Source of the DNA: Streptomyces sp. 71268 | GTDB lineage: Bacteria; Actinomycetota; Actinomycetes; Streptomycetales; Streptomycetaceae | Direction: 5' to 3' | DNA length: 64,000 nucleotides | Assembly (NCBI RefSeq): GCF_029392895.1 | Contig: NZ_CP114200.1 | Span: 7,880,501-7,944,500 of the forward strand | Part shown: positions 1 through 64,000 of the stretch, in pieces | How the letters are laid out: each line of letters begins with the position of its first letter | Numbering within the stretch: position 1 is the stretch's first letter | Notes under the pieces: model-generated | Database searches by the model: none | Told to the model about the DNA's origin: nothing | What the model saw: only the letters and a program-made list of their open reading frames with translations | Translations under genes and position numbers: made by a program

Positions 1-1
1 G

Positions 2-1582
2 CGTCAGGGGTTGGCGATGCTGCGTGAGCAGGCCGCTCGCACCCCGAAGGGCCAGTGGGTGCGGGTGGTGGGAGGCTGGTCGGCGGAGCAGTTCGCCGAG
101 CGTCGGCTGCCGACCGTCGCCGAGCTGAACGCCGCCGCCCCGGACACGCCGGTGTTCGTCCTGCACCTGTACCAGTCGGCCGTGTTGAACCGGGCGGCGC
201 TGAAGGCCGCCGGCTTCACCAAGGACACGCCCGACCCCAAGGGAGGGCAGATCGTGCGGGGCCGGGGCGGGGAGCCCACCGGCATGCTGCTGGCCGCGCC
301 CAGCGCCCTCATCCTCTACTCGACCCTGGCCAAGGCGCCGGTGTTGCGGAGTGAGGAGGAGAAGAAGACCTCCACGCGGCATTTCCTGCGCGAGCTGAAC
401 AGGTTCGGGCTCACCTCGGCGATCGACGCCGCCGGCGGATTCCAGAACTTCCCCGACAACTACGCCACCGTCATCGAACTCGCCAAGGCCGGCCAGCTCT
501 CGCTGCGTATCGCCTACCACCTCTTTCCGCAGACTCCGGGGCAGGAGATCGACGATCTCACCCGCTGGGTCGAAACGGCCCGCCCCGGCGACGGGGACGC
601 ATGGCTGCGGCTGAACGGCGCGGGTGAGAACCTCACCTGGTCGGCTGCCGATTTCGAGAACTTCGCCGAGCCGCGTCCGGAACTCGCCCCGGACTACGAG
701 TCGGAGTTCGAGAAGGCGGTGCGCCTGCTCATGGAGAACGGGTGGGGGTTCCGGCTGCACGCCACCTACGACGAGACCATCCGCCGTGACCTCGCGGTGT
801 TCGAGAAGCTCGCCGCGGAAGGGCTCTTCCCGGCTGGGAACCGGTGGCTGTTCGACCACGCGGAGACCGCCTCCGCGGACAGCCTCGACCGTATCGCCGC
901 GCTCGGCGGGGCGATGTCCGTGCAGAACCGACTGTCCTTCCAGGGCGAAGCGTTCCTGCGGCGTTACGGCCCCGGCGCCGCCGCGGACGCCCCGCCGATT
1001 CGCGCCATGCTGGACCGTGGCCTGACCGTGGGCGCCGGCACCGACGCGACCCGGGTCTCCTCCTACAACCCCTGGGTCGCCCTGCACTGGCTCTTCAGCG
1101 GTCGCTCGGTCGGCGACCTGGCGCTGCGCCCGCCGGCGAACCGCGTCGACCGGGGGACCGCGCTGGCGATGTTCACGCGCGCCGGCGCCGCGCTGACCGG
1201 CGAGGACGAGGTCAAGGGCGTCCTCAGGCCGGGCTGTTACGCGGACCTGGCGGTGCTGTCCGAGGACTTCTTCAGCGTGCCCGAGCCGGACATCGCGCAC
1301 ATCGAGTCGCTGCTGACGGTGGCCGGTGGCCGCATCGTGTACGCCGCCGCCGAGTACGAGGGACTCGACGAGGAACTGCCACCCGTCAGCCCCGCGTGGA
1401 GCCCCGTGGCGCACTTCGGCGGTTACCTGGCCTCCCGCCGGACGGCCCGCTCCGGCGCCGACCAGGCGGAGGCACTCGGCCAGGTCGTCGCCGAGTCGGA
1501 GCGGCACCGCCAGTGGCGCGTCGCGCGCGGCCTGGCTCCCGACACCGCGAGCACCCCCTTCGATCCCTGCTTCGACCTGTGA
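2..1582 (+). CDS. Amidohydrolase family protein (YtcJ-like), 5' end outside window
   Basis: The reading frame is open from base 2, so this is the C-terminal ~526 residues of a longer protein whose start lies before the window. Segments typical of YtcJ/LAF3-type metal-dependent amidohydrolases are visible: a HAT segment in the mid-part, FDHAETASADSLDRIAALGG, the serine-glutamine-rich SVQNRLSFQGE stretch, and VGAGTDATRVSSYNPW, whose Asp is the usual metal/catalytic Asp near the end of the barrel. The N-terminal HxH metal motif would be upstream. The C-terminal part (LRPGCYADLAVLSEDFF) is the small beta-sandwich typical of the superfamily. Substrate is unknown; such enzymes hydrolyse C-N bonds of amides or formamides. 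It leads a same-strand run with an isochorismatase-like hydrolase and a DoxX protein, which suggests joint processing of an amide-type compound (inference). Confidence 0.85.
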   Translation, partial: RQGLAMLREQAARTPKGQWVRVVGGWSAEQFAERRLPTVAELNAAAPDTPVFVLHLYQSAVLNRAALKAAGFTKDTPDPKGGQIVRGRGGEPTGMLLAAPSALILYSTLAKAPVLRSEEEKKTSTRHFLRELNRFGLTSAIDAAGGFQNFPDNYATVIELAKAGQLSLRIAYHLFPQTPGQEIDDLTRWVETARPGDGDAWLRLNGAGENLTWSAADFENFAEPRPELAPDYESEFEKAVRLLMENGWGFRLHATYDETIRRDLAVFEKLAAEGLFPAGNRWLFDHAETASADSLDRIAALGGAMSVQNRLSFQGEAFLRRYGPGAAADAPPIRAMLDRGLTVGAGTDATRVSSYNPWVALHWLFSGRSVGDLALRPPANRVDRGTALAMFTRAGAALTGEDEVKGVLRPGCYADLAVLSEDFFSVPEPDIAHIESLLTVAGGRIVYAAAEYEGLDEELPPVSPAWSPVAHFGGYLASRRTARSGADQAEALGQVVAESERHRQWRVARGLAPDTASTPFDPCFDL

Positions 1583-1715
1583 ACTCCCGGAAGGGCACGG
1601 ACACCGAGCCGCCCGTTCCGGGACACCACCCACCAACTCCGTCCCGACGGACGGTTCTTCCCACCACGGCACGGACAGCGATCCGCGCCGCCATCGCCGA
1701 GAAAGGCTCACCATC

Positions 1716-2378
1716 ATGGTCAACATCTCCGAGGTCACCGCTGCCCCCAGCCCCGACCTGCTCACCCCGGACAACTGCGCGGTGCTCTTCATCGACCACC
1801 AGCCGCAGATGTTCTTCGGCACCGGCAGCGGCGACCGCACCGCCATCCTCAACTCCACCGTGGGCCTGGCGAAGTCCGCGAAGGTGTTCGACGTGCCGGT
1901 CGTGCTGAGCACCGTGGCCGCCGAGTCCTTCTCCGGCCCGCTCATGCCGCGGCTGGCCGAGGTCTTCCCCGAGCAGCAGATCGTGGACCGCACCACGATG
2001 AACGCCTGGGAGGACGAGAACTTCGTCGAGGCGGTCAAGGCGACCGGCCGTAAGAAGCTGGTCATCGCGGGTCTGTGGACCGAGGTCTGCGTCGTGCTGC
2101 CCGCACTGTCCGCCATCGCCCAGGGCTACGAGGTCTACGTCGTCACCGACGCGTCCGGTGGGGTCAGCCCGCAGGCCCACGAGCACGCCGTCCAGCGCGT
2201 GATCCAGGCCGGGGCCGTCCCGGTCACCTGGGTGCAGGTGCTGCTGGAGCTCCAGCGTGACTGGGCCCGCACGGAGACCTACGCCGCCGTGGGCGACGTG
2301 GTCAAGGAGCACGGCGGCACCTACGGGCTCGGGATGGTGTACGCGCAGGCCATCATCGGCGCCCACGCCGCCGGTTGA
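1716..2378 (+). CDS. Isochorismatase-like cysteine hydrolase (YcaC type)
   Basis: A 220-residue cytoplasmic alpha/beta hydrolase of the isochorismatase-like superfamily. The ATG at 1716 is preceded by GAAAGG at 1701-1706. Asp27 lies in VLFIDHQ and the nucleophile Cys125 in GLWTEVCV, the expected Asp and Cys of the family triad. The NAWEDENFVEAVKATG segment and VVTDASGG match the YcaC subgroup rather than true isochorismatases or nicotinamidases. The physiological substrate of YcaC-type proteins is not settled. It starts 133 bases after the amidohydrolase and is followed 41 bases later by the DoxX gene, so the three are probably cotranscribed. Confidence 0.85.
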   Translation: MVNISEVTAAPSPDLLTPDNCAVLFIDHQPQMFFGTGSGDRTAILNSTVGLAKSAKVFDVPVVLSTVAAESFSGPLMPRLAEVFPEQQIVDRTTMNAWEDENFVEAVKATGRKKLVIAGLWTEVCVVLPALSAIAQGYEVYVVTDASGGVSPQAHEHAVQRVIQAGAVPVTWVQVLLELQRDWARTETYAAVGDVVKEHGGTYGLGMVYAQAIIGAHAAG

Positions 2379-2419
2379 CCCACACACCGGTACTCGAACG
2401 TCAGGGACAGGTAGGGACG

Positions 2420-2944
2420 ATGGACGCTGGACTGTTGGTCCTCCGGCTGGTGGTGGGGCTGCTCATCGCCGGGCACGGGGTGCAGAAGGTGAGCTTCCGG
2501 CTCGGAGGCAACGGCCTCGCGGGCGGGACCGAGGAGTTCCGCCACGACGGGTTCCGCGGCGGCCGACTGACCGCCGTCGTCGCGGGAGCCAGCCAGATCG
2601 GTTCCGGCCTGTTCCTGGCCGCCGGCCTGCTCACGCCCATGGCGGCGATGGCCGCCATGGGCGTGATGACGGTCGCTGGCACCGTCAAGTGGCCCAAGGG
2701 GCTGTGGGTGCAGAACGACGGCTACGAATACCCCCTGGTCCTGGTCGCGGCCTCCGCCGCGCTGGCCCTCACCGGGCCTGGGCGATGGTCCGTGGACCAC
2801 GCGCTGACCGTCACTCCGTGGCCGGTGTGGGTCTGCGTCGCCGCGGTCATCGTGGGGCCGGTCAGCGGCCTGCTCACCCGGGTGGTGCTGCACCGGCCCA
2901 CCCTCGCGGGCCAGGGGACGCGGTACGCGAAGGCCGCTGACTGA
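2420..2944 (+). CDS. DoxX family membrane protein
   Basis: A 174-residue integral membrane protein with about four hydrophobic segments, the first beginning GLLVLRLVVGLLIAGHGVQK, the typical N-terminal DoxX signature. The second and third segments lie around ASQIGSGLFLAAGLLTP and AAMAAMGVMTVAGTV, and a last one is near the C-terminus. The ATG at 2420 is chosen because an in-frame upstream start at 2375 would overlap the previous gene and add a non-membrane tail, while a GGGA-containing stretch lies just upstream of 2420. DoxX proteins are linked to membrane redox or thiol stress functions, but the role of this one is unknown. Confidence 0.8.
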   Translation: MDAGLLVLRLVVGLLIAGHGVQKVSFRLGGNGLAGGTEEFRHDGFRGGRLTAVVAGASQIGSGLFLAAGLLTPMAAMAAMGVMTVAGTVKWPKGLWVQNDGYEYPLVLVAASAALALTGPGRWSVDHALTVTPWPVWVCVAAVIVGPVSGLLTRVVLHRPTLAGQGTRYAKAAD

Positions 2945-2970
2945 GGCGTTCGGACACCCTGGCGCCGCGC

Positions 2971-2995
2971 GCGGCGGGCCGTCCCGGCCCGCCGC
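2971..2995. terminator. Hairpin terminator after DoxX gene
   Basis: A perfect 10-base-pair stem (GCGGCGGGCC at 2971-2980 with GGCCCGCCGC at 2986-2995) and a 5-base loop, 27 bases after the DoxX stop codon. There is no T-tract, as is usual for terminators in these genomes. Confidence 0.6.
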
Positions 2996-3138
2996 CTCCG
3001 CCGCTGACGCCGACCCGGTGCGCCGGGCTGGTCACTGATCCCGACCCGGTGCGTCGGGCAGGTCGACGCCGTCAGCTACGCGGCGCGCGGGCAACGCCTC
3101 CGCTCTCGATCGCCGAAGCGACCCGGCTCCGACCTCGG

Positions 3139-3196
3139 CCCCGAACGACACACCCCCGAACAACACACCCCGAACAACACACCCCGAACGACACAC
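3139..3196. repeat. Four tandem 14-15 bp repeats
   Basis: Four consecutive copies of CCCCGAACRACACAC or its 14-base form occupy 3139-3153, 3154-3168, 3169-3182 and 3183-3196. The outer copies read GAACGACACAC and the inner two GAACAACACAC. They lie about 160 bases before the exporter start. The purine-poor, A/C-rich composition differs from the surroundings. They could be a slipped-strand expansion or repeated operator sites. Confidence 0.85.
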
Positions 3197-3357
3197 CGGC
3201 CCACCGGTGGCCGGCCGCACCGACGAACGACAACCGGCGCGCCGAGCGGCGACAGCCACCGTTGGTCCGATCCCAGCCCGACCACGACACCAGCCGCCTG
3301 AGGCACCTCGACACCTGCCGGTGTGGAGGCGTCCGTACTCACCCCGCATGGACCAGC

Positions 3358-5082
3358 ATGAGCCCCGTACCTCCCTCCCCGCCTACACAGCCGCCAAGGT
3401 CGGACTCGGCATGGGCGCCGCTCGCGGCACGCCTCTTCCGGGCGCTGTGGATCGCCCAGTTGGTCTCCAACATCGGTAGCTGGATGCAGATGATCGGGGC
3501 GCAGTGGCTGCTGATCGGGCACGACGCGGCACTGGTGACGCTGGTCCAGACGGCCTCCAGCCTGCCCGTCGTGCTCCTGGCCCTGCCCTCGGGCGTGGTC
3601 GCCGACCGCTACGAGCGTCGGGGCGTGCTCCTGGCCGCGCAGTTCGCCATGCTCGCGGTCTCCGGCACGCTGACGGTGCTGGCGTTCGCGGACGCCCTCA
3701 CCCCGACGCCGCTGCTCCTCCTCACCTTCCTGCTGGGGTGCGGCACCGCCCTGATGGGCCCGGCCTGGCAGGCGATCCAGCCGGAGCTGGTGGAACGCCA
3801 CCAGCTCGGCCAGGCCGCCGCGCTCGGCGGCGTGAACATGAACCTGGCCCGCGCCCTCGGGCCGGCCCTTGGCGGAGTGGTCGTGGCCGCGGCGGGCGCC
3901 GGGTGGGTCTTCGCCTTCAACACAGCCTCCTATCTCGGCATCGCCGCCGTCCTGCTGCTCTGGCGACGCCCCAAGACGGTCGCCCCCGCGACGGGAGGGG
4001 AGAAGCTGCTGACCGCCCTCGACGCGGGCCGCCGCTACGTGTGGTACGCGCCGGGCATCCGCCGGGTCCTCCTGCGCGTGGTCCTGTTCGTCCCCGGTGG
4101 CGCCGCCCTGTGGGCGTTGCTGCCGCTGGTCGCGAGCCGCTCCCTGCACCTGGGCTCCGGAGGCTACGGACTGCTGCTGGGTGCCGTCGGCGTCGGAGCG
4201 GTCGCGGGCGCCTTCGCGCTGCCCCACACGAACCGGGTGCTCGGCGCCAACGGCACCCTGGGCGGCGGGGCCCTGGTCTTCGCGGGCGTCCTGGTGGTAC
4301 TGGTCGCCGTACGCGACACCTGGCTGGTGGCGGTGGCGCTGCTGTTCGCGGGTGTGGCGTGGATCGGTGTGCTGTCCACCCTCAACGCGGCCATGCAGAC
4401 GCGGCTTCCCGGCTGGGTCAGTGCCCGCGGGCTCGCCGTCTACCTCCTCGTCTTCCAGGGTGGCCAGGGGCTGGCGGCGCCGCTGTGGGGTGCCCTCGCC
4501 GCGCGGCTGGGGCTTGCCGTGCCGCTGCTGGCCGGTAGTGGGTTGCTGCTCGTCAGCGCCCTCAGCCTGCGCCGCTGGCCGCTGTACGGGGCGGAGGGGG
4601 TCGACCCCTCCCCCTCCGCGCACTGGCCGGTCCCACCCCTGGTGTTCGAGCCGGGACCGACCACCGGCCCCGTGCTCGTCACCGTCTCCTACCGCGTAGC
4701 CCCGGGAGACGTGACCGCCTTCAGCGACCGGATGGAGCACGTCGCCCGCTCCCGGCGGCGCACCGGAGCCCTTACCTGGGGCCTGTACCAGGACGGACAG
4801 GACCCCGGGCACTTCATCGAGAACTACCTCGTCGCCTCCTGGGCCGAGCACCTCGCCCAGCACAGTGACAGACTCACCCTCACCGACCGCCGACACGAGG
4901 AGCGGGCACGCCGTCTCCTCGTCCCGGGCACCCGGCCAGAAGTCACCCATGCCTTCGACGCGTCCTCGGGCCCCGTCGTTCCGGGGGAGGGTGTGACCCC
5001 GTACCCGGGCCTCCGTGGCACGGTGGAGGGTCACCACCAGCAGGCGACGAACCAGTTGGAGAAAGGAGACGATGCCCGGTGA
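3358..5082 (+). CDS. MFS exporter (MFS_3/EntS-like) with C-terminal monooxygenase-like domain
   Basis: A 574-residue fusion. Residues ~15-420 are a major facilitator domain that opens with LFRALWIAQLVSNIGSWMQM, characteristic of the DHA3/EntS-like 'transmembrane secretion effector' group. After the last membrane segment (LLLVSALSLRRWPLYG) comes a soluble domain of about 130 residues starting VLVTVSYRVAPGDVTAFSDRM and containing RRTGALTWGLYQDGQDPGHFIENYLVASW, which resembles an antibiotic biosynthesis monooxygenase (ABM) fold. The start at 3358 was chosen because the longer frame upstream is low-complexity and runs through the tandem repeats. Its stop overlaps the pirin start by 4 bases (GTGA), so the two are translationally coupled. 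Probably exports a small toxic compound; substrate unknown. Confidence 0.85.
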   Translation: MSPVPPSPPTQPPRSDSAWAPLAARLFRALWIAQLVSNIGSWMQMIGAQWLLIGHDAALVTLVQTASSLPVVLLALPSGVVADRYERRGVLLAAQFAMLAVSGTLTVLAFADALTPTPLLLLTFLLGCGTALMGPAWQAIQPELVERHQLGQAAALGGVNMNLARALGPALGGVVVAAAGAGWVFAFNTASYLGIAAVLLLWRRPKTVAPATGGEKLLTALDAGRRYVWYAPGIRRVLLRVVLFVPGGAALWALLPLVASRSLHLGSGGYGLLLGAVGVGAVAGAFALPHTNRVLGANGTLGGGALVFAGVLVVLVAVRDTWLVAVALLFAGVAWIGVLSTLNAAMQTRLPGWVSARGLAVYLLVFQGGQGLAAPLWGALAARLGLAVPLLAGSGLLLVSALSLRRWPLYGAEGVDPSPSAHWPVPPLVFEPGPTTGPVLVTVSYRVAPGDVTAFSDRMEHVARSRRRTGALTWGLYQDGQDPGHFIENYLVASWAEHLAQHSDRLTLTDRRHEERARRLLVPGTRPEVTHAFDASSGPVVPGEGVTPYPGLRGTVEGHHQQATNQLEKGDDAR

Positions 5083-6068
5083 GCAACGTCGAAACAGAGC
5101 AGAGCGAGCAACACGGCGGAGCGCCGGTCGCGGGCGAACGGAGCACGCGGGCCCCGCACGTCGACGTACTCGCCCCACGCGACGTCCCTCTCGGTGGCCC
5201 ACGGGCGATGCGGGTACGGCGCACGCTGCCGCAGCGCGCCCGGACCCTGATCGGCGCCTGGTGCTTCGCCGACCACTACGGCCCCGACGATGTCGCCGAC
5301 ACGGGCGGCATGGACGTCGCCCCGCACCCGCACACCGGACTACAGACGGTGAGCTGGTTGTTCAGCGGCGAGATCGAGCACCGCGACAGTCTCGGCAGCC
5401 ACGCGCTCGTACGACCGGGCGAGCTGAACCTGATGACGGGCGGGTACGGCATCAGCCACTCGGAGGTCTCGACCGCGCGCGCCACGATCCTGCACGGCGT
5501 GCAGCTGTGGGTGGCGCTGCCCGAACGACACAGACACACCGAACGCGACTTCCAGCACCACGTGCCCGAGCCGGTGCGGATCGCCGGGGCCGAGGTGCGG
5601 GTGTTCCTGGGCTCCCTCGCCGGGGACGTGTCCCCCGTGGCGACGTTCACCCCCCTGCTCGGTGCGGAGATCGTCCTGTGGCCCGGGGCGACCGTCACGC
5701 TCGCCGTCGAGCCCGGCTTCGAGCACGGCCTGCTGGTCGACACGGGCCCGGTCCGGATGGCCGACACGCTGCTGCGACCGGCGGAACTGGGGTACGCCGG
5801 CCCGGGAACAGACACCCTGACGTTGACCAACGCATCGGACGGCCCGGCCCGGACCGTCCTGCTCGGCGGGACACCGTTCGAGGAGCGGATCGTCATGTGG
5901 TGGAACTTCATCGGCCGTAGCCACGAGGACATCGTGCGGGCCCGGGAGGACTGGCGGAACGCCTCCGACCGGTTCGGCACGGTCGAGGGCTACGACGGTG
6001 ACCGCCTCCCCGCCCCGGCCCTGCCGAACGCCGTCATCGCACCGCGCGGAAACCCCCCGCGCCGCTGA
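5079..6068 (+). CDS. Pirin family protein
   Basis: A 329-residue bicupin of the pirin family. The N-terminal cupin carries the metal ligands in PHPHTGLQTVSWLFSGEIEH and ISHSE, corresponding to the His-x-His and His-x-Glu set of pirins. The C-terminal domain ends with the family block GTPFEERIVMWWNFIGRSHED. Some pirins have quercetin dioxygenase activity or bind regulators; the role here is unknown. The GTG start at 5079 overlaps the exporter stop by four bases, with GAAAGGAG about 15 bases upstream. Clustered with exporter and hydrolases, it may act on an aromatic or flavonoid-like compound (inference). Confidence 0.88.
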   Translation: MSNVETEQSEQHGGAPVAGERSTRAPHVDVLAPRDVPLGGPRAMRVRRTLPQRARTLIGAWCFADHYGPDDVADTGGMDVAPHPHTGLQTVSWLFSGEIEHRDSLGSHALVRPGELNLMTGGYGISHSEVSTARATILHGVQLWVALPERHRHTERDFQHHVPEPVRIAGAEVRVFLGSLAGDVSPVATFTPLLGAEIVLWPGATVTLAVEPGFEHGLLVDTGPVRMADTLLRPAELGYAGPGTDTLTLTNASDGPARTVLLGGTPFEERIVMWWNFIGRSHEDIVRAREDWRNASDRFGTVEGYDGDRLPAPALPNAVIAPRGNPPRR

Positions 6069-6096
6069 CCCGCACCCACCCGAAAGGACCTACCCC

Positions 6097-6456
6097 ATGA
6101 CCCAGCCTTCCGCCGCCCCCACCGTCGAGCGAGTGGACGAGCGGCACCGATACGTCATCCTCGTCGACGGGAAACGCGCCGGTCTGACCGCCTACCGCGA
6201 CCGCGGTGAGCAGCGTGTCTTCTTCCACACGGAGATCGACGAGGCGTTCGCCGGCCAGGGTCTGGCCGCGCGGCTGATCCAGGAGGCACTCACCGACGTA
6301 CGCGCGTCAGGCAAGCGCGTCGTGCCGGTCTGCCCCTACGTGGCCAAGTACCTGACCCGGCACGAGGAGTGCGACGACATCACCGACCCGGTCACCCCGG
6401 AGGTCCAGGAATGGCTGGAGAGCGAGTTGAGGTCACGGCCGAGGCCCCCGGCATAA
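6097..6456 (+). CDS. GNAT-like N-acetyltransferase (YjdJ/NATD1 type)
   Basis: A 119-residue minimal acetyltransferase. The segments RYVILVDGKRAGLTAYRDRGEQRVFFHTEIDEAFAGQGLAARLI and VPVCPYVAKYLTRHEE are diagnostic of the small single-domain YjdJ/NATD1 group, with the acetyl-CoA loop in QGLAARL. The ATG at 6097 has GAAAGGA at 6081-6087; the upstream frame belongs to the end of the pirin gene. It is 28 bases after pirin and ends only 14 bases before the convergent sugar permease, leaving no room for a separate terminator. Confidence 0.85.
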   Translation: MTQPSAAPTVERVDERHRYVILVDGKRAGLTAYRDRGEQRVFFHTEIDEAFAGQGLAARLIQEALTDVRASGKRVVPVCPYVAKYLTRHEECDDITDPVTPEVQEWLESELRSRPRPPA

Positions 6457-6470
6457 CCATTCCCCGCCTC

Positions 6471-7286
6471 TCACCTGACGGCTCCGCTGGTGGTCCCGGT
6501 GGCGACATAGCGCTGAGCGACGGCGAGCAGCACGGCTGCCGGGGCGGACGCCAGAACCGAGGTGGCCATGACGGCGTTCCACCGGTTCGTGTGCGCGCCG
6601 ATGTACTCGTAGATGCCCAGGGTGATCGGCCGCACCGTCTCCGTGGTGGTCAGCGTGAGGGCGAAGAGGAAGTCGCTCCACGTGAAGAGGAAGGTGAAGA
6701 CGCCGGCCGTGATCAACGCGTTGGCGCTGACCGGGAGCACCACGGAGCGGAACGCACGCCAGTTGCCCGCACCGTCCACCCGCGCGGCCTCGATGATCTC
6801 CTTGGGGATGCTCCGCATGAACGAACGCAGGACGAGGATCGCGAAGGGGACCCCCGCGGTCGAGTCGGCGAGGATCAGCCCGAGGTGGGAGTTCAGCAGC
6901 CCCAGGTCGTTGTAGGAGCCGTAGAGCGCGTTCGCCACGGCGATGCCTGGCACCATCTGGGTGACCAGGACGCCGAAGAGGACGAGGTCGGTACCTCGTA
7001 GGGGGAAGTGAGCCAGCGCGTAGGCCGCCGGCGCGGCCAGGCCGAGGCTGAGGGCCACGCTGCCCAGCGCCACCACCAGGCTGGTGACGAGGTTGGTGCC
7101 TTGGTCGCGCAGCGCGGTGGCGTAACCGCTGAAGTCCGGGTGGAGGGGGAACCAGCCTCCCCGCAGGGTGTTCCCCGCCGGTTGCAGGGAGGCGTTCACC
7201 ATCCAGTAGACGGGAAACAGCATCACCGCGAGCAGCAGGACGCCGATGATCGTGGACGGCCAGCCACGGCTCGGTGCGCGCTTCAC
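6471..7286 (-). CDS. Carbohydrate ABC importer permease, MalG type
   Basis: A 271-residue inner membrane permease with about six membrane segments, starting at STIIGVLLLAVMLFPVYWMVNASL. The cytoplasmic EAA loop that docks the ATPase is IIEAARVDGAGNWRAFRSVVLPV. Length and motif fit the MalG/CUT1 group. It is the last gene of a minus-strand operon (substrate-binding protein, MalF-type, MalG-type), 10 bases after the MalF-type gene. No ATPase is present, as usual in Streptomyces, where a shared MsiK-type ATPase energises many sugar importers. Confidence 0.9.
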   Translation of the reverse strand: MKRAPSRGWPSTIIGVLLLAVMLFPVYWMVNASLQPAGNTLRGGWFPLHPDFSGYATALRDQGTNLVTSLVVALGSVALSLGLAAPAAYALAHFPLRGTDLVLFGVLVTQMVPGIAVANALYGSYNDLGLLNSHLGLILADSTAGVPFAILVLRSFMRSIPKEIIEAARVDGAGNWRAFRSVVLPVSANALITAGVFTFLFTWSDFLFALTLTTTETVRPITLGIYEYIGAHTNRWNAVMATSVLASAPAAVLLAVAQRYVATGTTSGAVR

Positions 7287-7296
7287 GAACTCCCTC

Positions 7297-8247
7297 TCAG
7301 GCGTGCAGGGCGCGCCGGTGGGCGCGCAGGTAGACGAGGGCGAAGACGAGCGACAGGACGATGAGCACGTTGCTCATCGCGGCGCCGCGTCCGAAGTCGA
7401 ACTGTTGGAAGGACAGTTCGTAGGACTGGGTGGCGAGGGTCTGCGTGGCGTTGGCCGGCCCTCCGCCCGTCACCACGAGGATGATGTCCAGCACCTTGAG
7501 CGTGTAGACCACGCCCAGCACCAGCACGACGCCGACCACAGGGCGCAGCAGTGGCCAGGTGACGTGGCGGAACGACGCCACCGGGCCGGCGCCGTCCAGC
7601 TTCGCCGCCTCGTACAGGTGGGGCGGGATGTCCCGCAGACCGCCGTACAGGATCGCGGTGTTGAAGGGCACGCCCACCCAGATGTTGACGAGGATCACCG
7701 ACACCAGCGCCTCGGAGGTGCCGGTGAGCCAGGGGACGCCGGACGAGACGAGGTGGAGTCCGCCCAGTGCGTCGTTGACGACTCCCGAGTCGGTGTCGAG
7801 CATCCACTTCCACGTCGTGGCGGAGGCGACCAGCGGCAGCAGCCACGGCAACATCAGGAGCGACCGCAGAACGCCGTTGAGCGGAAAGCGGCGCTGGAAG
7901 AAGAGGGCCATGGCCAGGCCGAGCACGAACTGCCCGATGATCGAACCGGCCGCGAACAGGGCCGTCGTCACCAGCGCCTGGGAGAACAGCTCCGACGACA
8001 GGACCGTCGCGTAGTTCCGCAGTCCCACGAACGGCGCGGCACCGGTGTAGAAGGTCGTGGTCGTGTACTGCTGGAAGCTCATCACGACGTTCTTGACGCT
8101 CGGGTAACCGAAGAACAGCAGCAGGTACGTCCCAGCGGGCACGACGAACATCCACCGCGTGAGCGACTGCCAAAGGCGTGCCCGGGCCGCACTCCGGCTT
8201 GTGCCGCCCAGGCCCTTCTCAGGAACTGGTCGCGATCCGCTGCGCAC
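7297..8247 (-). CDS. Carbohydrate ABC importer permease, MalF type
   Basis: A 316-residue inner membrane permease. The first membrane segment is MFVVPAGTYLLLFFGYPSV, and the EAA loop is LYEAAKLDGAGPVASFRHVTWPLL. GTG at 8247 is used because no other start precedes the first membrane segment; it overlaps the end of the substrate-binding protein gene by 29 bases. The C-terminal block VLDIILVVTGGGPANATQTLATQSYELSFQQFDFGRGAAMS is typical of CUT1 permeases. Sugar specificity cannot be read from the sequence. Confidence 0.9.
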   Translation of the reverse strand: MRSGSRPVPEKGLGGTSRSAARARLWQSLTRWMFVVPAGTYLLLFFGYPSVKNVVMSFQQYTTTTFYTGAAPFVGLRNYATVLSSELFSQALVTTALFAAGSIIGQFVLGLAMALFFQRRFPLNGVLRSLLMLPWLLPLVASATTWKWMLDTDSGVVNDALGGLHLVSSGVPWLTGTSEALVSVILVNIWVGVPFNTAILYGGLRDIPPHLYEAAKLDGAGPVASFRHVTWPLLRPVVGVVLVLGVVYTLKVLDIILVVTGGGPANATQTLATQSYELSFQQFDFGRGAAMSNVLIVLSLVFALVYLRAHRRALHA

Positions 8248-9469
8248 GCTTCAGCGCCTCTCGTGGCGTCTGCTCACCCGTCAGCGCCAACTGGACGGCG
8301 GTGTAGATACCGGTCGCCGCCCTGGGCCACCTGACGCCCAGTTCGCCGGTACGGGACCGGGCTTTCTCGACGCTCTCGACGAAGGCCGCCATCGACGGGA
8401 CCCGCTGGGCGTACCGGGCGGCCACCACGGCACGGGACGGCACGGTGAACCTCTGCTCGGCCTGGGCGAGCATGTTCGCGGAGTCGTTCAGACAGGCGAC
8501 CACCCGCGCCGCCTTCTCCCGCTTCGCCGCGGAGGCGCTCCGCGGAACGGTCCACACCTCGCCGCCGAGCGGGGTGACAGGGGCCTGCCCCGCCCGGGGA
8601 ACGGGCACGGGGGCCACCCCCCAGCGCAGGTTCTCGGCCTCGTTCATGGCCGGGATGCGCCAGGGACCGTTGATCATCATGGCTGTCTTGCCGGCGACGA
8701 ACTGGTCGTGGAGGTCGGCCTGGTTCCAGTTCAGCACCGACCTCGACATCGATCCGCTCTCGACCAGGTCGGCCCACAGCTGGAGTGCCTGCGCGGCCTG
8801 CGGGGTGTCCAGGCGTCGCTCGTCCCCGCCGTTGGACCACAGGAAGGGCAGGAACTGCCAGCTCCCCTCGAAGGTGGCGTTCGCGTCGACCGCCATGCCG
8901 TAGCGACCAGGGCGGGTCAGCTTGGCCGCCGCCGCCCTGAGCTGCTCCCAGGTTCTGGGCACCGCGACACCGGCCTCGGCGAGCATGTCCTTGTTGTAGA
9001 CGAGCGCGACCGTGCTGACCGTGGGCGCCAGCCCGTACACCTTCCCCTCGTACGTGCCGGCCGAGAGGATGCCCTCGGCGAAGCCGCTGGAGTCGACGCC
9101 GTACTGGTCCAGTGGGGTCAGCGCGCCGGTCCGCGCGATCTGCTGCAGGTCCGCGTTGTCCAGCATCAGCAGGTCGGGGAGCGTACGGGACGACGCCTGT
9201 CGCAGGACCTTGGGGACGAGCGACGGCCCGGGAACGCTTGAGTGCTCGACCTTCACGCCGACGGTCCTGCCGCACTCGCTGAGCCGCTCGCTCCACTGGG
9301 CGTGTTCGACTTCGTCGGTGTAGTAGTCGAGTGCGGTGATGGATGTGACCTTGCCCGTGGCGGACCCGTTACCTGTTCCGTCACCGCATCCGCTGGCGGC
9401 CAGGGCCAAGGCGACGGTTGCGAGGAGGGCGGTGAGCCGCCGTGCCGGCGGTCTGACCGGAAAGATCAT
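8219..9469 (-). CDS. Carbohydrate ABC importer substrate-binding lipoprotein
   Basis: A 416-residue extracellular solute-binding protein (family 1). A signal peptide with Arg9-Arg10-Arg11-type charge, a hydrophobic core and lipobox LAASGC puts the lipidated Cys at residue 28. The mature part has MLDNADLQQIARTGALTPLD, TVSTVALVYNKDMLAEAGV and TAMMINGPWRIPAM, all classical for family 1 sugar binders. ATG 9469 is chosen because it directly precedes the signal peptide; the upstream extension is not protein-like. It is the first gene of the importer operon; its promoter should lie in the 634-base gap upstream. Confidence 0.9.
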   Translation of the reverse strand: MIFPVRPPARRLTALLATVALALAASGCGDGTGNGSATGKVTSITALDYYTDEVEHAQWSERLSECGRTVGVKVEHSSVPGPSLVPKVLRQASSRTLPDLLMLDNADLQQIARTGALTPLDQYGVDSSGFAEGILSAGTYEGKVYGLAPTVSTVALVYNKDMLAEAGVAVPRTWEQLRAAAAKLTRPGRYGMAVDANATFEGSWQFLPFLWSNGGDERRLDTPQAAQALQLWADLVESGSMSRSVLNWNQADLHDQFVAGKTAMMINGPWRIPAMNEAENLRWGVAPVPVPRAGQAPVTPLGGEVWTVPRSASAAKREKAARVVACLNDSANMLAQAEQRFTVPSRAVVAARYAQRVPSMAAFVESVEKARSRTGELGVRWPRAATGIYTAVQLALTGEQTPREALKRAQRIATSS

Positions 9470-10103
9470 GGTGGGGCCTGTTTCCGAGCGACGTGCGTGA
9501 CCTGCGAATCCGTTGTTTCCGTCTCGGGGGCTGATGGCGAGATCCTGATCCCGGGACAACTCGGTCAGACTAAGCGCACGAGAGGAGGCCTCCGCGCCCG
9601 GGTCGGTCACAGAACGGACCGCGGCGGTGTCTGGCCGTGAACGGCGAGCCCCGCGCTCGCCCGGACAGCGGCCCCGCGAAGCCGGATACCGCGAGCCCGT
9701 CACGCCGGCCGGCGTCCGACAGGCGCTCGGGGAGCCAGGCCAGCCGTGCGGACAGGAGGCACCTCGTCCGACGAACGGTGCTGTTTCGCAGGTGAAGTAC
9801 CATGGCCCGCTGTGGCGCCACTCACCTGGTCCTCCGCGTTCCGGCTCCTCCCAGCCGCGCACTCGGCATCACTTTCCGGGCCGACCTCGCCCGTCTGGTG
9901 GTCGCCCGCGAACGCGCGGGGTGACTGGCTCGTGTGCCACGCCACCCTCGCGGGCGGCCGGACCCGTGTGATGCGCGCGTCCGACCGCCCACCGGCGGGG
10001 CCGCCGCTTCGGGGGAGGAGGACCGCTACCGACGGGTGCGGTCATCCGGCGACACGGGGTGGGCCCGGCTCCGACGGACGGTGCGGGTTGGAAAGGTGCA
10101 TGA
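9470..10103. other. Divergent regulatory region, sugar operon / LuxR gene
   Basis: A 634-base gap between divergently transcribed genes with no believable gene. On the minus strand two copies of GGAAACA lie close to the sugar operon (near 9480 and 9510) and could belong to a repressor site. A 7-base-pair hairpin (GGCGAGC/GCTCGCC, 9643-9661) is present. GAAAGG at 10091-10096 is the ribosome site of the LuxR gene. No LacI-type regulator gene is adjacent. Confidence 0.4.
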
Positions 10104-12866
10104 GTGGTGGGGTCGGGCGAATCGCTGACCCGTAGCGGCCTGCGTGGCCGAGAGGCCGAACTCGCGGAACTGCGCACCCTGATCACCGAGGTGCCCCGCA
10201 CCGGGAGCGGCGCGTTGGCCCTGATCCAGGGGGAGCCGGGCATCGGCAAGACCACGCTGCTCGCCGAGGCCGTCACCACGGCCAGGGCGGCGGGATTCTC
10301 CGTCGGCCTCGGCAAGGCCGACGAACTGCACCACATCGTGCCCCTCTCCTCGTTGGCGGCCTCCCTCCTGCACGGCGAACAGCCGCTGCTCTCCGGCGAC
10401 GCCTTCGCCGATCTCACGCGGAACCAGGACCAGCGGATCTGGCTGGTGGAGCGGCTCGCGGAGGCGATCGAAGCCAGAGCATGCGGCGCGCCGGTCCTGA
10501 TCGGTCTGGACGACGTGCAGTGGGCCGACCCGCTCAGCCGGTTCGCCCTGAGACAGCTCCCGGCACGACTGCGGACCTCGCCGGTGCTGTGGCTGCTGGC
10601 TGGACGACCGGACCCCGCCGGCCCGGCGGAGGACATCCTCGCGGCCGCGGCCGAAGCGCTGGCGACGGTCACCGTGCCCCTGGGACCGCTGTCCGGCGCG
10701 GCCATCCGTCAACTGACCGATGACACCCTGGGGGCAGCCGTCGACGAGCGGGTACGGGACCTGCTCGACGGGGCCGGCGGGAACCCCTTCCTCGCGGTCG
10801 AGATGCTCGCGGGACTGGGGGCCGCCGAGACGTCGGGCGATCTCGTACCCTCCACGCTCGTGGTGGGCGTGCGCGGCAGGCTCAGATCCCTGCGACCCGA
10901 CACCCTGCGCTTCCTGCGGATGGGAGCCGTGCTCGGGCGCAGGTTCAGCCTCCACGACGCCGCCGCGTTGTGCGGCCAGCCGCCCGCCACGTTGATCCCG
11001 GCGCTGGAGGAGGCGATGTGTGCCGGGCTTCTGGACGACGACGGTGACGACCTCGTCTTCCGCCATGACCTGCTGCGCCAGGCCGTCTACGTCGACATCA
11101 CACCCTCAGCCCGGAAGGTCCTGCACCGGGAGGCCGCCAGCCACCTCGTGGCCGCGGGCGGCCGGCCGATCGACGCGGTGCCGCACATCCTCAGGGGCGC
11201 CGAGGTCGGAGACGTGGAATGCGTGGCGCTGCTGCGGCGAGCAGCCGAGGACGTGCTGCCGGTCACGCCGGGGCTGGCGGCCGACCTGATGACGCGTGCC
11301 CTGGAACTGGTGCCGCCCGCCTCGCCGCTGCGGTTCGAGGTGGGTGAGCAGGCGATCCGCTACCTGACCCAGGCCGGCAGGAGTCGGGAAGCGCTGTCGA
11401 CCGGCGATCGGCTGCTGGCCTGCCGACCGCCGCTGGACGTCTTCAGCCGGTTGCAGGCCGCCCTCGGCGGGGCGCTGTGGAACATGGACCTCGCCGAGGA
11501 GCTGCGCCGCCGGACCGAATCGGCCCTCGCCGTCGAAGGCGCGGCCCCGGAGGCGGCGGCGAGGCTGGCCGCCCTGCGGGCGCTGGCCCTGTCCCGGGGA
11601 CATGACCTCGTCGCGGCGCGTGAGGCCGGCGAGACCGCACTGCGGGCCGCCACCGCGATCGGTGACCGGGAGGCACACGTCCTGGCCCTGTCCGGGCTCG
11701 GTGAGATCGCGCAGAACGCGGGGGAGAACGCCGTCGCGCTGGAGCACTTCGCCAGGCTCAGCACCATCGAACCCGCTTTCCTGCCCGAAGAGATCGTCGC
11801 GCACCTGCACATGGACGACTTCGCCTCCGGCGACCGGCTGCTCCTGCGGGCGGCGGACAACGCCGGTAAGACGCGTCAGGCGATGTTGCTCTGGGCACAG
11901 GGCCAGCACGATCTGGGGCTGGGCCGGCTCGACGACGCCGACGCCGGCTTCGCCACCATGGAGCGCCTGGAGGACGACGTACACGTCCCCGTCCAGCAGG
12001 TGAACGCCCGCGTGATCCGCTCCCGGATCGCCCTGCTGCGCGGCGACCGGGACGCGGCCCGGGAGCACCTGGTCGCGGCGCGGAGAAGGCTGGCGGCCAA
12101 ACCGAACCCGGGCAACACGGCCGCGGTGCGCTTCCTGGAGGCCGTCCACGCCGAGGCCGACGGGGACACCGAACTCGCCGTCGACAAGATCCGACAGGTG
12201 CAGCAGCAAGGTGTCCTCATGCGCTGGCGGCTGTTGCGCGACTGGGTCGACACCGCGATACGCATGGCCCTGCGCGGAGCGGACCACGAACTCGCCGAGG
12301 ACCTGGCCTCACAGGCGCGGACACACGCCGCGCGCAACCCCACCGTGCCGACCGCCACGGGCATCGCGGCGCAGGCCCTCGGGCTCGTCACAAACGATCT
12401 CGCCCTGCTGGAGGAATCGGTGGCACTGCTCGCGGCGAGCCCGCGCCCGCTGGTCCGGGCCGCCGCCGACGCCGACCTCGGACAGGCACTCCTGGCGGCG
12501 GGGCACAGACCCCAGGCGGTGGCCGCCCTGACGCGGGCCCGTGCCGTGTTCGCCGAGTCAGGCGCCCACGCCGTGGCGGCCCGCCTGCAGCGCGACCTGG
12601 ATGGTGCGGGGGCCGGCGGCGGCCGGGTGGTGGCCAGGCAGCGCCCCGTCCAGGGATGGGGCGCCCTCACGGCCTCGGAGCAGAAGGTCGCGCGTTTGGT
12701 CGCCGACGGCCACACCAACCGGTCGGCCGCCGATCTGCTCTTCGTCTCCCCACACACCGTCAACACGCACCTGACCTCCGCCTTCCGCAAGCTGGGGGTG
12801 AACTCCCGGGTCCAGCTCGCCAACCTGGTCACGGCCCTGCCCGACACCGAGCGAACCGGTGAGTGA
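10104..12866 (+). CDS. Large ATP-binding LuxR-family regulator (LAL type)
   Basis: A 920-residue regulator. The Walker A motif GEPGIGKT is at residues 43-50, followed by a Walker B-like VLIGLDDVQWAD near residue 130, giving an AAA/NB-ARC-like signalling ATPase. The centre is helical and TPR-like. The C-terminus (about 852-912) is a LuxR/GerE helix-turn-helix: LTASEQKVARLVADGHTNRS followed by SPHTVNTHL. GTG at 10104 fits GAAAGG 7 bases upstream; an ATG at 10100 opens only an 11-codon frame. LAL regulators often activate sugar-catabolic or antibiotic operons, and this one is divergent from the sugar importer, so regulating it is plausible but unproven. Confidence 0.92.
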   Translation: MVGSGESLTRSGLRGREAELAELRTLITEVPRTGSGALALIQGEPGIGKTTLLAEAVTTARAAGFSVGLGKADELHHIVPLSSLAASLLHGEQPLLSGDAFADLTRNQDQRIWLVERLAEAIEARACGAPVLIGLDDVQWADPLSRFALRQLPARLRTSPVLWLLAGRPDPAGPAEDILAAAAEALATVTVPLGPLSGAAIRQLTDDTLGAAVDERVRDLLDGAGGNPFLAVEMLAGLGAAETSGDLVPSTLVVGVRGRLRSLRPDTLRFLRMGAVLGRRFSLHDAAALCGQPPATLIPALEEAMCAGLLDDDGDDLVFRHDLLRQAVYVDITPSARKVLHREAASHLVAAGGRPIDAVPHILRGAEVGDVECVALLRRAAEDVLPVTPGLAADLMTRALELVPPASPLRFEVGEQAIRYLTQAGRSREALSTGDRLLACRPPLDVFSRLQAALGGALWNMDLAEELRRRTESALAVEGAAPEAAARLAALRALALSRGHDLVAAREAGETALRAATAIGDREAHVLALSGLGEIAQNAGENAVALEHFARLSTIEPAFLPEEIVAHLHMDDFASGDRLLLRAADNAGKTRQAMLLWAQGQHDLGLGRLDDADAGFATMERLEDDVHVPVQQVNARVIRSRIALLRGDRDAAREHLVAARRRLAAKPNPGNTAAVRFLEAVHAEADGDTELAVDKIRQVQQQGVLMRWRLLRDWVDTAIRMALRGADHELAEDLASQARTHAARNPTVPTATGIAAQALGLVTNDLALLEESVALLAASPRPLVRAAADADLGQALLAAGHRPQAVAALTRARAVFAESGAHAVAARLQRDLDGAGAGGGRVVARQRPVQGWGALTASEQKVARLVADGHTNRSAADLLFVSPHTVNTHLTSAFRKLGVNSRVQLANLVTALPDTERTGE

Positions 12867-12943
12867 TTGGTACGTTCACGCGATGCCTCTCCGCGCCCGG
12901 ACCCACTTGGCTGGGTCGGCGAACCCACTAGGAGGGCACCGCC

Positions 12944-13708
12944 ATGCCATCGATCTCCCCACCGCCCACCATCGTGCTCGTGCACGGGGCGTTCACCGAT
13001 GCCTCGTCCTGGGCGGGGGTCATCAGCCTCCTGCACGCCACGGGTTCCACCGTGCGCGCCCCGGCGAACCCGCTGCGCGACCTCGCCCATGACGCCGCCT
13101 CCCTCAGGAACGTGGTGCGCGATATCGATGCCCCTGTCGTGCTGGTGGGCCACGGCTACGGCGGCGCGGTCATCACGCACGCCGCCACCGACGCCGACAA
13201 CGTCGTGGCGCTGTGCTATGTCGCGGCGTTCGGCCTCGACATCGGCGAGTGCGTCCTGGACATCACGAGCCGGTTTCCGCCCACGCCGGCGGCCGACGCG
13301 ACGTGCGCCGTCGACTTCCCGGCCCACCTTCCCGGCGGCCCGGACAGCGAGCTCCACATCAGCGAGGGGCGGTTCCCCCAGGTGTACGCCGCCGATCTGC
13401 CGCTCCACGTGCGGAACGTGATGTCCGTGGCCCAGCGCCCGATCGCCCACCGCGCGCTGACCAGCAGATCCGGCCCGCCGGCATGGGCCTCCAAACCGTC
13501 CTGGTACGCCATCGCGACCGCCGACCGGATGCTCAGCCCCACCGCTCAGCGCTTCATGGCACAACGCATGGCGGCCACCGAACACGTGCTGGACGGCTCA
13601 CACGCCGTCGCCCTGTCGCGGCCCGACGCCGTGGTCGCGATGATCCGGGAAGCCGCCGAACAGAGCACGGGCCGCGGCGACGGCTACCCGTCGCGGCAGC
13701 CCTTGTGA
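12944..13708 (+). CDS. Alpha/beta hydrolase lacking the nucleophile serine
   Basis: A 254-residue protein of the EstC/salicylate-esterase-like alpha/beta hydrolase group. The oxyanion strand IVLVHGAFTDASSW and nucleophile elbow VGHGYGGA are clear, but the elbow residue 71 is Gly (codon GGC, 13154-13156) where active relatives have Ser (GHSYGG). The Asp (ATADRMLSP) and His (LDGSHAVALSRP) positions look intact. Either a degenerate enzyme, a ligand-binding homologue, or a sequencing error of one base. Start ATG 12944 has AGGAGG at 12931-12936. It is 77 bases after the LuxR gene and may be its target. Confidence 0.88.
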   Translation: MPSISPPPTIVLVHGAFTDASSWAGVISLLHATGSTVRAPANPLRDLAHDAASLRNVVRDIDAPVVLVGHGYGGAVITHAATDADNVVALCYVAAFGLDIGECVLDITSRFPPTPAADATCAVDFPAHLPGGPDSELHISEGRFPQVYAADLPLHVRNVMSVAQRPIAHRALTSRSGPPAWASKPSWYAIATADRMLSPTAQRFMAQRMAATEHVLDGSHAVALSRPDAVVAMIREAAEQSTGRGDGYPSRQPL

Positions 13709-13756
13709 GCGGGGGGAAAGAGGTGACCACACACCTCCGCGCGGAGCCCTGACCAA

Positions 13757-13778
13757 CGACGGCGTTACGTCGCCGTCG
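13757..13778. terminator. Hairpin after alpha/beta hydrolase
   Basis: An 8-base-pair perfect stem (CGACGGCG 13757-13764, CGCCGTCG 13771-13778) with loop TTACGT, 49 bases after the hydrolase stop. Modest strength. Confidence 0.4.
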
Positions 13779-13976
13779 GCGCACCGCTGGGGTCCCACGC
13801 GGCGGAGCCCTCAGGCGGGGGCCACTTCGTCCGGCGTCCCTGATCTAGCGGATTCACGCGATGTGCCGGCCCGAGCCGGCTGGCACGGTGTTCTGGAAGC
13901 ACACCGGGTCTCGGTCACCAGGCCGTCGGGTGACCGGTGCCGAACCGCCTGTTGATCAGGATGTCAAGGGAGTCAG

Positions 13977-14951
13977 ATGTCCACCGTCCTTTCCACCGCG
14001 TCGCTGTCCGCGGCCGACCGCATGGAGCGCTGGCATGAAGCGGTGTCCCGGACGTTCATACCGCTCGACGTCAAAACTCTGGAGGAGGACCCGTCGCCGG
14101 GAAGCATCGTCACCTACCAGTGGGGTGCCACGCAGGTGTCGCACGTCCAGGCCGGGCCCCAGGAGGTGACGCGCAGCAAGCGCCTGATCGCCCGGGACGG
14201 AAAAGAATTCGTCATCCTCACCGTTCAGCGCAGGGGCAGCGCCGTCAAGGAGCAGGACGGGAGACAGTGCCTGATACAGCCGGGGGACTTCTCCGTTTCT
14301 GATTCGTCCCGGGTGTTCAGGAAGAAGGTGCGGGGCGAGTTCTGCTTCACCTCCTTTCAGTTCCCGCGCAAGGAGCTCCGCGTGCGGGACGAGGACCTGC
14401 GGACGCTGACCGCGAGAGCGTTCTCGGGTAGCGACGGAAGTGCCGCACTGGTGGCGACCTACTTCTCGTCCATGGCGCGCGAAGCAGCGGGGTTCGACGA
14501 CTGCGTGGGCCGTCAGGCTGTCGCCACCGGGCTCGACCTGCTGGCACTGCTCATCGACGAGCGCAGCGGCCGCTACAGGCCCCAGACGCCCGATACCGCG
14601 GCGGCCATGATGGTGCGGGTGAAGGACCACATCCTGCGCAACCTCTCCAACCCGGACCTGTCACCCACCGCGATCGCCGCCGCCCACTTCATCTCGGTGC
14701 GCTACCTGCACAAGTTGTTCCAGTCGGAGGGGACCACCGCCGGGGAGTGGGTCAGGATGCAGCGCCTAGAGCGGTGCCGTCGGGACCTTCTTCGCTCCCC
14801 GGCCCAGGGACCCGGGGTGGCGGCCGTCGCCCGACGCTGGGGTTTCGTGAGCCCCAGCCACTTCAGTCGTGTCTTCCGTGCCGCTTACGGTGTGTCTCCC
14901 CGCGATTGGCAACTGCACGGCCTGTCCGACGAGCGGCGCCCGGCTGAGTGA
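13977..14951 (+). CDS. AraC family transcriptional regulator
   Basis: A 324-residue regulator with an N-terminal AraC-type ligand/dimer domain (about 1-190, including FVILTVQRRGSAVKEQDGRQ and CLIQPGDFSVSDSSRVF) and a C-terminal double helix-turn-helix (about 215-315): the first helix pair in LSPTAIAAAHFISVRYLHKLFQ, the second in VAAVARRWGFVSPSHFSRVFR, ending in the usual YGVSPRDW. ATG 13977 has AAGGGAG upstream. Close to the NocR/'AraC-binding-like' group of actinomycetes. It converges on the FMN reductase/monooxygenase operon, which is a candidate target (inference). Confidence 0.9.
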   Translation: MSTVLSTASLSAADRMERWHEAVSRTFIPLDVKTLEEDPSPGSIVTYQWGATQVSHVQAGPQEVTRSKRLIARDGKEFVILTVQRRGSAVKEQDGRQCLIQPGDFSVSDSSRVFRKKVRGEFCFTSFQFPRKELRVRDEDLRTLTARAFSGSDGSAALVATYFSSMAREAAGFDDCVGRQAVATGLDLLALLIDERSGRYRPQTPDTAAAMMVRVKDHILRNLSNPDLSPTAIAAAHFISVRYLHKLFQSEGTTAGEWVRMQRLERCRRDLLRSPAQGPGVAAVARRWGFVSPSHFSRVFRAAYGVSPRDWQLHGLSDERRPAE

Positions 14952-14995
14952 GGGCTCCGCGTCGTCAGGCTGGTGGCGCGGCGGGGCCAACGGAT

Positions 14996-15050
14996 GTGCG
15001 CGCCCCACGGCCCGGTCCGGCTCGGTCGAACCGGGCCGTGGGGCGCGCAC
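14996..15050. terminator. Strong bidirectional hairpin terminator
   Basis: A perfect 21-base-pair stem: left arm 14996-15016 (GTGCGCGCCCCACGG...), right arm 15030-15050, loop 13 bases. It sits between the convergent AraC gene (ends 14951) and the FMN reductase gene (ends 15064), so it can stop transcription from both sides. Confidence 0.85.
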
Positions 15051-15072
15051 GGCCCGGTCCGGCTCAGTCGAA
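15007..15072. repeat. 24 bp direct repeat covering a stop codon
   Basis: The 24 bases at 15007-15030 recur at 15049-15072 with one mismatch (G/A at the 18th base). The second copy contains the reductase stop codon (TCA, 15064-15066 on the plus strand); the first copy lies inside the terminator hairpin. The repeat looks like a local duplication of the gene's 3' end. Confidence 0.8.
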
Positions 15073-15678
15073 GCGCAGGTCGGAAAGCTGCCGTTCGAGG
15101 GCGGTGATGTCGTCCCGCGGCGTCTCCTGGGCCGGTCGCGCGGCCACCAGGGCGGCCAGCTCGCCGGCCGCCCGCCGGATGCGGGAGGGCAGACCGGTGG
15201 TGTACTCGTCGCCGCCGGTGCCCCAGTCCTCGGACGCCGCGAACACCGTGGTGGGGGCGACCGTGGTGCGCAGGTACGCGAAAAGCGGGCGCAGCGCGTG
15301 TTCGAGGACCAGCGAGTGGCGGGCCGTGCCGCCGGTGGCCGCGATGAGGACCGGCTTGCCGGCCAGGGCGTCCGGGTCGATCAGGTCGAAGAAGGACTTG
15401 AACAGCCCGCTGTAGGAGGCGGTGAACACGGGGGTCACCGCGATCAGCCCGTCAGCGCCCGTCACCGCGTCGATGGCGGTGGCCAGTTGGGGCGGGGGGA
15501 AGCCGGTCACGAGGTTGTTGGCGACGGCGACGGCCAGGCCCCGCAACTCGATGACCTCCGTCTCCACCTCGTGACCTGAGGCAACGAGAGCGTCGCGGGC
15601 GGACTCGGTGAGACGGTCGGCGAGGAGACGGGTGGAAGAAGGGTTGCTCAGCCCCCCGGAAACGGCGACGATTCTCAT
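15064..15678 (-). CDS. NADPH-dependent FMN reductase (CE1759 family)
   Basis: A 204-residue flavodoxin-like reductase. The phosphate loop is SGGLSNPSSTRLLAD near the N-terminus, and PVFTASYSGLFKSFFDLID plus AATGGTARHSLVLEHALRPLF are characteristic of the CE1759-type FMN reductases. It supplies reduced FMN to a monooxygenase. Its start overlaps the stop of the upstream luciferase-like gene by 4 bases (ATGA), consistent with a two-component flavin monooxygenase. Confidence 0.88.
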   Translation of the reverse strand: MRIVAVSGGLSNPSSTRLLADRLTESARDALVASGHEVETEVIELRGLAVAVANNLVTGFPPPQLATAIDAVTGADGLIAVTPVFTASYSGLFKSFFDLIDPDALAGKPVLIAATGGTARHSLVLEHALRPLFAYLRTTVAPTTVFAASEDWGTGGDEYTTGLPSRIRRAAGELAALVAARPAQETPRDDITALERQLSDLRFD

Positions 15679-16760
15679 GCGGCGGACACCTCCTGGACGG
15701 CCCGCAGCGACGCGTGGGTGGGAGCGTCCGGCACGCCGGCCGGGCGGGCGGCCGCGAACTCCTCACGCAGCACGGGCACCACCTCCTCACCGAGGATGTC
15801 GAGCTGTTCCAAGACGGTCTTCAGGGGCAACCCCGCGTGGTCCATCAGGAACAACTGCCGCTGGTAGTCGCCGACGGTCTCGCGGAACGACAGCGTCCGC
15901 TCGATGACCTGCTGCGGCGAACCCACGGTGAGCGGGGTCTGCTCGGTGAACTCCTCCAGCGACGGCCCGTGTCCGTAGACGGGCGCGTTGTCGAAGTAGG
16001 GGCGGAACTCCCGTACGGCGTCCTGCGAGTTCTTCCGTATGAACGCCTGGCCGCCGAGACCCACGACGGCCTCGTTGGGCAGGCCGTGGCCGTGGAAGGC
16101 GTACCGTCGCCGGTAGAGCTGGACCATCCGCCTGGTGTGGTCGGCGGGCCAGAAGATGTTGTTGTGGAAGAAGCCGTCACCGTAGAAGGCCGCCTGCTCG
16201 GCGATCTCCGGTGAGCGGATGGAGCCGTGCCACACGAACGGCGGCACGCCGTCGAGCGGCCGGGGCGTGGACGTGAACCCTTGCAGGGGGGTACGGAATG
16301 TGCCCTCCCCGTCGACGACGTCTTCCCGCCACAGCCGGCGCAGCAGCGCGTAGTTCTCCTTGGCGAGGTTGATGCCCTGCCGGATGTCCTGCCCGAACCA
16401 GGGGTAGACGGGGCCGGTGTTGCCGCGGCCCATCATCAGGTCGACCCGGCCGTCGGCTAGGTGCTGGAGCATCGCGTAGTCCTCGGCGATCTTCACCGGA
16501 TCGTTGGTGGTGATCAGGGTCGTCGCGGTGGAGAGGATCAGCTTCTCGGTGCGGGCGGCGATGTACCCAAGCATGGTGGTCGGGGACGAGGGCACGAACG
16601 GCGGGTTGTGGTGCTCGCCGGTCGCGAAGACGTCCAGGCCGACCTCCTCCGCCTTCAACGCGATGGCGACCGTCGCCTTGATGCGTTCGCTCTCTGACGG
16701 GGTACGGCCGTTGGTCGGGTCGGGGGTCACGTCCCCGACCGAGAATATTCCGAACTGCAT
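15675..16760 (-). CDS. Luciferase-like flavin-dependent monooxygenase (CE1758 family)
   Basis: A 361-residue LLM-class oxidoreductase. It starts MQFGIFSVGD and shows DVFATGEHH, IAARTEKLILSTATTLI, DYAMLQHLADGRVDLMMGRG and GDGFFHNNIFW, typical of the bacterial luciferase-like TIM barrel. It uses reduced FMN and O2 and is paired with the overlapping FMN reductase gene, as in CE1758/CE1759 pairs. A ribosome site AGAGG precedes the ATG. Oxygenated substrate unknown. Confidence 0.9.
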   Translation of the reverse strand: MQFGIFSVGDVTPDPTNGRTPSESERIKATVAIALKAEEVGLDVFATGEHHNPPFVPSSPTTMLGYIAARTEKLILSTATTLITTNDPVKIAEDYAMLQHLADGRVDLMMGRGNTGPVYPWFGQDIRQGINLAKENYALLRRLWREDVVDGEGTFRTPLQGFTSTPRPLDGVPPFVWHGSIRSPEIAEQAAFYGDGFFHNNIFWPADHTRRMVQLYRRRYAFHGHGLPNEAVVGLGGQAFIRKNSQDAVREFRPYFDNAPVYGHGPSLEEFTEQTPLTVGSPQQVIERTLSFRETVGDYQRQLFLMDHAGLPLKTVLEQLDILGEEVVPVLREEFAAARPAGVPDAPTHASLRAVQEVSAA

Positions 16761-17145
16761 GAGGACCTCTTTATTCAGCGATAAGGGGTTTTCAGAAATG
16801 TAGGCATCAGGGGGGCGACCACCGTGCCTGTGCGCGCAGCGGGACTTGTCCGTCAGTGCCCTACCTGGTCTCAGTGACGACGCCTCGCACCGAGTCTGAT
16901 GGCGGTAATGCTGGGGTGCGCCACTACCCCGTGGCTGATCGTGATCTCGTCAGCGGAACGGGAAAAGGCTTGCTCATTCGCGCCCCGTTCGTTGGCCTCT
17001 CGTGGGTGTTCCCTGTGACATACCCTGGATCGGACGACGCGCGCGCCTTGTTGGAGAGCGCATGAGGTAATTCCCCGTCGTTTCATTCCCGCTTGCTATC
17101 CGGCCCGGGGTGCGCGATGGACGGGGCTGAACAGCCGCGAACGCG
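16761..17145. other. Promoter region of monooxygenase operon, no gene seen
   Basis: About 385 bases upstream of the minus-strand monooxygenase operon. The 50 bases next to the gene (16760-16810) are unusually AT-rich (CTTATCGCTGAATAAAG on the minus strand) and likely hold the promoter. The remainder holds only short unsupported open frames. Confidence 0.4.
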
Positions 17146-17183
17146 CGGGAGCCGGGTCGCCCTCGAAGGCGACCCGGCTCCCG
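17146..17183. terminator. Hairpin terminator after haloperoxidase-type gene
   Basis: A 16-base-pair perfect stem (17146-17161 with 17168-17183, core GGGAGCCGGGTCGCC) and loop CTCGAA, six bases past the stop codon of the minus-strand hydrolase. Confidence 0.8.
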
Positions 17184-17188
17184 TTCGG

Positions 17189-18337
<1,149 letters not shown>

Positions 18338-19540
18338 ATGTCGGCCAGGAGTGGACCGGTCCCGACGCTGGGCGTCGAGGAGGAGTTCTTCCTCGTCGAC
18401 CCGGACGACGGGTGTGTGCGCGAGGCTGGCTCACGCGTACTGGCCGGAGCGGGCGCGGCGGTGGGTGAGTTGGTCTCCGGCGAGTTCAGCGAGTACCAGG
18501 TCGAGGGCAAGACGCCTCCCTGCTCGGACGGGGCCGGTCTCCTGTCGCAGGTCGCCCGCGTGCGCGCGGCCCTGTCGGCGGCCGCGGGGGCCGAGGGCCT
18601 GTGCGTCATGGCCTCGGGAACGCCGGTCCTGGGGGCCGCGGACCCGGTGCCGGTGCGGGCGGACCCGCGGTACGACGCCGGCGTCCGGGCGTATCGGGGC
18701 CTACAGGAATCGTTCGCGTTCTCCGCCCTGCAGACGCATGTGGCGGTGCCCGGGCGCGAGGCCGCGGTGCTGGTGGGCAATCACCTGCGGCCCTGGCTGC
18801 CGACGCTGGTGGCGATCGCGGCGAACTCACCCTTCCGGGCCGGGCGCGACAGCGGGTACGCGAGCTGGCGGGCCGTCGCCCTGGCGCAGTGGCCGATCGC
18901 GGGCCCGCCTCCCTTCTTCCGTGACGCCGCCGATCACGACCGTCTCGTCGCGCGCCTTCTCGACACCGGCGCCGCGCTCGACGAACACAACCTTTTCTGG
19001 GACGTCCGACCGTGCGACCGCCTGAGCACCGTGGAGGTCCGGGCGATGGACGTCAACGCCGGCCTGGCGGAGACGGTGGCGTTCGCGCTGCTGGTGCGGG
19101 CGTTGGTGATGGAGGCCCTGGAGCGGGTGGAGCTGGGAGACCCGGGACCGGCGGTCGAGGAAGCCTGGCTGCGCGCGGCGTACTGGCGCAGCGCGCGCGA
19201 CGGCTGGTCGGGGCAGGGTGTCGACCAGCACAGCGGCAGACCGGTACCCGCCGCGCACATGGCCCGGCGACTGCTGAACCTGGTGCGACCCGGCATGGAG
19301 GCCCGGGGGGAGTGGTGCTGGGTCGCCGGTGTGCTGGGAGGTCTGGCCCGCGAGGGCGGCGGCGCGGAGCGGCAGCGTGCCGCGTTCGCCCGAGAGGGCT
19401 CCCCGCGCGCCGTGGTCGACGACCTGGTCGCACGCACCAAGGCCCCGCCCGAGTTGTCCGCCCCCTCCTCCGTATCGGACCCGGCGCTCACCCGCACGGC
19501 GCAACCCGCCCCCGGGTCCCCTGCCCCGCGTACGGGATGA
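18338..19540 (+). CDS. Carboxylate-amine ligase / glutamate-cysteine ligase family (YbdK)
   Basis: A 400-residue GCS2-family ligase. The N-terminal LGVEEEFFLVDPDDG is the diagnostic motif, followed by ISGEFSEYQVE-like metal/substrate residues, ALQTHVAVP, and ANSPFRAGRDSGYASWR. YbdK relatives have weak glutamate-cysteine ligase activity, and actinomycetes often keep several copies. ATG 18338 is preferred, with GGAG about 11 bases upstream, over an open frame beginning at 18236. The last ~30 residues are Ser/Pro/Ala-rich and probably disordered. Confidence 0.85.
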   Translation: MSARSGPVPTLGVEEEFFLVDPDDGCVREAGSRVLAGAGAAVGELVSGEFSEYQVEGKTPPCSDGAGLLSQVARVRAALSAAAGAEGLCVMASGTPVLGAADPVPVRADPRYDAGVRAYRGLQESFAFSALQTHVAVPGREAAVLVGNHLRPWLPTLVAIAANSPFRAGRDSGYASWRAVALAQWPIAGPPPFFRDAADHDRLVARLLDTGAALDEHNLFWDVRPCDRLSTVEVRAMDVNAGLAETVAFALLVRALVMEALERVELGDPGPAVEEAWLRAAYWRSARDGWSGQGVDQHSGRPVPAAHMARRLLNLVRPGMEARGEWCWVAGVLGGLAREGGGAERQRAAFAREGSPRAVVDDLVARTKAPPELSAPSSVSDPALTRTAQPAPGSPAPRTG

Positions 19541-19614
19541 GGCGGCCTCCCGGACGCACCCGGACACACCCGGGCAACCCTCGGCACCACGTCGATCCGC
19601 CCACCACTCCATAC

Positions 19615-19642
19615 CATGACAAAACAGCCACCTACTGTCATG
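19615..19642. promoter_or_regulatory. Inverted repeat upstream of decayed methyltransferase
   Basis: CATGACA at 19615-19621 and TGTCATG at 19636-19642 form a 7-base inverted repeat with a 14-base spacer, centre spacing of two helical turns. It lies in an AT-richer pocket just before the methyltransferase fragment and could be an operator. Not matched to a known regulator. Confidence 0.3.
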
Positions 19643-19655
19643 TGGGTGATGGTCG

Positions 19656-20242
19656 GTGCGTCCTTCCGGGGCGCGTGTGCTCAAGGAGTGGAACGGGACG
19701 GAACCGATCGCGGACGCGGCGCAGCCCGGCAAGTCGTGGTGGGAACCGGAGGGTGGGTTCTTCGGGGACCTGTACCGGGAGGCCGACGACTCGCTGCGTA
19801 CGTTCTTCGGGGACGAAGCCGGACTGGACGAGCGGACGGCGGCCGAGGTGGACGGCGTCATCCGGCTGTGCGAACTGGCCGAGGGGGCAGGGGTGTTGGA
19901 CTGCCCGTGCGGCTACGGCCGCCACAGCGTCGCACTCGCCCGCCACGGGATGGACGTGGTCGGCCTCGACATCAACCCCGGTTTCCTCGACGTGAGCGGC
20001 GCCGTCTGACCAGTGGCCGCACCCTGGTCTCGCGCCGCCGACTCGACCCGCGCACCGGCAGGGAGTTCGGCGAGTGGATGATCGTGGACAGCGACGGGAC
20101 CCAACATCCGATGACCCCCTACGACATGCGGATCTACTCTCCCCAGGAGTTCACCGCCCTGTGCCGCGAAGCCGGCTTCGCCACGGCCACCAGCTACGGC
20201 GACTGGGACGGCACGCCGTACGAGGACGCCTCCCGAGCCTGA
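19656..20242 (+). pseudogene. Decayed SAM-dependent methyltransferase
   Basis: Two pieces of one methyltransferase in different frames. The first (GTG 19656 to stop 20009) has a normal N-terminus with SWWEPEGGFFGDLYREAD and the SAM motif VLDCPCGYGRHSVALARHGMDVVGLDIN, then stops. The second piece, readable in another frame from about 20010 to 20242, has the expected C-terminal part: RTLVSRRRLDPRTGREFGEW and MRIYSPQEFTALCREAGF. The ~100 residues normally between them, including the second half of the Rossmann fold, are missing. This indicates an internal deletion with frame change rather than a sequencing slip. Likely non-functional. Confidence 0.75.
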
Positions 20243-20496
20243 TCGTCGTCGCCGACCGGGGACCGAGCGACCCGAATACCGCACCGGGAGATCACGCCCG
20301 GCGCGGTACGGCCGCGTCCCGCGCGCGGTAGAGGTCGCGCAGCGGGGAGGTTTCGGCACCGTGCGGGAGCACCAACCCTCGGTACGCTTCCGCGGATGAG
20401 CCGTGGCCAGCCTCCCCCGCGCCCGTGGCCCCCGCGACGCGCGGCCCGCGCGGAGCGCTGCGCCCCGCCCGCACCGGAGTTGAGGAGGCCAGGCCG

Positions 20497-21288
20497 ATGA
20501 CGTACGCGACGGCACCCGACGGGGCCCGCATCGCCTACCAACTCGAAGGTGAGGGGCCGCCACTCGTGCTGCTGGCTGGTCAGGCCAACAGCCACCTCTG
20601 GTGGGAGGCGGTGCGCGCTGACTTCCACCCCGCCCGCTCCACCCTGACGCTCGACTACCGGGGCACCGGCGACAGTGACAAGCCCGACACGCCTCACAGC
20701 ACCGAACTGTTCGCCCAGGACGTCATCGCCGTCCTCGACGATCTCGGCATTGAGCGGGCCGACGTCTACGGCACGTCCATGGGCGGGCGTGTCGCCCAGC
20801 AACTCGCCGCCCGCCATCCGCACCGAGTCCGCGCCCTGGTCCTGGGCTGCACCTCACCCGGCGGCCCGCACAGCGTGGAACGCGGCAACGACGTCCGGCA
20901 GGCACTGGCCCAGCCACACCCCGCAGCCGCGCGACAAGCCCTGCTGAATTTCATGTACACGCCCGGTTGGCTCGCCGACCATCCCGGCCCGCACCACACC
21001 CTCGGCGACCCCCGCATGCCCGCCCGTTCCCGGCGCCACCACCTCACGGCCAGCAACCGCCACGACGCCTGGGACCTGCTCCCCGGCATCAGCGCACCCA
21101 CCCTGGTCCTCCACGGAACCGACGACCTGCTCAACCCCACCGCCAACGCGCCCCTGCTCGCCGACCGCATCCCCGGCGCCCGACTCCACCTGATACCCGG
21201 CACCCGCCACGCCTACTTCGAGGAAGCCCGTACCCACGCCAGCCCCCTGGTCCTGGACTTCCTGACCACGACCTCGCCCCGACCGTAG
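20497..21288 (+). CDS. Alpha/beta hydrolase
   Basis: A 263-residue hydrolase with complete triad: Ser94 in YGTSMGGR, Asp209 or Asp210 in HGTDDLLNP, His238 in GTRHAYFEE. The N-terminal TAPDGARIAYQLEGEGPPLVLLAGQ and DYRGTGDSDKP are typical of the epoxide hydrolase/3-oxoadipate enol-lactonase-like branch. ATG 20497 is set by GAGGAGG at 20482-20488. Substrate unknown. It converges on the oligopeptide importer and is separated from it by a strong hairpin. Confidence 0.88.
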   Translation: MTYATAPDGARIAYQLEGEGPPLVLLAGQANSHLWWEAVRADFHPARSTLTLDYRGTGDSDKPDTPHSTELFAQDVIAVLDDLGIERADVYGTSMGGRVAQQLAARHPHRVRALVLGCTSPGGPHSVERGNDVRQALAQPHPAAARQALLNFMYTPGWLADHPGPHHTLGDPRMPARSRRHHLTASNRHDAWDLLPGISAPTLVLHGTDDLLNPTANAPLLADRIPGARLHLIPGTRHAYFEEARTHASPLVLDFLTTTSPRP

Positions 21289-21355
21289 GAACGCGGCCGG
21301 CAGCGCCGAGGGGGAGGGCGGGCCCCCGCGGTGGAGCGTGCTGCTGGCGGCCAAC

Positions 21356-21400
21356 GGCCCGCACGGTGTCGACGTCGCCGCCGTCGACACCGTGCGGGCC
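21356..21400. terminator. Strong bidirectional hairpin terminator
   Basis: A perfect 19-base-pair stem, 21356-21374 with 21382-21400 (core GCACGGTGTCGACG), loop of 7 bases, between the convergent hydrolase and peptide-binding protein genes. Confidence 0.85.
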
Positions 21401-21492
21401 CACCGGGCCTGCCGACCCCTCCAACCCTCCGCCGACACCCGATACCCGGCACCTGTCACCCGACACTCGTGGGGGTTACGGCACGCCAGTCG

Positions 21493-23202
21493 TCACCGAG
21501 GGGCGGCAGGCCCCGGGGGATACTTCTCCCAACCCACCGTCTCCGGAAGCGGGTTGTGGAAGATGGTCGCGCCCACGTTGGCCAGGCCCTTCTTTACGCT
21601 GTACGTGGACGGGCCGCTGAACAGCGGGAGTTGGGCGTACTCCTGGAGCGCCTTCCGCTCGACCCGGTTGACCTCCGCCGTCTGCTTGTCCAGGTCGGCG
21701 ATGTTCGCCGTGGCGCGGATCTCCTTGTCCAGCGCCGGCGACCCGGCGCCCGTGAGGTTGGAGTCACGGTGCGAGCAGTAGGTGTCGCACAGGTAGCGGG
21801 TTCCGAAGGGGTCCATGGAGCGGTTGCCCGAGAGGATCAGGTCGAACTTGCGCTCGTTGAGGATGTTGGCGAAGTCCGCGTCGTCGGCCTTCTCGATGGT
21901 GAGGCGTACGCCGATAGGCTTCAGCATCGCGGTCAACGCGCCGGCGGTGGCCTTGTCCAGTGGGCCGTCGCCCAGGAGGGTGTACCCGATCTCCAGCTTC
22001 TTGCCGTCCTTCTCGCGGACGCCGTCGCTCCCCGGCTTCCAGCCCGCCGCGTCGAGTTCCTTCTTCGCCTGGTCGGGGCCGTACTTCAGGACGGCTGAGA
22101 CGTTGTCCTGGTACCCCTTCTGGAAGCTGTAGAGTACGGCCGAGCCGGGCAGCGGCTCCTTGTAGTCCAGGCCCTGGAACTGGATCTTCGCGATCTGGGT
22201 GCGGTCGATGCTCTCCTGGATCGCCTTGCGTACCGCCTTGTCCGCCAGGATCGGCGACCTGGTGTTGAAGTGGAGCGAGTACTCGAACGGGCTGCCACCG
22301 CGGCGGATCTCGGTGCCGTCCAGCCCCTTCACCTGCTTCAGGCTCTCGGCGTCGACCGCGGAGACGTAGTCGAGCTGACCGTTCTTGAAGGCGTTGATCC
22401 CCGCGGTCGACTCCAGGTTCACGTAGACGCGCTTGTCGAGCTTGCCTCTCTTGCCCCACCACTTGGGGTTGCGGACGAAGGTGATGTTGCCCGAGTGGGT
22501 GTCCCACTTGCCGACGGTGTACGGGCCCGCGCCCCACTCGGGGTGTGCCTTCTTCACGTACGCCCGGTTGAAGTTGTCGACCGTCGCCGCCTTCGGGTGC
22601 AGGAACGTGGAGAACAGCGTCGACCAGAAGGGGTAGACGCCCTTGAAGGTGATGACGGCCTGCTTGTCGTCCTCGCCGCGCGCGACGTCGGTGATCTGGT
22701 CGTAGCCGTCGGTGGTGGAGGCCGCGAAGTCCTTGTCGGAGCCGTTGTTGGCCTGCCACGTGGCCCTGATCGCGGTCCAGTCGATCGGTGTGCCGTCGTT
22801 GAAGGTGGCCTTCTCGTTGATGGTCAGGACGACCTTCTGCCTGCCTCCCTCGACAGACACCTTCACGTCGCTGAAGTAGTCGGGGTTGTACCGCACCTCG
22901 CCGGTGGGGGAGTAGGTGATCGCGTTCGCGTTGTACCAGGCCCACACCCGGGACGCCGTGAGCGTGCCGTTGACGTTGAAGGGGTTGCCCTGCTCGTCGA
23001 AGGTCCCCACCGTCGTGTAGGTCCCGCCGTCCCTCACCTTGTCGTACGGCGTCGGGTTGTAGTCGGCGGCTCCCGACGCGGTGGACGGGGTGTCCTTCCC
23101 GTCCGAGCCGCCGGCGCCGGAACCGGAGGATGACTGGCACGCGGTGGCGGTGACGGAGATGGCTGCGATGAGGGCGATGGGCAGGGCCAGTCGTGCGCGC
23201 AT
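21493..23202 (-). CDS. Oligopeptide ABC importer substrate-binding lipoprotein
   Basis: A 569-residue family 5 solute-binding protein. The signal peptide ends in the lipobox TATAC with lipidated Cys22. The mature protein has family 5 blocks such as YSPTGEVRYNPDYFSDVKVS, VVLTINEKATFNDGTPIDWTAI, and SPFEYSLHFNTRSPILADKAVRKAIQESIDR. ATG 23202 has AAGGACG eight bases upstream. Last gene of the importer operon, 83 bases after the ATPase gene. Binds peptides or similar ligands outside the membrane. Confidence 0.92.
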   Translation of the reverse strand: MRARLALPIALIAAISVTATACQSSSGSGAGGSDGKDTPSTASGAADYNPTPYDKVRDGGTYTTVGTFDEQGNPFNVNGTLTASRVWAWYNANAITYSPTGEVRYNPDYFSDVKVSVEGGRQKVVLTINEKATFNDGTPIDWTAIRATWQANNGSDKDFAASTTDGYDQITDVARGEDDKQAVITFKGVYPFWSTLFSTFLHPKAATVDNFNRAYVKKAHPEWGAGPYTVGKWDTHSGNITFVRNPKWWGKRGKLDKRVYVNLESTAGINAFKNGQLDYVSAVDAESLKQVKGLDGTEIRRGGSPFEYSLHFNTRSPILADKAVRKAIQESIDRTQIAKIQFQGLDYKEPLPGSAVLYSFQKGYQDNVSAVLKYGPDQAKKELDAAGWKPGSDGVREKDGKKLEIGYTLLGDGPLDKATAGALTAMLKPIGVRLTIEKADDADFANILNERKFDLILSGNRSMDPFGTRYLCDTYCSHRDSNLTGAGSPALDKEIRATANIADLDKQTAEVNRVERKALQEYAQLPLFSGPSTYSVKKGLANVGATIFHNPLPETVGWEKYPPGPAAPR

Positions 23203-23285
23203 GGGAGAGCGTCCTTGTGTGGGTGGTAGGGGGTGAGGGTGGGAGTCGGTCGTCGGTGGCGTGTGGCAGGGGGCCTGGGACCCGG

Positions 23286-25436
23286 TCACGCGGCGTGGCA
23301 GGCGTACGCGTGGCCCGGCTGCCCCGGCGCCGGCCTGAGCGCGGGGCGCTCCGTGCGGCAGCGCTCCCGGACGGCCGGGTCGGCCAGGCGGTACAGCGGG
23401 CAGCGGTCGACGAACACACAGCCGGGCGGCAGGTTCGTGGCGCTCGGCTGCTCGCCGTGCAGGACGATGCGCTCGCGGGCGCGTTCGCGTTCCGGGTCGG
23501 GTACCGGGATCGCCGACAGCAGGGCTCGGGTGTAGGGGTGCTTCGGGTGGGAGAAGAGGGACTCCGTGTCGCCGCTCTCCACGACGTGCCCCAGGTACAT
23601 CACCGCGACGCGGTCGCAGAGGTAGCGGACCACGGCCAGGTCGTGGGCCACCATCAGGTAGGCGAGCCCCAGTTCACGCTTGAGCCGGGCAAGCAGGTTG
23701 ATCACCCCGGCCTGGACCGACACGTCCAGGGCGGAGAGCGGTTCGTCGAGGGCGAGCAGCCTGGGGCCCGTGGCCAGGGCGCGGGCGATGCCGACGCGTT
23801 GGCGCTGCCCGCCGGAGAGCGCGGCGGGGAAGCGGTCGCTCACCGAGGAGTCCAGCCCCACGAGCGTCAGCAGTTCGTGGACGCGGGAGCGGATCGCGGC
23901 CCGGTCACGGCCGATGGCGCGCAGGGGCTCGGCGAGCAGTTGGTAGACGGGCAGGCGCGGGTCCAGGGCGCCCAGCGGGTCCTGCATGACCATCTGCACG
24001 TCGTGTCGCAGGGTACGCCCACCCTGGCCGGGACCGGCCGGGCCGCCGGCGGTGCCGCCCCTGGCACCGGCGTCCCCGCCGGCCGTGGCCCCGATCTCCC
24101 GACCCGCGATCTCGATCCGGCCACCCTCGAGCCGCCTGAGCCGCAGGATCTCCATCAGCGTCGTCGTCTTGCCGCTGCCGGACTCGCCCACCAGGCCCAG
24201 CGTCTCGCCCGTCCGCAGCTCGAAGCTGACCCCGTTGACCGCGTGCAGCGTCCCGACCCGACGCTTGACGAACGCGCCCTTGGTGACGGGAAACGTCTTG
24301 ACGAGGTCCTCGACGCGGAGCACCACATCGCCGCTCGCGGGCTGCCGCGTGCCCGTCTCCTCGCCCCCGGGAAGCACGTCCCCGGGCGCGGCCTCCCCGG
24401 CCGGGTCCAGCGTGCCGTCGGCGATCTCGGCCGCGCGCAGGCAGGCCACATCCCCGTGCCCGGCGATCTGGCGTAGCTCCGGCTCATCGGAGCGGCACGC
24501 GTCGAGCGCGACGGCGCACCGGCTCGCGAAGGGGCAGCCGGTCGGCAGGCCGGACAGGGCGGGTGGCTCGCCGCCGATCGGTACCAGGGGGCGCCGGACC
24601 CCGCCGTCCACGGTCGGCACCGCGGCCAGGAGCCGGGCGGTGTAGGGCATCGTCGGGCGCCGGAACAGCGCGCGCACGTCCGTCTTCTCCACGAAGCGGC
24701 CCGCGTACATCACGGCGACGTCGTCCGCGTGGCCGGCCACGACCCCGAGGTCGTGGGTGATCAGGACGAGCCCGGCGCCGGTCTCCCGCTGCGCCAGCCG
24801 CAGGACGTCCAGGATCTGGGCCTGCACGGTGACGTCGAGCGCGGTGGTGGGCTCGTCGGCCACCAGCACGCTGGGCCGGTTGGCGATCGCCAGGGCGATG
24901 ACCACGCGCTGGCGCATGCCGCCGGAGAACTCGTGCGGGAAGGCCGCGGCGCGGTTGCGCGGGTCGGGGATGCCGACGAGGTCGAGCAGTTCGACGGCCT
25001 GCTCCCAGGCCGCCTTCCTGGACAGGTCCTGGTGGACGCGGAGCGCGTCGGACAGCAACCTGCCCACGGAGAAGATGGGGGTGAGCGCGGACAGCGGGTC
25101 CTGGAAGACCATGCCGATGGACGCGCCCCGGACCCGCGACAGCGCCCGGTCGTCGAGACCGATCAGGTTCCGCCCGTCGAGCAGGACCTGGCCGCGTAGG
25201 TCTGCGGTGGGCGGCAGCAGGCCCATCACACCCATCGCGGTGGCCGACTTGCCCGAGCCGGACTCGCCGACGATGCCGAGGGTCCGGCCCGGCAGCAGGT
25301 CGAAGCTGACGCCGCGCACCGCTTCGACCGGGCCCGCCTCGGAGGGAAAGGAGACCCGCAGGTCCCGTACGGAGAGCACGGGGGTGGCGCCGGCGGGGGT
25401 GGCCGGGTCGTCCCGTAGGGCAGTGGTGAGGGTCAT
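23286..25436 (-). CDS. Oligopeptide ABC importer, fused double ATPase (DppD-DppF type)
   Basis: A 716-residue protein with two complete ABC ATPase domains in tandem. Domain 1: Walker A GESGSGKS at 57-64, signature FSGGMRQR, Walker B VLVADEPTTALD, with a DppD-type tail GCPFASRCAVALDAC. Domain 2: Walker A GESGSGKT near 430, signature LSGGQRQR, Walker B LLALDEPLSALD, ending in PPGCVFVDRCPLYRLADP. The tails carry the Cys clusters typical of peptide ATPases. ATG 25436 overlaps the upstream permease stop by four bases (ATGA). The longer frame upstream is antisense-like and not used. Confidence 0.93.
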   Translation of the reverse strand: MTLTTALRDDPATPAGATPVLSVRDLRVSFPSEAGPVEAVRGVSFDLLPGRTLGIVGESGSGKSATAMGVMGLLPPTADLRGQVLLDGRNLIGLDDRALSRVRGASIGMVFQDPLSALTPIFSVGRLLSDALRVHQDLSRKAAWEQAVELLDLVGIPDPRNRAAAFPHEFSGGMRQRVVIALAIANRPSVLVADEPTTALDVTVQAQILDVLRLAQRETGAGLVLITHDLGVVAGHADDVAVMYAGRFVEKTDVRALFRRPTMPYTARLLAAVPTVDGGVRRPLVPIGGEPPALSGLPTGCPFASRCAVALDACRSDEPELRQIAGHGDVACLRAAEIADGTLDPAGEAAPGDVLPGGEETGTRQPASGDVVLRVEDLVKTFPVTKGAFVKRRVGTLHAVNGVSFELRTGETLGLVGESGSGKTTTLMEILRLRRLEGGRIEIAGREIGATAGGDAGARGGTAGGPAGPGQGGRTLRHDVQMVMQDPLGALDPRLPVYQLLAEPLRAIGRDRAAIRSRVHELLTLVGLDSSVSDRFPAALSGGQRQRVGIARALATGPRLLALDEPLSALDVSVQAGVINLLARLKRELGLAYLMVAHDLAVVRYLCDRVAVMYLGHVVESGDTESLFSHPKHPYTRALLSAIPVPDPERERARERIVLHGEQPSATNLPPGCVFVDRCPLYRLADPAVRERCRTERPALRPAPGQPGHAYACHAA

Positions 25437-26338
25437 CGTCGGCCTCCCGTCGCGCCGGTCACTGAGGTGGGGTCCAGGGCGTCGCGCAACCCGTCGCCGA
25501 TGAACGTCATCGAGACGGTGAGCAGGACGACCAGGCCCGCCGGAAAGGCGAAGAGCCAGGGGGCGCTGGTGACGGTGGTCGCCCCGTCGGCGAGCATCGT
25601 GCCCAGGGACACGTCCGGGGTCTGGACGCCGAACCCGAGGAACGAGAGCGCGGTCTCGCTCAGTACGGTCGCGACGACGCCGAGCGTCAGGTTGACGATG
25701 AGCAGGGAGCCGAGGTTGGGGATGATGTGGCGCAGGATGATGCGTAGCGGGCGGACGCCCATGAACTCCGCGGCCGTCACGTAGTCCCGTTCGCGCAGCG
25801 AGGTCGAGACGGACCACACGATCCTGGCGGTGGACATCCAGCCGAACACGGTCAGCACGATGATCAGGACGCGCCAGTCGCCGGCCACCCGGTTGGAGAC
25901 CAGGGCGAGGATGAGGAACGAGGGGACGATCAGCAGGAAGTGGATGACGGCCAGCGTCAGCCGCTCCACCCGGCCGCCGAAGTACGCGGCGCTCGAACCG
26001 ATGACCGCGGCGACCAGGACCGTGAGGACGGACACGCTCACGGCGATCACCAACGAGCGCTGTAGCCCGTGCACCGCACTGGCGTAGACATCGTTGCCAC
26101 CCTGGTTGGTGCCGAACCAGTGCACGTCGCTCGGCGGTTGGGTGAGCGCGGCGAAGTCGGCGTCGGTGTGTGCGTACGGGGTGAGCAGGCCGCCTATAAG
26201 GCTGAACAGCACCAGCAGTACGAAGATCACGACTCCGGCGACCGCGAGCCGGTTGCGCAGGAAGCGTCGCAGGTAGAGCCGGCCGCGGCCGAGGTCGCCT
26301 GGCGCCCGGGCGGCGGTGGCGTCGGTTGCTGTCGCCAT
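25433..26338 (-). CDS. Oligopeptide ABC importer permease (DppC type)
   Basis: A 301-residue inner membrane permease. The first segment is RNRLAVAGVVIFVLLVLFSLIGG, preceded by the LRRFLRNRLA cytoplasmic stretch typical of DppC/OppC. HWFGTNQGGNDVYASAVHGLQRSL is the family block after the first periplasmic loop, and the EAA loop is YVTAAEFMGVRPLRIILRHIIPN. It lies one base after the DppB-type gene and overlaps the ATPase gene by four bases. Confidence 0.92.
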   Translation of the reverse strand: MATATDATAARAPGDLGRGRLYLRRFLRNRLAVAGVVIFVLLVLFSLIGGLLTPYAHTDADFAALTQPPSDVHWFGTNQGGNDVYASAVHGLQRSLVIAVSVSVLTVLVAAVIGSSAAYFGGRVERLTLAVIHFLLIVPSFLILALVSNRVAGDWRVLIIVLTVFGWMSTARIVWSVSTSLRERDYVTAAEFMGVRPLRIILRHIIPNLGSLLIVNLTLGVVATVLSETALSFLGFGVQTPDVSLGTMLADGATTVTSAPWLFAFPAGLVVLLTVSMTFIGDGLRDALDPTSVTGATGGRR

Positions 26339-26339
26339 G

Positions 26340-27320
26340 TCAGTTCACCCGCACTCTCGGGTCGAGGAAGACCGTGGCGATGTCCGCGAGGATCGCGCCG
26401 ATCGCGGTGAGCACCGCGGCGAACGCGGCCACCGCGACCGTGCCGTGCACGTCGTTCTTGCTGATGGTCTGGATGAAGTAGCGCCCCATGCCGTTCCAGC
26501 CGAAGATCGTCTCGGTGATGATGGCGCCGGTGAAGATGGCGGGCACGCTGAACGCCACGGAGGCCGCCGTCGGAATCAGCGCGGCCCGCAGGGCGTGCCG
26601 ACGGACAGCCTGGCCCCGGGTGAGTCCGGTGGCCTGGGCCGTGCGCACGAAGTCGGCGTTGATCGTGTCGAGCAGCAGCGAGCGCTGCGTCAGGTGGTAA
26701 CCCACGTAACCGATCAGGGTCAGGGTCAGGGTCGGCAGGATCAGGTGCAGGAGGCGGTCGCCGATCGTGGGGAGCAGCCCCTCGACATTGGGTGAGTTCT
26801 CCCCGGCGACGTAGAGGAAGTCCCACCCCGCGTGCTGGTTGAGCCAGATGGCGACGTAGACCACCGCGAGCGCGGCGACAGACGTCGGGATGTTGAACAC
26901 CGCGATGGAGATGGCCTGGGTCACGCGGTCGGCCACCCCGTACTGGCGCGCGGCGGTGTAGACGGCGAGCGCGACACCGATGACGACGGACAGAACGGTC
27001 GCCGTGACGACCAACTCGGCACTGACCAGGGCGCGGTAGCCCACCTCGTCGCCGACGGACACGCCGGTGGGTGACCTGCCCCAGTCGAAGTCGAGGATCA
27101 CCGAGGTGAGCCAGTTCCACCACCGCTGCACGAGCGGCACCCCGGGGTCGAGGTTGTACGGGGCGAGGGAGTGGGCGATCTGTTCCTCGCTGCGGGCGGG
27201 CCGCAGCTCCTTGTAGTTCGATCGCGGGTCCAGGAACCAACTGGCCAGGAAGTACGTCGCGTTGGTCGCGATCGCAATCATCAGGAGCCAGCCGCCCGCC
27301 TTGCGCGCTACGTAGCGCAT
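26340..27320 (-). CDS. Oligopeptide ABC importer permease (DppB type)
   Basis: A 326-residue inner membrane permease with a long first periplasmic loop containing DPGVPLVQRWWNWLTSVILDFDWGRSPTG. The EAA loop is FVRTAQATGLTRGQAVRRHALRAALIPT, followed by ITETIFGWNGMGRYFIQTI, all typical of DppB/OppB. ATG 27320 begins MRYVARKAGGWLL and directly precedes the first membrane segment; upstream codons are low-quality. First gene of the importer operon. Confidence 0.92.
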   Translation of the reverse strand: MRYVARKAGGWLLMIAIATNATYFLASWFLDPRSNYKELRPARSEEQIAHSLAPYNLDPGVPLVQRWWNWLTSVILDFDWGRSPTGVSVGDEVGYRALVSAELVVTATVLSVVIGVALAVYTAARQYGVADRVTQAISIAVFNIPTSVAALAVVYVAIWLNQHAGWDFLYVAGENSPNVEGLLPTIGDRLLHLILPTLTLTLIGYVGYHLTQRSLLLDTINADFVRTAQATGLTRGQAVRRHALRAALIPTAASVAFSVPAIFTGAIITETIFGWNGMGRYFIQTISKNDVHGTVAVAAFAAVLTAIGAILADIATVFLDPRVRVN

Positions 27321-27841
27321 GACGCGGACCGCCCCCTCACCACACGCGCGGGATGCGCCGGGACGACGCTTGAGGGACAGGTTGAACGCATGTGAGGTGG
27401 GACTTTCTGAGGCGTACGGGCGTGGGGTGGTGCCACGAGGGGCGGATGTCAGCTTGGCCCGAAGTAGATGCCCACACCATCTTTTGGCTCGTTTCGCCAC
27501 GCGGCTGCAATCTTGGCGTGGCTGCCGCAATGTTGCTGAAGCAAAACGATCATCAATGCGGCGCAGTTGTCCCCGTCGTCGGCGTGGCGCTCGGGGTGGC
27601 GACGCGTGACAGCTCGCGTCGTCGCGGGAGGTGGTGTGTTTGTGGCTGTTCGAGTGGACATCGAATAGATCGTGAACAAATAATGCTTTGAGGGTGGGCC
27701 GGTTCACGTCGTCTCGACAGAGCCTCGTCCGGCCCGTGCGGAACCGCGTTTCACGGAGCGAGATCGTGCGCCTCCGAGCGCGGGTGCTGCGTCAGACCCT
27801 CAAGCCGCGGTCAGTTCGCCATCCAGGGCGGAGGGAATCCA
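27321..27841. other. Divergent promoter region with an AT-rich island
   Basis: 521 bases between the peptide importer operon and the decarboxylase-like gene. Open frames here are short and not protein-like. The stretch around 27480-27560 and especially 27650-27695 (ATCGTGAACAAATAATGC) is much richer in A/T than anything nearby and probably contains the promoters. GGCGGAGGGA just before 27842 is the ribosome site of the next gene. Confidence 0.45.
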
Positions 27842-29110
27842 GTGACGCACGTCAGCGGTGGCCAACCCACCGAGCGGTCCATCGAGGCCAGCTACCAGAA
27901 CTCGTTCGGCCGGATCGCCGGGTATCTGCCAGCGGACAGGGCCGTCGTCCACGCCTGGCTGGACGAGATCGGCAGAGCAGTCGAACGCAAGCGGGCGCAG
28001 AACGCCCTCGTACGGCACGACTCCGTGGCCGGCCTGGCGAGGCTGATCGACCGGGACCCCGTGACGCGGATGTACGTGAGCCTGATGATCGAACAGGCTC
28101 GGGACCGCTGGAAGGGCGGGGTGCGCGACATCCCCGACCTGCTCGACCACCTCGACACCATCGTCACCTGGGCCCCGCGCTACACCGACAAGATCCACTT
28201 CCCGATGTCCGCCCTGTTCGTCTACATGATGTACACGCCGGCCGGGCTGGCGATCTTCCGCGACAGGGGCCTCAACCAGGCGCTCGTCGGAATCCTTCGG
28301 GAGTGGTGTACGTATCTGGACAGCCCCGCCAGCCGCGACGTGCTGACCGCCGACCAGTGGCTGTCGCAGAGCGCCCGGGAGGAACTCAAGCTCGACGACT
28401 TCGAGATCGACTTCACGCTGCCCTACGGCGGGTTGGCCTCGTTCAACGACTTCTTCCACCGGGAGATCAAGCCCGACAGGCGCCCGATCGCGGGCGGAGC
28501 GGACCCCAGGATCATCGTGGCCCCCAACGACGGCAGGGTGGTAAAGATTCAGGGAAACGTGCGGCGCACCGACGAGTTCTGGATCAAGGGCCAGCGCTAC
28601 TCCCTCCACGACATGCTGGACGGCAGTGACCTGACGACCGGCTTCGTCGGAGGCGACGTCTACCAGTCCTTCCTCGCCGGCAGCGACTACCACCGCTGGC
28701 GCGCCCCGGTCAGCGGCACGGTCATCAGCGCCCGGGTGGTCGAGGGGCTGACGTTCACCGAACTCGAATCGGCGGGTTTCGACCCGGACGCCGGAACCCA
28801 GTCACAGATCTACGAAGCCTCGGTCAACGCCCGGGCCCTGATCTTCATCCAGAGCGCCGACCCCATCGGCGTCGTGTGCGTGATGCCCGTCGGCATCACC
28901 GAGATCTCCTCGCTCACCATCGGGGTCACCCCCGGGCAGCAGGTCAACAAGGGAGACGAGCTGGGGCGTTTCAGCTATGGCGGCTCCAGCATGGTCCTGG
29001 TCTTCCAGCCGGGTGCCGTGGCCGCGTTCGACGTACCGGACAACAAGACCGGGAACATGGAGAAGGGCCAGTGGTGCGCGGTCAACTCGCAGATCGCGCA
29101 TACCGGCTGA
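27842..29110 (+). CDS. Phosphatidylserine decarboxylase-family protein with N-terminal PSDC-like domain
   Basis: A 422-residue pyruvoyl decarboxylase homologue. Residues ~1-190 look like the helical domain found in the fungal/bacterial PsiD-like branch. The catalytic part follows: APNDGRVV (Asp), SDYHRWRAPVSGTV with His284, and the self-cleavage site FSYGGSSMVLVF, where cleavage before Ser382 would form the pyruvoyl group. There is no membrane segment, unlike lipid-linked housekeeping enzymes, and the length is near that of PsiD, a soluble aromatic amino acid decarboxylase. Hence an amino-acid rather than phospholipid substrate is possible. GTG 27842 has GGAGGGA upstream. Function otherwise open. 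Confidence 0.85.
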   Translation: MTHVSGGQPTERSIEASYQNSFGRIAGYLPADRAVVHAWLDEIGRAVERKRAQNALVRHDSVAGLARLIDRDPVTRMYVSLMIEQARDRWKGGVRDIPDLLDHLDTIVTWAPRYTDKIHFPMSALFVYMMYTPAGLAIFRDRGLNQALVGILREWCTYLDSPASRDVLTADQWLSQSAREELKLDDFEIDFTLPYGGLASFNDFFHREIKPDRRPIAGGADPRIIVAPNDGRVVKIQGNVRRTDEFWIKGQRYSLHDMLDGSDLTTGFVGGDVYQSFLAGSDYHRWRAPVSGTVISARVVEGLTFTELESAGFDPDAGTQSQIYEASVNARALIFIQSADPIGVVCVMPVGITEISSLTIGVTPGQQVNKGDELGRFSYGGSSMVLVFQPGAVAAFDVPDNKTGNMEKGQWCAVNSQIAHTG

Positions 29111-29362
29111 GTGCCATGAAGCTGGTGGCCGGGTGTGCCGGTGGCTCGGTGTGGTGTGCCGTAGCCCGGTGGCTCGGTGTGCCGGTGGCGCGGGCGGCGC
29201 TTCGTCGGGCACCGCGCCCACCGCGTTCCGCGCTTCCGTACGGGAGGTGTCCGCGGCGTCGGACCGCCTCGACGTGCGCGCGGTGGGGGCGAGCAACCCT
29301 GTCGGGGAAAGCTCGGGTGATCGACGCGTTTGCCCGGACGCGACGGAGGTAACCCGGAGGCC

Positions 29363-29815
29363 ATGGCTGGCATCGAACTCATCAGCGACGCGTTCAACGA
29401 CCACGCCTTCCTGGCCCGTCAGTACGCGTTCGAAGGCGCGAACACCTCGCCGCCCCTGACGTGGCGCGGTGTCCCGGACGACGCTTCCGAGCTGGTCCTA
29501 CTGTGTGAGGATCCCGACGCGCCCTCGGGCACGTTCGTGCACCAGGTCGTGGTCGGCATCGATCCCCGCAGCGACGGCGTCGAGGCGGGACAGACGCCAC
29601 CCGGCGGCACGGAGTTGGTCAACGGCTTCGGCGAACGGGGCTGGGGCGGGCCACACCCGCCTCCCGGAGACGAGGCGCACCGCTACTTCTTCCGTCTCTA
29701 CGCGCTCGCGGAACCGTGTGTCCTGCCCGACGCGCCCAGCGCCGAACAGGTGCACCAGGCGGTCGACCCACGGCAGCTCGCCAGCGGCAACCTGGTGGCG
29801 CTCTACCACCGCTGA
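29363..29815 (+). CDS. YbhB/YbcL family (PEBP-like) protein
   Basis: A 150-residue PEBP/Raf-kinase-inhibitor-like protein: YAFEGANTSPPLTWRGVP, LLCEDPDAPSGTFVHQVVVGID and GPHPPPGDEAHRYFFRLYAL are the family blocks forming the ligand pocket. Function of bacterial members is unknown. ATG 29363 is chosen because of CGGAGG at 29355-29360; an in-frame start 33 bases earlier has no ribosome site. It stands alone, 252 bases after the decarboxylase-like gene; that gap holds imperfect direct repeats of CCGGTGGCTCGGTGTG near 29138 and 29168. Confidence 0.88.
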   Translation: MAGIELISDAFNDHAFLARQYAFEGANTSPPLTWRGVPDDASELVLLCEDPDAPSGTFVHQVVVGIDPRSDGVEAGQTPPGGTELVNGFGERGWGGPHPPPGDEAHRYFFRLYALAEPCVLPDAPSAEQVHQAVDPRQLASGNLVALYHR

Positions 29816-29837
29816 CGGTGCGCGGCGGTCGAAGACA

Positions 29838-29876
29838 CGCGGCACGCTCACTCGGCGCGCGGCACGCTCACTCGGC
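29838..29876. repeat. 19 bp tandem direct repeat at a gene end
   Basis: The 19 bases CGCGGCACGCTCACTCGGC occur at 29838-29856 and 29858-29876. The second copy contains the stop codon of the minus-strand DUF6343 gene (29868-29870). Confidence 0.85.
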
Positions 29877-30212
29877 CGGTGGTCGGGTGTCGCGCTCGCG
29901 CCTGAGCCTGCGGGTGACGACCAGCAGGTCGGCCGCCGCGAAGAGGGTGAGGGCCGCGCACACCGCGGCCAGGGTGACGAGCGGGCCGCGTCCGGGGTTG
30001 TCGTCGGCGTCCGACATCGCCGCCCACACCCCGAAGACCACGGCCGCCCCGCCGAACAACGGCAGGAACACGGTCGACAGGACCCGCCGCAGCCCGAGCG
30101 CGCTCTGCGCGGTGACGGGCTCGGTCCCGGATCGGGCGAAGCGGCGGCCGATCACGCCGGAACGCCCGCGCGGCACCGGGCGCTCGTGACGCCTCGGGCT
30201 CTCATCGTTCAT
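29868..30212 (-). CDS. DUF6343-like small membrane protein
   Basis: A 114-residue protein with two hydrophobic segments: VLSTVFLPLFGGAAVVFGVWAAM and PLVTLAAVCAALTLFAAADLLVV. The preceding cytoplasmic stretch RSGTEPVTAQSALGLRRVLS is the conserved block I associate with the actinobacterial DUF6343 family. Function unknown. ATG 30212 is preceded by GAAGGAAG-like bases. Confidence 0.75.
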   Translation of the reverse strand: MNDESPRRHERPVPRGRSGVIGRRFARSGTEPVTAQSALGLRRVLSTVFLPLFGGAAVVFGVWAAMSDADDNPGRGPLVTLAAVCAALTLFAAADLLVVTRRLRRERDTRPPAE

Positions 30213-30360
30213 GGCGTACTTCCTTCACCGATCTCGGGCGGGGCGGGGGAGGGGCGACCAGGGGACGGTCGGTGCCGCCGACCCGCCGCTGTGGGACCGG
30301 CGAGCACGCCCCCGCGCGCACCGATATCCGGTCGCCGTGTGGCCGGACCTCACCAGGACT

Positions 30361-30636
30361 ATGCCGCGACAGCGCCGGCCCGGACGGGCAGGCGCGCCGC
30401 TTTCGGCCGCCCGGGCGACCCGCGCGGCGCGACGGGGAAGCCGCCGCCACCTTCAGGCGCGGCCCCGGCAGCGGGGCGGACGCAGCGGTGAGGGCGTCGA
30501 CGAGAGCGCCACCAAGGAACACCTCTACGGCGTCGCGCGGTGCCTGGGCGTCGAGGGCCGGTCGCGCATGACGAAGGCCGGACTGCTCGACGCCATCCGC
30601 AAGGCCAACCGTTCCGTGACCCGCGCGGCGCGCTGA
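30361..30636 (+). CDS. Small basic protein with Rho-N/SAP-like C-terminal motif
   Basis: A 91-residue Arg/Ala/Gly-rich protein. Its last ~43 residues, SATKEHLYGVARCLGVEGRS followed by RMTKAGLLDAIRKANR, resemble the helix-extended-loop-helix of Rho N-terminal/SAP-like modules found at the C-termini of short actinomycete 'plasmid stabilisation-like' proteins; these modules bind nucleic acid. The N-terminal half is low-complexity and may be disordered. AGGA lies five bases before ATG 30361. Existence as a gene is supported mainly by the C-terminal motif. Confidence 0.5.
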   Translation: MPRQRRPGRAGAPLSAARATRAARRGSRRHLQARPRQRGGRSGEGVDESATKEHLYGVARCLGVEGRSRMTKAGLLDAIRKANRSVTRAAR

Positions 30637-30713
30637 CGCGCCCCGGGGCCACGGATCGGACGACCGTGCCCGGCGGTCGGCGCGAGGCGCCTGGGTCCGC
30701 CGGGCACCTGGTG

Positions 30714-32591
<1,878 letters not shown>

Positions 32592-33488
32592 ATGGAGCTG
32601 AACGCGCTCAGGCAGTTCCTGGTGGTGGCGCGACTGGAGCACCTCAGCCGGGCGGCCGACGAACTGCGCGTGGCACAGCCGTCGTTGAGCCGCACCATCG
32701 CGCGCCTGGAAGCTGAACTGGGTACCCCGCTGTTCGACCGGAGCGGCCGGCTGCGACTCAACGACGCGGGCAGGCTCTTTCGCGCGTACGTCGAACGCGC
32801 CCTCGGCGAGCTGCGGGCCGGACAGCTCGCCGTCGCCCAGGCCACCAGCGAGGGCCTGGGCACCGTGCGGCTGGCATCGGAGACCTTCCTCACCCTCACC
32901 GGGCCGCTGGCGGCCTACAAGCGTGACCACCCCGCCGTGGAGCTGGAACTCCAGTGGTCGCCGGCCGAGGACATGGCCCGCCGGCTGCGGGCCCGGGACG
33001 TCGATCTGTGTGTCGCCTCGCAGCCGATCCGCGCCGAGGGTGTCGCGACGGCGCGACTCTTCGAGGACGTGGTGGGGGTGGCCGTGCCACCCGACCACCC
33101 GCTCGCGGGCCGTGCGCCCGTGAGCCTCCACGAACTCGCCGCGTACCCCTTCGTCACCGCCCGCGCGGGGCACTGGCTGCGTCGATTGCTCGACCAGCTC
33201 TTCGCCACCCAGGGCCTCGCCCCGAGGATCGGCTGTGAGAGCGACGAGCACAGCGCCATCGCGGACCTGATCGGCGCGGGCCTCGGCATCGGCCTGGTCC
33301 CCTCCTTCGCCCGCCGCAAGAACCCGCGTACGCCATTGGTATGGGTGCCCGTCGACAGCCCGGACTGCCGCCGCACCGTCACCCTGTGCTGGGCCGCCGA
33401 CGGTCACCTGTCGACGGCGGCCCAACTGATGCGCACCACGATCGCCGAGTGGGACTGGCGTAACGACCAAGCGTGTACAGGAATCTGA
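32592..33488 (+). CDS. LysR family transcriptional regulator
   Basis: A 298-residue LysR-type regulator. The N-terminal winged helix is canonical: MELNALRQFLVVARLEHLSR, then VAQPSLSRTIARLEAELGTPLFDRSGR. The effector domain runs from about 90 to the end with GTVRLASETFLTLTGPLAAY and AGLGIGLVPSFARR. GGAGG precedes ATG 32592 by five bases. Divergent to gdhA; LysR proteins often control the neighbouring divergent gene, here possibly glutamate metabolism. Confidence 0.92.
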   Translation: MELNALRQFLVVARLEHLSRAADELRVAQPSLSRTIARLEAELGTPLFDRSGRLRLNDAGRLFRAYVERALGELRAGQLAVAQATSEGLGTVRLASETFLTLTGPLAAYKRDHPAVELELQWSPAEDMARRLRARDVDLCVASQPIRAEGVATARLFEDVVGVAVPPDHPLAGRAPVSLHELAAYPFVTARAGHWLRRLLDQLFATQGLAPRIGCESDEHSAIADLIGAGLGIGLVPSFARRKNPRTPLVWVPVDSPDCRRTVTLCWAADGHLSTAAQLMRTTIAEWDWRNDQACTGI

Positions 33489-33901
33489 CGTTATGTCATG
33501 TCGTAGCCCGGCTCGTGGGTGACACTCGCCGCGCGCGGCGCGCGGGGCCGCCACGTTCACCGCACCCGTATCGGCTCACCTGGCGAACCCCGTGTGCCGA
33601 GGCGTGGGGCGTGAGGTGCGGCATGTGGCGCCTGGGGCGTGGTGGGGGCGCGTCACGCCAGGTCACGGAGGTAACCCGAGTATTGGCCTGAGTTCGCCCT
33701 AGGCGGTGCCTCCACGGTTCCTTAACATCTCGCTCAATTGGCATGCGCATGTCCGATCGGATCACATGCGCCTCCGCCTCATCGCTCCGCCCGTCACGGG
33801 TTCCGGCGGTCGCCTCTCGCGCACAGCACGTCCCCAGCACACCTCGGCGACCCCTGCCTGCCCTGACTGCCCCGATCCCCAAGGCAAAGGACTGGATCAC
33901 C
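33489..33901. other. Upstream region of secreted DUF4360 gene
   Basis: 413 bases with no supported gene. It includes a run CGCGCGGCGCGCGG and, at 33745-33771, an 8-base inverted repeat (GCGCATGT/ACATGCGC) enclosing the palindrome CCGATCGG. TTAACATCTCGCTCAATTGG just upstream is AT-richer and could be part of the promoter. AAGGA before 33902 is the ribosome site. Confidence 0.4.
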
Positions 33902-34549
33902 ATGCACACCGGCATACTCGCAACCAGCGCGGTAGTTGGCCTGTTCGGCGCGACCCTCTCGCCCCAGAGCCCCGCCACCATCGAGAACCCGCCCGCCGAC
34001 AAGATCGTGATCGAGGTCGCGACGGTGAACGGCTCCGGATGCCCCAAGGGGACGGCCGAGGTGGCCGTCTCCCCGGACAACACCGCGTTCACCGTGACGT
34101 ACAGCCGCTACCTGGCGAGAGTCGGCGGCACCTCCGATCCAACGGAATACCGGAAGAACTGTCAGCTCAGCCTCGTCGTGTACGTCCCCAGCGGCTTCAC
34201 CTACGCCGTCGCCAGCGCCGACTACCGTGGTTACGCGTCTCTGCAACCCGGCGCCACCAGCGAGCAGAAGGCGTCGTACTACTTCCAGGGATCACCGGAC
34301 ACGGCCGCCCGCTCCCACCCGTTCAAGGGCCCGCAGGACGACAACTGGCAGGTCACCGACAAGACCGACTGGGGCCAAATGGTCTGGGCGCCGTGCGGCG
34401 CGCGGCGCAACTTCAACATCAACACCGAACTGCGCGTGAACGCGGGCACCTCGGACCCGAAGAAGACCAGCTTCATGACCATGGACTCCACGGACGGTGA
34501 CATCAACACCGTCTACCGGCTCGCCTGGAAGCAGTGCCCCAAGCCCTGA
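33902..34549 (+). CDS. Secreted DUF4360 domain protein
   Basis: A 215-residue exported protein. A short signal peptide (MHTGILATSAVVGLFGATLS) is followed by DUF4360 blocks: VNGSGCPKGTAEVAVSPDN, FTVTYSRYLARVG, RKNCQLSLVVYVPSGFTYAV, and YRGYASL. Cysteines in GSGC, KNCQ, APCG and KQCP could form two disulfides outside the cell. DUF4360 proteins are found in actinomycetes and some fungi; function unknown. AAGGA upstream supports ATG 33902. Confidence 0.88.
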   Translation: MHTGILATSAVVGLFGATLSPQSPATIENPPADKIVIEVATVNGSGCPKGTAEVAVSPDNTAFTVTYSRYLARVGGTSDPTEYRKNCQLSLVVYVPSGFTYAVASADYRGYASLQPGATSEQKASYYFQGSPDTAARSHPFKGPQDDNWQVTDKTDWGQMVWAPCGARRNFNINTELRVNAGTSDPKKTSFMTMDSTDGDINTVYRLAWKQCPKP

Positions 34550-34745
34550 CCCACACGCAGGGTGACGCCATGCCGCTGGTCGGCATCCTCGTACGGCTGA
34601 AGGGGGCAGAGTCCTTCGGTCGTACGGGTGCCGCGGCGGCGGACGCGGCGCGTCGGGTGGGCCGCCGCGATCGGGCGGCGACGATGCCTGTCGCCACCTC
34701 GCTACCCGGCGGTAATCTGCGGTCCCGACCGCAAGGGGGAGTGGC

Positions 34746-35600
34746 ATGGGCGCCGTCACGCGTTTCGATCCCGTCGCCGAGCACACGCGGACCCGTGCCG
34801 CGCTGGGTGACGCCCTTCCGCGACTGGTCCGGCTGGTACGTGACGTGCCCGACCTCGACGCGGCCTCGGGCGTCCCGGTGTGGACGGTCGGCGACGTCGG
34901 GGCGCACCTGGCGGCCGTGTACCTCGCCTACCACGCCATCGCCCACCCCGACGCGCCCGTGGAGTGGGACCGGATCGTGCCGCCGGGCGAGACGTCGCTC
35001 AGTGAACGCGTCGGGGCCGTGAACGCCGCGTCCATCGGCCTGCTCAGCCGCGAGGAACGCGCCCGCCTGGGCGAACTCCTCGCCGAGCGGGGCGAGATGT
35101 TCCTGCGGGACACCGAGGGCCTGGCCCCGGACACCCTCGTCCACGCACCCTGGTTGGGGCGGGAGATCACGGTGGCGACCGCCACGGGGCTCGTGCTCAG
35201 CGAGACCCTCGTACACGGCCTGGACATCGCGCGCGGCGCCAGGCTCCCCTGGCCGATCGGACAGGACGAGGCGCGCCTGGTGCTCGGGCAGTCGATGCCG
35301 ACGATGATGCGGATGGCCCTGGACACGTCGCGGGCGCGGGGTGTGAGCATCGCGTTCGACCTCGCGATCAAGGGCGGCCCACGGCTCGCGGCCGTCGTCA
35401 ACGACGGGACGATGACGGTGACCCGCGACGCCCCACCCCGCGCCTACGACTGCCGGATCACGGCGACCCCCACCGCGTTCCTGCTGGTCTCCTTCCGGCG
35501 CACCCCCATCTGGAAGGCGGTGGCACGCGGCCACCTGCGAGCCGGCGGGCGCAGGCCGTGGCTGGCCAGGCGACTCGGGTTGCTCGTCGCCAGCCCCTGA
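34746..35600 (+). CDS. Mycothiol-dependent maleylpyruvate isomerase-like (DinB) protein
   Basis: A 284-residue two-domain protein. The N-terminal four-helix DinB/MDMPI domain carries the metal ligands in VGDVGAHLAAVYL and VLSETLVHGLDIARG (Glu and His). The C-terminal ~90 residues are SCP2-like (GVSIAFDLAIKGGPRLAAVV, PPRAYDCRITATPTAFLLV). These enzymes use mycothiol, the actinobacterial thiol, as cofactor. The actual reaction is unknown. A purine-rich AAGGGGGAG lies upstream of ATG 34746. Confidence 0.82.
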   Translation: MGAVTRFDPVAEHTRTRAALGDALPRLVRLVRDVPDLDAASGVPVWTVGDVGAHLAAVYLAYHAIAHPDAPVEWDRIVPPGETSLSERVGAVNAASIGLLSREERARLGELLAERGEMFLRDTEGLAPDTLVHAPWLGREITVATATGLVLSETLVHGLDIARGARLPWPIGQDEARLVLGQSMPTMMRMALDTSRARGVSIAFDLAIKGGPRLAAVVNDGTMTVTRDAPPRAYDCRITATPTAFLLVSFRRTPIWKAVARGHLRAGGRRPWLARRLGLLVASP

Positions 35601-35628
35601 CGGCTCGGGCCGCCGCGCCGCGCGGGTG

Positions 35629-36117
35629 TCAGGCCGGCAGGGTGGCCTCGATGGCGGTGGTGACCTCCGGGGCGTCCGGCTCGGTGCGGGGGCCGAAGCG
35701 CGCGGTGACGGTGCCGTCGGGGGCGATGAGGAACTTCTCGAAGTTCCAGCGGATGTCGCCGCTGTGGCCTTCGGCGTCGGCCGTGCCGACGAGTTCCGCG
35801 TACAGCGGGTGCCGCTCGGCGCCGTTGACGTCGGTCTTCTCGGTGAGCGGGAAGGTGACGCCGTACGTGCTGGAGCAGAAGGTGGCGATCTCCTCGGCGC
35901 TGCCGGGCTCCTGGCCCGCGAACTGGTTGCACGGCACGCCGAGGACGGTGAAGCCGCGCGCCGCGTAACGCTCGTGCAGCTTCTCCAGCGCCGCGTACTG
36001 CGGGGTCAGGCCGCACTTGGAGGCCACGTTGACGACCAGGACGGCCTTGCCGCGGTACTGGGCGAGGTCGGCCGAACCGCCGCCGAGGGCGCCGATCTCC
36101 ACATCATGGAAGGACAT
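35629..36117 (-). CDS. Glutathione peroxidase-family thiol peroxidase
   Basis: A 162-residue GPx-like peroxidase. The catalytic tetrad is complete: Cys35 in NVASKCGLTPQY, Gln69 in NQFAGQEP, Trp124 and Asn125 in RWNFEKFL. Cys35 replaces selenocysteine, and Cys81 in TFCSSTYGV may be the resolving cysteine. Actinomycetes lack glutathione, so reduction is likely by thioredoxin. ATG 36117 is used because AGGAG precedes it by five bases; a GTG six bases earlier overlaps that ribosome site. Confidence 0.9.
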   Translation of the reverse strand: MSFHDVEIGALGGGSADLAQYRGKAVLVVNVASKCGLTPQYAALEKLHERYAARGFTVLGVPCNQFAGQEPGSAEEIATFCSSTYGVTFPLTEKTDVNGAERHPLYAELVGTADAEGHSGDIRWNFEKFLIAPDGTVTARFGPRTEPDAPEVTTAIEATLPA

Positions 36118-36335
36118 GTTCACTCCTACGTTCGTCGTCGCGCCTGACTGGGAGAGAAGGTCGGGCTGTTGACGAGCGTACTGGGCTGACCGGGAGTGGC
36201 AGACCGCTTACGGCTCCCCCGCTCCCACCGGACGGTCGGCAGTCAACTGTCAGCCACCCGTAAGCCGTGAGGCTGTGAGCGTGCGGGAGGGTGGGTGCGC
36301 GCGAGACATGGGGACGCGACAGTGCCCGGGCATGG

Positions 36336-37070
36336 TCACGGCGCGCCCTCCCGCGTCGGCTCGGCGACCCAGTAGCGGGTCAGGCGTCGGCGGGTGTCGG
36401 AGAAGCCGGTCCGGGCGTGGAACATCCGGTGGTTGTCCCAGATCAGCAGCGCGTCCTCCGGGATGAGCACGGAGGTGCCGCCGGTTTCGACGAAGTCGAC
36501 GGCTCGTTCGGCGAGGGCGACGCCACCCGAGCCCAGGGGTTGGGAGTCGGCGGTGGGTTGGTCGAGGGTCTCCGAGTACGCCCCGACCCGTAGCAGGGTG
36601 GAGCTCATGCGGATGACGGTCCGGGAGGGGGTGCGGTCCACGACCGGCTTGCGGACGCCCACGGCGTCGGGGCGCTCCTCGTACGAGGGCCAGTAGACGG
36701 GGTGCTGGTGGGCGAGGCGTTGGAGGTCCTCGTCCAGGGTGGTGAGGAAGTGGCGCCCGTCGGCGAGCAGGGTGCGACCGCCGCCGCAGGTGGCCTGGGT
36801 CCGGCAGTGCAGCGCCAGGTAGCGCGGCGGCAGGCTCTGGCCCGGCGCCTCCGTGTGCGGCCGCAGGGTGTGGGGGCTCCTGGTGTCCCGCAGCGCCTCG
36901 AACCCCGCGTGGGCCTTGATGTCGTAGGCCACCTCCCCGGTGGTCTGCGGAACCAGCTCCCCCAGATGCCGCAGCAGGGCGGTGGCCTCGGAGGGCTCCA
37001 GGGGGCCCTCCACCAGCGCATATCCATGACTGTCCAAGTTGCTCTTTGCTGTCTCAAATGTCTGCTTCAT
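36336..37070 (-). CDS. TauD/TfdA-family Fe(II)/2-oxoglutarate dioxygenase
   Basis: A 244-residue oxygenase. The Fe ligands fit an HxE...H set: His72 and Glu74 in RPHTEAPGQ, distal His217 (or His214) in DNHRMFHAR, and an Arg for 2-oxoglutarate in DTRRRLTRYW. The region CGGGRTLLADGRHFL matches the TauD-like clavaminate-synthase/asparagine-oxygenase branch, whose members often hydroxylate free or bound amino acids. ATG 37070 starts MKQTFETAKSNLDSHGYALV. Divergent, across 54 bases, from a carboxyethylornithine-synthase-like dehydrogenase, suggesting the two modify one amino acid (inference). Confidence 0.85.
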   Translation of the reverse strand: MKQTFETAKSNLDSHGYALVEGPLEPSEATALLRHLGELVPQTTGEVAYDIKAHAGFEALRDTRSPHTLRPHTEAPGQSLPPRYLALHCRTQATCGGGRTLLADGRHFLTTLDEDLQRLAHQHPVYWPSYEERPDAVGVRKPVVDRTPSRTVIRMSSTLLRVGAYSETLDQPTADSQPLGSGGVALAERAVDFVETGGTSVLIPEDALLIWDNHRMFHARTGFSDTRRRLTRYWVAEPTREGAP

Positions 37071-37124
37071 TCGTGTCACGTTAGCGTAATCACAAGAACG
37101 CGTCGCGTAAGAAGAAGGTGGGTC
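37071..37124. promoter_or_regulatory. Compact divergent promoter
   Basis: Only 54 bases separate the divergent dioxygenase and dehydrogenase start codons. The segment TCACGTTAGCGTAATCAC is AT-rich for this genome and must hold both promoters, so the genes are very probably co-regulated. GAAGAAGGTGG serves the plus-strand gene. Confidence 0.5.
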
Positions 37125-38303
37125 ATGGGTACGTTGAGCCTGGGCGTGGTGGCGACCACCGGCAAGAAGCACGAGAAGCGCGTACCGCTGCACCCCGCCC
37201 ATCTGCCGCTCCTGGACGCCGACATTCGCGCCAGGCTGTACCTGGAGCGCGGTTACGGCAGGTGGTTCGGCTTCTCGGACGACGATCTGAGGCCGCACGT
37301 CGCGGGCGTCGTACCCCGGGCGGAACTGATCCGAGACTGTGAGGCCGTCATGCTGTTCAAGGTGACACCCCAGGACGTCGCCGAACTGCGCGAGGGACAG
37401 GTCCTGGTGGGCGCCCCGCACTTCGCGCAGAACATGGAGACCACCCAACTGGCCATCGACAAGCGGCTGACCGTGATCTCCCTGGAGGCCATGCGGCACT
37501 GGCCGACGGACGGCACGCGCGACCGCTTCGCCTTCTACCGGGTCAGCGAGATCGCCGGCTACTGCTCCGTCCAGCACGCCACCCAGTGCGTGGGCAGGAC
37601 CGGGGCGTGGGGCCGTCCGCTCAGCGCCGTCGTCATCGGCTACGGCTCCACGGGGCGGGGCGCGGTGGCGGCGCTGAGGGCCCAGGGTGTGTCGGAGCTG
37701 AGCGTGGTGACCCGGCGCCCCAGCGCCGCCGTCAGCCCGCCGGCGGGCACCACCCGGATGGGCCAGTTGCACTACGACCCGTCCCGCTCGCGCGACAGCA
37801 CGGTACGGCTCGCGGAGGGCGAGGTGCCCCTCGTCGCCTTCCTGGCCGAGCACGACATCGTCGTCAACTGCGCGTTGCAGGACATCGCCGCCCCCGAGGT
37901 GTACCTCACCACCGACGACCTCGACCGTTTCGCTCCCGGGTCCCTCATCGTGGACGTCTCGTGTGACAAGGGCATGGGGTTCGGATGGGCGCGTCCCACC
38001 TCCTTCGACCAACCCACCATCACGGTGGGTGGGAACGTGCACTACTACGCCGTGGACCACAGCCCCTCGCTGCTGTGGGACTCCGCCACCTGGGAACAGA
38101 GCCAGAGCACCCTGCCGTATCTGCCGGTCATCGTCGACCGCGAGAAGTGGCACACCCACGAGACGGTCCGGCGGGCCGTCGAGATGCGGCACGGCGTCGT
38201 CCTGAACCTCGGCATCCTGTCGTACCAGGGCCGCTCGCCGGCCTACCCGCACCAGCCGGTGACCGCGCGGGCCGGCGAGTCCGCGCCGCTGGTCGGCACC
38301 TGA
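37125..38303 (+). CDS. N5-(carboxyethyl)ornithine synthase / alanine dehydrogenase-like protein
   Basis: A 392-residue member of the alanine dehydrogenase/transhydrogenase fold. The N-terminus (VATTGKKHEKRVPLHPAHL, followed by YLERGYGRWFGFSDDDL) is closer to N5-(carboxyethyl)ornithine synthase, which reductively condenses ornithine with pyruvate, than to alanine dehydrogenase. The family Lys is in MLFKVTPQD and the active His in GAPHFAQN. The NAD(P)-binding loop is VIGYGSTGRGAVAAL. The C-terminal part extends beyond known synthases (~310 residues), with NVHYYAVDHSPSLLWDSAT. Likely an opine-type reductive aminase on an unknown amine/keto acid pair. Confidence 0.78.
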   Translation: MGTLSLGVVATTGKKHEKRVPLHPAHLPLLDADIRARLYLERGYGRWFGFSDDDLRPHVAGVVPRAELIRDCEAVMLFKVTPQDVAELREGQVLVGAPHFAQNMETTQLAIDKRLTVISLEAMRHWPTDGTRDRFAFYRVSEIAGYCSVQHATQCVGRTGAWGRPLSAVVIGYGSTGRGAVAALRAQGVSELSVVTRRPSAAVSPPAGTTRMGQLHYDPSRSRDSTVRLAEGEVPLVAFLAEHDIVVNCALQDIAAPEVYLTTDDLDRFAPGSLIVDVSCDKGMGFGWARPTSFDQPTITVGGNVHYYAVDHSPSLLWDSATWEQSQSTLPYLPVIVDREKWHTHETVRRAVEMRHGVVLNLGILSYQGRSPAYPHQPVTARAGESAPLVGT

Positions 38304-38393
38304 CCCCGCCCTCCTCGCGGCGCCCGGCCGAGGCCGCCCCCCCACCCTGACGAGACCGCGACCAGGTGGGGGAGCCGGGCCCACGGCGGCGTG

Positions 38394-40544
38394 CTACGCG
38401 CTGGTCAGGATGACCAGTCGCTGGGTCGCCCGCGTCATCGCCACGTAGCGGTCGACGGCCCCCTCGATGCCGGTGCCGAACGCCTGTGGGTCGACGAGGA
38501 CGACCAGGTCGAACTCCAACCCCTTCGCCAGCTCCGGGGTCAGCGACCGGACGCGGGGCGTGGCCCGGAAGGTGGGGGCGCCGATGACGCAGGCGACGCC
38601 CTCGGCGTGCTCGGCGAGCCAGCCGTCGAGTACCGCGTCCAACTCCGTGACGTGGCCGTGCGTGACGGGGATGCCGCTGGCGCGGATGGACGTCGGCACG
38701 TTGGCGTCCGGGAGCGCGGCCTGGATGACCGGCTCGGCCTCCGCCATGACCTCGGCCGGCGTCCGGTAGTTGATGCTGAGGGACGCCACGTTGATGTGGC
38801 TGAGCCCGAGCCGCTCCAACCGCTCCCGCCACGACTCCGTGAACCCGTGCCGTGCCTGGGCGCGGTCCCCGACGATGGTGAAACTGCGGGACGGGCAGCG
38901 CGCCAGCAGCATGTGCCACTCCGCGTCGGTCAACTCCTGGGCCTCGTCCACGACGACGTGCGCGAACGGGCCGGCGAGCTGGTCCGGGTCGGTGCGGGGC
39001 AGCGCGCTCTGGTCGACCAGGGTGTCCTGGAGGTCCTGGCCGCGCAGCATCGTCACCGCGCCCTCACCGTCGTCCTCGGCCGCGAGCACGTTGTCGATGA
39101 CGTCGGCCATGCGCCGGCGTTCGGCTTCCACGGCGGCCTGGTGGGCGCGCCGGCGCCGCGCCACCTCCGGGTCGCCGAGCCGGTGCCGGGCCGCGTCGAG
39201 GAGCGGCAGGTCGGACAGCGTCCACGCCTGCGGGTCCGCGCGCTGGAGCGCGCGCACCTCGTCCGGGCTGAGCCAGGGAGCGCACTTGCGCAGGTAGGCG
39301 GGGACCGACCACAGGTCGCCGACCAGGTCGGCCGCGTCGATCAGCGGCCACGCGCGCTTGAGGGTGGTGACCAACTCCCGATCCTGCGCGAGCGCCCTGC
39401 GGAACAACTCGGGAGAGACCTCCTCACCCTCGTACTTGTCCCACAGGATCGTGACCAGCTCGTCCCAGACCTGGTCGCGCGCCTCGTTGTGCGGGGTGCC
39501 CGGCTCCGGCGCGTCGAACGCGGCGGCCCAGTCGTCGGGGCCGAGCCAGATCTCCGACCAGGGGGTGGAGACCGTCATCCCGCGGGTGGGTGGCTCCTCG
39601 TAGATGCCGACGGCCGGTTCGATCGCACCCACCATGTCCGCGGTCGACTTCAGCCGGGCCACCGCCGGATCGGCCTCGACCGTCGCGTCGGCGCCCTCGG
39701 TGACCAGGCCTCGCAGGGTGCACGTTCGCACACCCTCCTCACCCAGGCTGGGCAGCACGTCGGCCACGTACGCCAGGTAGGGCTGGTGCGGACCGACGAA
39801 CAACACGCCGCCGCGACGGTGCCCGAGGCGGGGGTCGGAGTACAGCAGGTAGGCGGAGCGGTGCAGGGCGACGACGGTCTTCCCCGTGCCCGGGCCACCG
39901 TCGACCACGAGGGCGCCGCGCGAGCCCGCGCGGATGATGGCGTCCTGGTCGGCCTGGATGGTGCCGAGCACGTCGCGCATGCGGGCCGACCGGTTGCCAC
40001 CCAGGCTGGCGATGAAGGCTGACTGGTCGTCGAGCGCGGCATGGCCGGCGAACCCCTCCGAGGCGAACACCTCGTCCCAGTAGTCCCCGATCCGGCCGTG
40101 GGACCACCGGTACCGGCGGCGGCTGGCCAACCCCATCGGGTTGGCGTGGGTCGCCCCGAAGAAGGGTTCGGCGGCGGGGGAGCGCCAGTCGAGCAGCAGT
40201 TGGCGCCCCGCGCTGTCGGTCAGGCCGAGCCGCCCCACGTACACCGGCTCGGGGTCGTCCGCGCTGACCATGTGTCCCAAACACAGATCCAGGCCGAAGC
40301 GGCGCAGGGCGCGCAGTCGGGCGGTCAACCGGTGGATCTCCGTGTCCCGGTCCATCGCCTCGCGCCCGACGCCACCGGGCGCCCTGCGCTCGGCGTCGAG
40401 TTGGGCGGAGAGTTCGGCGATCGCCTGCTCGAGACAGTCGGCGATGGCCGCGAAGTGCCGCTCGTCGGCGGCGATCAGGGCCGGGTCGGCCTTGGCGGAG
40501 AGGCGGTCGGGAAGGTTGAAGACACTGGTCTTCAGGGGGTGCAC
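38394..40544 (-). CDS. helR: HelR-type RNA polymerase-displacing helicase-like ATPase (rifamycin tolerance)
   Basis: A 716-residue superfamily 1 helicase-like ATPase. The N-terminal coiled coil (about 20-85) precedes GLDLCLGHMVSADDPEPVYVGR and LLLDWRSPAAEPFF, the domain typical of HelD/HelR. Walker A GGPGTGKT is at 216-223; Walker B-like HVVVDEAQELTDAEW and the later helicase motifs INYRTPAEVM and VAMTRATQRLVIL follow. In Streptomyces, HelR removes rifamycin-stalled RNA polymerase from DNA. GTG 40544 has GGAG seven bases upstream. A rifamycin-associated element lies about 385 bases upstream, which strongly supports HelR over general HelD or UvrD. Confidence 0.9.
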   Translation of the reverse strand: MHPLKTSVFNLPDRLSAKADPALIAADERHFAAIADCLEQAIAELSAQLDAERRAPGGVGREAMDRDTEIHRLTARLRALRRFGLDLCLGHMVSADDPEPVYVGRLGLTDSAGRQLLLDWRSPAAEPFFGATHANPMGLASRRRYRWSHGRIGDYWDEVFASEGFAGHAALDDQSAFIASLGGNRSARMRDVLGTIQADQDAIIRAGSRGALVVDGGPGTGKTVVALHRSAYLLYSDPRLGHRRGGVLFVGPHQPYLAYVADVLPSLGEEGVRTCTLRGLVTEGADATVEADPAVARLKSTADMVGAIEPAVGIYEEPPTRGMTVSTPWSEIWLGPDDWAAAFDAPEPGTPHNEARDQVWDELVTILWDKYEGEEVSPELFRRALAQDRELVTTLKRAWPLIDAADLVGDLWSVPAYLRKCAPWLSPDEVRALQRADPQAWTLSDLPLLDAARHRLGDPEVARRRRAHQAAVEAERRRMADVIDNVLAAEDDGEGAVTMLRGQDLQDTLVDQSALPRTDPDQLAGPFAHVVVDEAQELTDAEWHMLLARCPSRSFTIVGDRAQARHGFTESWRERLERLGLSHINVASLSINYRTPAEVMAEAEPVIQAALPDANVPTSIRASGIPVTHGHVTELDAVLDGWLAEHAEGVACVIGAPTFRATPRVRSLTPELAKGLEFDLVVLVDPQAFGTGIEGAVDRYVAMTRATQRLVILTSA

Positions 40545-40920
40545 GGCATGTCTCCGATGTCAGGTTGCTCGCGGCCCGTGGGCGCGCGGTACGACGGGGG
40601 GTTCGCGGTACGACGTGTGGATCGAGGTGGTGGCTGGGTCAGCCCTGGTGAGCGACGTCCCGCCTGATGTGGTCCCGTGGTCCGGGCGGGGTGCCAGGGG
40701 TGGATCTCGTGTTCCGGGCCCGGGTGGGCCACGGATGGCCCGGCGCCCGCGTCACCCCGCGCGGTGTCCGCTCGGACGCGCCCGGCACGGCGCACCGTCG
40801 GTCACGGTGTCACCCTGCTCGCCATCGGGCGCGACCCATGCGTCCCGCCCCCACACCCGTGCCATGTGACTCCCAGATCGTCCGGTTCTTCCTTCGGCGG
40901 GTGATTGTGCAGGACGACCT
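40545..40920 (-). other. Long helR leader region
   Basis: About 375 bases separate helR from the rifamycin-associated element. On the minus strand a possible 37-codon upstream frame runs from ATG 40865 to a stop at 40752 with GGGAG four bases before the ATG (MARVWGRDAW...). A further 6-codon frame (ATG at 40551) overlaps the helR start. No other gene is supported. If transcription starts at the element, helR has an unusually long leader. Confidence 0.4.
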
Positions 40921-40940
40921 GGCCCTTGCCGCAAGCCCCC
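40921..40940. promoter_or_regulatory. Rifamycin-associated element (RAE)
   Basis: On the minus strand this reads GGGGGCTTGCGGCAAGGGCC; its centre CTTGCGGCAAG (40925-40935) is a perfect inverted repeat. It matches, as I remember it, the RAE consensus GGGGCTTGCGGCAAG found upstream of rifamycin-resistance genes in actinomycetes. For helR a weak -10 (CACAAT, 40909-40904) follows with 19-base spacing. On the plus strand the same bases provide TTGCCG (40926-40931), 17 bases before TATACG (40949-40954), a good promoter facing the other way. Confidence 0.8.
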
Positions 40941-40962
40941 CGGTGCGCTATACGTTGAGAGT

Positions 40963-41000
40963 GGAAAGGAGCGGTGACCTCCTTTCCCTTTTCTTTTTCT
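40963..41000 (+). terminator. Intrinsic terminator or attenuator just after a RAE-linked promoter
   Basis: A 9-base-pair perfect stem (GGAAAGGAG 40963-40971, CTCCTTTCC 40979-40987), loop CGGTGAC, followed by CTTTTCTTTTTCT (40988-41000). This is a classical Rho-independent terminator with T-tract, rare in such a GC-rich genome. It begins only about 9 bases after the -10 TATACG, so most transcripts from that promoter would end within ~40 bases. Confidence 0.7.
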
Positions 41001-41015
41001 CCCCCTGCCCTCGTC

Positions 41016-41083
41016 TTTCCGGCCCCTCGGTACGGACCGATCGCGGTCCCTCGGCATGGACTGTTTCCGGCCCCTCGGTACGG
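41016..41083. repeat. 20 bp direct repeats upstream of NmrA-like gene
   Basis: A 20-base sequence starting TTTCCGGCCCC occurs identically at 41016-41035 and 41064-41083, with a degenerate copy (GGTCCCTCGGCATGG) at 41045-41059 between them. They lie between the intrinsic terminator and the MerR-type promoter. Confidence 0.85.
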
Positions 41084-41165
41084 TCCGCCGGTCACGGCGG
41101 GTTCGTCACGGCCCCGGGACCCGGCCGGGGGCGTGTTCGGCCGCGTGACGAGGGAGAGCGCCGCC

Positions 41166-41196
41166 TTGACTTCAAGCGCGATTGAACTTCTAGCGT
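41166..41196 (+). promoter_or_regulatory. MerR-type promoter with 19 bp spacer
   Basis: -35 TTGACT (41166-41171) and -10 TAGCGT (41191-41196) are separated by exactly 19 bases, and the spacer holds the near-palindrome ACTTCAAGCGCGATTGAACT (41169-41188, 8 of 10 positions paired). An over-long spacer containing a palindrome is the hallmark of promoters activated by MerR-family regulators. It lies 40 bases before the NmrA-like gene. No merR gene is adjacent. Confidence 0.75.
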
Positions 41197-41236
41197 TCCC
41201 GGCAGTCGATCACCTGACAACGGGAGACACACGCTC

Positions 41237-42070
41237 ATGATCCTCGTCGCCGGAGCCACCGGAAACATCGGCAGCCGTCTGTTGGAGGAGTTGCACGCGA
41301 GCGGCGTCGGGCCGTTGCGGGGGCTCACCCGGAGCGCCGCGCGGGCCACCCTTCCCGACGGCATCGCCGTCGTGGAGGCGGACCTCGCGCGCCCGGCGTC
41401 GCTGCGGCCCGCGCTGGAGGGGGTGCGCTCGCTGTTCCTCGTCCCGCATCTGGGCCCGGACGCCGACATCCTGCGGGCCGCCCGGCTGGCGGGTGTGGAG
41501 CACGTGGTGTCGGTCTCCTCCATCACCGTGCGGACCCACCCACACCTGGCCCCCGCCGCCGAGCACCTGGCGGTCGAGCGGCTCCTCCAGGACAGCGGCA
41601 TGGCCTGGACGATCCTGCGGCCGACGCAGTTCGCCTCGAACTCCCTGCTGTGGGCCGACACCATCCGCGAGTCCGGGACCGTGCGCGTGGCGTACGCGGA
41701 CACCGCGCTGCCCACCATCCACCCGGCGGACATCGCCTCGGTGGCCCGGGTAGCCCTGACCGAGCCGGGCCACCATGGCAAGACGTACGAGCTGACGGGC
41801 CCGGCGCCCGTCTCCGCCCGGCAACAGGTGGCGACCATCGCGGCGGCCCTGGGCAGGCAGGTGCCGTTCGCCGAGGTCAGCCGGCGCGAGGCCCGCACGT
41901 GGATGGTCGCGGCCTTCGGCCCCGAGGCCGCGGACGCGGTGCTCGACGTCACGGGCGGTGACGTCACCGACGAGCTGCTCCGCGTCCGGGACACGGTGCC
42001 ACGGCTCACCGGCGCGCCGGGCCGCTCCTTCCAGCAGTGGGTCGCGGAGAACGTGGCCGCGTTCCGCTGA
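41237..42070 (+). CDS. NmrA-like NAD(P)H-binding oxidoreductase
   Basis: A 277-residue atypical short-chain dehydrogenase. The nucleotide loop MILVAGATGNIGSRLLEEL is perfect, followed by RGLTRSAARATLPDG (2'-phosphate-binding Arg region) and VVSVSSITV. It ends without the usual YxxxK catalytic set, typical of the NmrA/azoreductase/quinone-reductase-like branch. PGAPGRSFQQWVAENVAAFR-type C-termini are common to this group. ATG 41237. Controlled by the MerR-type promoter upstream, so probably an inducible stress or xenobiotic response gene. Confidence 0.85.
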   Translation: MILVAGATGNIGSRLLEELHASGVGPLRGLTRSAARATLPDGIAVVEADLARPASLRPALEGVRSLFLVPHLGPDADILRAARLAGVEHVVSVSSITVRTHPHLAPAAEHLAVERLLQDSGMAWTILRPTQFASNSLLWADTIRESGTVRVAYADTALPTIHPADIASVARVALTEPGHHGKTYELTGPAPVSARQQVATIAAALGRQVPFAEVSRREARTWMVAAFGPEAADAVLDVTGGDVTDELLRVRDTVPRLTGAPGRSFQQWVAENVAAFR

Positions 42071-42315
42071 GTCCGCCGCACCCTCGCGCCGTGCGAGCCG
42101 GTTCCGAGTAGACGACGGTCGCGCGTACGGCACGGCGCCGGCCGGTCCACCCGCGATCGCGTCCCCCGCCCGCCTCCGCTGTGCGGGCGGCCCCGGTTCG
42201 CCGGCGGCGGTGTGGCGGAGCCCGTATCGTCGCTGGTGGGGTGGGACGGGGGCGGCTCGGCGCGGGCCGCCCGCGGCGGGGGCGCGAGCGCGCGCGGAAG
42301 AATCTTTCGGGGCGG

Positions 42316-42342
42316 TGTCGATCGGGCCGCTGTCCGTTCGTC
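42316..42342 (+). promoter_or_regulatory. Putative ECF42-dependent promoter
   Basis: TGTCGA (42316-42321) followed after 17 bases by CGTC (42339-42342), about 60 bases before the DGPF gene. TGTCGA at -35 and CG(A/T)C at -10 is the motif I recall for ECF42 sigma factors of Streptomyces venezuelae, and an ECF42 gene is the second gene downstream, so autoregulation is likely. The rest of 42071-42400 shows no gene. Confidence 0.6.
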
Positions 42343-42400
42343 GTCATGGTGTACGGCGACTCGCCGCACGCACGGACCACGGAATGACAGGAGTCGAACC

Positions 42401-42751
42401 ATGAAGTACATGCTGCTGATCAACGCGGGCACGATCGGCGAGGACGGCACGGCGGCCGAATGCACCGTCGAGGACTGGATGAGCTACGACAAGGAGGTCA
42501 GGGACGCGGGGATCTTCGTCTCCGGGGAGTCGCTGGCGGACCTGGTCACCGCCACGGCGGTGCGGGTCGAACCGGACGGCAGGCGCACGATCACCGACGG
42601 GCCGTTCGCGGAGACCCGCGAGGTGCTCGGCGGCTTCTACGTGATCGACGTACCCGACCTGGACGTCGCGCTCGACTGGGCCGCCCGCTGTCCCGGCGCG
42701 CGCGGCAGCGGCTCGGTCGTCGTCCGCCCGATCGCCGACTTCGGCGCCTGA
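42401..42751 (+). CDS. YCII/DGPF domain protein, ECF42 partner
   Basis: A 116-residue single-domain YCII-related protein. The namesake motif appears as ITDGPFAETREVLGGFYVIDVPD, and the start is typical: MKYMLLINAG. DGPF proteins are almost always encoded beside ECF42 sigma factors, as here, and are their regulon members; their enzymatic activity is not known. CAGGAG precedes ATG 42401. The next gene begins two bases after its stop. Confidence 0.92.
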   Translation: MKYMLLINAGTIGEDGTAAECTVEDWMSYDKEVRDAGIFVSGESLADLVTATAVRVEPDGRRTITDGPFAETREVLGGFYVIDVPDLDVALDWAARCPGARGSGSVVVRPIADFGA

Positions 42752-42753
42752 CC

Positions 42754-44073
42754 GTGGGAGACGAGCAGCGTGCCGAGAACGGCACACCAATCGCCACGAC
42801 CCAGCGGTCTGCCGCGCGGGCGTCCGTGGAAGCGGTCTTCCGGGAAGAGCGCGGACGGCTGCTCGCCTCCCTCGTCCGCCGCTTCGGCGACCTCGACCTG
42901 GCCGAGGAGGTCACCTCCGAGGCCGTCGAAGCGGCACTGCTGCACTGGCCGACCGAGAGTGTCCCCACCCGCCCCGGCGCCTGGCTGCTGACCACCGCGC
43001 GGCGCAAGGCCGTCGACCGCCTGCGCCGCGACCAGGCGTACGCGGCCCGGCTTGCCGTTCTGCACGTGGAGGCGGAGCGGGCCGATCCCGCCCCGCCCGC
43101 CGACGCCGACGGGGAGTTGCCCGACGAGCGGTTGCAGATGTTCTTCACCTGTGCCCACCCTGCCCTGGCCGCCGAGGACCGCGTCGCGATCACCCTGCGT
43201 TGCCTGGCCGGCCTGACGACACCCGAGGTCGCGCGGGCCTTCCTGGTGCCGCCCGCGACGATGGCCCAACGGATCGTGCGGGCGAAGAAGAAGATCCGCG
43301 AGGCGCGCATCCCGTTCCGGGTGCCGGGCCCCGACGAACTGCCCGAGCGCCTGCCCGGCGTGCTCCAGGTCATCTACTCGGTCTTCACCGAGGGGTACGC
43401 GGCCAGCTCGGGCCCCGCGTTGCAGCGGCTCGACCTGGCGAGCGAGGCCGTCCGGTTGGCGCGCATCCTGCGCCGACTGCTGCCGGCCGAGCGCGAGGTG
43501 GCCGGCCTGCTCGCGCTGCTGTTGCTGGTCCACGCCCGGCGCGCGGCCAGGACCGGCCCGGACGGCGCGCTCGTCCTCCTCGACGAGCAGGACCGCACGC
43601 GCTGGGACCGGCCGATGATCGAAGAGGGCCGGGACCTGGTGGTGCGCGCGCTGCGAGGCGGGCCGCCCGGACCGTACGGCGTCCAGGCGGCCATCGCCGC
43701 CCTGCACGACGAGGCCGCCGACCTCGCCAGCACCGACTGGTCACAACTGGTGGCGCTCTACGACGTGCTGCTCGCGCTGACGCCGTCCCCCGTGGTGGCG
43801 CTGGGCCGGGCGGTGGCGGTGGCGATGCGCGACGGACCACTGGCGGGCCTGGCGCTGCTCGACGGCCTGGCCGGCGAACGACAGCTCCAGGCGTACCACC
43901 CGTACCAGGCCGCCCGTGGGGACCTGCTGCACCGGCTCGGCCGGCTGCCGGAAGCCGCAGCGGCCTACCGGCGGGCCCTCGCCCTGGCCGGCAGCAAGCC
44001 CGAACACGCCCATCTGCGAGTCAAGTTGAACGCGATCGTGCCATCCGACCCGCCGGACGGAGCCCGGCGATGA
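42754..44073 (+). CDS. ECF42 RNA polymerase sigma factor with long C-terminal extension
   Basis: A 439-residue ECF sigma factor. Region 2 (about 20-95) has VFREERGRLLASLVRRFGDLDLAEEVTSEA and ARRKAVDRLRR; region 4 (about 135-190) has LTTPEVARAFLVPPATMAQRIVRAKKKI. The rest is the ECF42-specific TPR-like extension (YSVFTEGYAASSG, LLLVHARRAARTGPDGALVLLDEQDR, YDVLLALTPSPVVALGRAVAV), which is needed for activity in this group and replaces an anti-sigma factor. The GTG start follows the DGPF stop by two bases and has no strong ribosome site, so translation is probably coupled. Confidence 0.92.
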   Translation: MGDEQRAENGTPIATTQRSAARASVEAVFREERGRLLASLVRRFGDLDLAEEVTSEAVEAALLHWPTESVPTRPGAWLLTTARRKAVDRLRRDQAYAARLAVLHVEAERADPAPPADADGELPDERLQMFFTCAHPALAAEDRVAITLRCLAGLTTPEVARAFLVPPATMAQRIVRAKKKIREARIPFRVPGPDELPERLPGVLQVIYSVFTEGYAASSGPALQRLDLASEAVRLARILRRLLPAEREVAGLLALLLLVHARRAARTGPDGALVLLDEQDRTRWDRPMIEEGRDLVVRALRGGPPGPYGVQAAIAALHDEAADLASTDWSQLVALYDVLLALTPSPVVALGRAVAVAMRDGPLAGLALLDGLAGERQLQAYHPYQAARGDLLHRLGRLPEAAAAYRRALALAGSKPEHAHLRVKLNAIVPSDPPDGARR

Positions 44074-44124
44074 GCCTGCGGACCCGGTAACGGGACGGCA
44101 GGGGAGAGGGGCTGCCGGGCCGGC

Positions 44125-44838
44125 TCAGCGCTCCGGCGCGGCCGGCGTGGTGGGCGCTGCGCCCGGCGCGCGACCCAGCCTGGCCGCCTTGGCGGCCCGC
44201 TGGGCGAAGACCCGCTCGCGGCGGTCGGCCATCTGCCGCAGCGCGTCCTTCTGGTCCCGCTTGGCGAGGCGCTCCACGTACAGCCGCCCGTCGAGATGGT
44301 CGCTCTCGTGCTGGAGGCACCGGGCGAAGTACCCCGTCCCCTCGATGACCAGCGGCTTGCCGTCCCGGTCGACGCCGCGGACCACGGCGCGGTCCAGGCG
44401 GGGGACGTTCATGGTCGCCCCCGGTACGGACAGGCACCCCTCACCCTCGTCGATCAACTGCCGCCCGGTGGACGGGAGTTCGTCGAGCACCGGGTTGAAG
44501 ATGTGTCCGACGTGGCGAACACCGTGGTCGTCGGGGCAGTCGTAGACGAAGATCCGCAGGTCCACGTCGACCTGGTTGGCGGCGAGGCCGGCGCCGTCGG
44601 CGGCGTGCATGGTCAGGAACATGTCGTCGATCAGGGCCGACAGCTCGGGCGTGCCGAAGTCGGTCACCTCCCGGCACGGGCGGTGCAGCACCTCCTCGCC
44701 CAGCACCGTGATGCGCCGGATCGCCCCGCGCTCCGCCTCGGGCGGCAGCGCCGGATAGGAGTCGACGGGCTGACCCTGCACCCGGACCCGACGGTCGACA
44801 GGGCCGGGCTGGTCGTCACGTACGGACACCGTGGACAT
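44125..44838 (-). CDS. def: Peptide deformylase
   Basis: A 237-residue metallo-deformylase that removes the N-formyl group from new proteins. All three motifs are present: GAGLAANQ (82-89), EGCLS with metal-ligand Cys135, and QHESDH with His177, Glu178 and His181. It carries an N-terminal extension of ~40 residues and a basic, Ala-rich tail. Two adjacent ATG codons (44841, 44838) follow GAGGAAGG; 44838 gives better spacing. Actinomycetes usually have several def copies; no fmt neighbour is seen, so this looks like an accessory copy. Divergent from an ArsR-like regulator. Confidence 0.92.
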   Translation of the reverse strand: MSTVSVRDDQPGPVDRRVRVQGQPVDSYPALPPEAERGAIRRITVLGEEVLHRPCREVTDFGTPELSALIDDMFLTMHAADGAGLAANQVDVDLRIFVYDCPDDHGVRHVGHIFNPVLDELPSTGRQLIDEGEGCLSVPGATMNVPRLDRAVVRGVDRDGKPLVIEGTGYFARCLQHESDHLDGRLYVERLAKRDQKDALRQMADRRERVFAQRAAKAARLGRAPGAAPTTPAAPER

Positions 44839-44902
44839 CATCCTTCCTCAGCGTGAGAACGCCTGGGGGTGAGTGGCGAAGCCGGTGGCTGCTTGCCAAG
44901 GG

Positions 44903-44930
44903 CTTTGCAAAGTAGCAGACTTTGCAAAGT
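44903..44930. promoter_or_regulatory. Double palindromic operator CTTTGCAAAG
   Basis: Two identical 10-base palindromes, CTTTGCAAAG at 44903-44912 and 44920-44929 (the second extending to a 12-base palindrome ACTTTGCAAAGT), lie 17 bases apart centre to centre in the 90-base gap between def and the regulator. The second ends at the regulator's GTG. This is the likely binding site of the regulator itself. Confidence 0.75.
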
Positions 44931-45513
44931 GACTGAAGAAGGTGTCAACGCGCCGGCGTCTGTGACGGCCGGCGGCCCCGCCCCCACCGCCGGCGGTCTG
45001 CCCGAGCATCGGGTGCGTCGGGCCCTGCTGGACCTGCTCGCCGAGGTGGGCACCGTCACGGCCACCGAGGCGGCCGAGCGGCTCGGTTACAGCTCCGGCC
45101 TGTGCTCGTTCCATCTGCGCCAACTCGCGCGCTACGGGCACATCGAGGAGGTCCCCCGGGCGGGCGGGCGAGCCCGGCCTTGGCGCCTGCGACAGGAGGC
45201 GGCGCCGGCCGATCCGTCCCCCGTGGCGGGGTTCGGGCAACTCGCCCGTGGGTTGGAGGACGAGAGCTACCAGCGGTGGCTGGCCCGGCGCGACCTGGCC
45301 CCGCCGGCGTGGCGGCGGGACGAGGCGTTCAGCGCGGTGGCCTACCTGACGCCCGAGGAGATGGGCGCGGTCGCCGATGCGGTGCGCCGGACGCTCGCCC
45401 CGTACCAGGACCGGGAGCAGCGGCCCGCGGCGCGTCCCGCCGGTGCCGAGCCGGTCGCCCTCATCGCCCGACTCTTCCCGCTGTTGCCCGACCCGGCGAC
45501 CGAGGACGGCTGA
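44929..45513 (+). CDS. ArsR-like winged-helix transcriptional regulator
   Basis: A 194-residue regulator. The winged helix (about 25-90) reads RRALLDLLAEVGTVTATEAA then ERLGYSSGLCSFHLRQLARYGHIE and a basic wing GGRARPWRL. The C-terminal part (DESYQRWLARRDLAPPAWRR, YLTPEEMGAVADAVRRTL) is a helical dimer/ligand domain seen in many Streptomyces 'helix-turn-helix' proteins. GTG 44929 lacks a ribosome site and overlaps the operator palindrome, so the transcript may be leaderless; a GTG at 44869 is an alternative but would put both palindromes inside the gene. Probably autoregulates and controls def. Confidence 0.82.
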   Translation: MTEEGVNAPASVTAGGPAPTAGGLPEHRVRRALLDLLAEVGTVTATEAAERLGYSSGLCSFHLRQLARYGHIEEVPRAGGRARPWRLRQEAAPADPSPVAGFGQLARGLEDESYQRWLARRDLAPPAWRRDEAFSAVAYLTPEEMGAVADAVRRTLAPYQDREQRPAARPAGAEPVALIARLFPLLPDPATEDG

Positions 45514-45595
45514 CGTCGTGAGGGCGGCTGACGACACGGAGGCGCTTGTCCGGGTGGGCCGGGGGCGGTTCGCCGTGGTTCGGCCAGGGAAGCGC

Positions 45596-45631
45596 GCGGG
45601 GCCCCGGCGTCCGGTGACGCCGGGGCCCCGC
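45596..45631. terminator. Strong bidirectional hairpin terminator
   Basis: A 16-base-pair perfect stem (45596-45611 with 45616-45631, core GGGGCCCCGGCGTC) and loop CGGT between the convergent regulator and DUF642-type genes. Confidence 0.85.
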
Positions 45632-45712
45632 TGGGTCGTGCTGGTCAGTTGGGGTGTTGATGGCTGGTCGTCGGTTGGGCGGCCCCGGTGGGGCGGGGCC
45701 GCGCGAGTCCGG

Positions 45713-46366
45713 TCAGTGCTTGTCGGTCGCTCCCCGGTCGCAGGAGCAGGAACAGCAGGCGGCCCGGACCACCACGTCGTCGATCACCGGGCCCTGCGCG
45801 CTGTTGGCCGTGGTGCTGGCGAAGGAGAGGGTGGTGGAGGTGGACCGGGCGACGAAGGTGACCTGGCGTCCCACGTAACCCATGTTCGTCCTGGTCTTGC
45901 CGGTGATGTCGAAGGTGAAGTCCTGGATGGTCTGCCCGTCGATAAGGACGCGACCCGTCTTGACCGGCGAGTCGCCGGGGTTGCCGGCGAGGGCGTAGGT
46001 GATCGAGTACGTGGTGCCGGGGGTGGTCGGGAACGTCTGGCTGATCGTTCCCGGCGCCCCGCCGTTGAGGTCGACGGACTGGTTCCGCTCCGCCGCCTGC
46101 CAGAATCCGCGTCCGATGTGGTCCACGTTGCCACGAGTGACGGTCCACGGGCCTATTGTCCCGCCCGTCGTCACGTTGGTGAACCTGTTCGCGGGCACCG
46201 TGGGGTACTCGAAGCTCCCGTCGTCGACGCCGCGGGTCTGGCTGGCAGGCTTCGTCGTGCTGGTCGCGCTGTGCTGGTGGCTCGTTGTGGCCTGCGTGGC
46301 GCCGGCGGCGGCACCGAGCAGTCCGAGGGCGGCGATCACCGTCACGTACGGTCGTGCGGACACCAT
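45713..46366 (-). CDS. Secreted DUF642 / choice-of-anchor C-type protein with Cys-rich tail
   Basis: A 217-residue exported protein. The signal peptide is MVSARPYVTVIAALGLLGAAAGATQA. The mature domain is a DUF642/choice-of-anchor C beta-sandwich: DGSFEYPTVPANRFTNVTTG, IGPWTVTRGNVDHIG, QSVDLNGGAPGTISQTF, and GPVIDDVVV at the end. These domains resemble carbohydrate-binding modules. The C-terminus ACCSCSCDRGATDKH has four cysteines in seven residues, which is unusual for this domain. ATG 46366 has GGAGGAC directly upstream. Confidence 0.85.
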   Translation of the reverse strand: MVSARPYVTVIAALGLLGAAAGATQATTSHQHSATSTTKPASQTRGVDDGSFEYPTVPANRFTNVTTGGTIGPWTVTRGNVDHIGRGFWQAAERNQSVDLNGGAPGTISQTFPTTPGTTYSITYALAGNPGDSPVKTGRVLIDGQTIQDFTFDITGKTRTNMGYVGRQVTFVARSTSTTLSFASTTANSAQGPVIDDVVVRAACCSCSCDRGATDKH

Positions 46367-46728
46367 GTCCTCCCGGGTTTCGACAGCTTGGACAGAGCAC
46401 CGTGAACTCTGGCCCCTGCCCCTGGCATGGGCCACCCCTCGGGCGAGGGCGCGCCGACGCACGAGAATGCTACGGGCGCCGGGCGGGCGCCGGCCGTGTG
46501 CTCCCACAAGCCGGCGCCCAGGGGTGGGTTTCGGACACCCGTTGGGGGCGGCCTGGCCGGGGCGCACCCCGGCTCCCGGCGGTCTCGCACCCGCGAGCGG
46601 CGGGGGCGTTGGGCCGGGGCCGGGGCAGGCCGACGAAGTTGCCGTCCCGACCCCATCGCATATGGTCGTAAAAGGGGCTTACCGGGCATCTGTGCGACGG
46701 GCTGAGCGCGTCGGGACGGAGACAGGGC
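46367..46728. other. Divergent intergenic region
   Basis: 362 bases between the DUF642-type and deaminase genes. AT-richer bases near 46660-46680 (CATATGGTCGTAAAAGG) are a likely promoter for the deaminase. No gene or RNA is supported. Confidence 0.35.
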
Positions 46729-47298
46729 ATGTCAAAGCACCTGCGTTTTATGGCCGAGGCCGTGCGGTTGGCGACGGAGTCGGTGGAGAACAACTGGGGC
46801 GGCCCGTTCGGGGCGGTCATCGTCCGGGACGGGAAGATCGTCGCCCGGGGCCAGAACCGGGTCCTGCTGACCGCGGACCCCACCGCGCACGGCGAGGTCG
46901 AGGCCATCCGCAAGGCCATCCAGATCCTCAACCCGTCGGCACCCTCGGTCGCCAAGAACCGTCAGGACGCCAGCACGCTCAAGCTCATCCCGCGCGAGGA
47001 GGGGTCGCCCGACCCGCTCCCCAGGCGGGCCCGCATGCTCAAGGGGTGCACGATCTACACCAGCGGCGCGCCCTGTCCGATGTGCATGAGCGCCATCTAC
47101 TGGGCACGGCTGGACGCCGTCTACTTCGCCTGCGACCTCAAGGCCACCGCGGAGATCGGCTTCAGCGACGCCTACCAGTACGAGGACTTCAAGAAGCCGC
47201 TCGACCAGCGCCTCATCCCGATCAGGCAGATCCTCCCCGAACTCGGCGCCATCCCCTACGCGGCGTGGAAGCACAAGCCGGACAAGCACCCGTACTGA
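46729..47298 (+). CDS. Nucleoside/guanine deaminase-like zinc deaminase
   Basis: A 189-residue cytidine/deoxycytidylate deaminase-fold enzyme. Zn site: His54 with proton-shuttling Glu56 in TAHGEVEAI, and Cys116 plus Cys119 in GAPCPMCMSAIYWA. The end of the protein (DKHPY-type tail, and FKKPLDQRLIPIRQI) resembles guanine deaminase/tRNA-deaminase-like short forms, but a ~35-residue insertion (SAPSVAKNRQDASTLKLIPR...) separates the two motifs, unlike the typical ~155-residue enzymes. GGGACGGAGACAGGGC precedes ATG 46729. Substrate probably a purine or related base. Confidence 0.85.
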   Translation: MSKHLRFMAEAVRLATESVENNWGGPFGAVIVRDGKIVARGQNRVLLTADPTAHGEVEAIRKAIQILNPSAPSVAKNRQDASTLKLIPREEGSPDPLPRRARMLKGCTIYTSGAPCPMCMSAIYWARLDAVYFACDLKATAEIGFSDAYQYEDFKKPLDQRLIPIRQILPELGAIPYAAWKHKPDKHPY

Positions 47299-47360
47299 CC
47301 GGGCGCTCGGGCGCCGGTTCGCGGGGGAGGGGTGGGCGCGCCGGGTGAGCGCGGCGTCGG

Positions 47361-47768
47361 TCAGTCGATGACGGCGGTGGCCTCGATCTCCACCAGGTGC
47401 TCGGGCACGTCCAGCGCCGCGACGCCCAGCAGGGTGCCCGGCGGCACCGGGGTGGCTCCCAGTCGCGCGCCCGCGCGCATGGCGCCCTCCAGGAACAGGG
47501 GCATCTTGTCGGGCGTCCAGTCGACGACGTAGACGGTGAGCCGGGTCACGTCGGCGAAGGTGGCGCCGACCGAGGCCAGGGCGGTGTTGACGTTGAGGTA
47601 GCACTGCTCGACCTGGGCGGCGAGGTCACCCACGCCGACCGTGTTGCCCTCGGCGTCCCAGGCGACCTGGCCCGCGACGGAGATCAGCTTCGACCCGGTG
47701 GCGATGGACACCTGCCGGTACGCGTCGACCGCCGGCAGTCCGCTGGGGTTGGTCAGGGTGATGGCCAT
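47361..47768 (-). CDS. RidA family protein
   Basis: A 135-residue YjgF/YER057c/UK114 protein. Blocks: SIATGSKLISVAGQVAWDAEGNTVGVGDLAAQVEQCYLNV, VTRLTVYVVDW, and a C-terminal ALDVPEHLVEIEATAVI. The usual Arg105 position of catalytic RidA (which hydrolyses reactive enamines/imines) is not evident (segment VAALDVPEHLVEIEA), so it may belong to a Rid subgroup without deaminase activity. ATG 47768; the GAGGAG in the preceding bases is slightly distant. Confidence 0.85.
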   Translation of the reverse strand: MAITLTNPSGLPAVDAYRQVSIATGSKLISVAGQVAWDAEGNTVGVGDLAAQVEQCYLNVNTALASVGATFADVTRLTVYVVDWTPDKMPLFLEGAMRAGARLGATPVPPGTLLGVAALDVPEHLVEIEATAVID

Positions 47769-48267
47769 GGTGCGCGTCTCCTCGTCGTACGGGCCCCGCG
47801 GACGCACGTCCGCCGATCCACGGCGCCCTTGGTCTCTCGTGGTTACTGGATGACTGTAGGAGAGTGGCCGCTGACATGGGAGAACGCACTTTTCGGTGAC
47901 TCGGGAACCTCCCGGTGACCCAGCCGCTCAGCGGCCCGCCCGAGGAGCGAATCCGTCGGACGGCCGAGCCCCGGCGCGGGATGGTCCCGCCGCGCGCGGC
48001 GTCGGGGGCGGCGTGCGCGAGGCGGGGGCAGGGCGGCGCGCGCGGCCCCGGCGCCCGAGATGTCGCCGGCGTTAGCGGCACGTCAGCGGAACGGCAGCAC
48101 CGGGCCCGAAGCTGTGGTCAGACAGGTCTCGGCCGTGGGACGTGGATGGGCACCGGGTGACCGGCGCCCACCCACGTCCCCTCGGTCGCGGCCCGTACCC
48201 GCCGCTCAGTGGCGGGCTCGGCCACCCCGTCGACCCGCACCGTCCCGTTCCCCCAGGAGGCACCATG
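47769..48267. other. Divergent intergenic region
   Basis: 499 bases between RidA and the polysaccharide lyase genes. The stretch 47830-47900 (GTGGTTACTGGATGACTG) is AT-richer and may hold a promoter. AGGAGG at 48258-48263 is the lyase ribosome site. No convincing gene, RNA or strong hairpin. Confidence 0.35.
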
Positions 48268-49674
48268 CACAGACGCACCTTTCTCGCCGGCACCGTGTTG
48301 GGCGCCGCGGTCCTCACGGCCGTGCTGCCGGCCAGCGCGTCGGCGGCGCCGGTCACCTCCCTGAAGGAGCTGCAGAGCGCGATCGACCGCGCGGCGCCCG
48401 GCGCCCGCATCGTCGTGGCCAACGGGACGTACACCGTTCCCTCGGGCGGCATCCGGGTGTCCGGCAAGCACGGCACGACCAGCGCGCCCATCACCATCAC
48501 CGCGGAGTCGCGCGGCGGCGTGGTGCTCAAGGGGGAGCGCGGCTTCGTCTTCGACGCGTCGAGCAACGTCACCGTCAGCGGCTTCGCCTTCCGGCAGTCC
48601 ACCAGCCTGGAGATCCCGGGGAGTTGCCAACGCATCCGGCTGACCCGCAACGACTTCCAGCTCGCGGACCTGACCAAGCTGTACTGGGTGGTGGTGCGGG
48701 GCGACGACACCAAGATCGACCGCAACCACTTCCACCACAAGACCACCTCGGGCATCTTCGTTGTGATCGACGGGCCGGACGAGGCCACCATGGCCCAGCG
48801 GTCGCACATCTTCCGCAACCACTTCTCCGACCACAGCTTCAGCGGCCTCAACGGCGGCGAGGCGATCCGGCTCGGCGTCAGCAGCCGGGCGCTGGCCAGC
48901 GCGAACGCGGTGGTGGAGTACAACCTCTTCGAGCGGTGCGACGGGGACCCCGAGGCCATCTCGGTGAAGTCGTCGGACAACACCATCCGATACAACACGA
49001 TCCGCGACAGCCGGGGCGGCATCGTGCTGCGCCACGGCAACCGCTCAACGGTCGAGGGCAACTACCTGATCGGCGGGGCCGACGGGGTGCGCGTCTACGG
49101 CAACGACCACCTGATCGTCAACAACTACCTCAGTGGGTTGTCGGACGACGCCCTGGTGATCGGCAGCGGCAGCACCCGCGACCACCACCCCGGCGAGAGC
49201 GAGGACGAGCGGCGCGGCCACGACGCCTGCGACCGCGCGGTGATCGCGCACAACACCCTGCTGAACAACCGCGGCACGCTCTCCAGCGACGGCAAGCCGC
49301 ACGAGCCCCGCGACGTGGTGGTCGCCGACAACCTCCTGGTGGGCGACGTGGGCAGCCTCGTCGCGGTGCCGAAGTCCACCGGCTTCACCTGGCAGAGCAA
49401 CATCCTGTGGGGCGCGGCGTCCAACGGCACCGTTCCCACCGGCGGTTACACCCGCGTCGACCCCCGGCTGCGCAAGGCGTCCGACGGGATCTACCGGCTC
49501 GCGGCGGGCAGCCCGGCGATCGGCGCCGCCACGCTCAAGAGCCCGGCCGTGGCCGAGGACATCGACGGCCACCCGCGCGGCGACAAGCGCGACATCGGTG
49601 CGGACGAGTACGCGACGGCAGCCCCCGTACGCGCCCCCCTCACCCCGGCGGACGTCGGCCCGAACGCCGCGTGA
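48268..49674 (+). CDS. Secreted PL6-family polysaccharide lyase (alginate lyase / chondroitinase B-like)
   Basis: A 468-residue exported right-handed beta-helix enzyme. Its N-terminus MHRRTFLAGTVLGAAVLTAVLPASASA is a twin-arginine-like signal. The parallel helix has recurrent coils such as NVTVSGFAFRQSTSLEI, RIRLTRNDFQLAD and TIRYNTIRDSRGG. The PL6 catalytic pair is visible: Lys235 in AISVKSSDNTIRYN and Arg256 in IVLRHGNRSTVEGNYL. It cleaves acidic polysaccharide by beta-elimination, probably alginate- or glycosaminoglycan-like. AGGAGG four bases before ATG 48268. Confidence 0.92.
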   Translation, partial: HRRTFLAGTVLGAAVLTAVLPASASAAPVTSLKELQSAIDRAAPGARIVVANGTYTVPSGGIRVSGKHGTTSAPITITAESRGGVVLKGERGFVFDASSNVTVSGFAFRQSTSLEIPGSCQRIRLTRNDFQLADLTKLYWVVVRGDDTKIDRNHFHHKTTSGIFVVIDGPDEATMAQRSHIFRNHFSDHSFSGLNGGEAIRLGVSSRALASANAVVEYNLFERCDGDPEAISVKSSDNTIRYNTIRDSRGGIVLRHGNRSTVEGNYLIGGADGVRVYGNDHLIVNNYLSGLSDDALVIGSGSTRDHHPGESEDERRGHDACDRAVIAHNTLLNNRGTLSSDGKPHEPRDVVVADNLLVGDVGSLVAVPKSTGFTWQSNILWGAASNGTVPTGGYTRVDPRLRKASDGIYRLAAGSPAIGAATLKSPAVAEDIDGHPRGDKRDIGADEYATAAPVRAPLTPADVGPNAA

Positions 49675-49696
49675 GCGGCCACCGCTGACCGCCCGT

Positions 49697-49744
49697 GCCG
49701 CCTGTCGGCCCGCCCCGCGCCTTCGGGGCGGGCCGACGGGCGGC
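49697..49744. terminator. Very strong bidirectional hairpin terminator
   Basis: A 21-base-pair stem (49697-49717 with 49724-49744; one T-G wobble) and a 6-base loop between the convergent lyase and amidohydrolase-like genes. Confidence 0.88.
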
Positions 49745-49763
49745 GCTCCACTACACCCGCCCG

Positions 49764-50558
49764 TCAGGCGGACACCCGCGCGACGAGGTCGGCCAGCGCC
49801 TCGGCCAGCGCGTCCAGGCCGGGGCCCGCGGGCCCGCCCGGCTCGGCCATGTACAGGTCGCGCCGGATCTCCACCATGAGCGCGCTGACCGTCGCGTCCT
49901 TCCCGTAGTACGGCAGCGGCACGTACGTCCCCGCGAAGGGGCTGTCCAGGCCGACGCCGCCGAACCCCGCGAACGCCCGCCGGGCCGCCGCCAGCAGCGG
50001 GGCCGGCGTGTGGAAGGCGTCCGTGCCGAGGCAGATCGGCGGGCGCGGACCCGCGCCGTGCAGTTCGTAGGGCAGGGGCCTGGACGGGTACGAGTGGACG
50101 TCGATGATCACGGCACGCCCGACGGCGGCCAGCCGGTCGGCCACCGCGTCGGTCATGGCCTTGGCGTACGGGTGGAAGTAGCGCTCGACCAGGGGGCGCC
50201 CGTCGAAGTCGGCCGGGCGCAGGTCGGCCTGGTGCGTGGTGCGGGTGTAGACCGCGCCCATGCCGCGGCTCAGCATCTCCTCGCGCTCGTCGGGGAACCG
50301 TTCGGGGTCGACGACCAGGCGGGAGAGCTGGTTGACGAACCGCCAGGGGGCGGGGTGCGCCCTCTCGGCCGCGCGGGCGGCGACGCGCGCCGTGTGGGCG
50401 TCGGTGATGTGGTCCAACTCGATCGCCAACTCCCGGTCGTTAAGCACGATCCCGGCGCGGACGGCCGCGGGCACGGTCCGTGAGGAGTGCGGGACGTGCA
50501 GGAGCACGGGGGAGTCGGGTGCTCCCGGATGGAGCTGGAAGGGGGCGGCGGTGGGCAT
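49764..50558 (-). CDS. N-formylglutamate amidohydrolase-family protein
   Basis: A 264-residue protein of the N-formylglutamate deformylase/HutG family. Conserved blocks: VLLHVPHSSRTVP, LDHITDAHTARVAARAA, FVNQLSRLVVDPERFPDEREE, RYFHPYAKAMTDAV, VIIDVHSYPSRPLPYE and ALMVEIRRDLYM. The N-terminal HSS and IIDVHSYPS supply metal and catalytic residues. The gap to the methyltransferase gene upstream on this strand is only 43 bases, so it is probably the fourth gene of the NRPS operon. It could process a Glu/Gln-derived product or a formylated intermediate (inference), or simply be a histidine-catabolism copy. Confidence 0.82.
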   Translation of the reverse strand: MPTAAPFQLHPGAPDSPVLLHVPHSSRTVPAAVRAGIVLNDRELAIELDHITDAHTARVAARAAERAHPAPWRFVNQLSRLVVDPERFPDEREEMLSRGMGAVYTRTTHQADLRPADFDGRPLVERYFHPYAKAMTDAVADRLAAVGRAVIIDVHSYPSRPLPYELHGAGPRPPICLGTDAFHTPAPLLAAARRAFAGFGGVGLDSPFAGTYVPLPYYGKDATVSALMVEIRRDLYMAEPGGPAGPGLDALAEALADLVARVSA

Positions 50559-50601
50559 GCGTTCCTCGCTGGGCGTCCGGTACTGGTGCGTTCTCCCGCA
50601 A

Positions 50602-51747
50602 TCATCGGCCCCGGTCGCCGCGCGGGCCCGCCGCCGTGGGTTCGGTGGGGGCGGTCGTTCGGCGGTCCAGGAAGCGGCTGCCGGCGACCCGGGGCGCGCA
50701 CTGCCGCAGGCTGTCGCCCCGACCGGCCGCCAGGCTGAACCCGGTCGGGCGCAGTCTCAGCTCCAGCACCTGGAGCTGGCGCGGGTTCGACAGTCCGGTC
50801 AGCCGGTCGGCCAGCTCGTACGGGAGGGACTCCGCGCCGGTCACGCACAGGTAGGGGTCGTCCTCCAGCCCGGCCAGGTCGACGAACCGGCTGCCGCCCT
50901 CGTAGTTCACGCTGAACGCCGACACCCAGTCCAGGTCGAGACCGGCCAGCAGCCCGGGCAGGTCGCCGAAGCGCCAGGCGTGCACGACGGGGTGCAGGTA
51001 GGCGTCCGCGTCGATGACGTGCCGGGTCTCGGCGGTCGCGGCGCTCTCGCTGTTGGCGCCGTAACGCCCCTCGGCCAGCGTGAGCCCGAGGGCCCGTACG
51101 GTCTCCAGCCCCGACCCGGTGCCCGAGGCGTCGTCGAGCAGGCGGACCAGCTCCCGGTCGAGCAACCGGTCGTGTTCGCCGAGCGCGTGGTAGAGCCACA
51201 GGTACAACAGGCCGTCGTCCGCGAGCCGCTCGACCAGCCAGCGCAGACCGGCCCGCGGGTCGGGCAGGTGGTGCACGAGGCCGGTGCACACGACGAGGTC
51301 GAACGTTTCGGGCAAGGTCAGGCCCGGCACCAGGCCCTGCCGGAACTCCACGTTGCGCACCCCGTGCCGGTCGGCCAACGCGCGGGCGACGGCGAGCGAC
51401 GCGGCGGAGGCGTCCACTCCGACGAACCGGGCCTCGGGGTGGCCCTTGGCGAGGGCGACCAGGCGGTGGCCGGTGCCACAGCCCGCGTCCAGGACGCGCC
51501 GCTCGCCGAGCCGCCCGTCCGCCAGCAGGAACCCCATCGCGTTGGCCACGTCGTGCAGGAGCCCGGACTCCGCGGTGGGGGAGGGATAGGGGAAGCGCTC
51601 GTACAGGCGGCGCACCTCCGCCCTCCGCGTCTCCGCCTCCCGCACTTCCGGCCGCCCCGCGCCCTGTTCGGCGGCCGGCCGCCCCGCGTCCCGCTCGGCC
51701 GCCGGCTGCCGTGTGGTCTCGGCGCCCATCTCGTCGCGCGCGTTCAT
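50602..51747 (-). CDS. SAM-dependent methyltransferase of the NRPS operon
   Basis: A 381-residue class I methyltransferase. SAM motif VLDAGCGTGHRLVALAKGHP, then ARFVGVDASAASL, and FDLVVCTGLVHHLPDPRAGLRWL. The N-terminal ~45 residues are rich in Ala/Glu/Arg (AERDAGRPAAEQGAGR), perhaps a docking helix. The C-terminal ~140 residues (HVIDADAYLHPVVHAW, ALDLDWVSAFSV...) are extra to the Rossmann fold. ATG 51747 overlaps the NRPS stop by 4 bases, so methylation of the NRPS product or its precursor is very likely. Confidence 0.88.
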   Translation of the reverse strand: MNARDEMGAETTRQPAAERDAGRPAAEQGAGRPEVREAETRRAEVRRLYERFPYPSPTAESGLLHDVANAMGFLLADGRLGERRVLDAGCGTGHRLVALAKGHPEARFVGVDASAASLAVARALADRHGVRNVEFRQGLVPGLTLPETFDLVVCTGLVHHLPDPRAGLRWLVERLADDGLLYLWLYHALGEHDRLLDRELVRLLDDASGTGSGLETVRALGLTLAEGRYGANSESAATAETRHVIDADAYLHPVVHAWRFGDLPGLLAGLDLDWVSAFSVNYEGGSRFVDLAGLEDDPYLCVTGAESLPYELADRLTGLSNPRQLQVLELRLRPTGFSLAAGRGDSLRQCAPRVAGSRFLDRRTTAPTEPTAAGPRGDRGR

Positions 51748-54700
51748 GGCGTCCTCCCGATGTGCGGTCGGCTCAGTAGTCGCCGGGCGGCCAGCGCGAC
51801 ATGGGGCGGACGCATCATGCCGTAGTGGTCGGTTTCGACCGTGTCGGTGCTCCAGCCCCCGCGCGTCCAGAGCGCCCAGTCCGTGTCCGCGACGGTGTCG
51901 GTGCGGATGGTCTCCCGGGCGTAGACGGCGTGCACCGGCGCCCGCAGCCGGAACGAGGGACGCCAGCCGCGGAACAGGTCGCTCTGGTGGCGGATGGTGC
52001 GGAAGTTGTGTTCCAGGGCGTTCCGGTCCGCCTCGCCGAGCGGCCCCGCGAGGTCCCAGGCCCGGCGCAGCGCCGCCTCGTCCGCGGTGGCGCCCTCCGG
52101 GACGACGTCGAGGACGCGCCGGAGGGCCGGCGTGTCGACAGCACCGTAGGTGGCGTTGAGGGCCAGCCGCAGCGACTCCCGGTCGCCCTCCGGCTCCCGG
52201 CCGCCGATCCCGCAGTCCCACAGCTCCACCGCCGTGACCTCGACCCCGCGCCGCTCCAGGGCGTCGGCGACGGCGAGCGCGGCGAGCCCGCCCAGGGACC
52301 AGCCGAACAGGGCGAGCGCGCCCACCCCCGGCCGCTCGACCAACGCGGCGGCGTAGCGCCGCGCCAGGTCGTCGACGGTGTCGGGCTCTGCCCCCGCGCC
52401 GGACATCGCCGGCGACCGCACGCCCCACACCGGCAGCGTCCGCGGCAGCAGGCGCAGCAGCGGTTCGTACGCGTGCAGGGTGCCGCCCAGCGGATGGACC
52501 AGCACCAGCGGGACGGTGTCGGGTGCCGAGCCGGCGGGCCCGGTCGGCGCAAGTGGTACGACCAGTCCACGGCCGGGGGTCCGCGTCCGCCCGGCGGGTG
52601 TGGTCTGCCGGCCGTCGGGGCGCGGCGCGGCCGTCGCCCCCGGCCCGGAGTCCGGGCCCGGGGCCGCGTCGGGCGTCGCTTCCGGGGCGGTGCCGGCGAG
52701 CGCGGCCTCCATCGCGGCCAGGGTGCGGTGCTCGAAAATGACGCGCAACGGCAGCCGCACGCCGAGCGTCGCCCGCGCCTCCCGGGCCAACTGGGTGGCC
52801 AGCAGGGAGTGGCCGCCCAACGCGAAGAAGTCGTCGTCGTGGCACACGCTCTCGCGCCGCAACAGACGGCACCACAGGGCGGCCAGCGGACCGTCGGCCG
52901 GGCCGGCCGTCGACCCCGCGTCGGCGGTGGGCCCGCCCGCCTCGCGCCGCGCGGCGATCAGGGCGTGCAGCGCCGGCCGGTCGAGCTTGCCCGCCGCGGT
53001 GCGGGGCAGCGCGTCCACGACGTGGCAGGCGGCCGGCACCATGTACGCCGGCAGGCGCGCGGCGGCGTAGGCGCGCACCGCTTCCGGTGCCAGGCCGGGC
53101 CCGGCCGGGACCAGGCAGCCGACGAGCACCGGCCGCTCCGTCGACGTGTCGACCACCGTGGCCGCCGCGTCGGCCACCAGGGGCGCGCCGCGCAGCGTCT
53201 CGGCCACCTCGTCCAGTTCGATGCGGTGCCCGCGCAGCTTGATCTGGCCGTCGCGGCGGCCCAGGAACTCCAGGGTCCCGTCGGCCCGCCAGCGGGCCAG
53301 GTCGCCCGTGGCGTAGGCCCGGCGGCCGTCGGGCAGGGTGACGAAGCGCTCCCCGGTCAGGTCCGGTCGCCCGTGGTAACCGACGGCGAGTTGCGGCCCG
53401 GACAGGTACAGCTCGCCGGGGAAGCCGCGCGGCACCGGGCGCCGGTGGCGGTCCATCACCTGGGCCGTGACCCCGGCCAGCGGCCGGCCGATGACGGGTC
53501 GTGGGTGGGCGGGCCCGATCGGGCAGCCCGTGGCGTTCACGGTGAACTCGGTCGGCCCGTACACGTTCACGGCCCGCACCGGGCCGCTGGCCAGCCGGTC
53601 CCACAGCCCCTGCGGGACGGCCTCGCCGCCGAGTACCAGGAGTCGCGGGGCCGGCTTGCCGGGGGCGAGGAGGCCGGCGCGGACCAGGTGCTGGGCGTGC
53701 GTGGGCGTGGCGTCCAGCAGGTCGACGCGGTGGGCGCGCAGGAAGGCCACGAACGCCTCGCCATCGGAGCGCAGCGCGCTCGGCACGGGGTAGAGGGTGT
53801 GGCCCGAGCCGAGCAGCAGGGTGGACTGCCAGGAGGCGTCGAAGGACGGCGACGCGTTCTGGGCGACGCGCAGCGGCTCCCCGTCCGCCCGCGCTCCGGT
53901 GCCGTCGGCCTCCTCCCGCGAGACGTTCTCCAAGTCAGCGAAGGCCAGTTGGCGCATCGCCTGGCCGAAGGCGGCGAGGCTGCCGTGCCGCACCGCCACC
54001 GCCTTGGGCTGCCCCGAACTGCCGGAGGTGAAGATGATGTACGCGGTGTCGTCCGGCGTGGCATCGACGGACTCCGGGCCCGCGTCGGCCATGGCGTCGG
54101 GCCGTGGCGGCTCCGTCCAGCGCAGCCGTCGTACGCCGGGCGGAGCGAACGCGTCGTCCTGCTCCTCCTCAAGGACCAGCACCCGCACCTCCGCCGCCTC
54201 CACCAGGTGCCGCAGCCGCAGGGCCGGCAGGTCCGGGTCGAGCGCCACGCACACCGCGCCGACCCGCCACGCCCCGAACACGGCGGCGATCCGCCGCTCC
54301 GGGCGGGCGGCGAGGATGCCGACCGCCGTGCCCCGGCCGACCCCCGCTGCCCGCAACCGTCGGCCCAACGCTCCGGCCCGCGCGTCGAGTTCGGCGTACG
54401 TGAGCACGGTCGGGGCGCCGCTGCCCGGGGCCGCTACCACGGCCGGCCGCTCGGGGTGGAGCAGGGCGCGCTCGCGCACGGCCTCGGGCAGCAGGGCCCA
54501 GCGCGGCGGCTTGAGCGGCTCGCCCTCCGCCAGGGCCGTCACCTCGCGCCGCGCCTCCCCGTCGGTCAGCGGAAGCTCGTCCCACACCAACGCGTCCAGC
54601 GCCGCCCCCGCCCGCACGCCGGCCACCACCGTCGCGAACGCCGCGGCCAGGCTGGTGGCCGTCCGTTCGTCGTACAGCTCGGTGGCGTACTCCAACTCGC

Positions 54701-55928
54701 TCGGCGTGCCCGGCGCGGCGCTGAGGTGGAAGGTGAGTTCGGACTTGGCGGTGCCGGTGTGCACGGCCAGCCGGGTGGCGGACGCGCCGGCGAGGGTGAG
54801 TTCCGCCGGCTCGTACTGGAGCTCAAGGGCGACCTGCAACAGCGCCGGCCGGCCGCCGCCCCGCGCCTCGGCGGCGGCGAGGATGTCGTCGAACTCGCAG
54901 CCGGTGTGCGAGATCGCCGCGAGCACCACGTCGTGCGCGTGGCGCACCGCGTCGGCGACCGTGCGCCCCGGTGGTACGCGCAGCCGCAGCGGGATGGTCT
55001 TGAGGAAGTAGCCGACGGCCTCCTCGGCCTCGGCCTCCGCCCGCACGTTGACCGTGGTGCCGATCACGACGTCCTCGGCGTCGGCCAGCGCGCCGACCAC
55101 GCGCGCCAACGCGGCCAGTGCCAGCGCGAACGGCGGGGTACGCAGTTCGGCCGCCGCCGCGCGGGCCGAGGCGAACCAGTCGGGCGGCAGCGGGATCGGG
55201 ACGCGGTGGCCGGTGCGCCGCGGCGTGGCCGGCTCGGGCCGGTCGGTGGGCAGCGGCATGCGCGCGGGCACGCCGGCCAACCGCCGCTCCCAGTAGGCGC
55301 GGTCGGCGGCGAGCTGCTCGGGGCTCACGGACGACGCCAGCTCTTGTTGGGCACAGTGCGCCGCCACGACGGTGGGTGGCGCGGCGTCCCGCGCGTACGC
55401 CTCCCCGATCTCGGCGAAGAACAGGCCCAGCGAGTAGCCGTCGCAGACCAGGTGGTGCAACACCACCACCAGGACCCATTCCTGGTCGGCGCACCGGAGC
55501 AACCCCGCCCGGGCCAGCGGCCCCCGTTCGAGGTCGAAGGGGCGCCGGGCGGCGGTCGCGGCCCACTCCTCGGCCAGGTGCCGGGCGGACCCGGGGCCGT
55601 GGGCGCGCAGGTCGCGCTCCTCCAGCGGGAACGGGTGGGGGGCCAGGACGGCGATCCGCGGGTCGTGGTCGTCGCCGACCACGACCGTGCGCAGGGCGGC
55701 GTGCCGCTCGTACACGGCGTCCAGGGCGCGGCGCAGCGCCCCGGTGTCGAGTGGTCCGCGCAGCACGAAGGCGGCGGGCTCGTTGTAGAGGGCGCTGTCC
55801 GCCGCCACGCGGGAGGCGAGCCAGAGCGGGCGCAGCAGCGCGGGCAGCGGCGCCGTGGCGCCGGCGTGGTCCCGCTCGGCGGGGCGCGGTGCCGGCGTGC
55901 CGGGCGGACTGGTCGATGGGCAGGTCAT
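51744..55928 (-). CDS. NRPS module C-A-T-TE
   Basis: A 1394-residue terminating NRPS. Condensation (about 25-440) with intact HHLVCDG at 158-164; adenylation (about 475-985) with YIIFTSGSSGQPKAV, NVYGPTEFTVNATG and GDLARWRADG; carrier with Ser1041 in FFALGGHSLLATQ; a Pro/Ala/Gly linker; thioesterase with VLVHPLGG, Ser1211 in LFGWSLGGLAA and His1368 in VETDHYGMM. My reading of the specificity pocket is D-A-Q-D-V-G-V-V-N-K, nearest to remembered glutamine codes. ATG 55928 has GGAGGTGATG upstream. It follows the A-T gene by 145 bases and overlaps the methyltransferase by four. Confidence 0.95.
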   Translation of the reverse strand: MTCPSTSPPGTPAPRPAERDHAGATAPLPALLRPLWLASRVAADSALYNEPAAFVLRGPLDTGALRRALDAVYERHAALRTVVVGDDHDPRIAVLAPHPFPLEERDLRAHGPGSARHLAEEWAATAARRPFDLERGPLARAGLLRCADQEWVLVVVLHHLVCDGYSLGLFFAEIGEAYARDAAPPTVVAAHCAQQELASSVSPEQLAADRAYWERRLAGVPARMPLPTDRPEPATPRRTGHRVPIPLPPDWFASARAAAAELRTPPFALALAALARVVGALADAEDVVIGTTVNVRAEAEAEEAVGYFLKTIPLRLRVPPGRTVADAVRHAHDVVLAAISHTGCEFDDILAAAEARGGGRPALLQVALELQYEPAELTLAGASATRLAVHTGTAKSELTFHLSAAPGTPSELEYATELYDERTATSLAAAFATVVAGVRAGAALDALVWDELPLTDGEARREVTALAEGEPLKPPRWALLPEAVRERALLHPERPAVVAAPGSGAPTVLTYAELDARAGALGRRLRAAGVGRGTAVGILAARPERRIAAVFGAWRVGAVCVALDPDLPALRLRHLVEAAEVRVLVLEEEQDDAFAPPGVRRLRWTEPPRPDAMADAGPESVDATPDDTAYIIFTSGSSGQPKAVAVRHGSLAAFGQAMRQLAFADLENVSREEADGTGARADGEPLRVAQNASPSFDASWQSTLLLGSGHTLYPVPSALRSDGEAFVAFLRAHRVDLLDATPTHAQHLVRAGLLAPGKPAPRLLVLGGEAVPQGLWDRLASGPVRAVNVYGPTEFTVNATGCPIGPAHPRPVIGRPLAGVTAQVMDRHRRPVPRGFPGELYLSGPQLAVGYHGRPDLTGERFVTLPDGRRAYATGDLARWRADGTLEFLGRRDGQIKLRGHRIELDEVAETLRGAPLVADAAATVVDTSTERPVLVGCLVPAGPGLAPEAVRAYAAARLPAYMVPAACHVVDALPRTAAGKLDRPALHALIAARREAGGPTADAGSTAGPADGPLAALWCRLLRRESVCHDDDFFALGGHSLLATQLAREARATLGVRLPLRVIFEHRTLAAMEAALAGTAPEATPDAAPGPDSGPGATAAPRPDGRQTTPAGRTRTPGRGLVVPLAPTGPAGSAPDTVPLVLVHPLGGTLHAYEPLLRLLPRTLPVWGVRSPAMSGAGAEPDTVDDLARRYAAALVERPGVGALALFGWSLGGLAALAVADALERRGVEVTAVELWDCGIGGREPEGDRESLRLALNATYGAVDTPALRRVLDVVPEGATADEAALRRAWDLAGPLGEADRNALEHNFRTIRHQSDLFRGWRPSFRLRAPVHAVYARETIRTDTVADTDWALWTRGGWSTDTVETDHYGMMRPPHVALAARRLLSRPHIGRTP

Positions 55929-56073
55929 GCGGCATCACCTCCAGTGCGGATGGACGAGGGCGGCGGCGCGTACGGGAGGCCGGGACCGGCCCGCCGACCG
56001 GTTGACCGGACGGACAGCTCGGCTGGCTGGTTGGCTGACTGACCGGCCGGGTCACAGGTGGGCGGGGCGTGGC

Positions 56074-58107
56074 TCACCGTGGGTGGGGGTGGTCACCGAG
56101 GCCGGCCCGTTCCGCGTCGATCAGCTCGGCGAGTTGGCGCACGGTCGGCCGGTTCATGACGTCCAGGGTGGAGACGCGCACGCCGAACCGCTTCCTGATG
56201 GCGGCGACCATGCGCATGACGAGGAGGGAGTGGCCGCCCAGGGCGAAGAAGTCGTCATCGAGCCCGGGGCGCGGAACGTCCAGCAACTCCTGCCACAGGG
56301 AGCCCAGTTGACCCCGTGTGTCCGCCGTCACCGGCCCGCCGTTCCCACCCTCCGCCGCGCCCGCGCCCGAGCCCGAGCCAGCGACCGCGCCCGTACCTGA
56401 TTCCGCGTCCCGGCCCGCCGAGGGAGCCTCCAGGACCTTGACCAGGGCGGCGTGGTCGATCTTCCCGTTGGGCGTCCGGGGCCATTGCCGTACGTGCGCG
56501 AACGCGCTGGGCACCGCGTGCTCGGGCAGCGTCGCCCGCGCGTGCGCGTGCAGGTCGTCGGGGACCGGGGGCGTGTCGCGGGCCGTCTGGACGTGCGCCA
56601 CCAGCCGTGGCCCGTCGGCATCCGGCCGGGCGACCACCACGGCGTGCACGACCTCGGGATGCTCGGTGAGGCAGACCTCGACCTCGCCGGGCTCCACGCG
56701 GTGGCCCCGGATCTTGACCTGGCGGTCGGCGCGCCCCGAGAGCTCAAGCACGCCGTCGGGCCGCAGCCGGCCGAGGTCCCCGGTGCGGTAGAACCGGGCG
56801 CCCGGCGGCCCGTACGGGTCGGGCCGAAAGCGCTCGTCAGTGAGGTCCGGCAGTCGGTGGTAGCCCCGGGCCACCTTGTCGCCGCCGATCCAGACCTCGC
56901 CCAATCGCCCGGCGGGCACCGGCCGTAGTTCGGTGTCGAGCACGTGCAGCGTGGTGCCCGGCAGCGGGCGGCCCACCGGCACCGCGCGCCCGTCGCGCGG
57001 GTCGAAGCGGTGGCCCGTGGACCAGACGGTGGTCTCGGTGGGGCCGTAGAGGTTCCACACCGACGCGCAGCGCGCGCGGAGTTCCGTCGCCAGCGGCACC
57101 GGCAGCGGCTCGCCGCCGCTCAGGGCGACCCGCAGGCCGCCCGCCCAGCCGGCCTCAAGAAGCGCCCGCCACACCAACGGAGTCGCCTGCCCGATGGTGG
57201 CACCGCCGGCGGTGAACAGGTCCGCCAGCGCGTGCGGGTCGCGCACCTCGATGTCCGTGGCCAGCAGCACCGCCGCGCCGCGGACCAAGGGCAGGAACAG
57301 GTCGGCGATCAGCGGGTCGAAGGACGGTGACGTCACACAGGCCCACACGTCACCCGGGGCCGGCCGCACCACCGAGGTCATCGCCAACACACCCCGCAGC
57401 AGGCAGCGCTGGTCGACCGCCACCCCTTTGGGCCGGCCCGTCGAACCGGAGGTGTACATCACGTACGCGAGGTCGTCCGGCCCGGCCGGGGCCCGCTCGT
57501 ACCGCACGCGCGCCGGGCTCGGGGCGTCGCACAGTACGACGTCCGGGCTCGCTACGCCGTCGCCGCCGGCGGACCCGGCGGTCGCGGCGTCCGCCGCGCG
57601 CTCCGCGAGGCGCGCGACGCTCACCACCACCGTGGCCCTGGAGTCCGCGAGCATGTGCCGGCGCCGTGCGGCGGGGTACGACGGGTCGAGCGGCACGAAC
57701 GCGTGCCCCGCCTTCAGTACGCCGAGCAGCGCCACGACGAGGTCGACCGAGCGGTCCACCAGAACGGCGACGGGCTGCCCGGGCCCGCCCGGTTGCCCGC
57801 CGAGCCGCTCGGCGAGCCGGTCGCTGGCCCGGTCCAGCTCCGCGTACGTCAGACGGCGAGTCCCGCAACGTACGGCGAGCGCGGTCGGGGTGCGGCGCGC
57901 CTGGTCGACCACCAGCTCGTGGAACAGCCGTTCCCCGTCCAGCAGCGGTGTGGCCGCGTCGGCGCGGTGATCGCTGTCGGTGTCGGCGGTGTCGGCGGCG
58001 CCGGTGCCAGTGTGCGTGCCGGTGTCGGTGATGGTGTTGGCTTCGGCGGCGGTGTGCGCCCCGGCCCGTCCTCGCTCGGGCTCGGGCTCGGGTAATTCGC
58101 CGATCAT
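56074..58107 (-). CDS. NRPS loading module A-T
   Basis: A 677-residue initiation module with no condensation domain. A low-complexity Thr/Asp/Gly/Ala leader (about 18-55) precedes the adenylation domain (about 60-560) with YVMYTSGSTGRPKGV, WNLYGPTETTVWS, GDLGRLRPDG and NGKIDHAALVK. A Gly/Ala/Ser linker leads to the carrier, Ser627 in FFALGGHSLLVMR. My pocket reading D-P-A-Q-L-G-L-V-W-K resembles remembered glycine codes. Codon 5 is TTA (58095-58093), a rare bldA-dependent leucine codon. ATG 58107 follows GGGGA. First gene of the operon. Confidence 0.93.
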   Translation of the reverse strand: MIGELPEPEPERGRAGAHTAAEANTITDTGTHTGTGAADTADTDSDHRADAATPLLDGERLFHELVVDQARRTPTALAVRCGTRRLTYAELDRASDRLAERLGGQPGGPGQPVAVLVDRSVDLVVALLGVLKAGHAFVPLDPSYPAARRRHMLADSRATVVVSVARLAERAADAATAGSAGGDGVASPDVVLCDAPSPARVRYERAPAGPDDLAYVMYTSGSTGRPKGVAVDQRCLLRGVLAMTSVVRPAPGDVWACVTSPSFDPLIADLFLPLVRGAAVLLATDIEVRDPHALADLFTAGGATIGQATPLVWRALLEAGWAGGLRVALSGGEPLPVPLATELRARCASVWNLYGPTETTVWSTGHRFDPRDGRAVPVGRPLPGTTLHVLDTELRPVPAGRLGEVWIGGDKVARGYHRLPDLTDERFRPDPYGPPGARFYRTGDLGRLRPDGVLELSGRADRQVKIRGHRVEPGEVEVCLTEHPEVVHAVVVARPDADGPRLVAHVQTARDTPPVPDDLHAHARATLPEHAVPSAFAHVRQWPRTPNGKIDHAALVKVLEAPSAGRDAESGTGAVAGSGSGAGAAEGGNGGPVTADTRGQLGSLWQELLDVPRPGLDDDFFALGGHSLLVMRMVAAIRKRFGVRVSTLDVMNRPTVRQLAELIDAERAGLGDHPHPR

Positions 58108-58549
58108 CGCGCGTCCCCGCGGTATTCCCGCGCGGCGTGGTGCACGGCCCCGGACCTCGCTGTCATCGGACCACTCCTGATGTCAAAGATCACCGTGTCA
58201 AGAACTCTCGATACCCGACGCCCTGCTCCAACACACGCCGGAACACGCCATGTTGGGTAACCGTGAAAAAGCTCGACGACGGCGGATATCCGGCCGATGA
58301 GCGGTGGCCGAATAAGGGTGATCCAGGAATTCCTCCGCGCAAGGGGAGATCGGGAATGGGAACGGAATTCCCTGGTCGCCGTGGCATGTTCCCGAACCCG
58401 TTCTCCGACGCGCTCTTTTCCCGCTCCGGCCGCTTTCCGGAAATCCCCGGGGGTGCTCCGGCGGGAGTCGTCTTCGCGGGTGGGGCGGGCGGGTCCCGTG
58501 GGAGCGGTGAGGCGAGGAGTCGCCGTGGAGGGTCCGCCGGGCACGGCGA
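58108..58549. other. Upstream region of the NRPS operon
   Basis: 442 bases without a supported gene. The 58190-58340 part is AT-richer (ACCGTGAAAAAGCTCGAC, AATAAGGGTGATCC) and is the likely promoter zone for the minus-strand NRPS operon. Beyond it lies the chitinase terminator. Confidence 0.4.
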
Positions 58550-58587
58550 AGCCGACCCGCGCCGGGGCCGTGTGGCGCGGGTCGGCT
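58550..58587. terminator. Hairpin terminator after chitinase
   Basis: A 14-base-pair stem (58550-58563 with 58574-58587, core GCCGACCCGCGCC) and 10-base loop, 50 bases past the chitinase stop. A second 8-base-pair hairpin (58595-58602/58608-58615) sits closer to the stop. Confidence 0.75.
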
Positions 58588-58636
58588 CGTGTGGGGGACG
58601 GCGGGGCGCCGTCCCTGGTGTGGGCGCTCGGCCGGG

Positions 58637-59698
58637 TCAGCGCCCCTGGAGGGACTTGACGTTGTTGCCGAAGCTCCAGGACCGGCTGCCGTCCCAGTTG
58701 ATGGACCAGGTCATCAGGCCCTTGAGGCCACCGCTGTACTTGCCCCACGCCTGGCTCACCAGGCTCGGCGACATGTAGCCGCCGCCGGCGCCGGGCTGGG
58801 CGGGCAGCCCGGGAACCTGCTTGTCGTAGGGGACCTTGATGGTGGTGCCCTGGATGACCAGGCCCTTGTTGAGGCAGTCGGTCTGCGCGGTGAAGCCCTG
58901 GACCGTGCCGGCCTGGTACGAGTCACCGGAGCAGCCGTACATGCTGCCGTTGTAGTACTGCATGTTCAGCCACCACAGCCGGCCGTTGTCCGCGTACTTC
59001 TTGATGATCGGCAGGTAGGCGCCCCAGATCGAGCCGTAGGTGACGCTGCCGCCGGTGACGTACGCCGTCTCGGGGGCCATCGTCAGGCCGAAGTTGGACG
59101 GCATCTTGGCGAGCACGCCGTCGATGATGCGGATCAGGTTGGACTGCGAGGCGGAGAGCTGGTTGATGTTGCCGCTGCCGGTGAGGCCCGTCTCGATGTC
59201 GATGTCGATGCCGTCGAAGTTGTACTTCTTCAGGATCGGCACCACCGTCTCGACGAACCGGTCGGCGACCTTGCTGGAACTGAGGTCGATGCCGGCCGCT
59301 GCGCCGCCGATGGACATCAGCAGCGTGGCGCCGTTGGCCTTGGCGTCGCACATCTCGGCCGGCGTCGAGACCTTCACCGTCGCGTCCATCCCGTCCTCCC
59401 ACAGGACGGTGCCGTCCGAGCGGATGACCGGGAACGCGGCGTTGATCACGTTGTAGCCGTGGTCGCGGATGCGCTTGTCGTTGATCGGGACCCACCCGAA
59501 GGGCGGGTGGACGCCGTTGGCCGCGCCGTCCCAGTTCTCCCAGTAACCCTGGAGCACCTTGCCGGTGGGCCTGGACTTGACCTCGCAGGTGTCGGCGCGT
59601 GGGGTGTCAGGCGTCTCGGCCGCCTGGGCGGCGGGTACTTGGGCGGCGAAGGCCAGCGCGAGGCCGACTCCCAGCAGGCGTAACGTCCGACCGATCAT
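58637..59698 (-). CDS. Secreted GH18 chitinase
   Basis: A 353-residue exported chitinase without an obvious binding module. The signal peptide ends near VPAAQAAE. The GH18 motif is complete: FDGIDIDIE with Asp162, Asp165, Asp167 and acid Glu169; LLMSIGGAAAG and MTWSINWDGS are also canonical. It hydrolyses chitin extracellularly. Codon 6 is TTA (59683-59681), predicting bldA dependence. ATG 59698 has GGGAG upstream. Its promoter, 220 bases upstream, carries chitinase-type repeat sites. Confidence 0.93.
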   Translation of the reverse strand: MIGRTLRLLGVGLALAFAAQVPAAQAAETPDTPRADTCEVKSRPTGKVLQGYWENWDGAANGVHPPFGWVPINDKRIRDHGYNVINAAFPVIRSDGTVLWEDGMDATVKVSTPAEMCDAKANGATLLMSIGGAAAGIDLSSSKVADRFVETVVPILKKYNFDGIDIDIETGLTGSGNINQLSASQSNLIRIIDGVLAKMPSNFGLTMAPETAYVTGGSVTYGSIWGAYLPIIKKYADNGRLWWLNMQYYNGSMYGCSGDSYQAGTVQGFTAQTDCLNKGLVIQGTTIKVPYDKQVPGLPAQPGAGGGYMSPSLVSQAWGKYSGGLKGLMTWSINWDGSRSWSFGNNVKSLQGR

Positions 59699-59915
59699 GC
59701 TGTGCTCCCTTCTGGCCGCGAACATCGGCACCGGATGGGCGCGCGGTCCGCGGTGGCGTGTCTTCGGGCACGTACGTGGGGACCGCCGGGCGCAGCCGTG
59801 CCGGTGTGCGGCAGTGGGTGTGCACATGACACGTGAGGAGGCGTGGGGGAAGGCACGCGTACCTCCTGAGCCGGGGGTGGACCCGAAGATGGGGCATGGG
59901 TGTGTGGTGGGCCAC

Positions 59916-59957
59916 ACGGTAAGTTGGTCCAGACCTCTCGTCAAGAGGTCTGGACCA
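59916..59957 (-). promoter_or_regulatory. Chitinase promoter with paired DasR-like sites
   Basis: On the minus strand TTGACG (59944-59939) and TACCGT (59921-59916) are 17 bases apart. The -35 lies in the loop of a perfect 14-base inverted repeat (59925-59938 and 59944-59957). Each arm contains GGTCNNGACC-like cores (GGTCCAGACC, GGTCTGGACC), 21 bases apart, i.e. two helical turns. TGGTCCAGACCT repeats of this kind are known from Streptomyces chitinase promoters and resemble DasR sites, so repression relieved by chitin breakdown products is likely. It lies about 220 bases before the chitinase start. Confidence 0.82.
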
Positions 59958-59984
59958 TGCCGAAAGAGGGGTTGCTCAGCACGA

Positions 59985-60015
59985 TGCCCCGCCCGGGAGA
60001 GTACCGAGCGGGGCA
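59985..60015. terminator. Hairpin terminator after carboxypeptidase
   Basis: TGCCCCGC (59985-59992) pairs with GCGGGGCA (60008-60015), extended by three further pairs after one mismatch, loop of 7 bases. Downstream of the minus-strand carboxypeptidase stop at 60112. The remainder of 59699-60111 has no gene. Confidence 0.5.
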
Positions 60016-60111
60016 CCGAACGACCGGGTCGGACCCGAGGTCGGCCCCGACCGTCGCGAGCGATCCGCCTCGAAGCGGGTTCGCGCGCGGTGGCGGGAGC
60101 GCCGAGGGACC

Positions 60112-61032
60112 CTAGTCCTGCTGTGCGCTGTTGGGCAGCGCGCGCCAGGCGACCTTGGTCTTGGTCTTGAAGGACCAGTCGAGCATCTTCTTCGCGTCCG
60201 CGTAGCGGTTGCCGTCATTGAGGATGACGCCCACCACGGTGCGCTTGCCCTTCGTCGTGGCGAAGACCAGGCACGGACCGGCGGCCGTGCCGGTACCGGT
60301 CTTGACGCCGAACGTGCCCTGGTACGAGCCGAGCAGCTTGTTCGTGTTGTACCAGGTGTACGTGCGGCCGTTGGTGGCCTTCTGCTTGGTGCTCTGCGCC
60401 TTCACGACCGTCTTGAAGGTGCTGTTGCCGATCGCGTGCCGGGTCAACTTCGCCAGGTCGCGCGGCGTGGTGTAGTTGGAGCCCTTGGCCGAGATGCCGT
60501 CGAACGAGTCGTACTTGGTGTTCTTCAGCCCCAGCGCCTTGGCCCGGTCGTTCATCTTGGTGATGAACGACTTCTTCCGGGCGGCGATGCTGCTGCCCGA
60601 CCCGAAGGTGTCGGCCAGCGCGTACGCGGCGTCACAGCCCGAGGGCAGCATCAGCCCGTACAGCAGTTGGCGCACCGTCACCTTGTCGCCCACCTTCAGG
60701 TCGGCGGTGCTAGCGCCTTCCTTGGCGACGTAGTCGCGGTACTCCTTCTTGATGGTGACCTGCTTGTTCAGGTTCACCTTCTTCGTGTCGAGCACCACCA
60801 TCGCGGTCATGATCTTGGTGGTGCTCGCCATCTGACGCTTGGTGTCCGCGTCCTTGGCCCACAACTGCTTGTTGGCGCCACTGTCGAGCAGGTACGCACC
60901 GCGGGCGGTGATGCCCGAGGGCCCGCTCGCCGCCTGCGCGCTGCTCGTCGGGACGAGCACGGCGAGCGCCGCTGTAGAGGCGACCACCGTAGCTCCCCAC
61001 CGGTAGGCCGCGCGTCCCCCACGTCGTTCCAT
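60112..61032 (-). CDS. D-alanyl-D-alanine carboxypeptidase (penicillin-binding protein, S11)
   Basis: A 306-residue exported serine peptidase that trims the terminal D-Ala from peptidoglycan stem peptides. A signal peptide (about 1-35, ending SSAQAA) precedes the catalytic motifs: SxxK at Ser70-Lys73 in MASTTKIMT, SxC (Ser131-Cys133) in LPSGCDAAYALA in place of SxN, a variant common in actinomycetes, and KTG at 244-246 in FGVKTGTGTAAG. No C-terminal membrane anchor is visible. ATG 61032 begins MERRGGRAAYRWG. Confidence 0.9.
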   Translation of the reverse strand: MERRGGRAAYRWGATVVASTAALAVLVPTSSAQAASGPSGITARGAYLLDSGANKQLWAKDADTKRQMASTTKIMTAMVVLDTKKVNLNKQVTIKKEYRDYVAKEGASTADLKVGDKVTVRQLLYGLMLPSGCDAAYALADTFGSGSSIAARKKSFITKMNDRAKALGLKNTKYDSFDGISAKGSNYTTPRDLAKLTRHAIGNSTFKTVVKAQSTKQKATNGRTYTWYNTNKLLGSYQGTFGVKTGTGTAAGPCLVFATTKGKRTVVGVILNDGNRYADAKKMLDWSFKTKTKVAWRALPNSAQQD

Positions 61033-61120
61033 ATGAGCTCCACTTCGTCTTGCGCGTTGATCGTGCGAGCGAATGCTCTCATTAGGTCATTTACGCCAGA
61101 AAGGTGGGGGTGTCGAGCAG

Positions 61121-61807
61121 TCAGCCGGACCCGGTCAGCCAGGCGTACGCGCGCTCCGCGTCGAACTCACCCTGGCCACCCGAGAACCGGAGCCCCGCGG
61201 CGGCGAACCACGGATCGTCCGCGGTCGCCGGCACGTACGGCACCGCGACGCACCGCATCCCGGCCCGGCGCGCCGCCTCCGCGCCCGGCGGAGCGTCCTC
61301 GACCACCGCGCAGTCGGCCGGCGGCACGCCCAGGCGCCGGGCCGCCTCCAGGAAGACGTCCGGCTCCGGCTTGCCGTGCGGCACCTCCTCGGCCGAGACG
61401 TACGTGGCGAAGTGCGCGTCGAGCCCCGTGGCGCCGAGCACGGCCTCGATCGCGGCGCGCGACGAACCGGACGCCACGGCGATCGGGTGGCCCCGCGTGG
61501 ACAACCGCTCCACGAACGCGCGCATCTTCGGGAACGCCCCGGTCGAGGCGCCCACCAACTCCAGGTAGTGCCGGTTCTTGGCCGCCAGCAACTCGTCGAC
61601 GGACGCCTCGATTCCGTGCTCGGACCGCAGGATGGTCAGCGTCTCGCGGGTGCCGATGCCGATGAAGCGGGTGTGTTCGGCCCAGTCGAAGTCGGTCACC
61701 CCGTACGCGGCCAGGGTGCGCCGCCCGGCTTCGAAGTAGTGCGGCTCGCTGTCCACGAGCGTGCCGTCGAGATCGAAGATGACCGCGGTGGTGGGGGAAG
61801 TGCTCAT
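61121..61807 (-). CDS. HAD-superfamily phosphatase (beta-phosphoglucomutase-like)
   Basis: A 228-residue HAD hydrolase. Nucleophile Asp12 and Asp14 in AVIFDLDGTLVDSEP; motif II Ser in VASGSSRAAIEA; Lys in EVPHGKPEPDVFLEAARRLG; metal Asp in CAVVEDAPPGAEAARRAGM. A helical cap lies between motifs I and II. Resembles phosphoglycolate phosphatase/beta-phosphoglucomutase enzymes, small metabolite unknown. ATG 61807 is preferred since it directly precedes the first strand; the ribosome site is weak. Confidence 0.88.
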   Translation of the reverse strand: MSTSPTTAVIFDLDGTLVDSEPHYFEAGRRTLAAYGVTDFDWAEHTRFIGIGTRETLTILRSEHGIEASVDELLAAKNRHYLELVGASTGAFPKMRAFVERLSTRGHPIAVASGSSRAAIEAVLGATGLDAHFATYVSAEEVPHGKPEPDVFLEAARRLGVPPADCAVVEDAPPGAEAARRAGMRCVAVPYVPATADDPWFAAAGLRFSGGQGEFDAERAYAWLTGSG

Positions 61808-61869
61808 GGGCACAGCATGCCAATCAGGCGGACGCGGCGTACGCACGGGCGGACCGGAACCCGCCACGG

Positions 61870-62352
61870 CTACCGCTGCCGGCCCGCCTCCGCGCCCACC
61901 GCGTCCACCAGCGGCAACATCCGGTACGGCACCCGCTGGCGCAACGCGATCTCGGTGCGGGTACGGACCACGCCGGGAAGCTGGATCAGGCGCTGGACGA
62001 TGTCCTCCAGGTGGCCCGCGTCCCGCGCCACCACCCGCGTCATGAGGTCGCCGCCGCCGGTGATCGAGAACGCCTCGATGATCTCCGGCACCTCGGCGAG
62101 CGCGTCCCCCACGTCGTCCAGGTGCCCCTGGGTCACCTCGACGTGCACGAAGGCCAGCACCGGATGGCCCAGGGCGGCGGCCGACAGGCGTGGCCCGCTA
62201 CCGGTGATCACCCCGTCGCGCTCCAGCCGGTCGAGCCGTGCCTGCAGGGTGCCGCGGGCGACGCCGAGCAGCCGGGCGTACTCCCGCACGCTGGTGCGCG
62301 GCTGCTCCAGGAGCAGCCGCAGGATCTTCGCGTCGAGGGCGTCCACGGCCAC
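61870..62352 (-). CDS. Lrp/AsnC family transcriptional regulator
   Basis: A 160-residue Lrp-type regulator. N-terminal helix-turn-helix: LDAKILRLLLEQPRTSVREYARLLGVARGTLQARLDRLERDGVI. C-terminal RAM domain: VLAFVHVEVTQGHLDDVGDAL, AFSITGGGDLMTRVVARDAGHL, which binds amino-acid-type effectors and forms octamers. GTG 62352 is chosen with AGGAG 12 bases upstream; a GTG two codons later is equally possible. It is 62 bases from the HAD gene; target unknown. Confidence 0.9.
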   Translation of the reverse strand: MAVDALDAKILRLLLEQPRTSVREYARLLGVARGTLQARLDRLERDGVITGSGPRLSAAALGHPVLAFVHVEVTQGHLDDVGDALAEVPEIIEAFSITGGGDLMTRVVARDAGHLEDIVQRLIQLPGVVRTRTEIALRQRVPYRMLPLVDAVGAEAGRQR

Positions 62353-62479
62353 GGGCCACCGGCTCCTGTTCGTCGTTGCTCGTCCCGCTCGTCCGCACGG
62401 GCCCAGAAGGTCCCCTATGCGGCCTGGTGACTGTACCAACGGCCCCCGGTGGCCCGGGCGCCGCGCGGGGTCACGCCCG

Positions 62480-63133
62480 TCATCCGGGGGCGTGGGCGGC
62501 CCGCAGGGTGTCGATCACCTCGTCGTCGCTGACCTGCTCGAAGTCCGCGTACCACTGGCCGACCGAGCCGAAGGGTCGTGGCTGGTGCGCGCACACCACG
62601 TCGTCGGCCTCGGGGCCGAGCGCGGTGGCGGCCTCGACGGAGCAGACCGGGGCCGCGAGCACCACCCGGGCCGGCCGCATGCGGCGCACCGCCCGCAGCG
62701 CGGCGTGGGCCGTGACGCCGGTGGCGAGCCCGTCGTCCACCACGATGACCGTGCGGCCGCGCAGGTCGGGCGCCGGACGCCCGCCCCGGTACAGGTCCTC
62801 GCGGCGGTGCAGCTCGGTGCGCGCCCGCGCGACCTGCGCGCCCAGTCGGTCCGCCGTCAGGTCCAGCATGGCCAACGCCCGCTCGTCGTACAGCGGCGGG
62901 TCCTCGCCGGTCAGGGCCCCGACACCGAGTTCGGGGTTGAACGGTGGGCCGATCTTGCGCACCACCAGGACGTCCAGCGGCGCGTGCAGGACCCTGGCCA
63001 CCTCGTCGGCCACCGGCACCCCGCCGCGCGGCAGGGCCAGCACGAAGGGGCTGGCGACCTCGGAGTGGAGTTCGCGGTCGGCGAGCTGGGCGGCCAGCTC
63101 CCGGCCGGCTGCCCGGCGATCGGAGAAGAGCAT
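62480..63133 (-). CDS. Phosphoribosyltransferase-family protein
   Basis: A 217-residue PRTase-fold protein. PRPP loop: VIVVDDGLATGVTAHAALRAVR; upstream FVLALPRGGVPVADEVARVL and DVLVVRKIGPPFNPELGVGAL are characteristic of the actinobacterial/proteobacterial family often fused or adjacent to a dienelactone-hydrolase-like domain. No true nucleobase specificity is evident. GGGAGG precedes ATG 63133. The next gene upstream on the same strand encodes exactly that hydrolase, 59 bases away. Confidence 0.88.
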   Translation of the reverse strand: MLFSDRRAAGRELAAQLADRELHSEVASPFVLALPRGGVPVADEVARVLHAPLDVLVVRKIGPPFNPELGVGALTGEDPPLYDERALAMLDLTADRLGAQVARARTELHRREDLYRGGRPAPDLRGRTVIVVDDGLATGVTAHAALRAVRRMRPARVVLAAPVCSVEAATALGPEADDVVCAHQPRPFGSVGQWYADFEQVSDDEVIDTLRAAHAPG

Positions 63134-63192
63134 GGCGGTTCCTCCCTTCCGCCCGTGCGGCGCCCGGTCGCCCCGGCGCCGCACGGGCACGG

Positions 63193-63864
63193 TCATCGGT
63201 CGTCCCCGCGGCGCATGCCGAGGAACCAGTCCCGGGCGGCGTGCGCGACGACCTCCAGGGCACCCGGCTCCGCGAAGAGGTGTCCGGCGCCCGGCACGAC
63301 GCGCAGGGTCCACGGGGCGGTCAGGCGCTCGGCCGCCTCCTCGTTCAGGCGCAGCACCCGCGGGTCCGCGCCGCCGACGACGAGCAGTACCGGCGCCCGT
63401 ACGGCGGTCAACGCCGGGCCCGCCAGGTCCGGGCGCCCACCACGGGAGACCACGGCGGCCACCCGGTCGGCCCGCTCGGCCGCCGCGACGAGCGCCGCCG
63501 CGGCCCCGGTACTGGCGCCGAAGAGGCCCACCGGGACCTCGTGCGTGTCGGCCCGGCGGTCGAGCCAGTCCACGACCGCCGCGACGCGTCGGGCCAGCAT
63601 CGGGATGTCGAACCGCAACTCGGCCGTCACCTGGTCGACGCGCTCCTCCTCCGGGCTGAGCAGGTCGACGAGTACGGTGCCGAGACCGGCCTCGTGCAGC
63701 GTCCCGGCCACCGCCCGGTTCCGCGGGCTGTGCCGCGAGCTGCCGCTGCCGTGCGCGAAGGCGACCACGCCGAGTGGTTCGGCGGGCAGCGTGAGGTCGC
63801 CCGGCAGCGCCACGTCATCGACGTCCACGCTGATGGCCTGCGTCGTGGTGGCTGTCGTCGCCAT
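63193..63864 (-). CDS. Dienelactone hydrolase-like alpha/beta hydrolase
   Basis: A 223-residue hydrolase. VAFAHGSGSSRHSPRNRAVAGTL is the oxyanion region; nucleophile Ser in GLFGASTGAAAAL; Asp in VVGGADPRVLRLN; His in PGAGHLFAEPGALEVV. The triad is complete. Such proteins are found next to or fused with the PRTase-like protein encoded downstream, and the pair is probably one functional unit. Substrate unknown. ATG 63864 begins MATTATTTQA. Confidence 0.87.
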   Translation of the reverse strand: MATTATTTQAISVDVDDVALPGDLTLPAEPLGVVAFAHGSGSSRHSPRNRAVAGTLHEAGLGTVLVDLLSPEEERVDQVTAELRFDIPMLARRVAAVVDWLDRRADTHEVPVGLFGASTGAAAALVAAAERADRVAAVVSRGGRPDLAGPALTAVRAPVLLVVGGADPRVLRLNEEAAERLTAPWTLRVVPGAGHLFAEPGALEVVAHAARDWFLGMRRGDDR

Positions 63865-64000
63865 GCTGGATGCCTCCCACCCCGCCCGACCGCCCGCCGG
63901 GGAAACCTCCGGACGGTCCGGCGTGTGCTGCTGTCGCGTCTGGCTCGGTGGCTACCGGGCCCGGCTCGCCCGTGTCGGGCGGCCGGCGCCGGATGCCGGC

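What the first reader, a model, noticed from the sequence alone, without database searches (positions are those of the whole stretch)
38394..40940. HelR with a rifamycin-associated element far upstream
The gene at 40544-38394 has the HelD/HelR architecture, and about 385 bases upstream on the same strand is CTTGCGGCAAG flanked by G and C runs, matching the RAE consensus I remember for rifamycin-inducible genes. The protein alone could be any HelD; the element makes a rifamycin-inducible RNA polymerase-rescue gene very likely. Established: HelR displaces RNA polymerase stalled by rifamycins. Seen here: motif and gene. Inference: inducibility.
Basis: partly seen in the sequence, partly recalled or inferred. 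Interest (0 to 1): 0.8.

Follow-up and report, generated by a model that had tools for sequence, protein, structure and literature searches.

The report
Rifamycin-rescue gene with two-way promoter switch
The window holds a gene for an RNA-polymerase rescue protein (HelR) behind the known rifamycin-response DNA element, and comparison with related bacteria suggests that this element is a pair of back-to-back promoters sharing one recognition site, which would make its unexplained drug sensing directly testable.

Summary
Observation confirmed. ORF 40544-38394 (-) is HelR (NF041254, 1292 bits, cut-off 750). A 19-bp RAE lies at 40921-40939, 376 bp before the start codon; in the genus such distances are usually shorter.

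New here: the RAE is the centre of a larger conserved element. Its palindrome CTTGCSGCAAG reads as two overlapping, back-to-back -35 hexamers. Exactly 19 bp away on the antisense side lies a consensus -10 (TANNNT) in 148 of 155 sites; exactly 19 bp away on the sense side lies a weaker one (.A...T, mostly CASAAT) in 153 of 155. The sense -12 base is T in 0 of 155, the antisense one in 149. In the genus the composite with sense C occurs in 97 of 121 genomes, with T in 0. In about four of ten sites of two sets the antisense RNA would begin with a strong hairpin.

So helR is very probably rifamycin-inducible (inference), and the RAE reads as a divergent promoter pair. How drug tips it is not shown; simple occlusion predicts the opposite. 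HelR plus RAE is known; the antisense promoter I found in no paper seen.

The parts
38394..40544 (-). helR, RNA polymerase recycling/rescue ATPase, 716 aa, Walker A at residues 216-223
   Evidence: NF041254 1292 bits vs cut-off 750; M. smegmatis HelD chain 6yxu_H E 7e-99; Walker A
40921..40939 (-). RAE 19-mer GGGGCTTGCGGCAAGGGCC, palindromic core 40925-40935
   Evidence: same composite in relatives
40929..40934 (-). sense promoter P_S, -35 TTGCGG (inside the RAE)
   Evidence: sequence; sense -10 (.A...T) at fixed spacing in 153 of 155 sites
40904..40909 (-). sense promoter P_S, -10 CACAAT, 19-bp spacer, C at -12; predicted start near 40898
   Evidence: T at this first base in 0 of 155 sites and 0 of 121 genus genomes
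40926..40931 (+). antisense promoter P_A, -35 TTGCCG (inside the RAE, overlapping the sense -35)
   Evidence: sequence; antisense -10 at fixed spacing in 148 of 155 sites
40951..40956 (+). antisense promoter P_A, -10 TACGTT, 19-bp spacer; predicted +1 G at 40963
   Evidence: TANNNT at exactly this spacing in 94 of 96 and 54 of 59 sites
40963..40987 (+). hairpin GGAAAGGAG...CTCCTTTCC starting at the predicted antisense +1
   Evidence: 45-nt fold -14.6 kcal/mol, z -2.6 (L017); swap test over sites
40988..41000 (+). T-rich run after the hairpin: terminator-like end of a predicted RNA of about 35 nt
   Evidence: sequence
40545..40898 (-). predicted helR leader, long and largely not conserved
   Evidence: best blastn match covers only about the first 58 nt (L118); other hits weak; the middle has no good match in 40 relatives

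Best explanation
helR here is a rifamycin-inducible polymerase-rescue gene. Its RAE is the shared, overlapping -35 region of two back-to-back promoters with 19-bp spacers. The antisense promoter (P_A) has a consensus-type -10 and, in this window and many relatives, would make a very short hairpin-ended RNA pointing away from helR; the sense promoter (P_S) has a -10 kept weak at -12 and reads into helR. Because the -35s overlap, polymerase can sit on only one of them at a time, so without drug P_A should win and helR stay low; with a rifamycin the balance shifts to P_S. Shown: positions, spacing, conservation, asymmetry, gene content. Inferred: that both are promoters used by the main sigma factor, that they exclude each other, and that helR is induced. 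Not known: the trigger. It may be the polymerase itself, arrested by drug on the busier promoter and cleared from it, or a still unknown factor that reads the palindrome.
For: Antisense TANNNT at exactly 19 bp in 94 of 96 sites and at no other spacer from 9 to 29 bp; HelD-anchored set 54 of 59, plus one at 18 bp. In both arms the hexamer's second and sixth bases are 99-100% A and T, while the rest of the hexamer and its downstream flank differ between the arms; by recalled knowledge these are the two key -10 bases, and a dimer operator should share more. Predicted antisense +1 is G in 99%, preceded by T in 82%. A hairpin often begins at that +1: median z -1.35 against 0.14 and -0.01 in two control windows, 93 of 96 sites folded; the first 9 nt pair with own downstream DNA at 8 or more of 9 in 37 of 93, against 330 of 7600 with swapped arms, with many different stems. 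Of nine one-mismatch cores, seven change the central triplet and keep TTG on both strands (some from close relatives); the others are L223 and L233, the latter looking like chance. In L223, where the antisense -10 is gone, the antisense TTG is broken too while the sense TTG is kept. A sense promoter whose -35 overlaps the RAE is reported for M. smegmatis (PMC10719064, section 9).
Against: No antisense transcript or start site was seen. The palindrome's outer G and C runs are conserved beyond any -35, as a protein operator would be. A drug-arrested polymerase on P_A should block P_S, not free it; in B. subtilis a 17-bp deletion that made two promoters sterically exclusive abolished induction (PMC12802891, section 48). 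The hairpin is far from universal (37 of 93) and weak in the HelD set: 5 of 52 own against 72 of 2422 swapped. At 19 bp P_A is missing in 5 of 59 HelD sites: by eye one has it at 18 bp, one has C as first base, three lack it. PMC10719064 places a second sense start about 20 bp upstream of the RAE, close to where I predict an antisense start; I could not check its strand. 10 of 66 HelR genes and 21 of 80 HelD genes have no core with at most one mismatch in the upstream DNA read.
Confidence: 0.6

Rival explanations
1. The RAE is the operator of an unknown rifamycin-responsive dimeric regulator that covers the sense -35; the antisense -10 and hairpin are secondary.
For: 19-bp dyad with conserved outer G/C runs; deletion of its upstream half abolishes induction in M. 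abscessus, and an unknown factor is the published guess (PMC10719064; PMC12802891).
Against: The dyad is asymmetric next to the core: G in 80% on the left, A or G in equal parts on the right. Seven of nine core variants break the dyad centre and keep TTG on both strands. It does not explain a fixed antisense -10 in 148 of 155 sites. No regulator gene was noticed beside these loci, but the neighbourhoods were not searched systematically.
Confidence: 0.35
2. The same logic as the B. subtilis convergent two-promoter alarm: antisense polymerases collide with sense polymerases, and sub-inhibitory drug stops the collisions.
For: A stronger-looking antisense promoter with a terminated short RNA and a weaker-looking sense promoter before a helD-type gene, as in PMC12802891.
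Against: The pair found here is divergent, not convergent, and sterically exclusive. It would need an additional upstream sense promoter; I saw no conserved one by eye in the flanks printed and did not search for one statistically.
Confidence: 0.12
3. An ordinary, non-inducible HelD-type gene with a chance palindrome.
For: The core alone is not rare.
Against: The full composite is far above its reversed control (174 of 394 genomes against none in the rows listed) and stands before rifamycin-gene families.
Confidence: 0.02

Closest known systems
HelR of Streptomyces venezuelae (SVEN_6029) and Mycobacterium abscessus (MAB_3189c)
   Same: HelR family by model; RAE upstream; expected rescue of rifamycin-stalled polymerase (PMC10719064, section 9 and passages; PMC8655204, passages)
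   Different: Longer RAE-to-gene distance than most listed genus relatives of the near group; not tested at the bench
Rifamycin-associated element (RAE), Spanogiannopoulos et al. 2014 (cited in PMC10719064; consensus recalled; the paper was not seen)
   Same: Same palindrome before rgt-, rox-, rph-, arr- and helR-type genes
   Different: Here it is the centre of a larger element with a -10 on each side at 19 bp, and often an antisense hairpin; I found the antisense part in none of the papers seen
B. subtilis helD/pps dual-promoter rifampicin alarm (PMC12802891, sections 37, 45, 47, 48, 49 and passages read)
   Same: Strong antisense promoter, short terminated antisense RNA, weaker sense promoter before a helD-type gene
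   Different: There convergent with 39 bp between starts; here divergent, with overlapping -35s. That paper says that not all helD genes use the convergent pair, names the RAE for Actinobacteria, and says its mechanism remains to be elucidated

Membership tests
HelR | Full-length match over the curated HelR model cut-off | tested here: met
   NF041254 1292 vs 750 bits, residues 9-714 over positions 1-706 of 706
HelR | Sequence relative of class II HelD with Walker A ATPase motif | tested here: met
   M. smegmatis HelD chain E 7e-99 over residues 45-713; GGPGTGKT at 216
HelR | PCh loop with acidic tip (E484, D485 in M. smegmatis) | tested here: inconclusive
   AEDDGEG at 489-495 lies in the aligned region, and D491 D492 G493 E494 G495 are invariant in 5 HelRs, but by my reading of the pairwise alignment E484 meets D492 and D485 meets G493
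HelR | Releases rifamycin-stalled polymerase; deletion raises sensitivity | not testable with these tools
   Needs the bench
RAE | 19-bp palindrome around CTTGCSGCAAG upstream of rifamycin genes | tested here: met
   40921-40939, 2 of 19 off the strict palindrome; same composite before rgt-like and rox-like genes in the same genome
RAE | Required for rifamycin induction | not testable with these tools
   Reported for M. abscessus in the review PMC10719064; not tested for this genome
B. subtilis-type convergent two-promoter alarm | Sense and antisense promoters facing each other | tested here: not met
   The two conserved promoter-like sequences diverge from a shared -35
B. subtilis-type convergent two-promoter alarm | Antisense promoter stronger than sense, short terminated antisense RNA | tested here: inconclusive
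   Sequence fits (antisense TANNNT, sense CASAAT, hairpin in part of the sites); no activity was measured

The most novel reading that the evidence does not exclude
The RAE is not an operator but a self-contained, polymerase-based rifamycin sensor found within and beyond one class of bacteria: two mutually exclusive promoters share one palindromic -35, the outward one being the drug-sensitive decoy, often with a tiny terminated RNA, the inward one kept weak at -12 so that it fires only when drug disturbs the outward one. It would be the divergent counterpart of the convergent B. subtilis alarm.
Probability: 0.33. Interest if true: 0.85.

Novelty: new variant of a known kind. Interest (0 to 1): 0.6.

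Why it matters
How actinobacteria sense rifamycins through the RAE is said to remain to be elucidated in a 2026 paper (PMC12802891). The conserved antisense promoter, the fixed 19-bp spacing on both sides and the avoidance of T at the sense -12 turn that question into a simple transcript-mapping and in vitro transcription test, and suggest a common logic (an opposing promoter as drug detector) in two distant groups of bacteria.

Tried and rejected
Core palindrome as evidence by itself: rejected, not above chance in the window or at 3 mismatches in the genome.

Reading the left block as a sense promoter (TATAGC): not favoured; in some distant families (for example L063, L068, L073) the TATA at 17 bp is lost while TANNNT at 19 bp on the antisense strand stays.

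The upstream hairpin as a sense terminator: not favoured; of the 8 nt after the hairpin 3.9 are T on the antisense strand, 2.35 on the sense strand (the 37 sites with 8 or more pairs).

The long helR leader as a relic of rgt or a second RAE: blastn against the loci held then found only the first about 58 nt shared with another RAE leader (L118, E 2e-4), further hits weaker; tblastx hits were short and scattered. Left unexplained.

Papers: PMC9444957 is not held. Full-text searches for the RAE, HelR or an antisense promoter; in the listings and passages seen none describes an antisense promoter at the RAE. PMC6448022, PMC13246000, PMC10194278 and PMC7283461 were seen as passages only (in PMC13246000 the terms were not found in the main text). 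The primary RAE and HelR papers (2014, 2022) were not seen.

Full report
Observation. The gene is at 38394-40544 on the minus strand. It matches the NCBIfam HelR model over its whole length at 1292 bits (cut-off 750), and stays below the cut-offs of the second HelR model (419 vs 1100), HelD of M. smegmatis (374 vs 1051) and HelD of B. subtilis (90 vs 419). The closest solved relative is M. smegmatis HelD. CTTGCGGCAAG lies at 40925-40935 (-) inside GGGGCTTGCGGCAAGGGCC. No call names the organism; it shares a genus with the genomes of group g1 (probably Streptomyces, recalled).

Is it more than chance? Not the core alone. The strict palindrome GGGNCTTGCSGCAAGNCCC, chosen without regard to flanks, is in 68 of 197 genomes of the class and its reversed control in 1 of 197. 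HelR itself is in 66 of 197 and in 81 of 121 genus genomes. The own genome has three composite elements, before helR, an rgt-like gene (L001; 689 bits, below the model's 800) and a rox-like gene (L002; 772 bits, below 800, the ORF cut by the end of the fetched stretch).

What the element is. I took the upstream DNA of all 66 HelR genes; 56 have the core with at most one mismatch, 10 do not. Two of the ten (L016 and L020) have an RAE farther out, before an rgt-like gene that precedes helR (L139 by N-terminal motif only, L131 by motif and model); for another (L067) only 210 bases could be fetched before the contig ends. Set one is these 56. Set two is 40 sites matching the strict palindrome: the list, which was cut, shows 75 sites, of which 35 belong to set one and the other 40 were all read. 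Set three is 59 of 80 named HelD loci, mostly Mycobacterium, Nocardia, Rhodococcus and relatives, that have the core. Species may overlap between the collections.

In sets one and two, antisense TANNNT stands exactly 15 bases from the core, a 19-bp spacer, in 94 of 96 sites, and in none at any other spacer from 9 to 29 bp; sense YANNNT stands at the same spacer in 88 of 96. In set three the numbers are 54 of 59 (one more at 18 bp) and 56 of 59. Allowing any first base, the sense hexamer is .A...T in 153 of 155, and both hexamers are present in 148 of 155. Sense first base: C 146, G 8, A 1, T 0; antisense first base: T 149 of 155. A direct test in 121 genus genomes: the composite with sense CANNNT in 97, with sense TANNNT in 0 (reversed control in 2 of 121). 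With the centre and arms free, the composite is in 174 of 394 class genomes, with no reversed-control hit in the rows listed. It also occurs outside the class: of 22 genomes with a match among 198 of the phylum, 8 are of other classes.

Why promoters. In both arms the second and sixth bases of the hexamer are A and T at 99-100%, while the rest of the hexamer and its downstream flank differ between the arms; by general knowledge these two are the key -10 contacts. The palindrome then reads as TTGCSG on each strand, two overlapping -35s. Core variants among 155 sites are CTTGCCACAAG 3, CTTGCGTCAAG 2, CTTGTGGCAAG 2 (these seven keep TTG on both strands and break the dyad centre), CTTGCGGCGAG 1 and CTTGCCGCCAG 1; several of the seven come from close relatives. 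CTTGCGGCGAG is L223, which lost the antisense -10 and the antisense TTG together; CTTGCCGCCAG is L233, which looks like a chance core; L209 lost the antisense -10 with the core intact. For the sense side, a review reports for M. smegmatis a promoter whose -35 overlaps the RAE (PMC10719064, section 9).

The antisense RNA. Its predicted first base is G in 99% of sites of sets one and two, and a stem often starts there. Folding of 45 nt (93 of 96 sites, three dropped for short flanks): median z -1.35, against 0.14 on the sense side and -0.01 farther upstream; z below -1.5 in 42 of 93, 8 of 93 and 8 of 92. Swap test: 37 of 93 own against 330 of 7600 swapped; sense-side controls 1 to 3 of 96 own. 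In the HelD set it is weak, 5 of 52 own against 72 of 2422 swapped. So the hairpin depends on lineage while the -10 is nearly universal. In the window the hairpin is 40963-40987, followed by CTTTTCTTTTTCT.

Genes served. Downstream of the 40 set-two sites I read ORFs of rox, rgt, rph, arr or helD type in 38, by N-terminal motif (by eye) or model. 19 of the 40 were put to NCBIfam: 17 hit rifamycin families, 8 of them over the curated cut-off and 9 below it (two of these, L123 and L126, pass a general monooxygenase subfamily instead; L120 scores about equally on three monooxygenase models; some ORFs are cut by the fetched stretch). L095 hits a DrrA-type exporter over its cut-off, L087 (partly X) nothing at the E-value used. 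The two not of the classical kind are L095 and L092 (the ORF tested has no Pfam family).

Mechanism. Two overlapping -35s cannot be occupied at once, so the pair should be mutually exclusive, with the outward promoter favoured by its consensus -10. That would fit low basal helR expression. The trigger is open. In B. subtilis a convergent pair senses rifampicin because drug arrests polymerase on the busier antisense promoter (PMC12802891, sections 45, 47, 48), but there the steric-exclusion variant lost induction, which speaks against a plain transfer of that model. The same paper says the RAE mechanism remains to be elucidated. I therefore keep two triggers open: polymerase-intrinsic, and a factor on the palindrome.

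Distance. In 59 listed RAE-helR pairs of the genus, 39 lie within 53-542 bp (median 111) and 20 at 1103-1581 bp, measured from the edge of the composite to the HelR profile start; the window's 383 is the third longest of the near group. In two other long-spaced cases looked at (L131, L139) an rgt-like gene lies between; the 20 were not checked one by one.

Verdict. HelR with an RAE is a new member of a known kind. The anatomy of the RAE found by following it I saw in no paper of the open library searched, and it makes an open question testable.

Noticed in passing
L095 (genome G054), RAE near 1500; drrA-like ORF 379-1305 (-): A full RAE composite stands before a DrrA-type ABC exporter (TIGR01188, 338 bits over cut-off 312), outside the usual rox/rgt/rph/arr/helR list: a possible rifamycin efflux gene.
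   Followed up: partly
L092 (genome G008), palindrome near 1500: Strict palindrome with both -10s off consensus, and the ORF tested downstream has no Pfam family: perhaps a dead RAE.
   Followed up: partly
L131 and L139; also long RAE-helR spacings in 20 of 59 listed genus pairs: RAE-rgt-helR arrangements may be common in the genus (two cases seen), whereas the window's genome keeps its rgt-like gene and helR apart, each with its own RAE.
   Followed up: partly
window 40545-40900: Long helR leader, largely unlike relatives, with a possible reading frame of about 37 codons read by eye (ATG near 40865, GGGAG before it); role unknown.
   Followed up: no
window 41237-42070 (+): The antisense promoter points towards an NAD(P)-binding oxidoreductase-like ORF (weak model hits); the hairpin and T-run stand between them.
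   Followed up: no
genomes G454, G468, G470, G474, G503, G526, G546, G551: The composite also occurs outside the class, so the element is old or widely transferred; the genes behind it were not looked at.
   Followed up: no
sense leaders downstream of P_S, for example L117, L129, L134: A recurring GGCCGAGGCCA..ACCTGCGGAAA-like motif at the predicted start of the sense RNA, seen by eye; meaning unknown.
   Followed up: no
window 42460-44073 (+): Sigma-70-family (ECF-like) ORF with DUF6596 and TPR-like C-terminus near helR; no sign that it belongs to the system.
   Followed up: no
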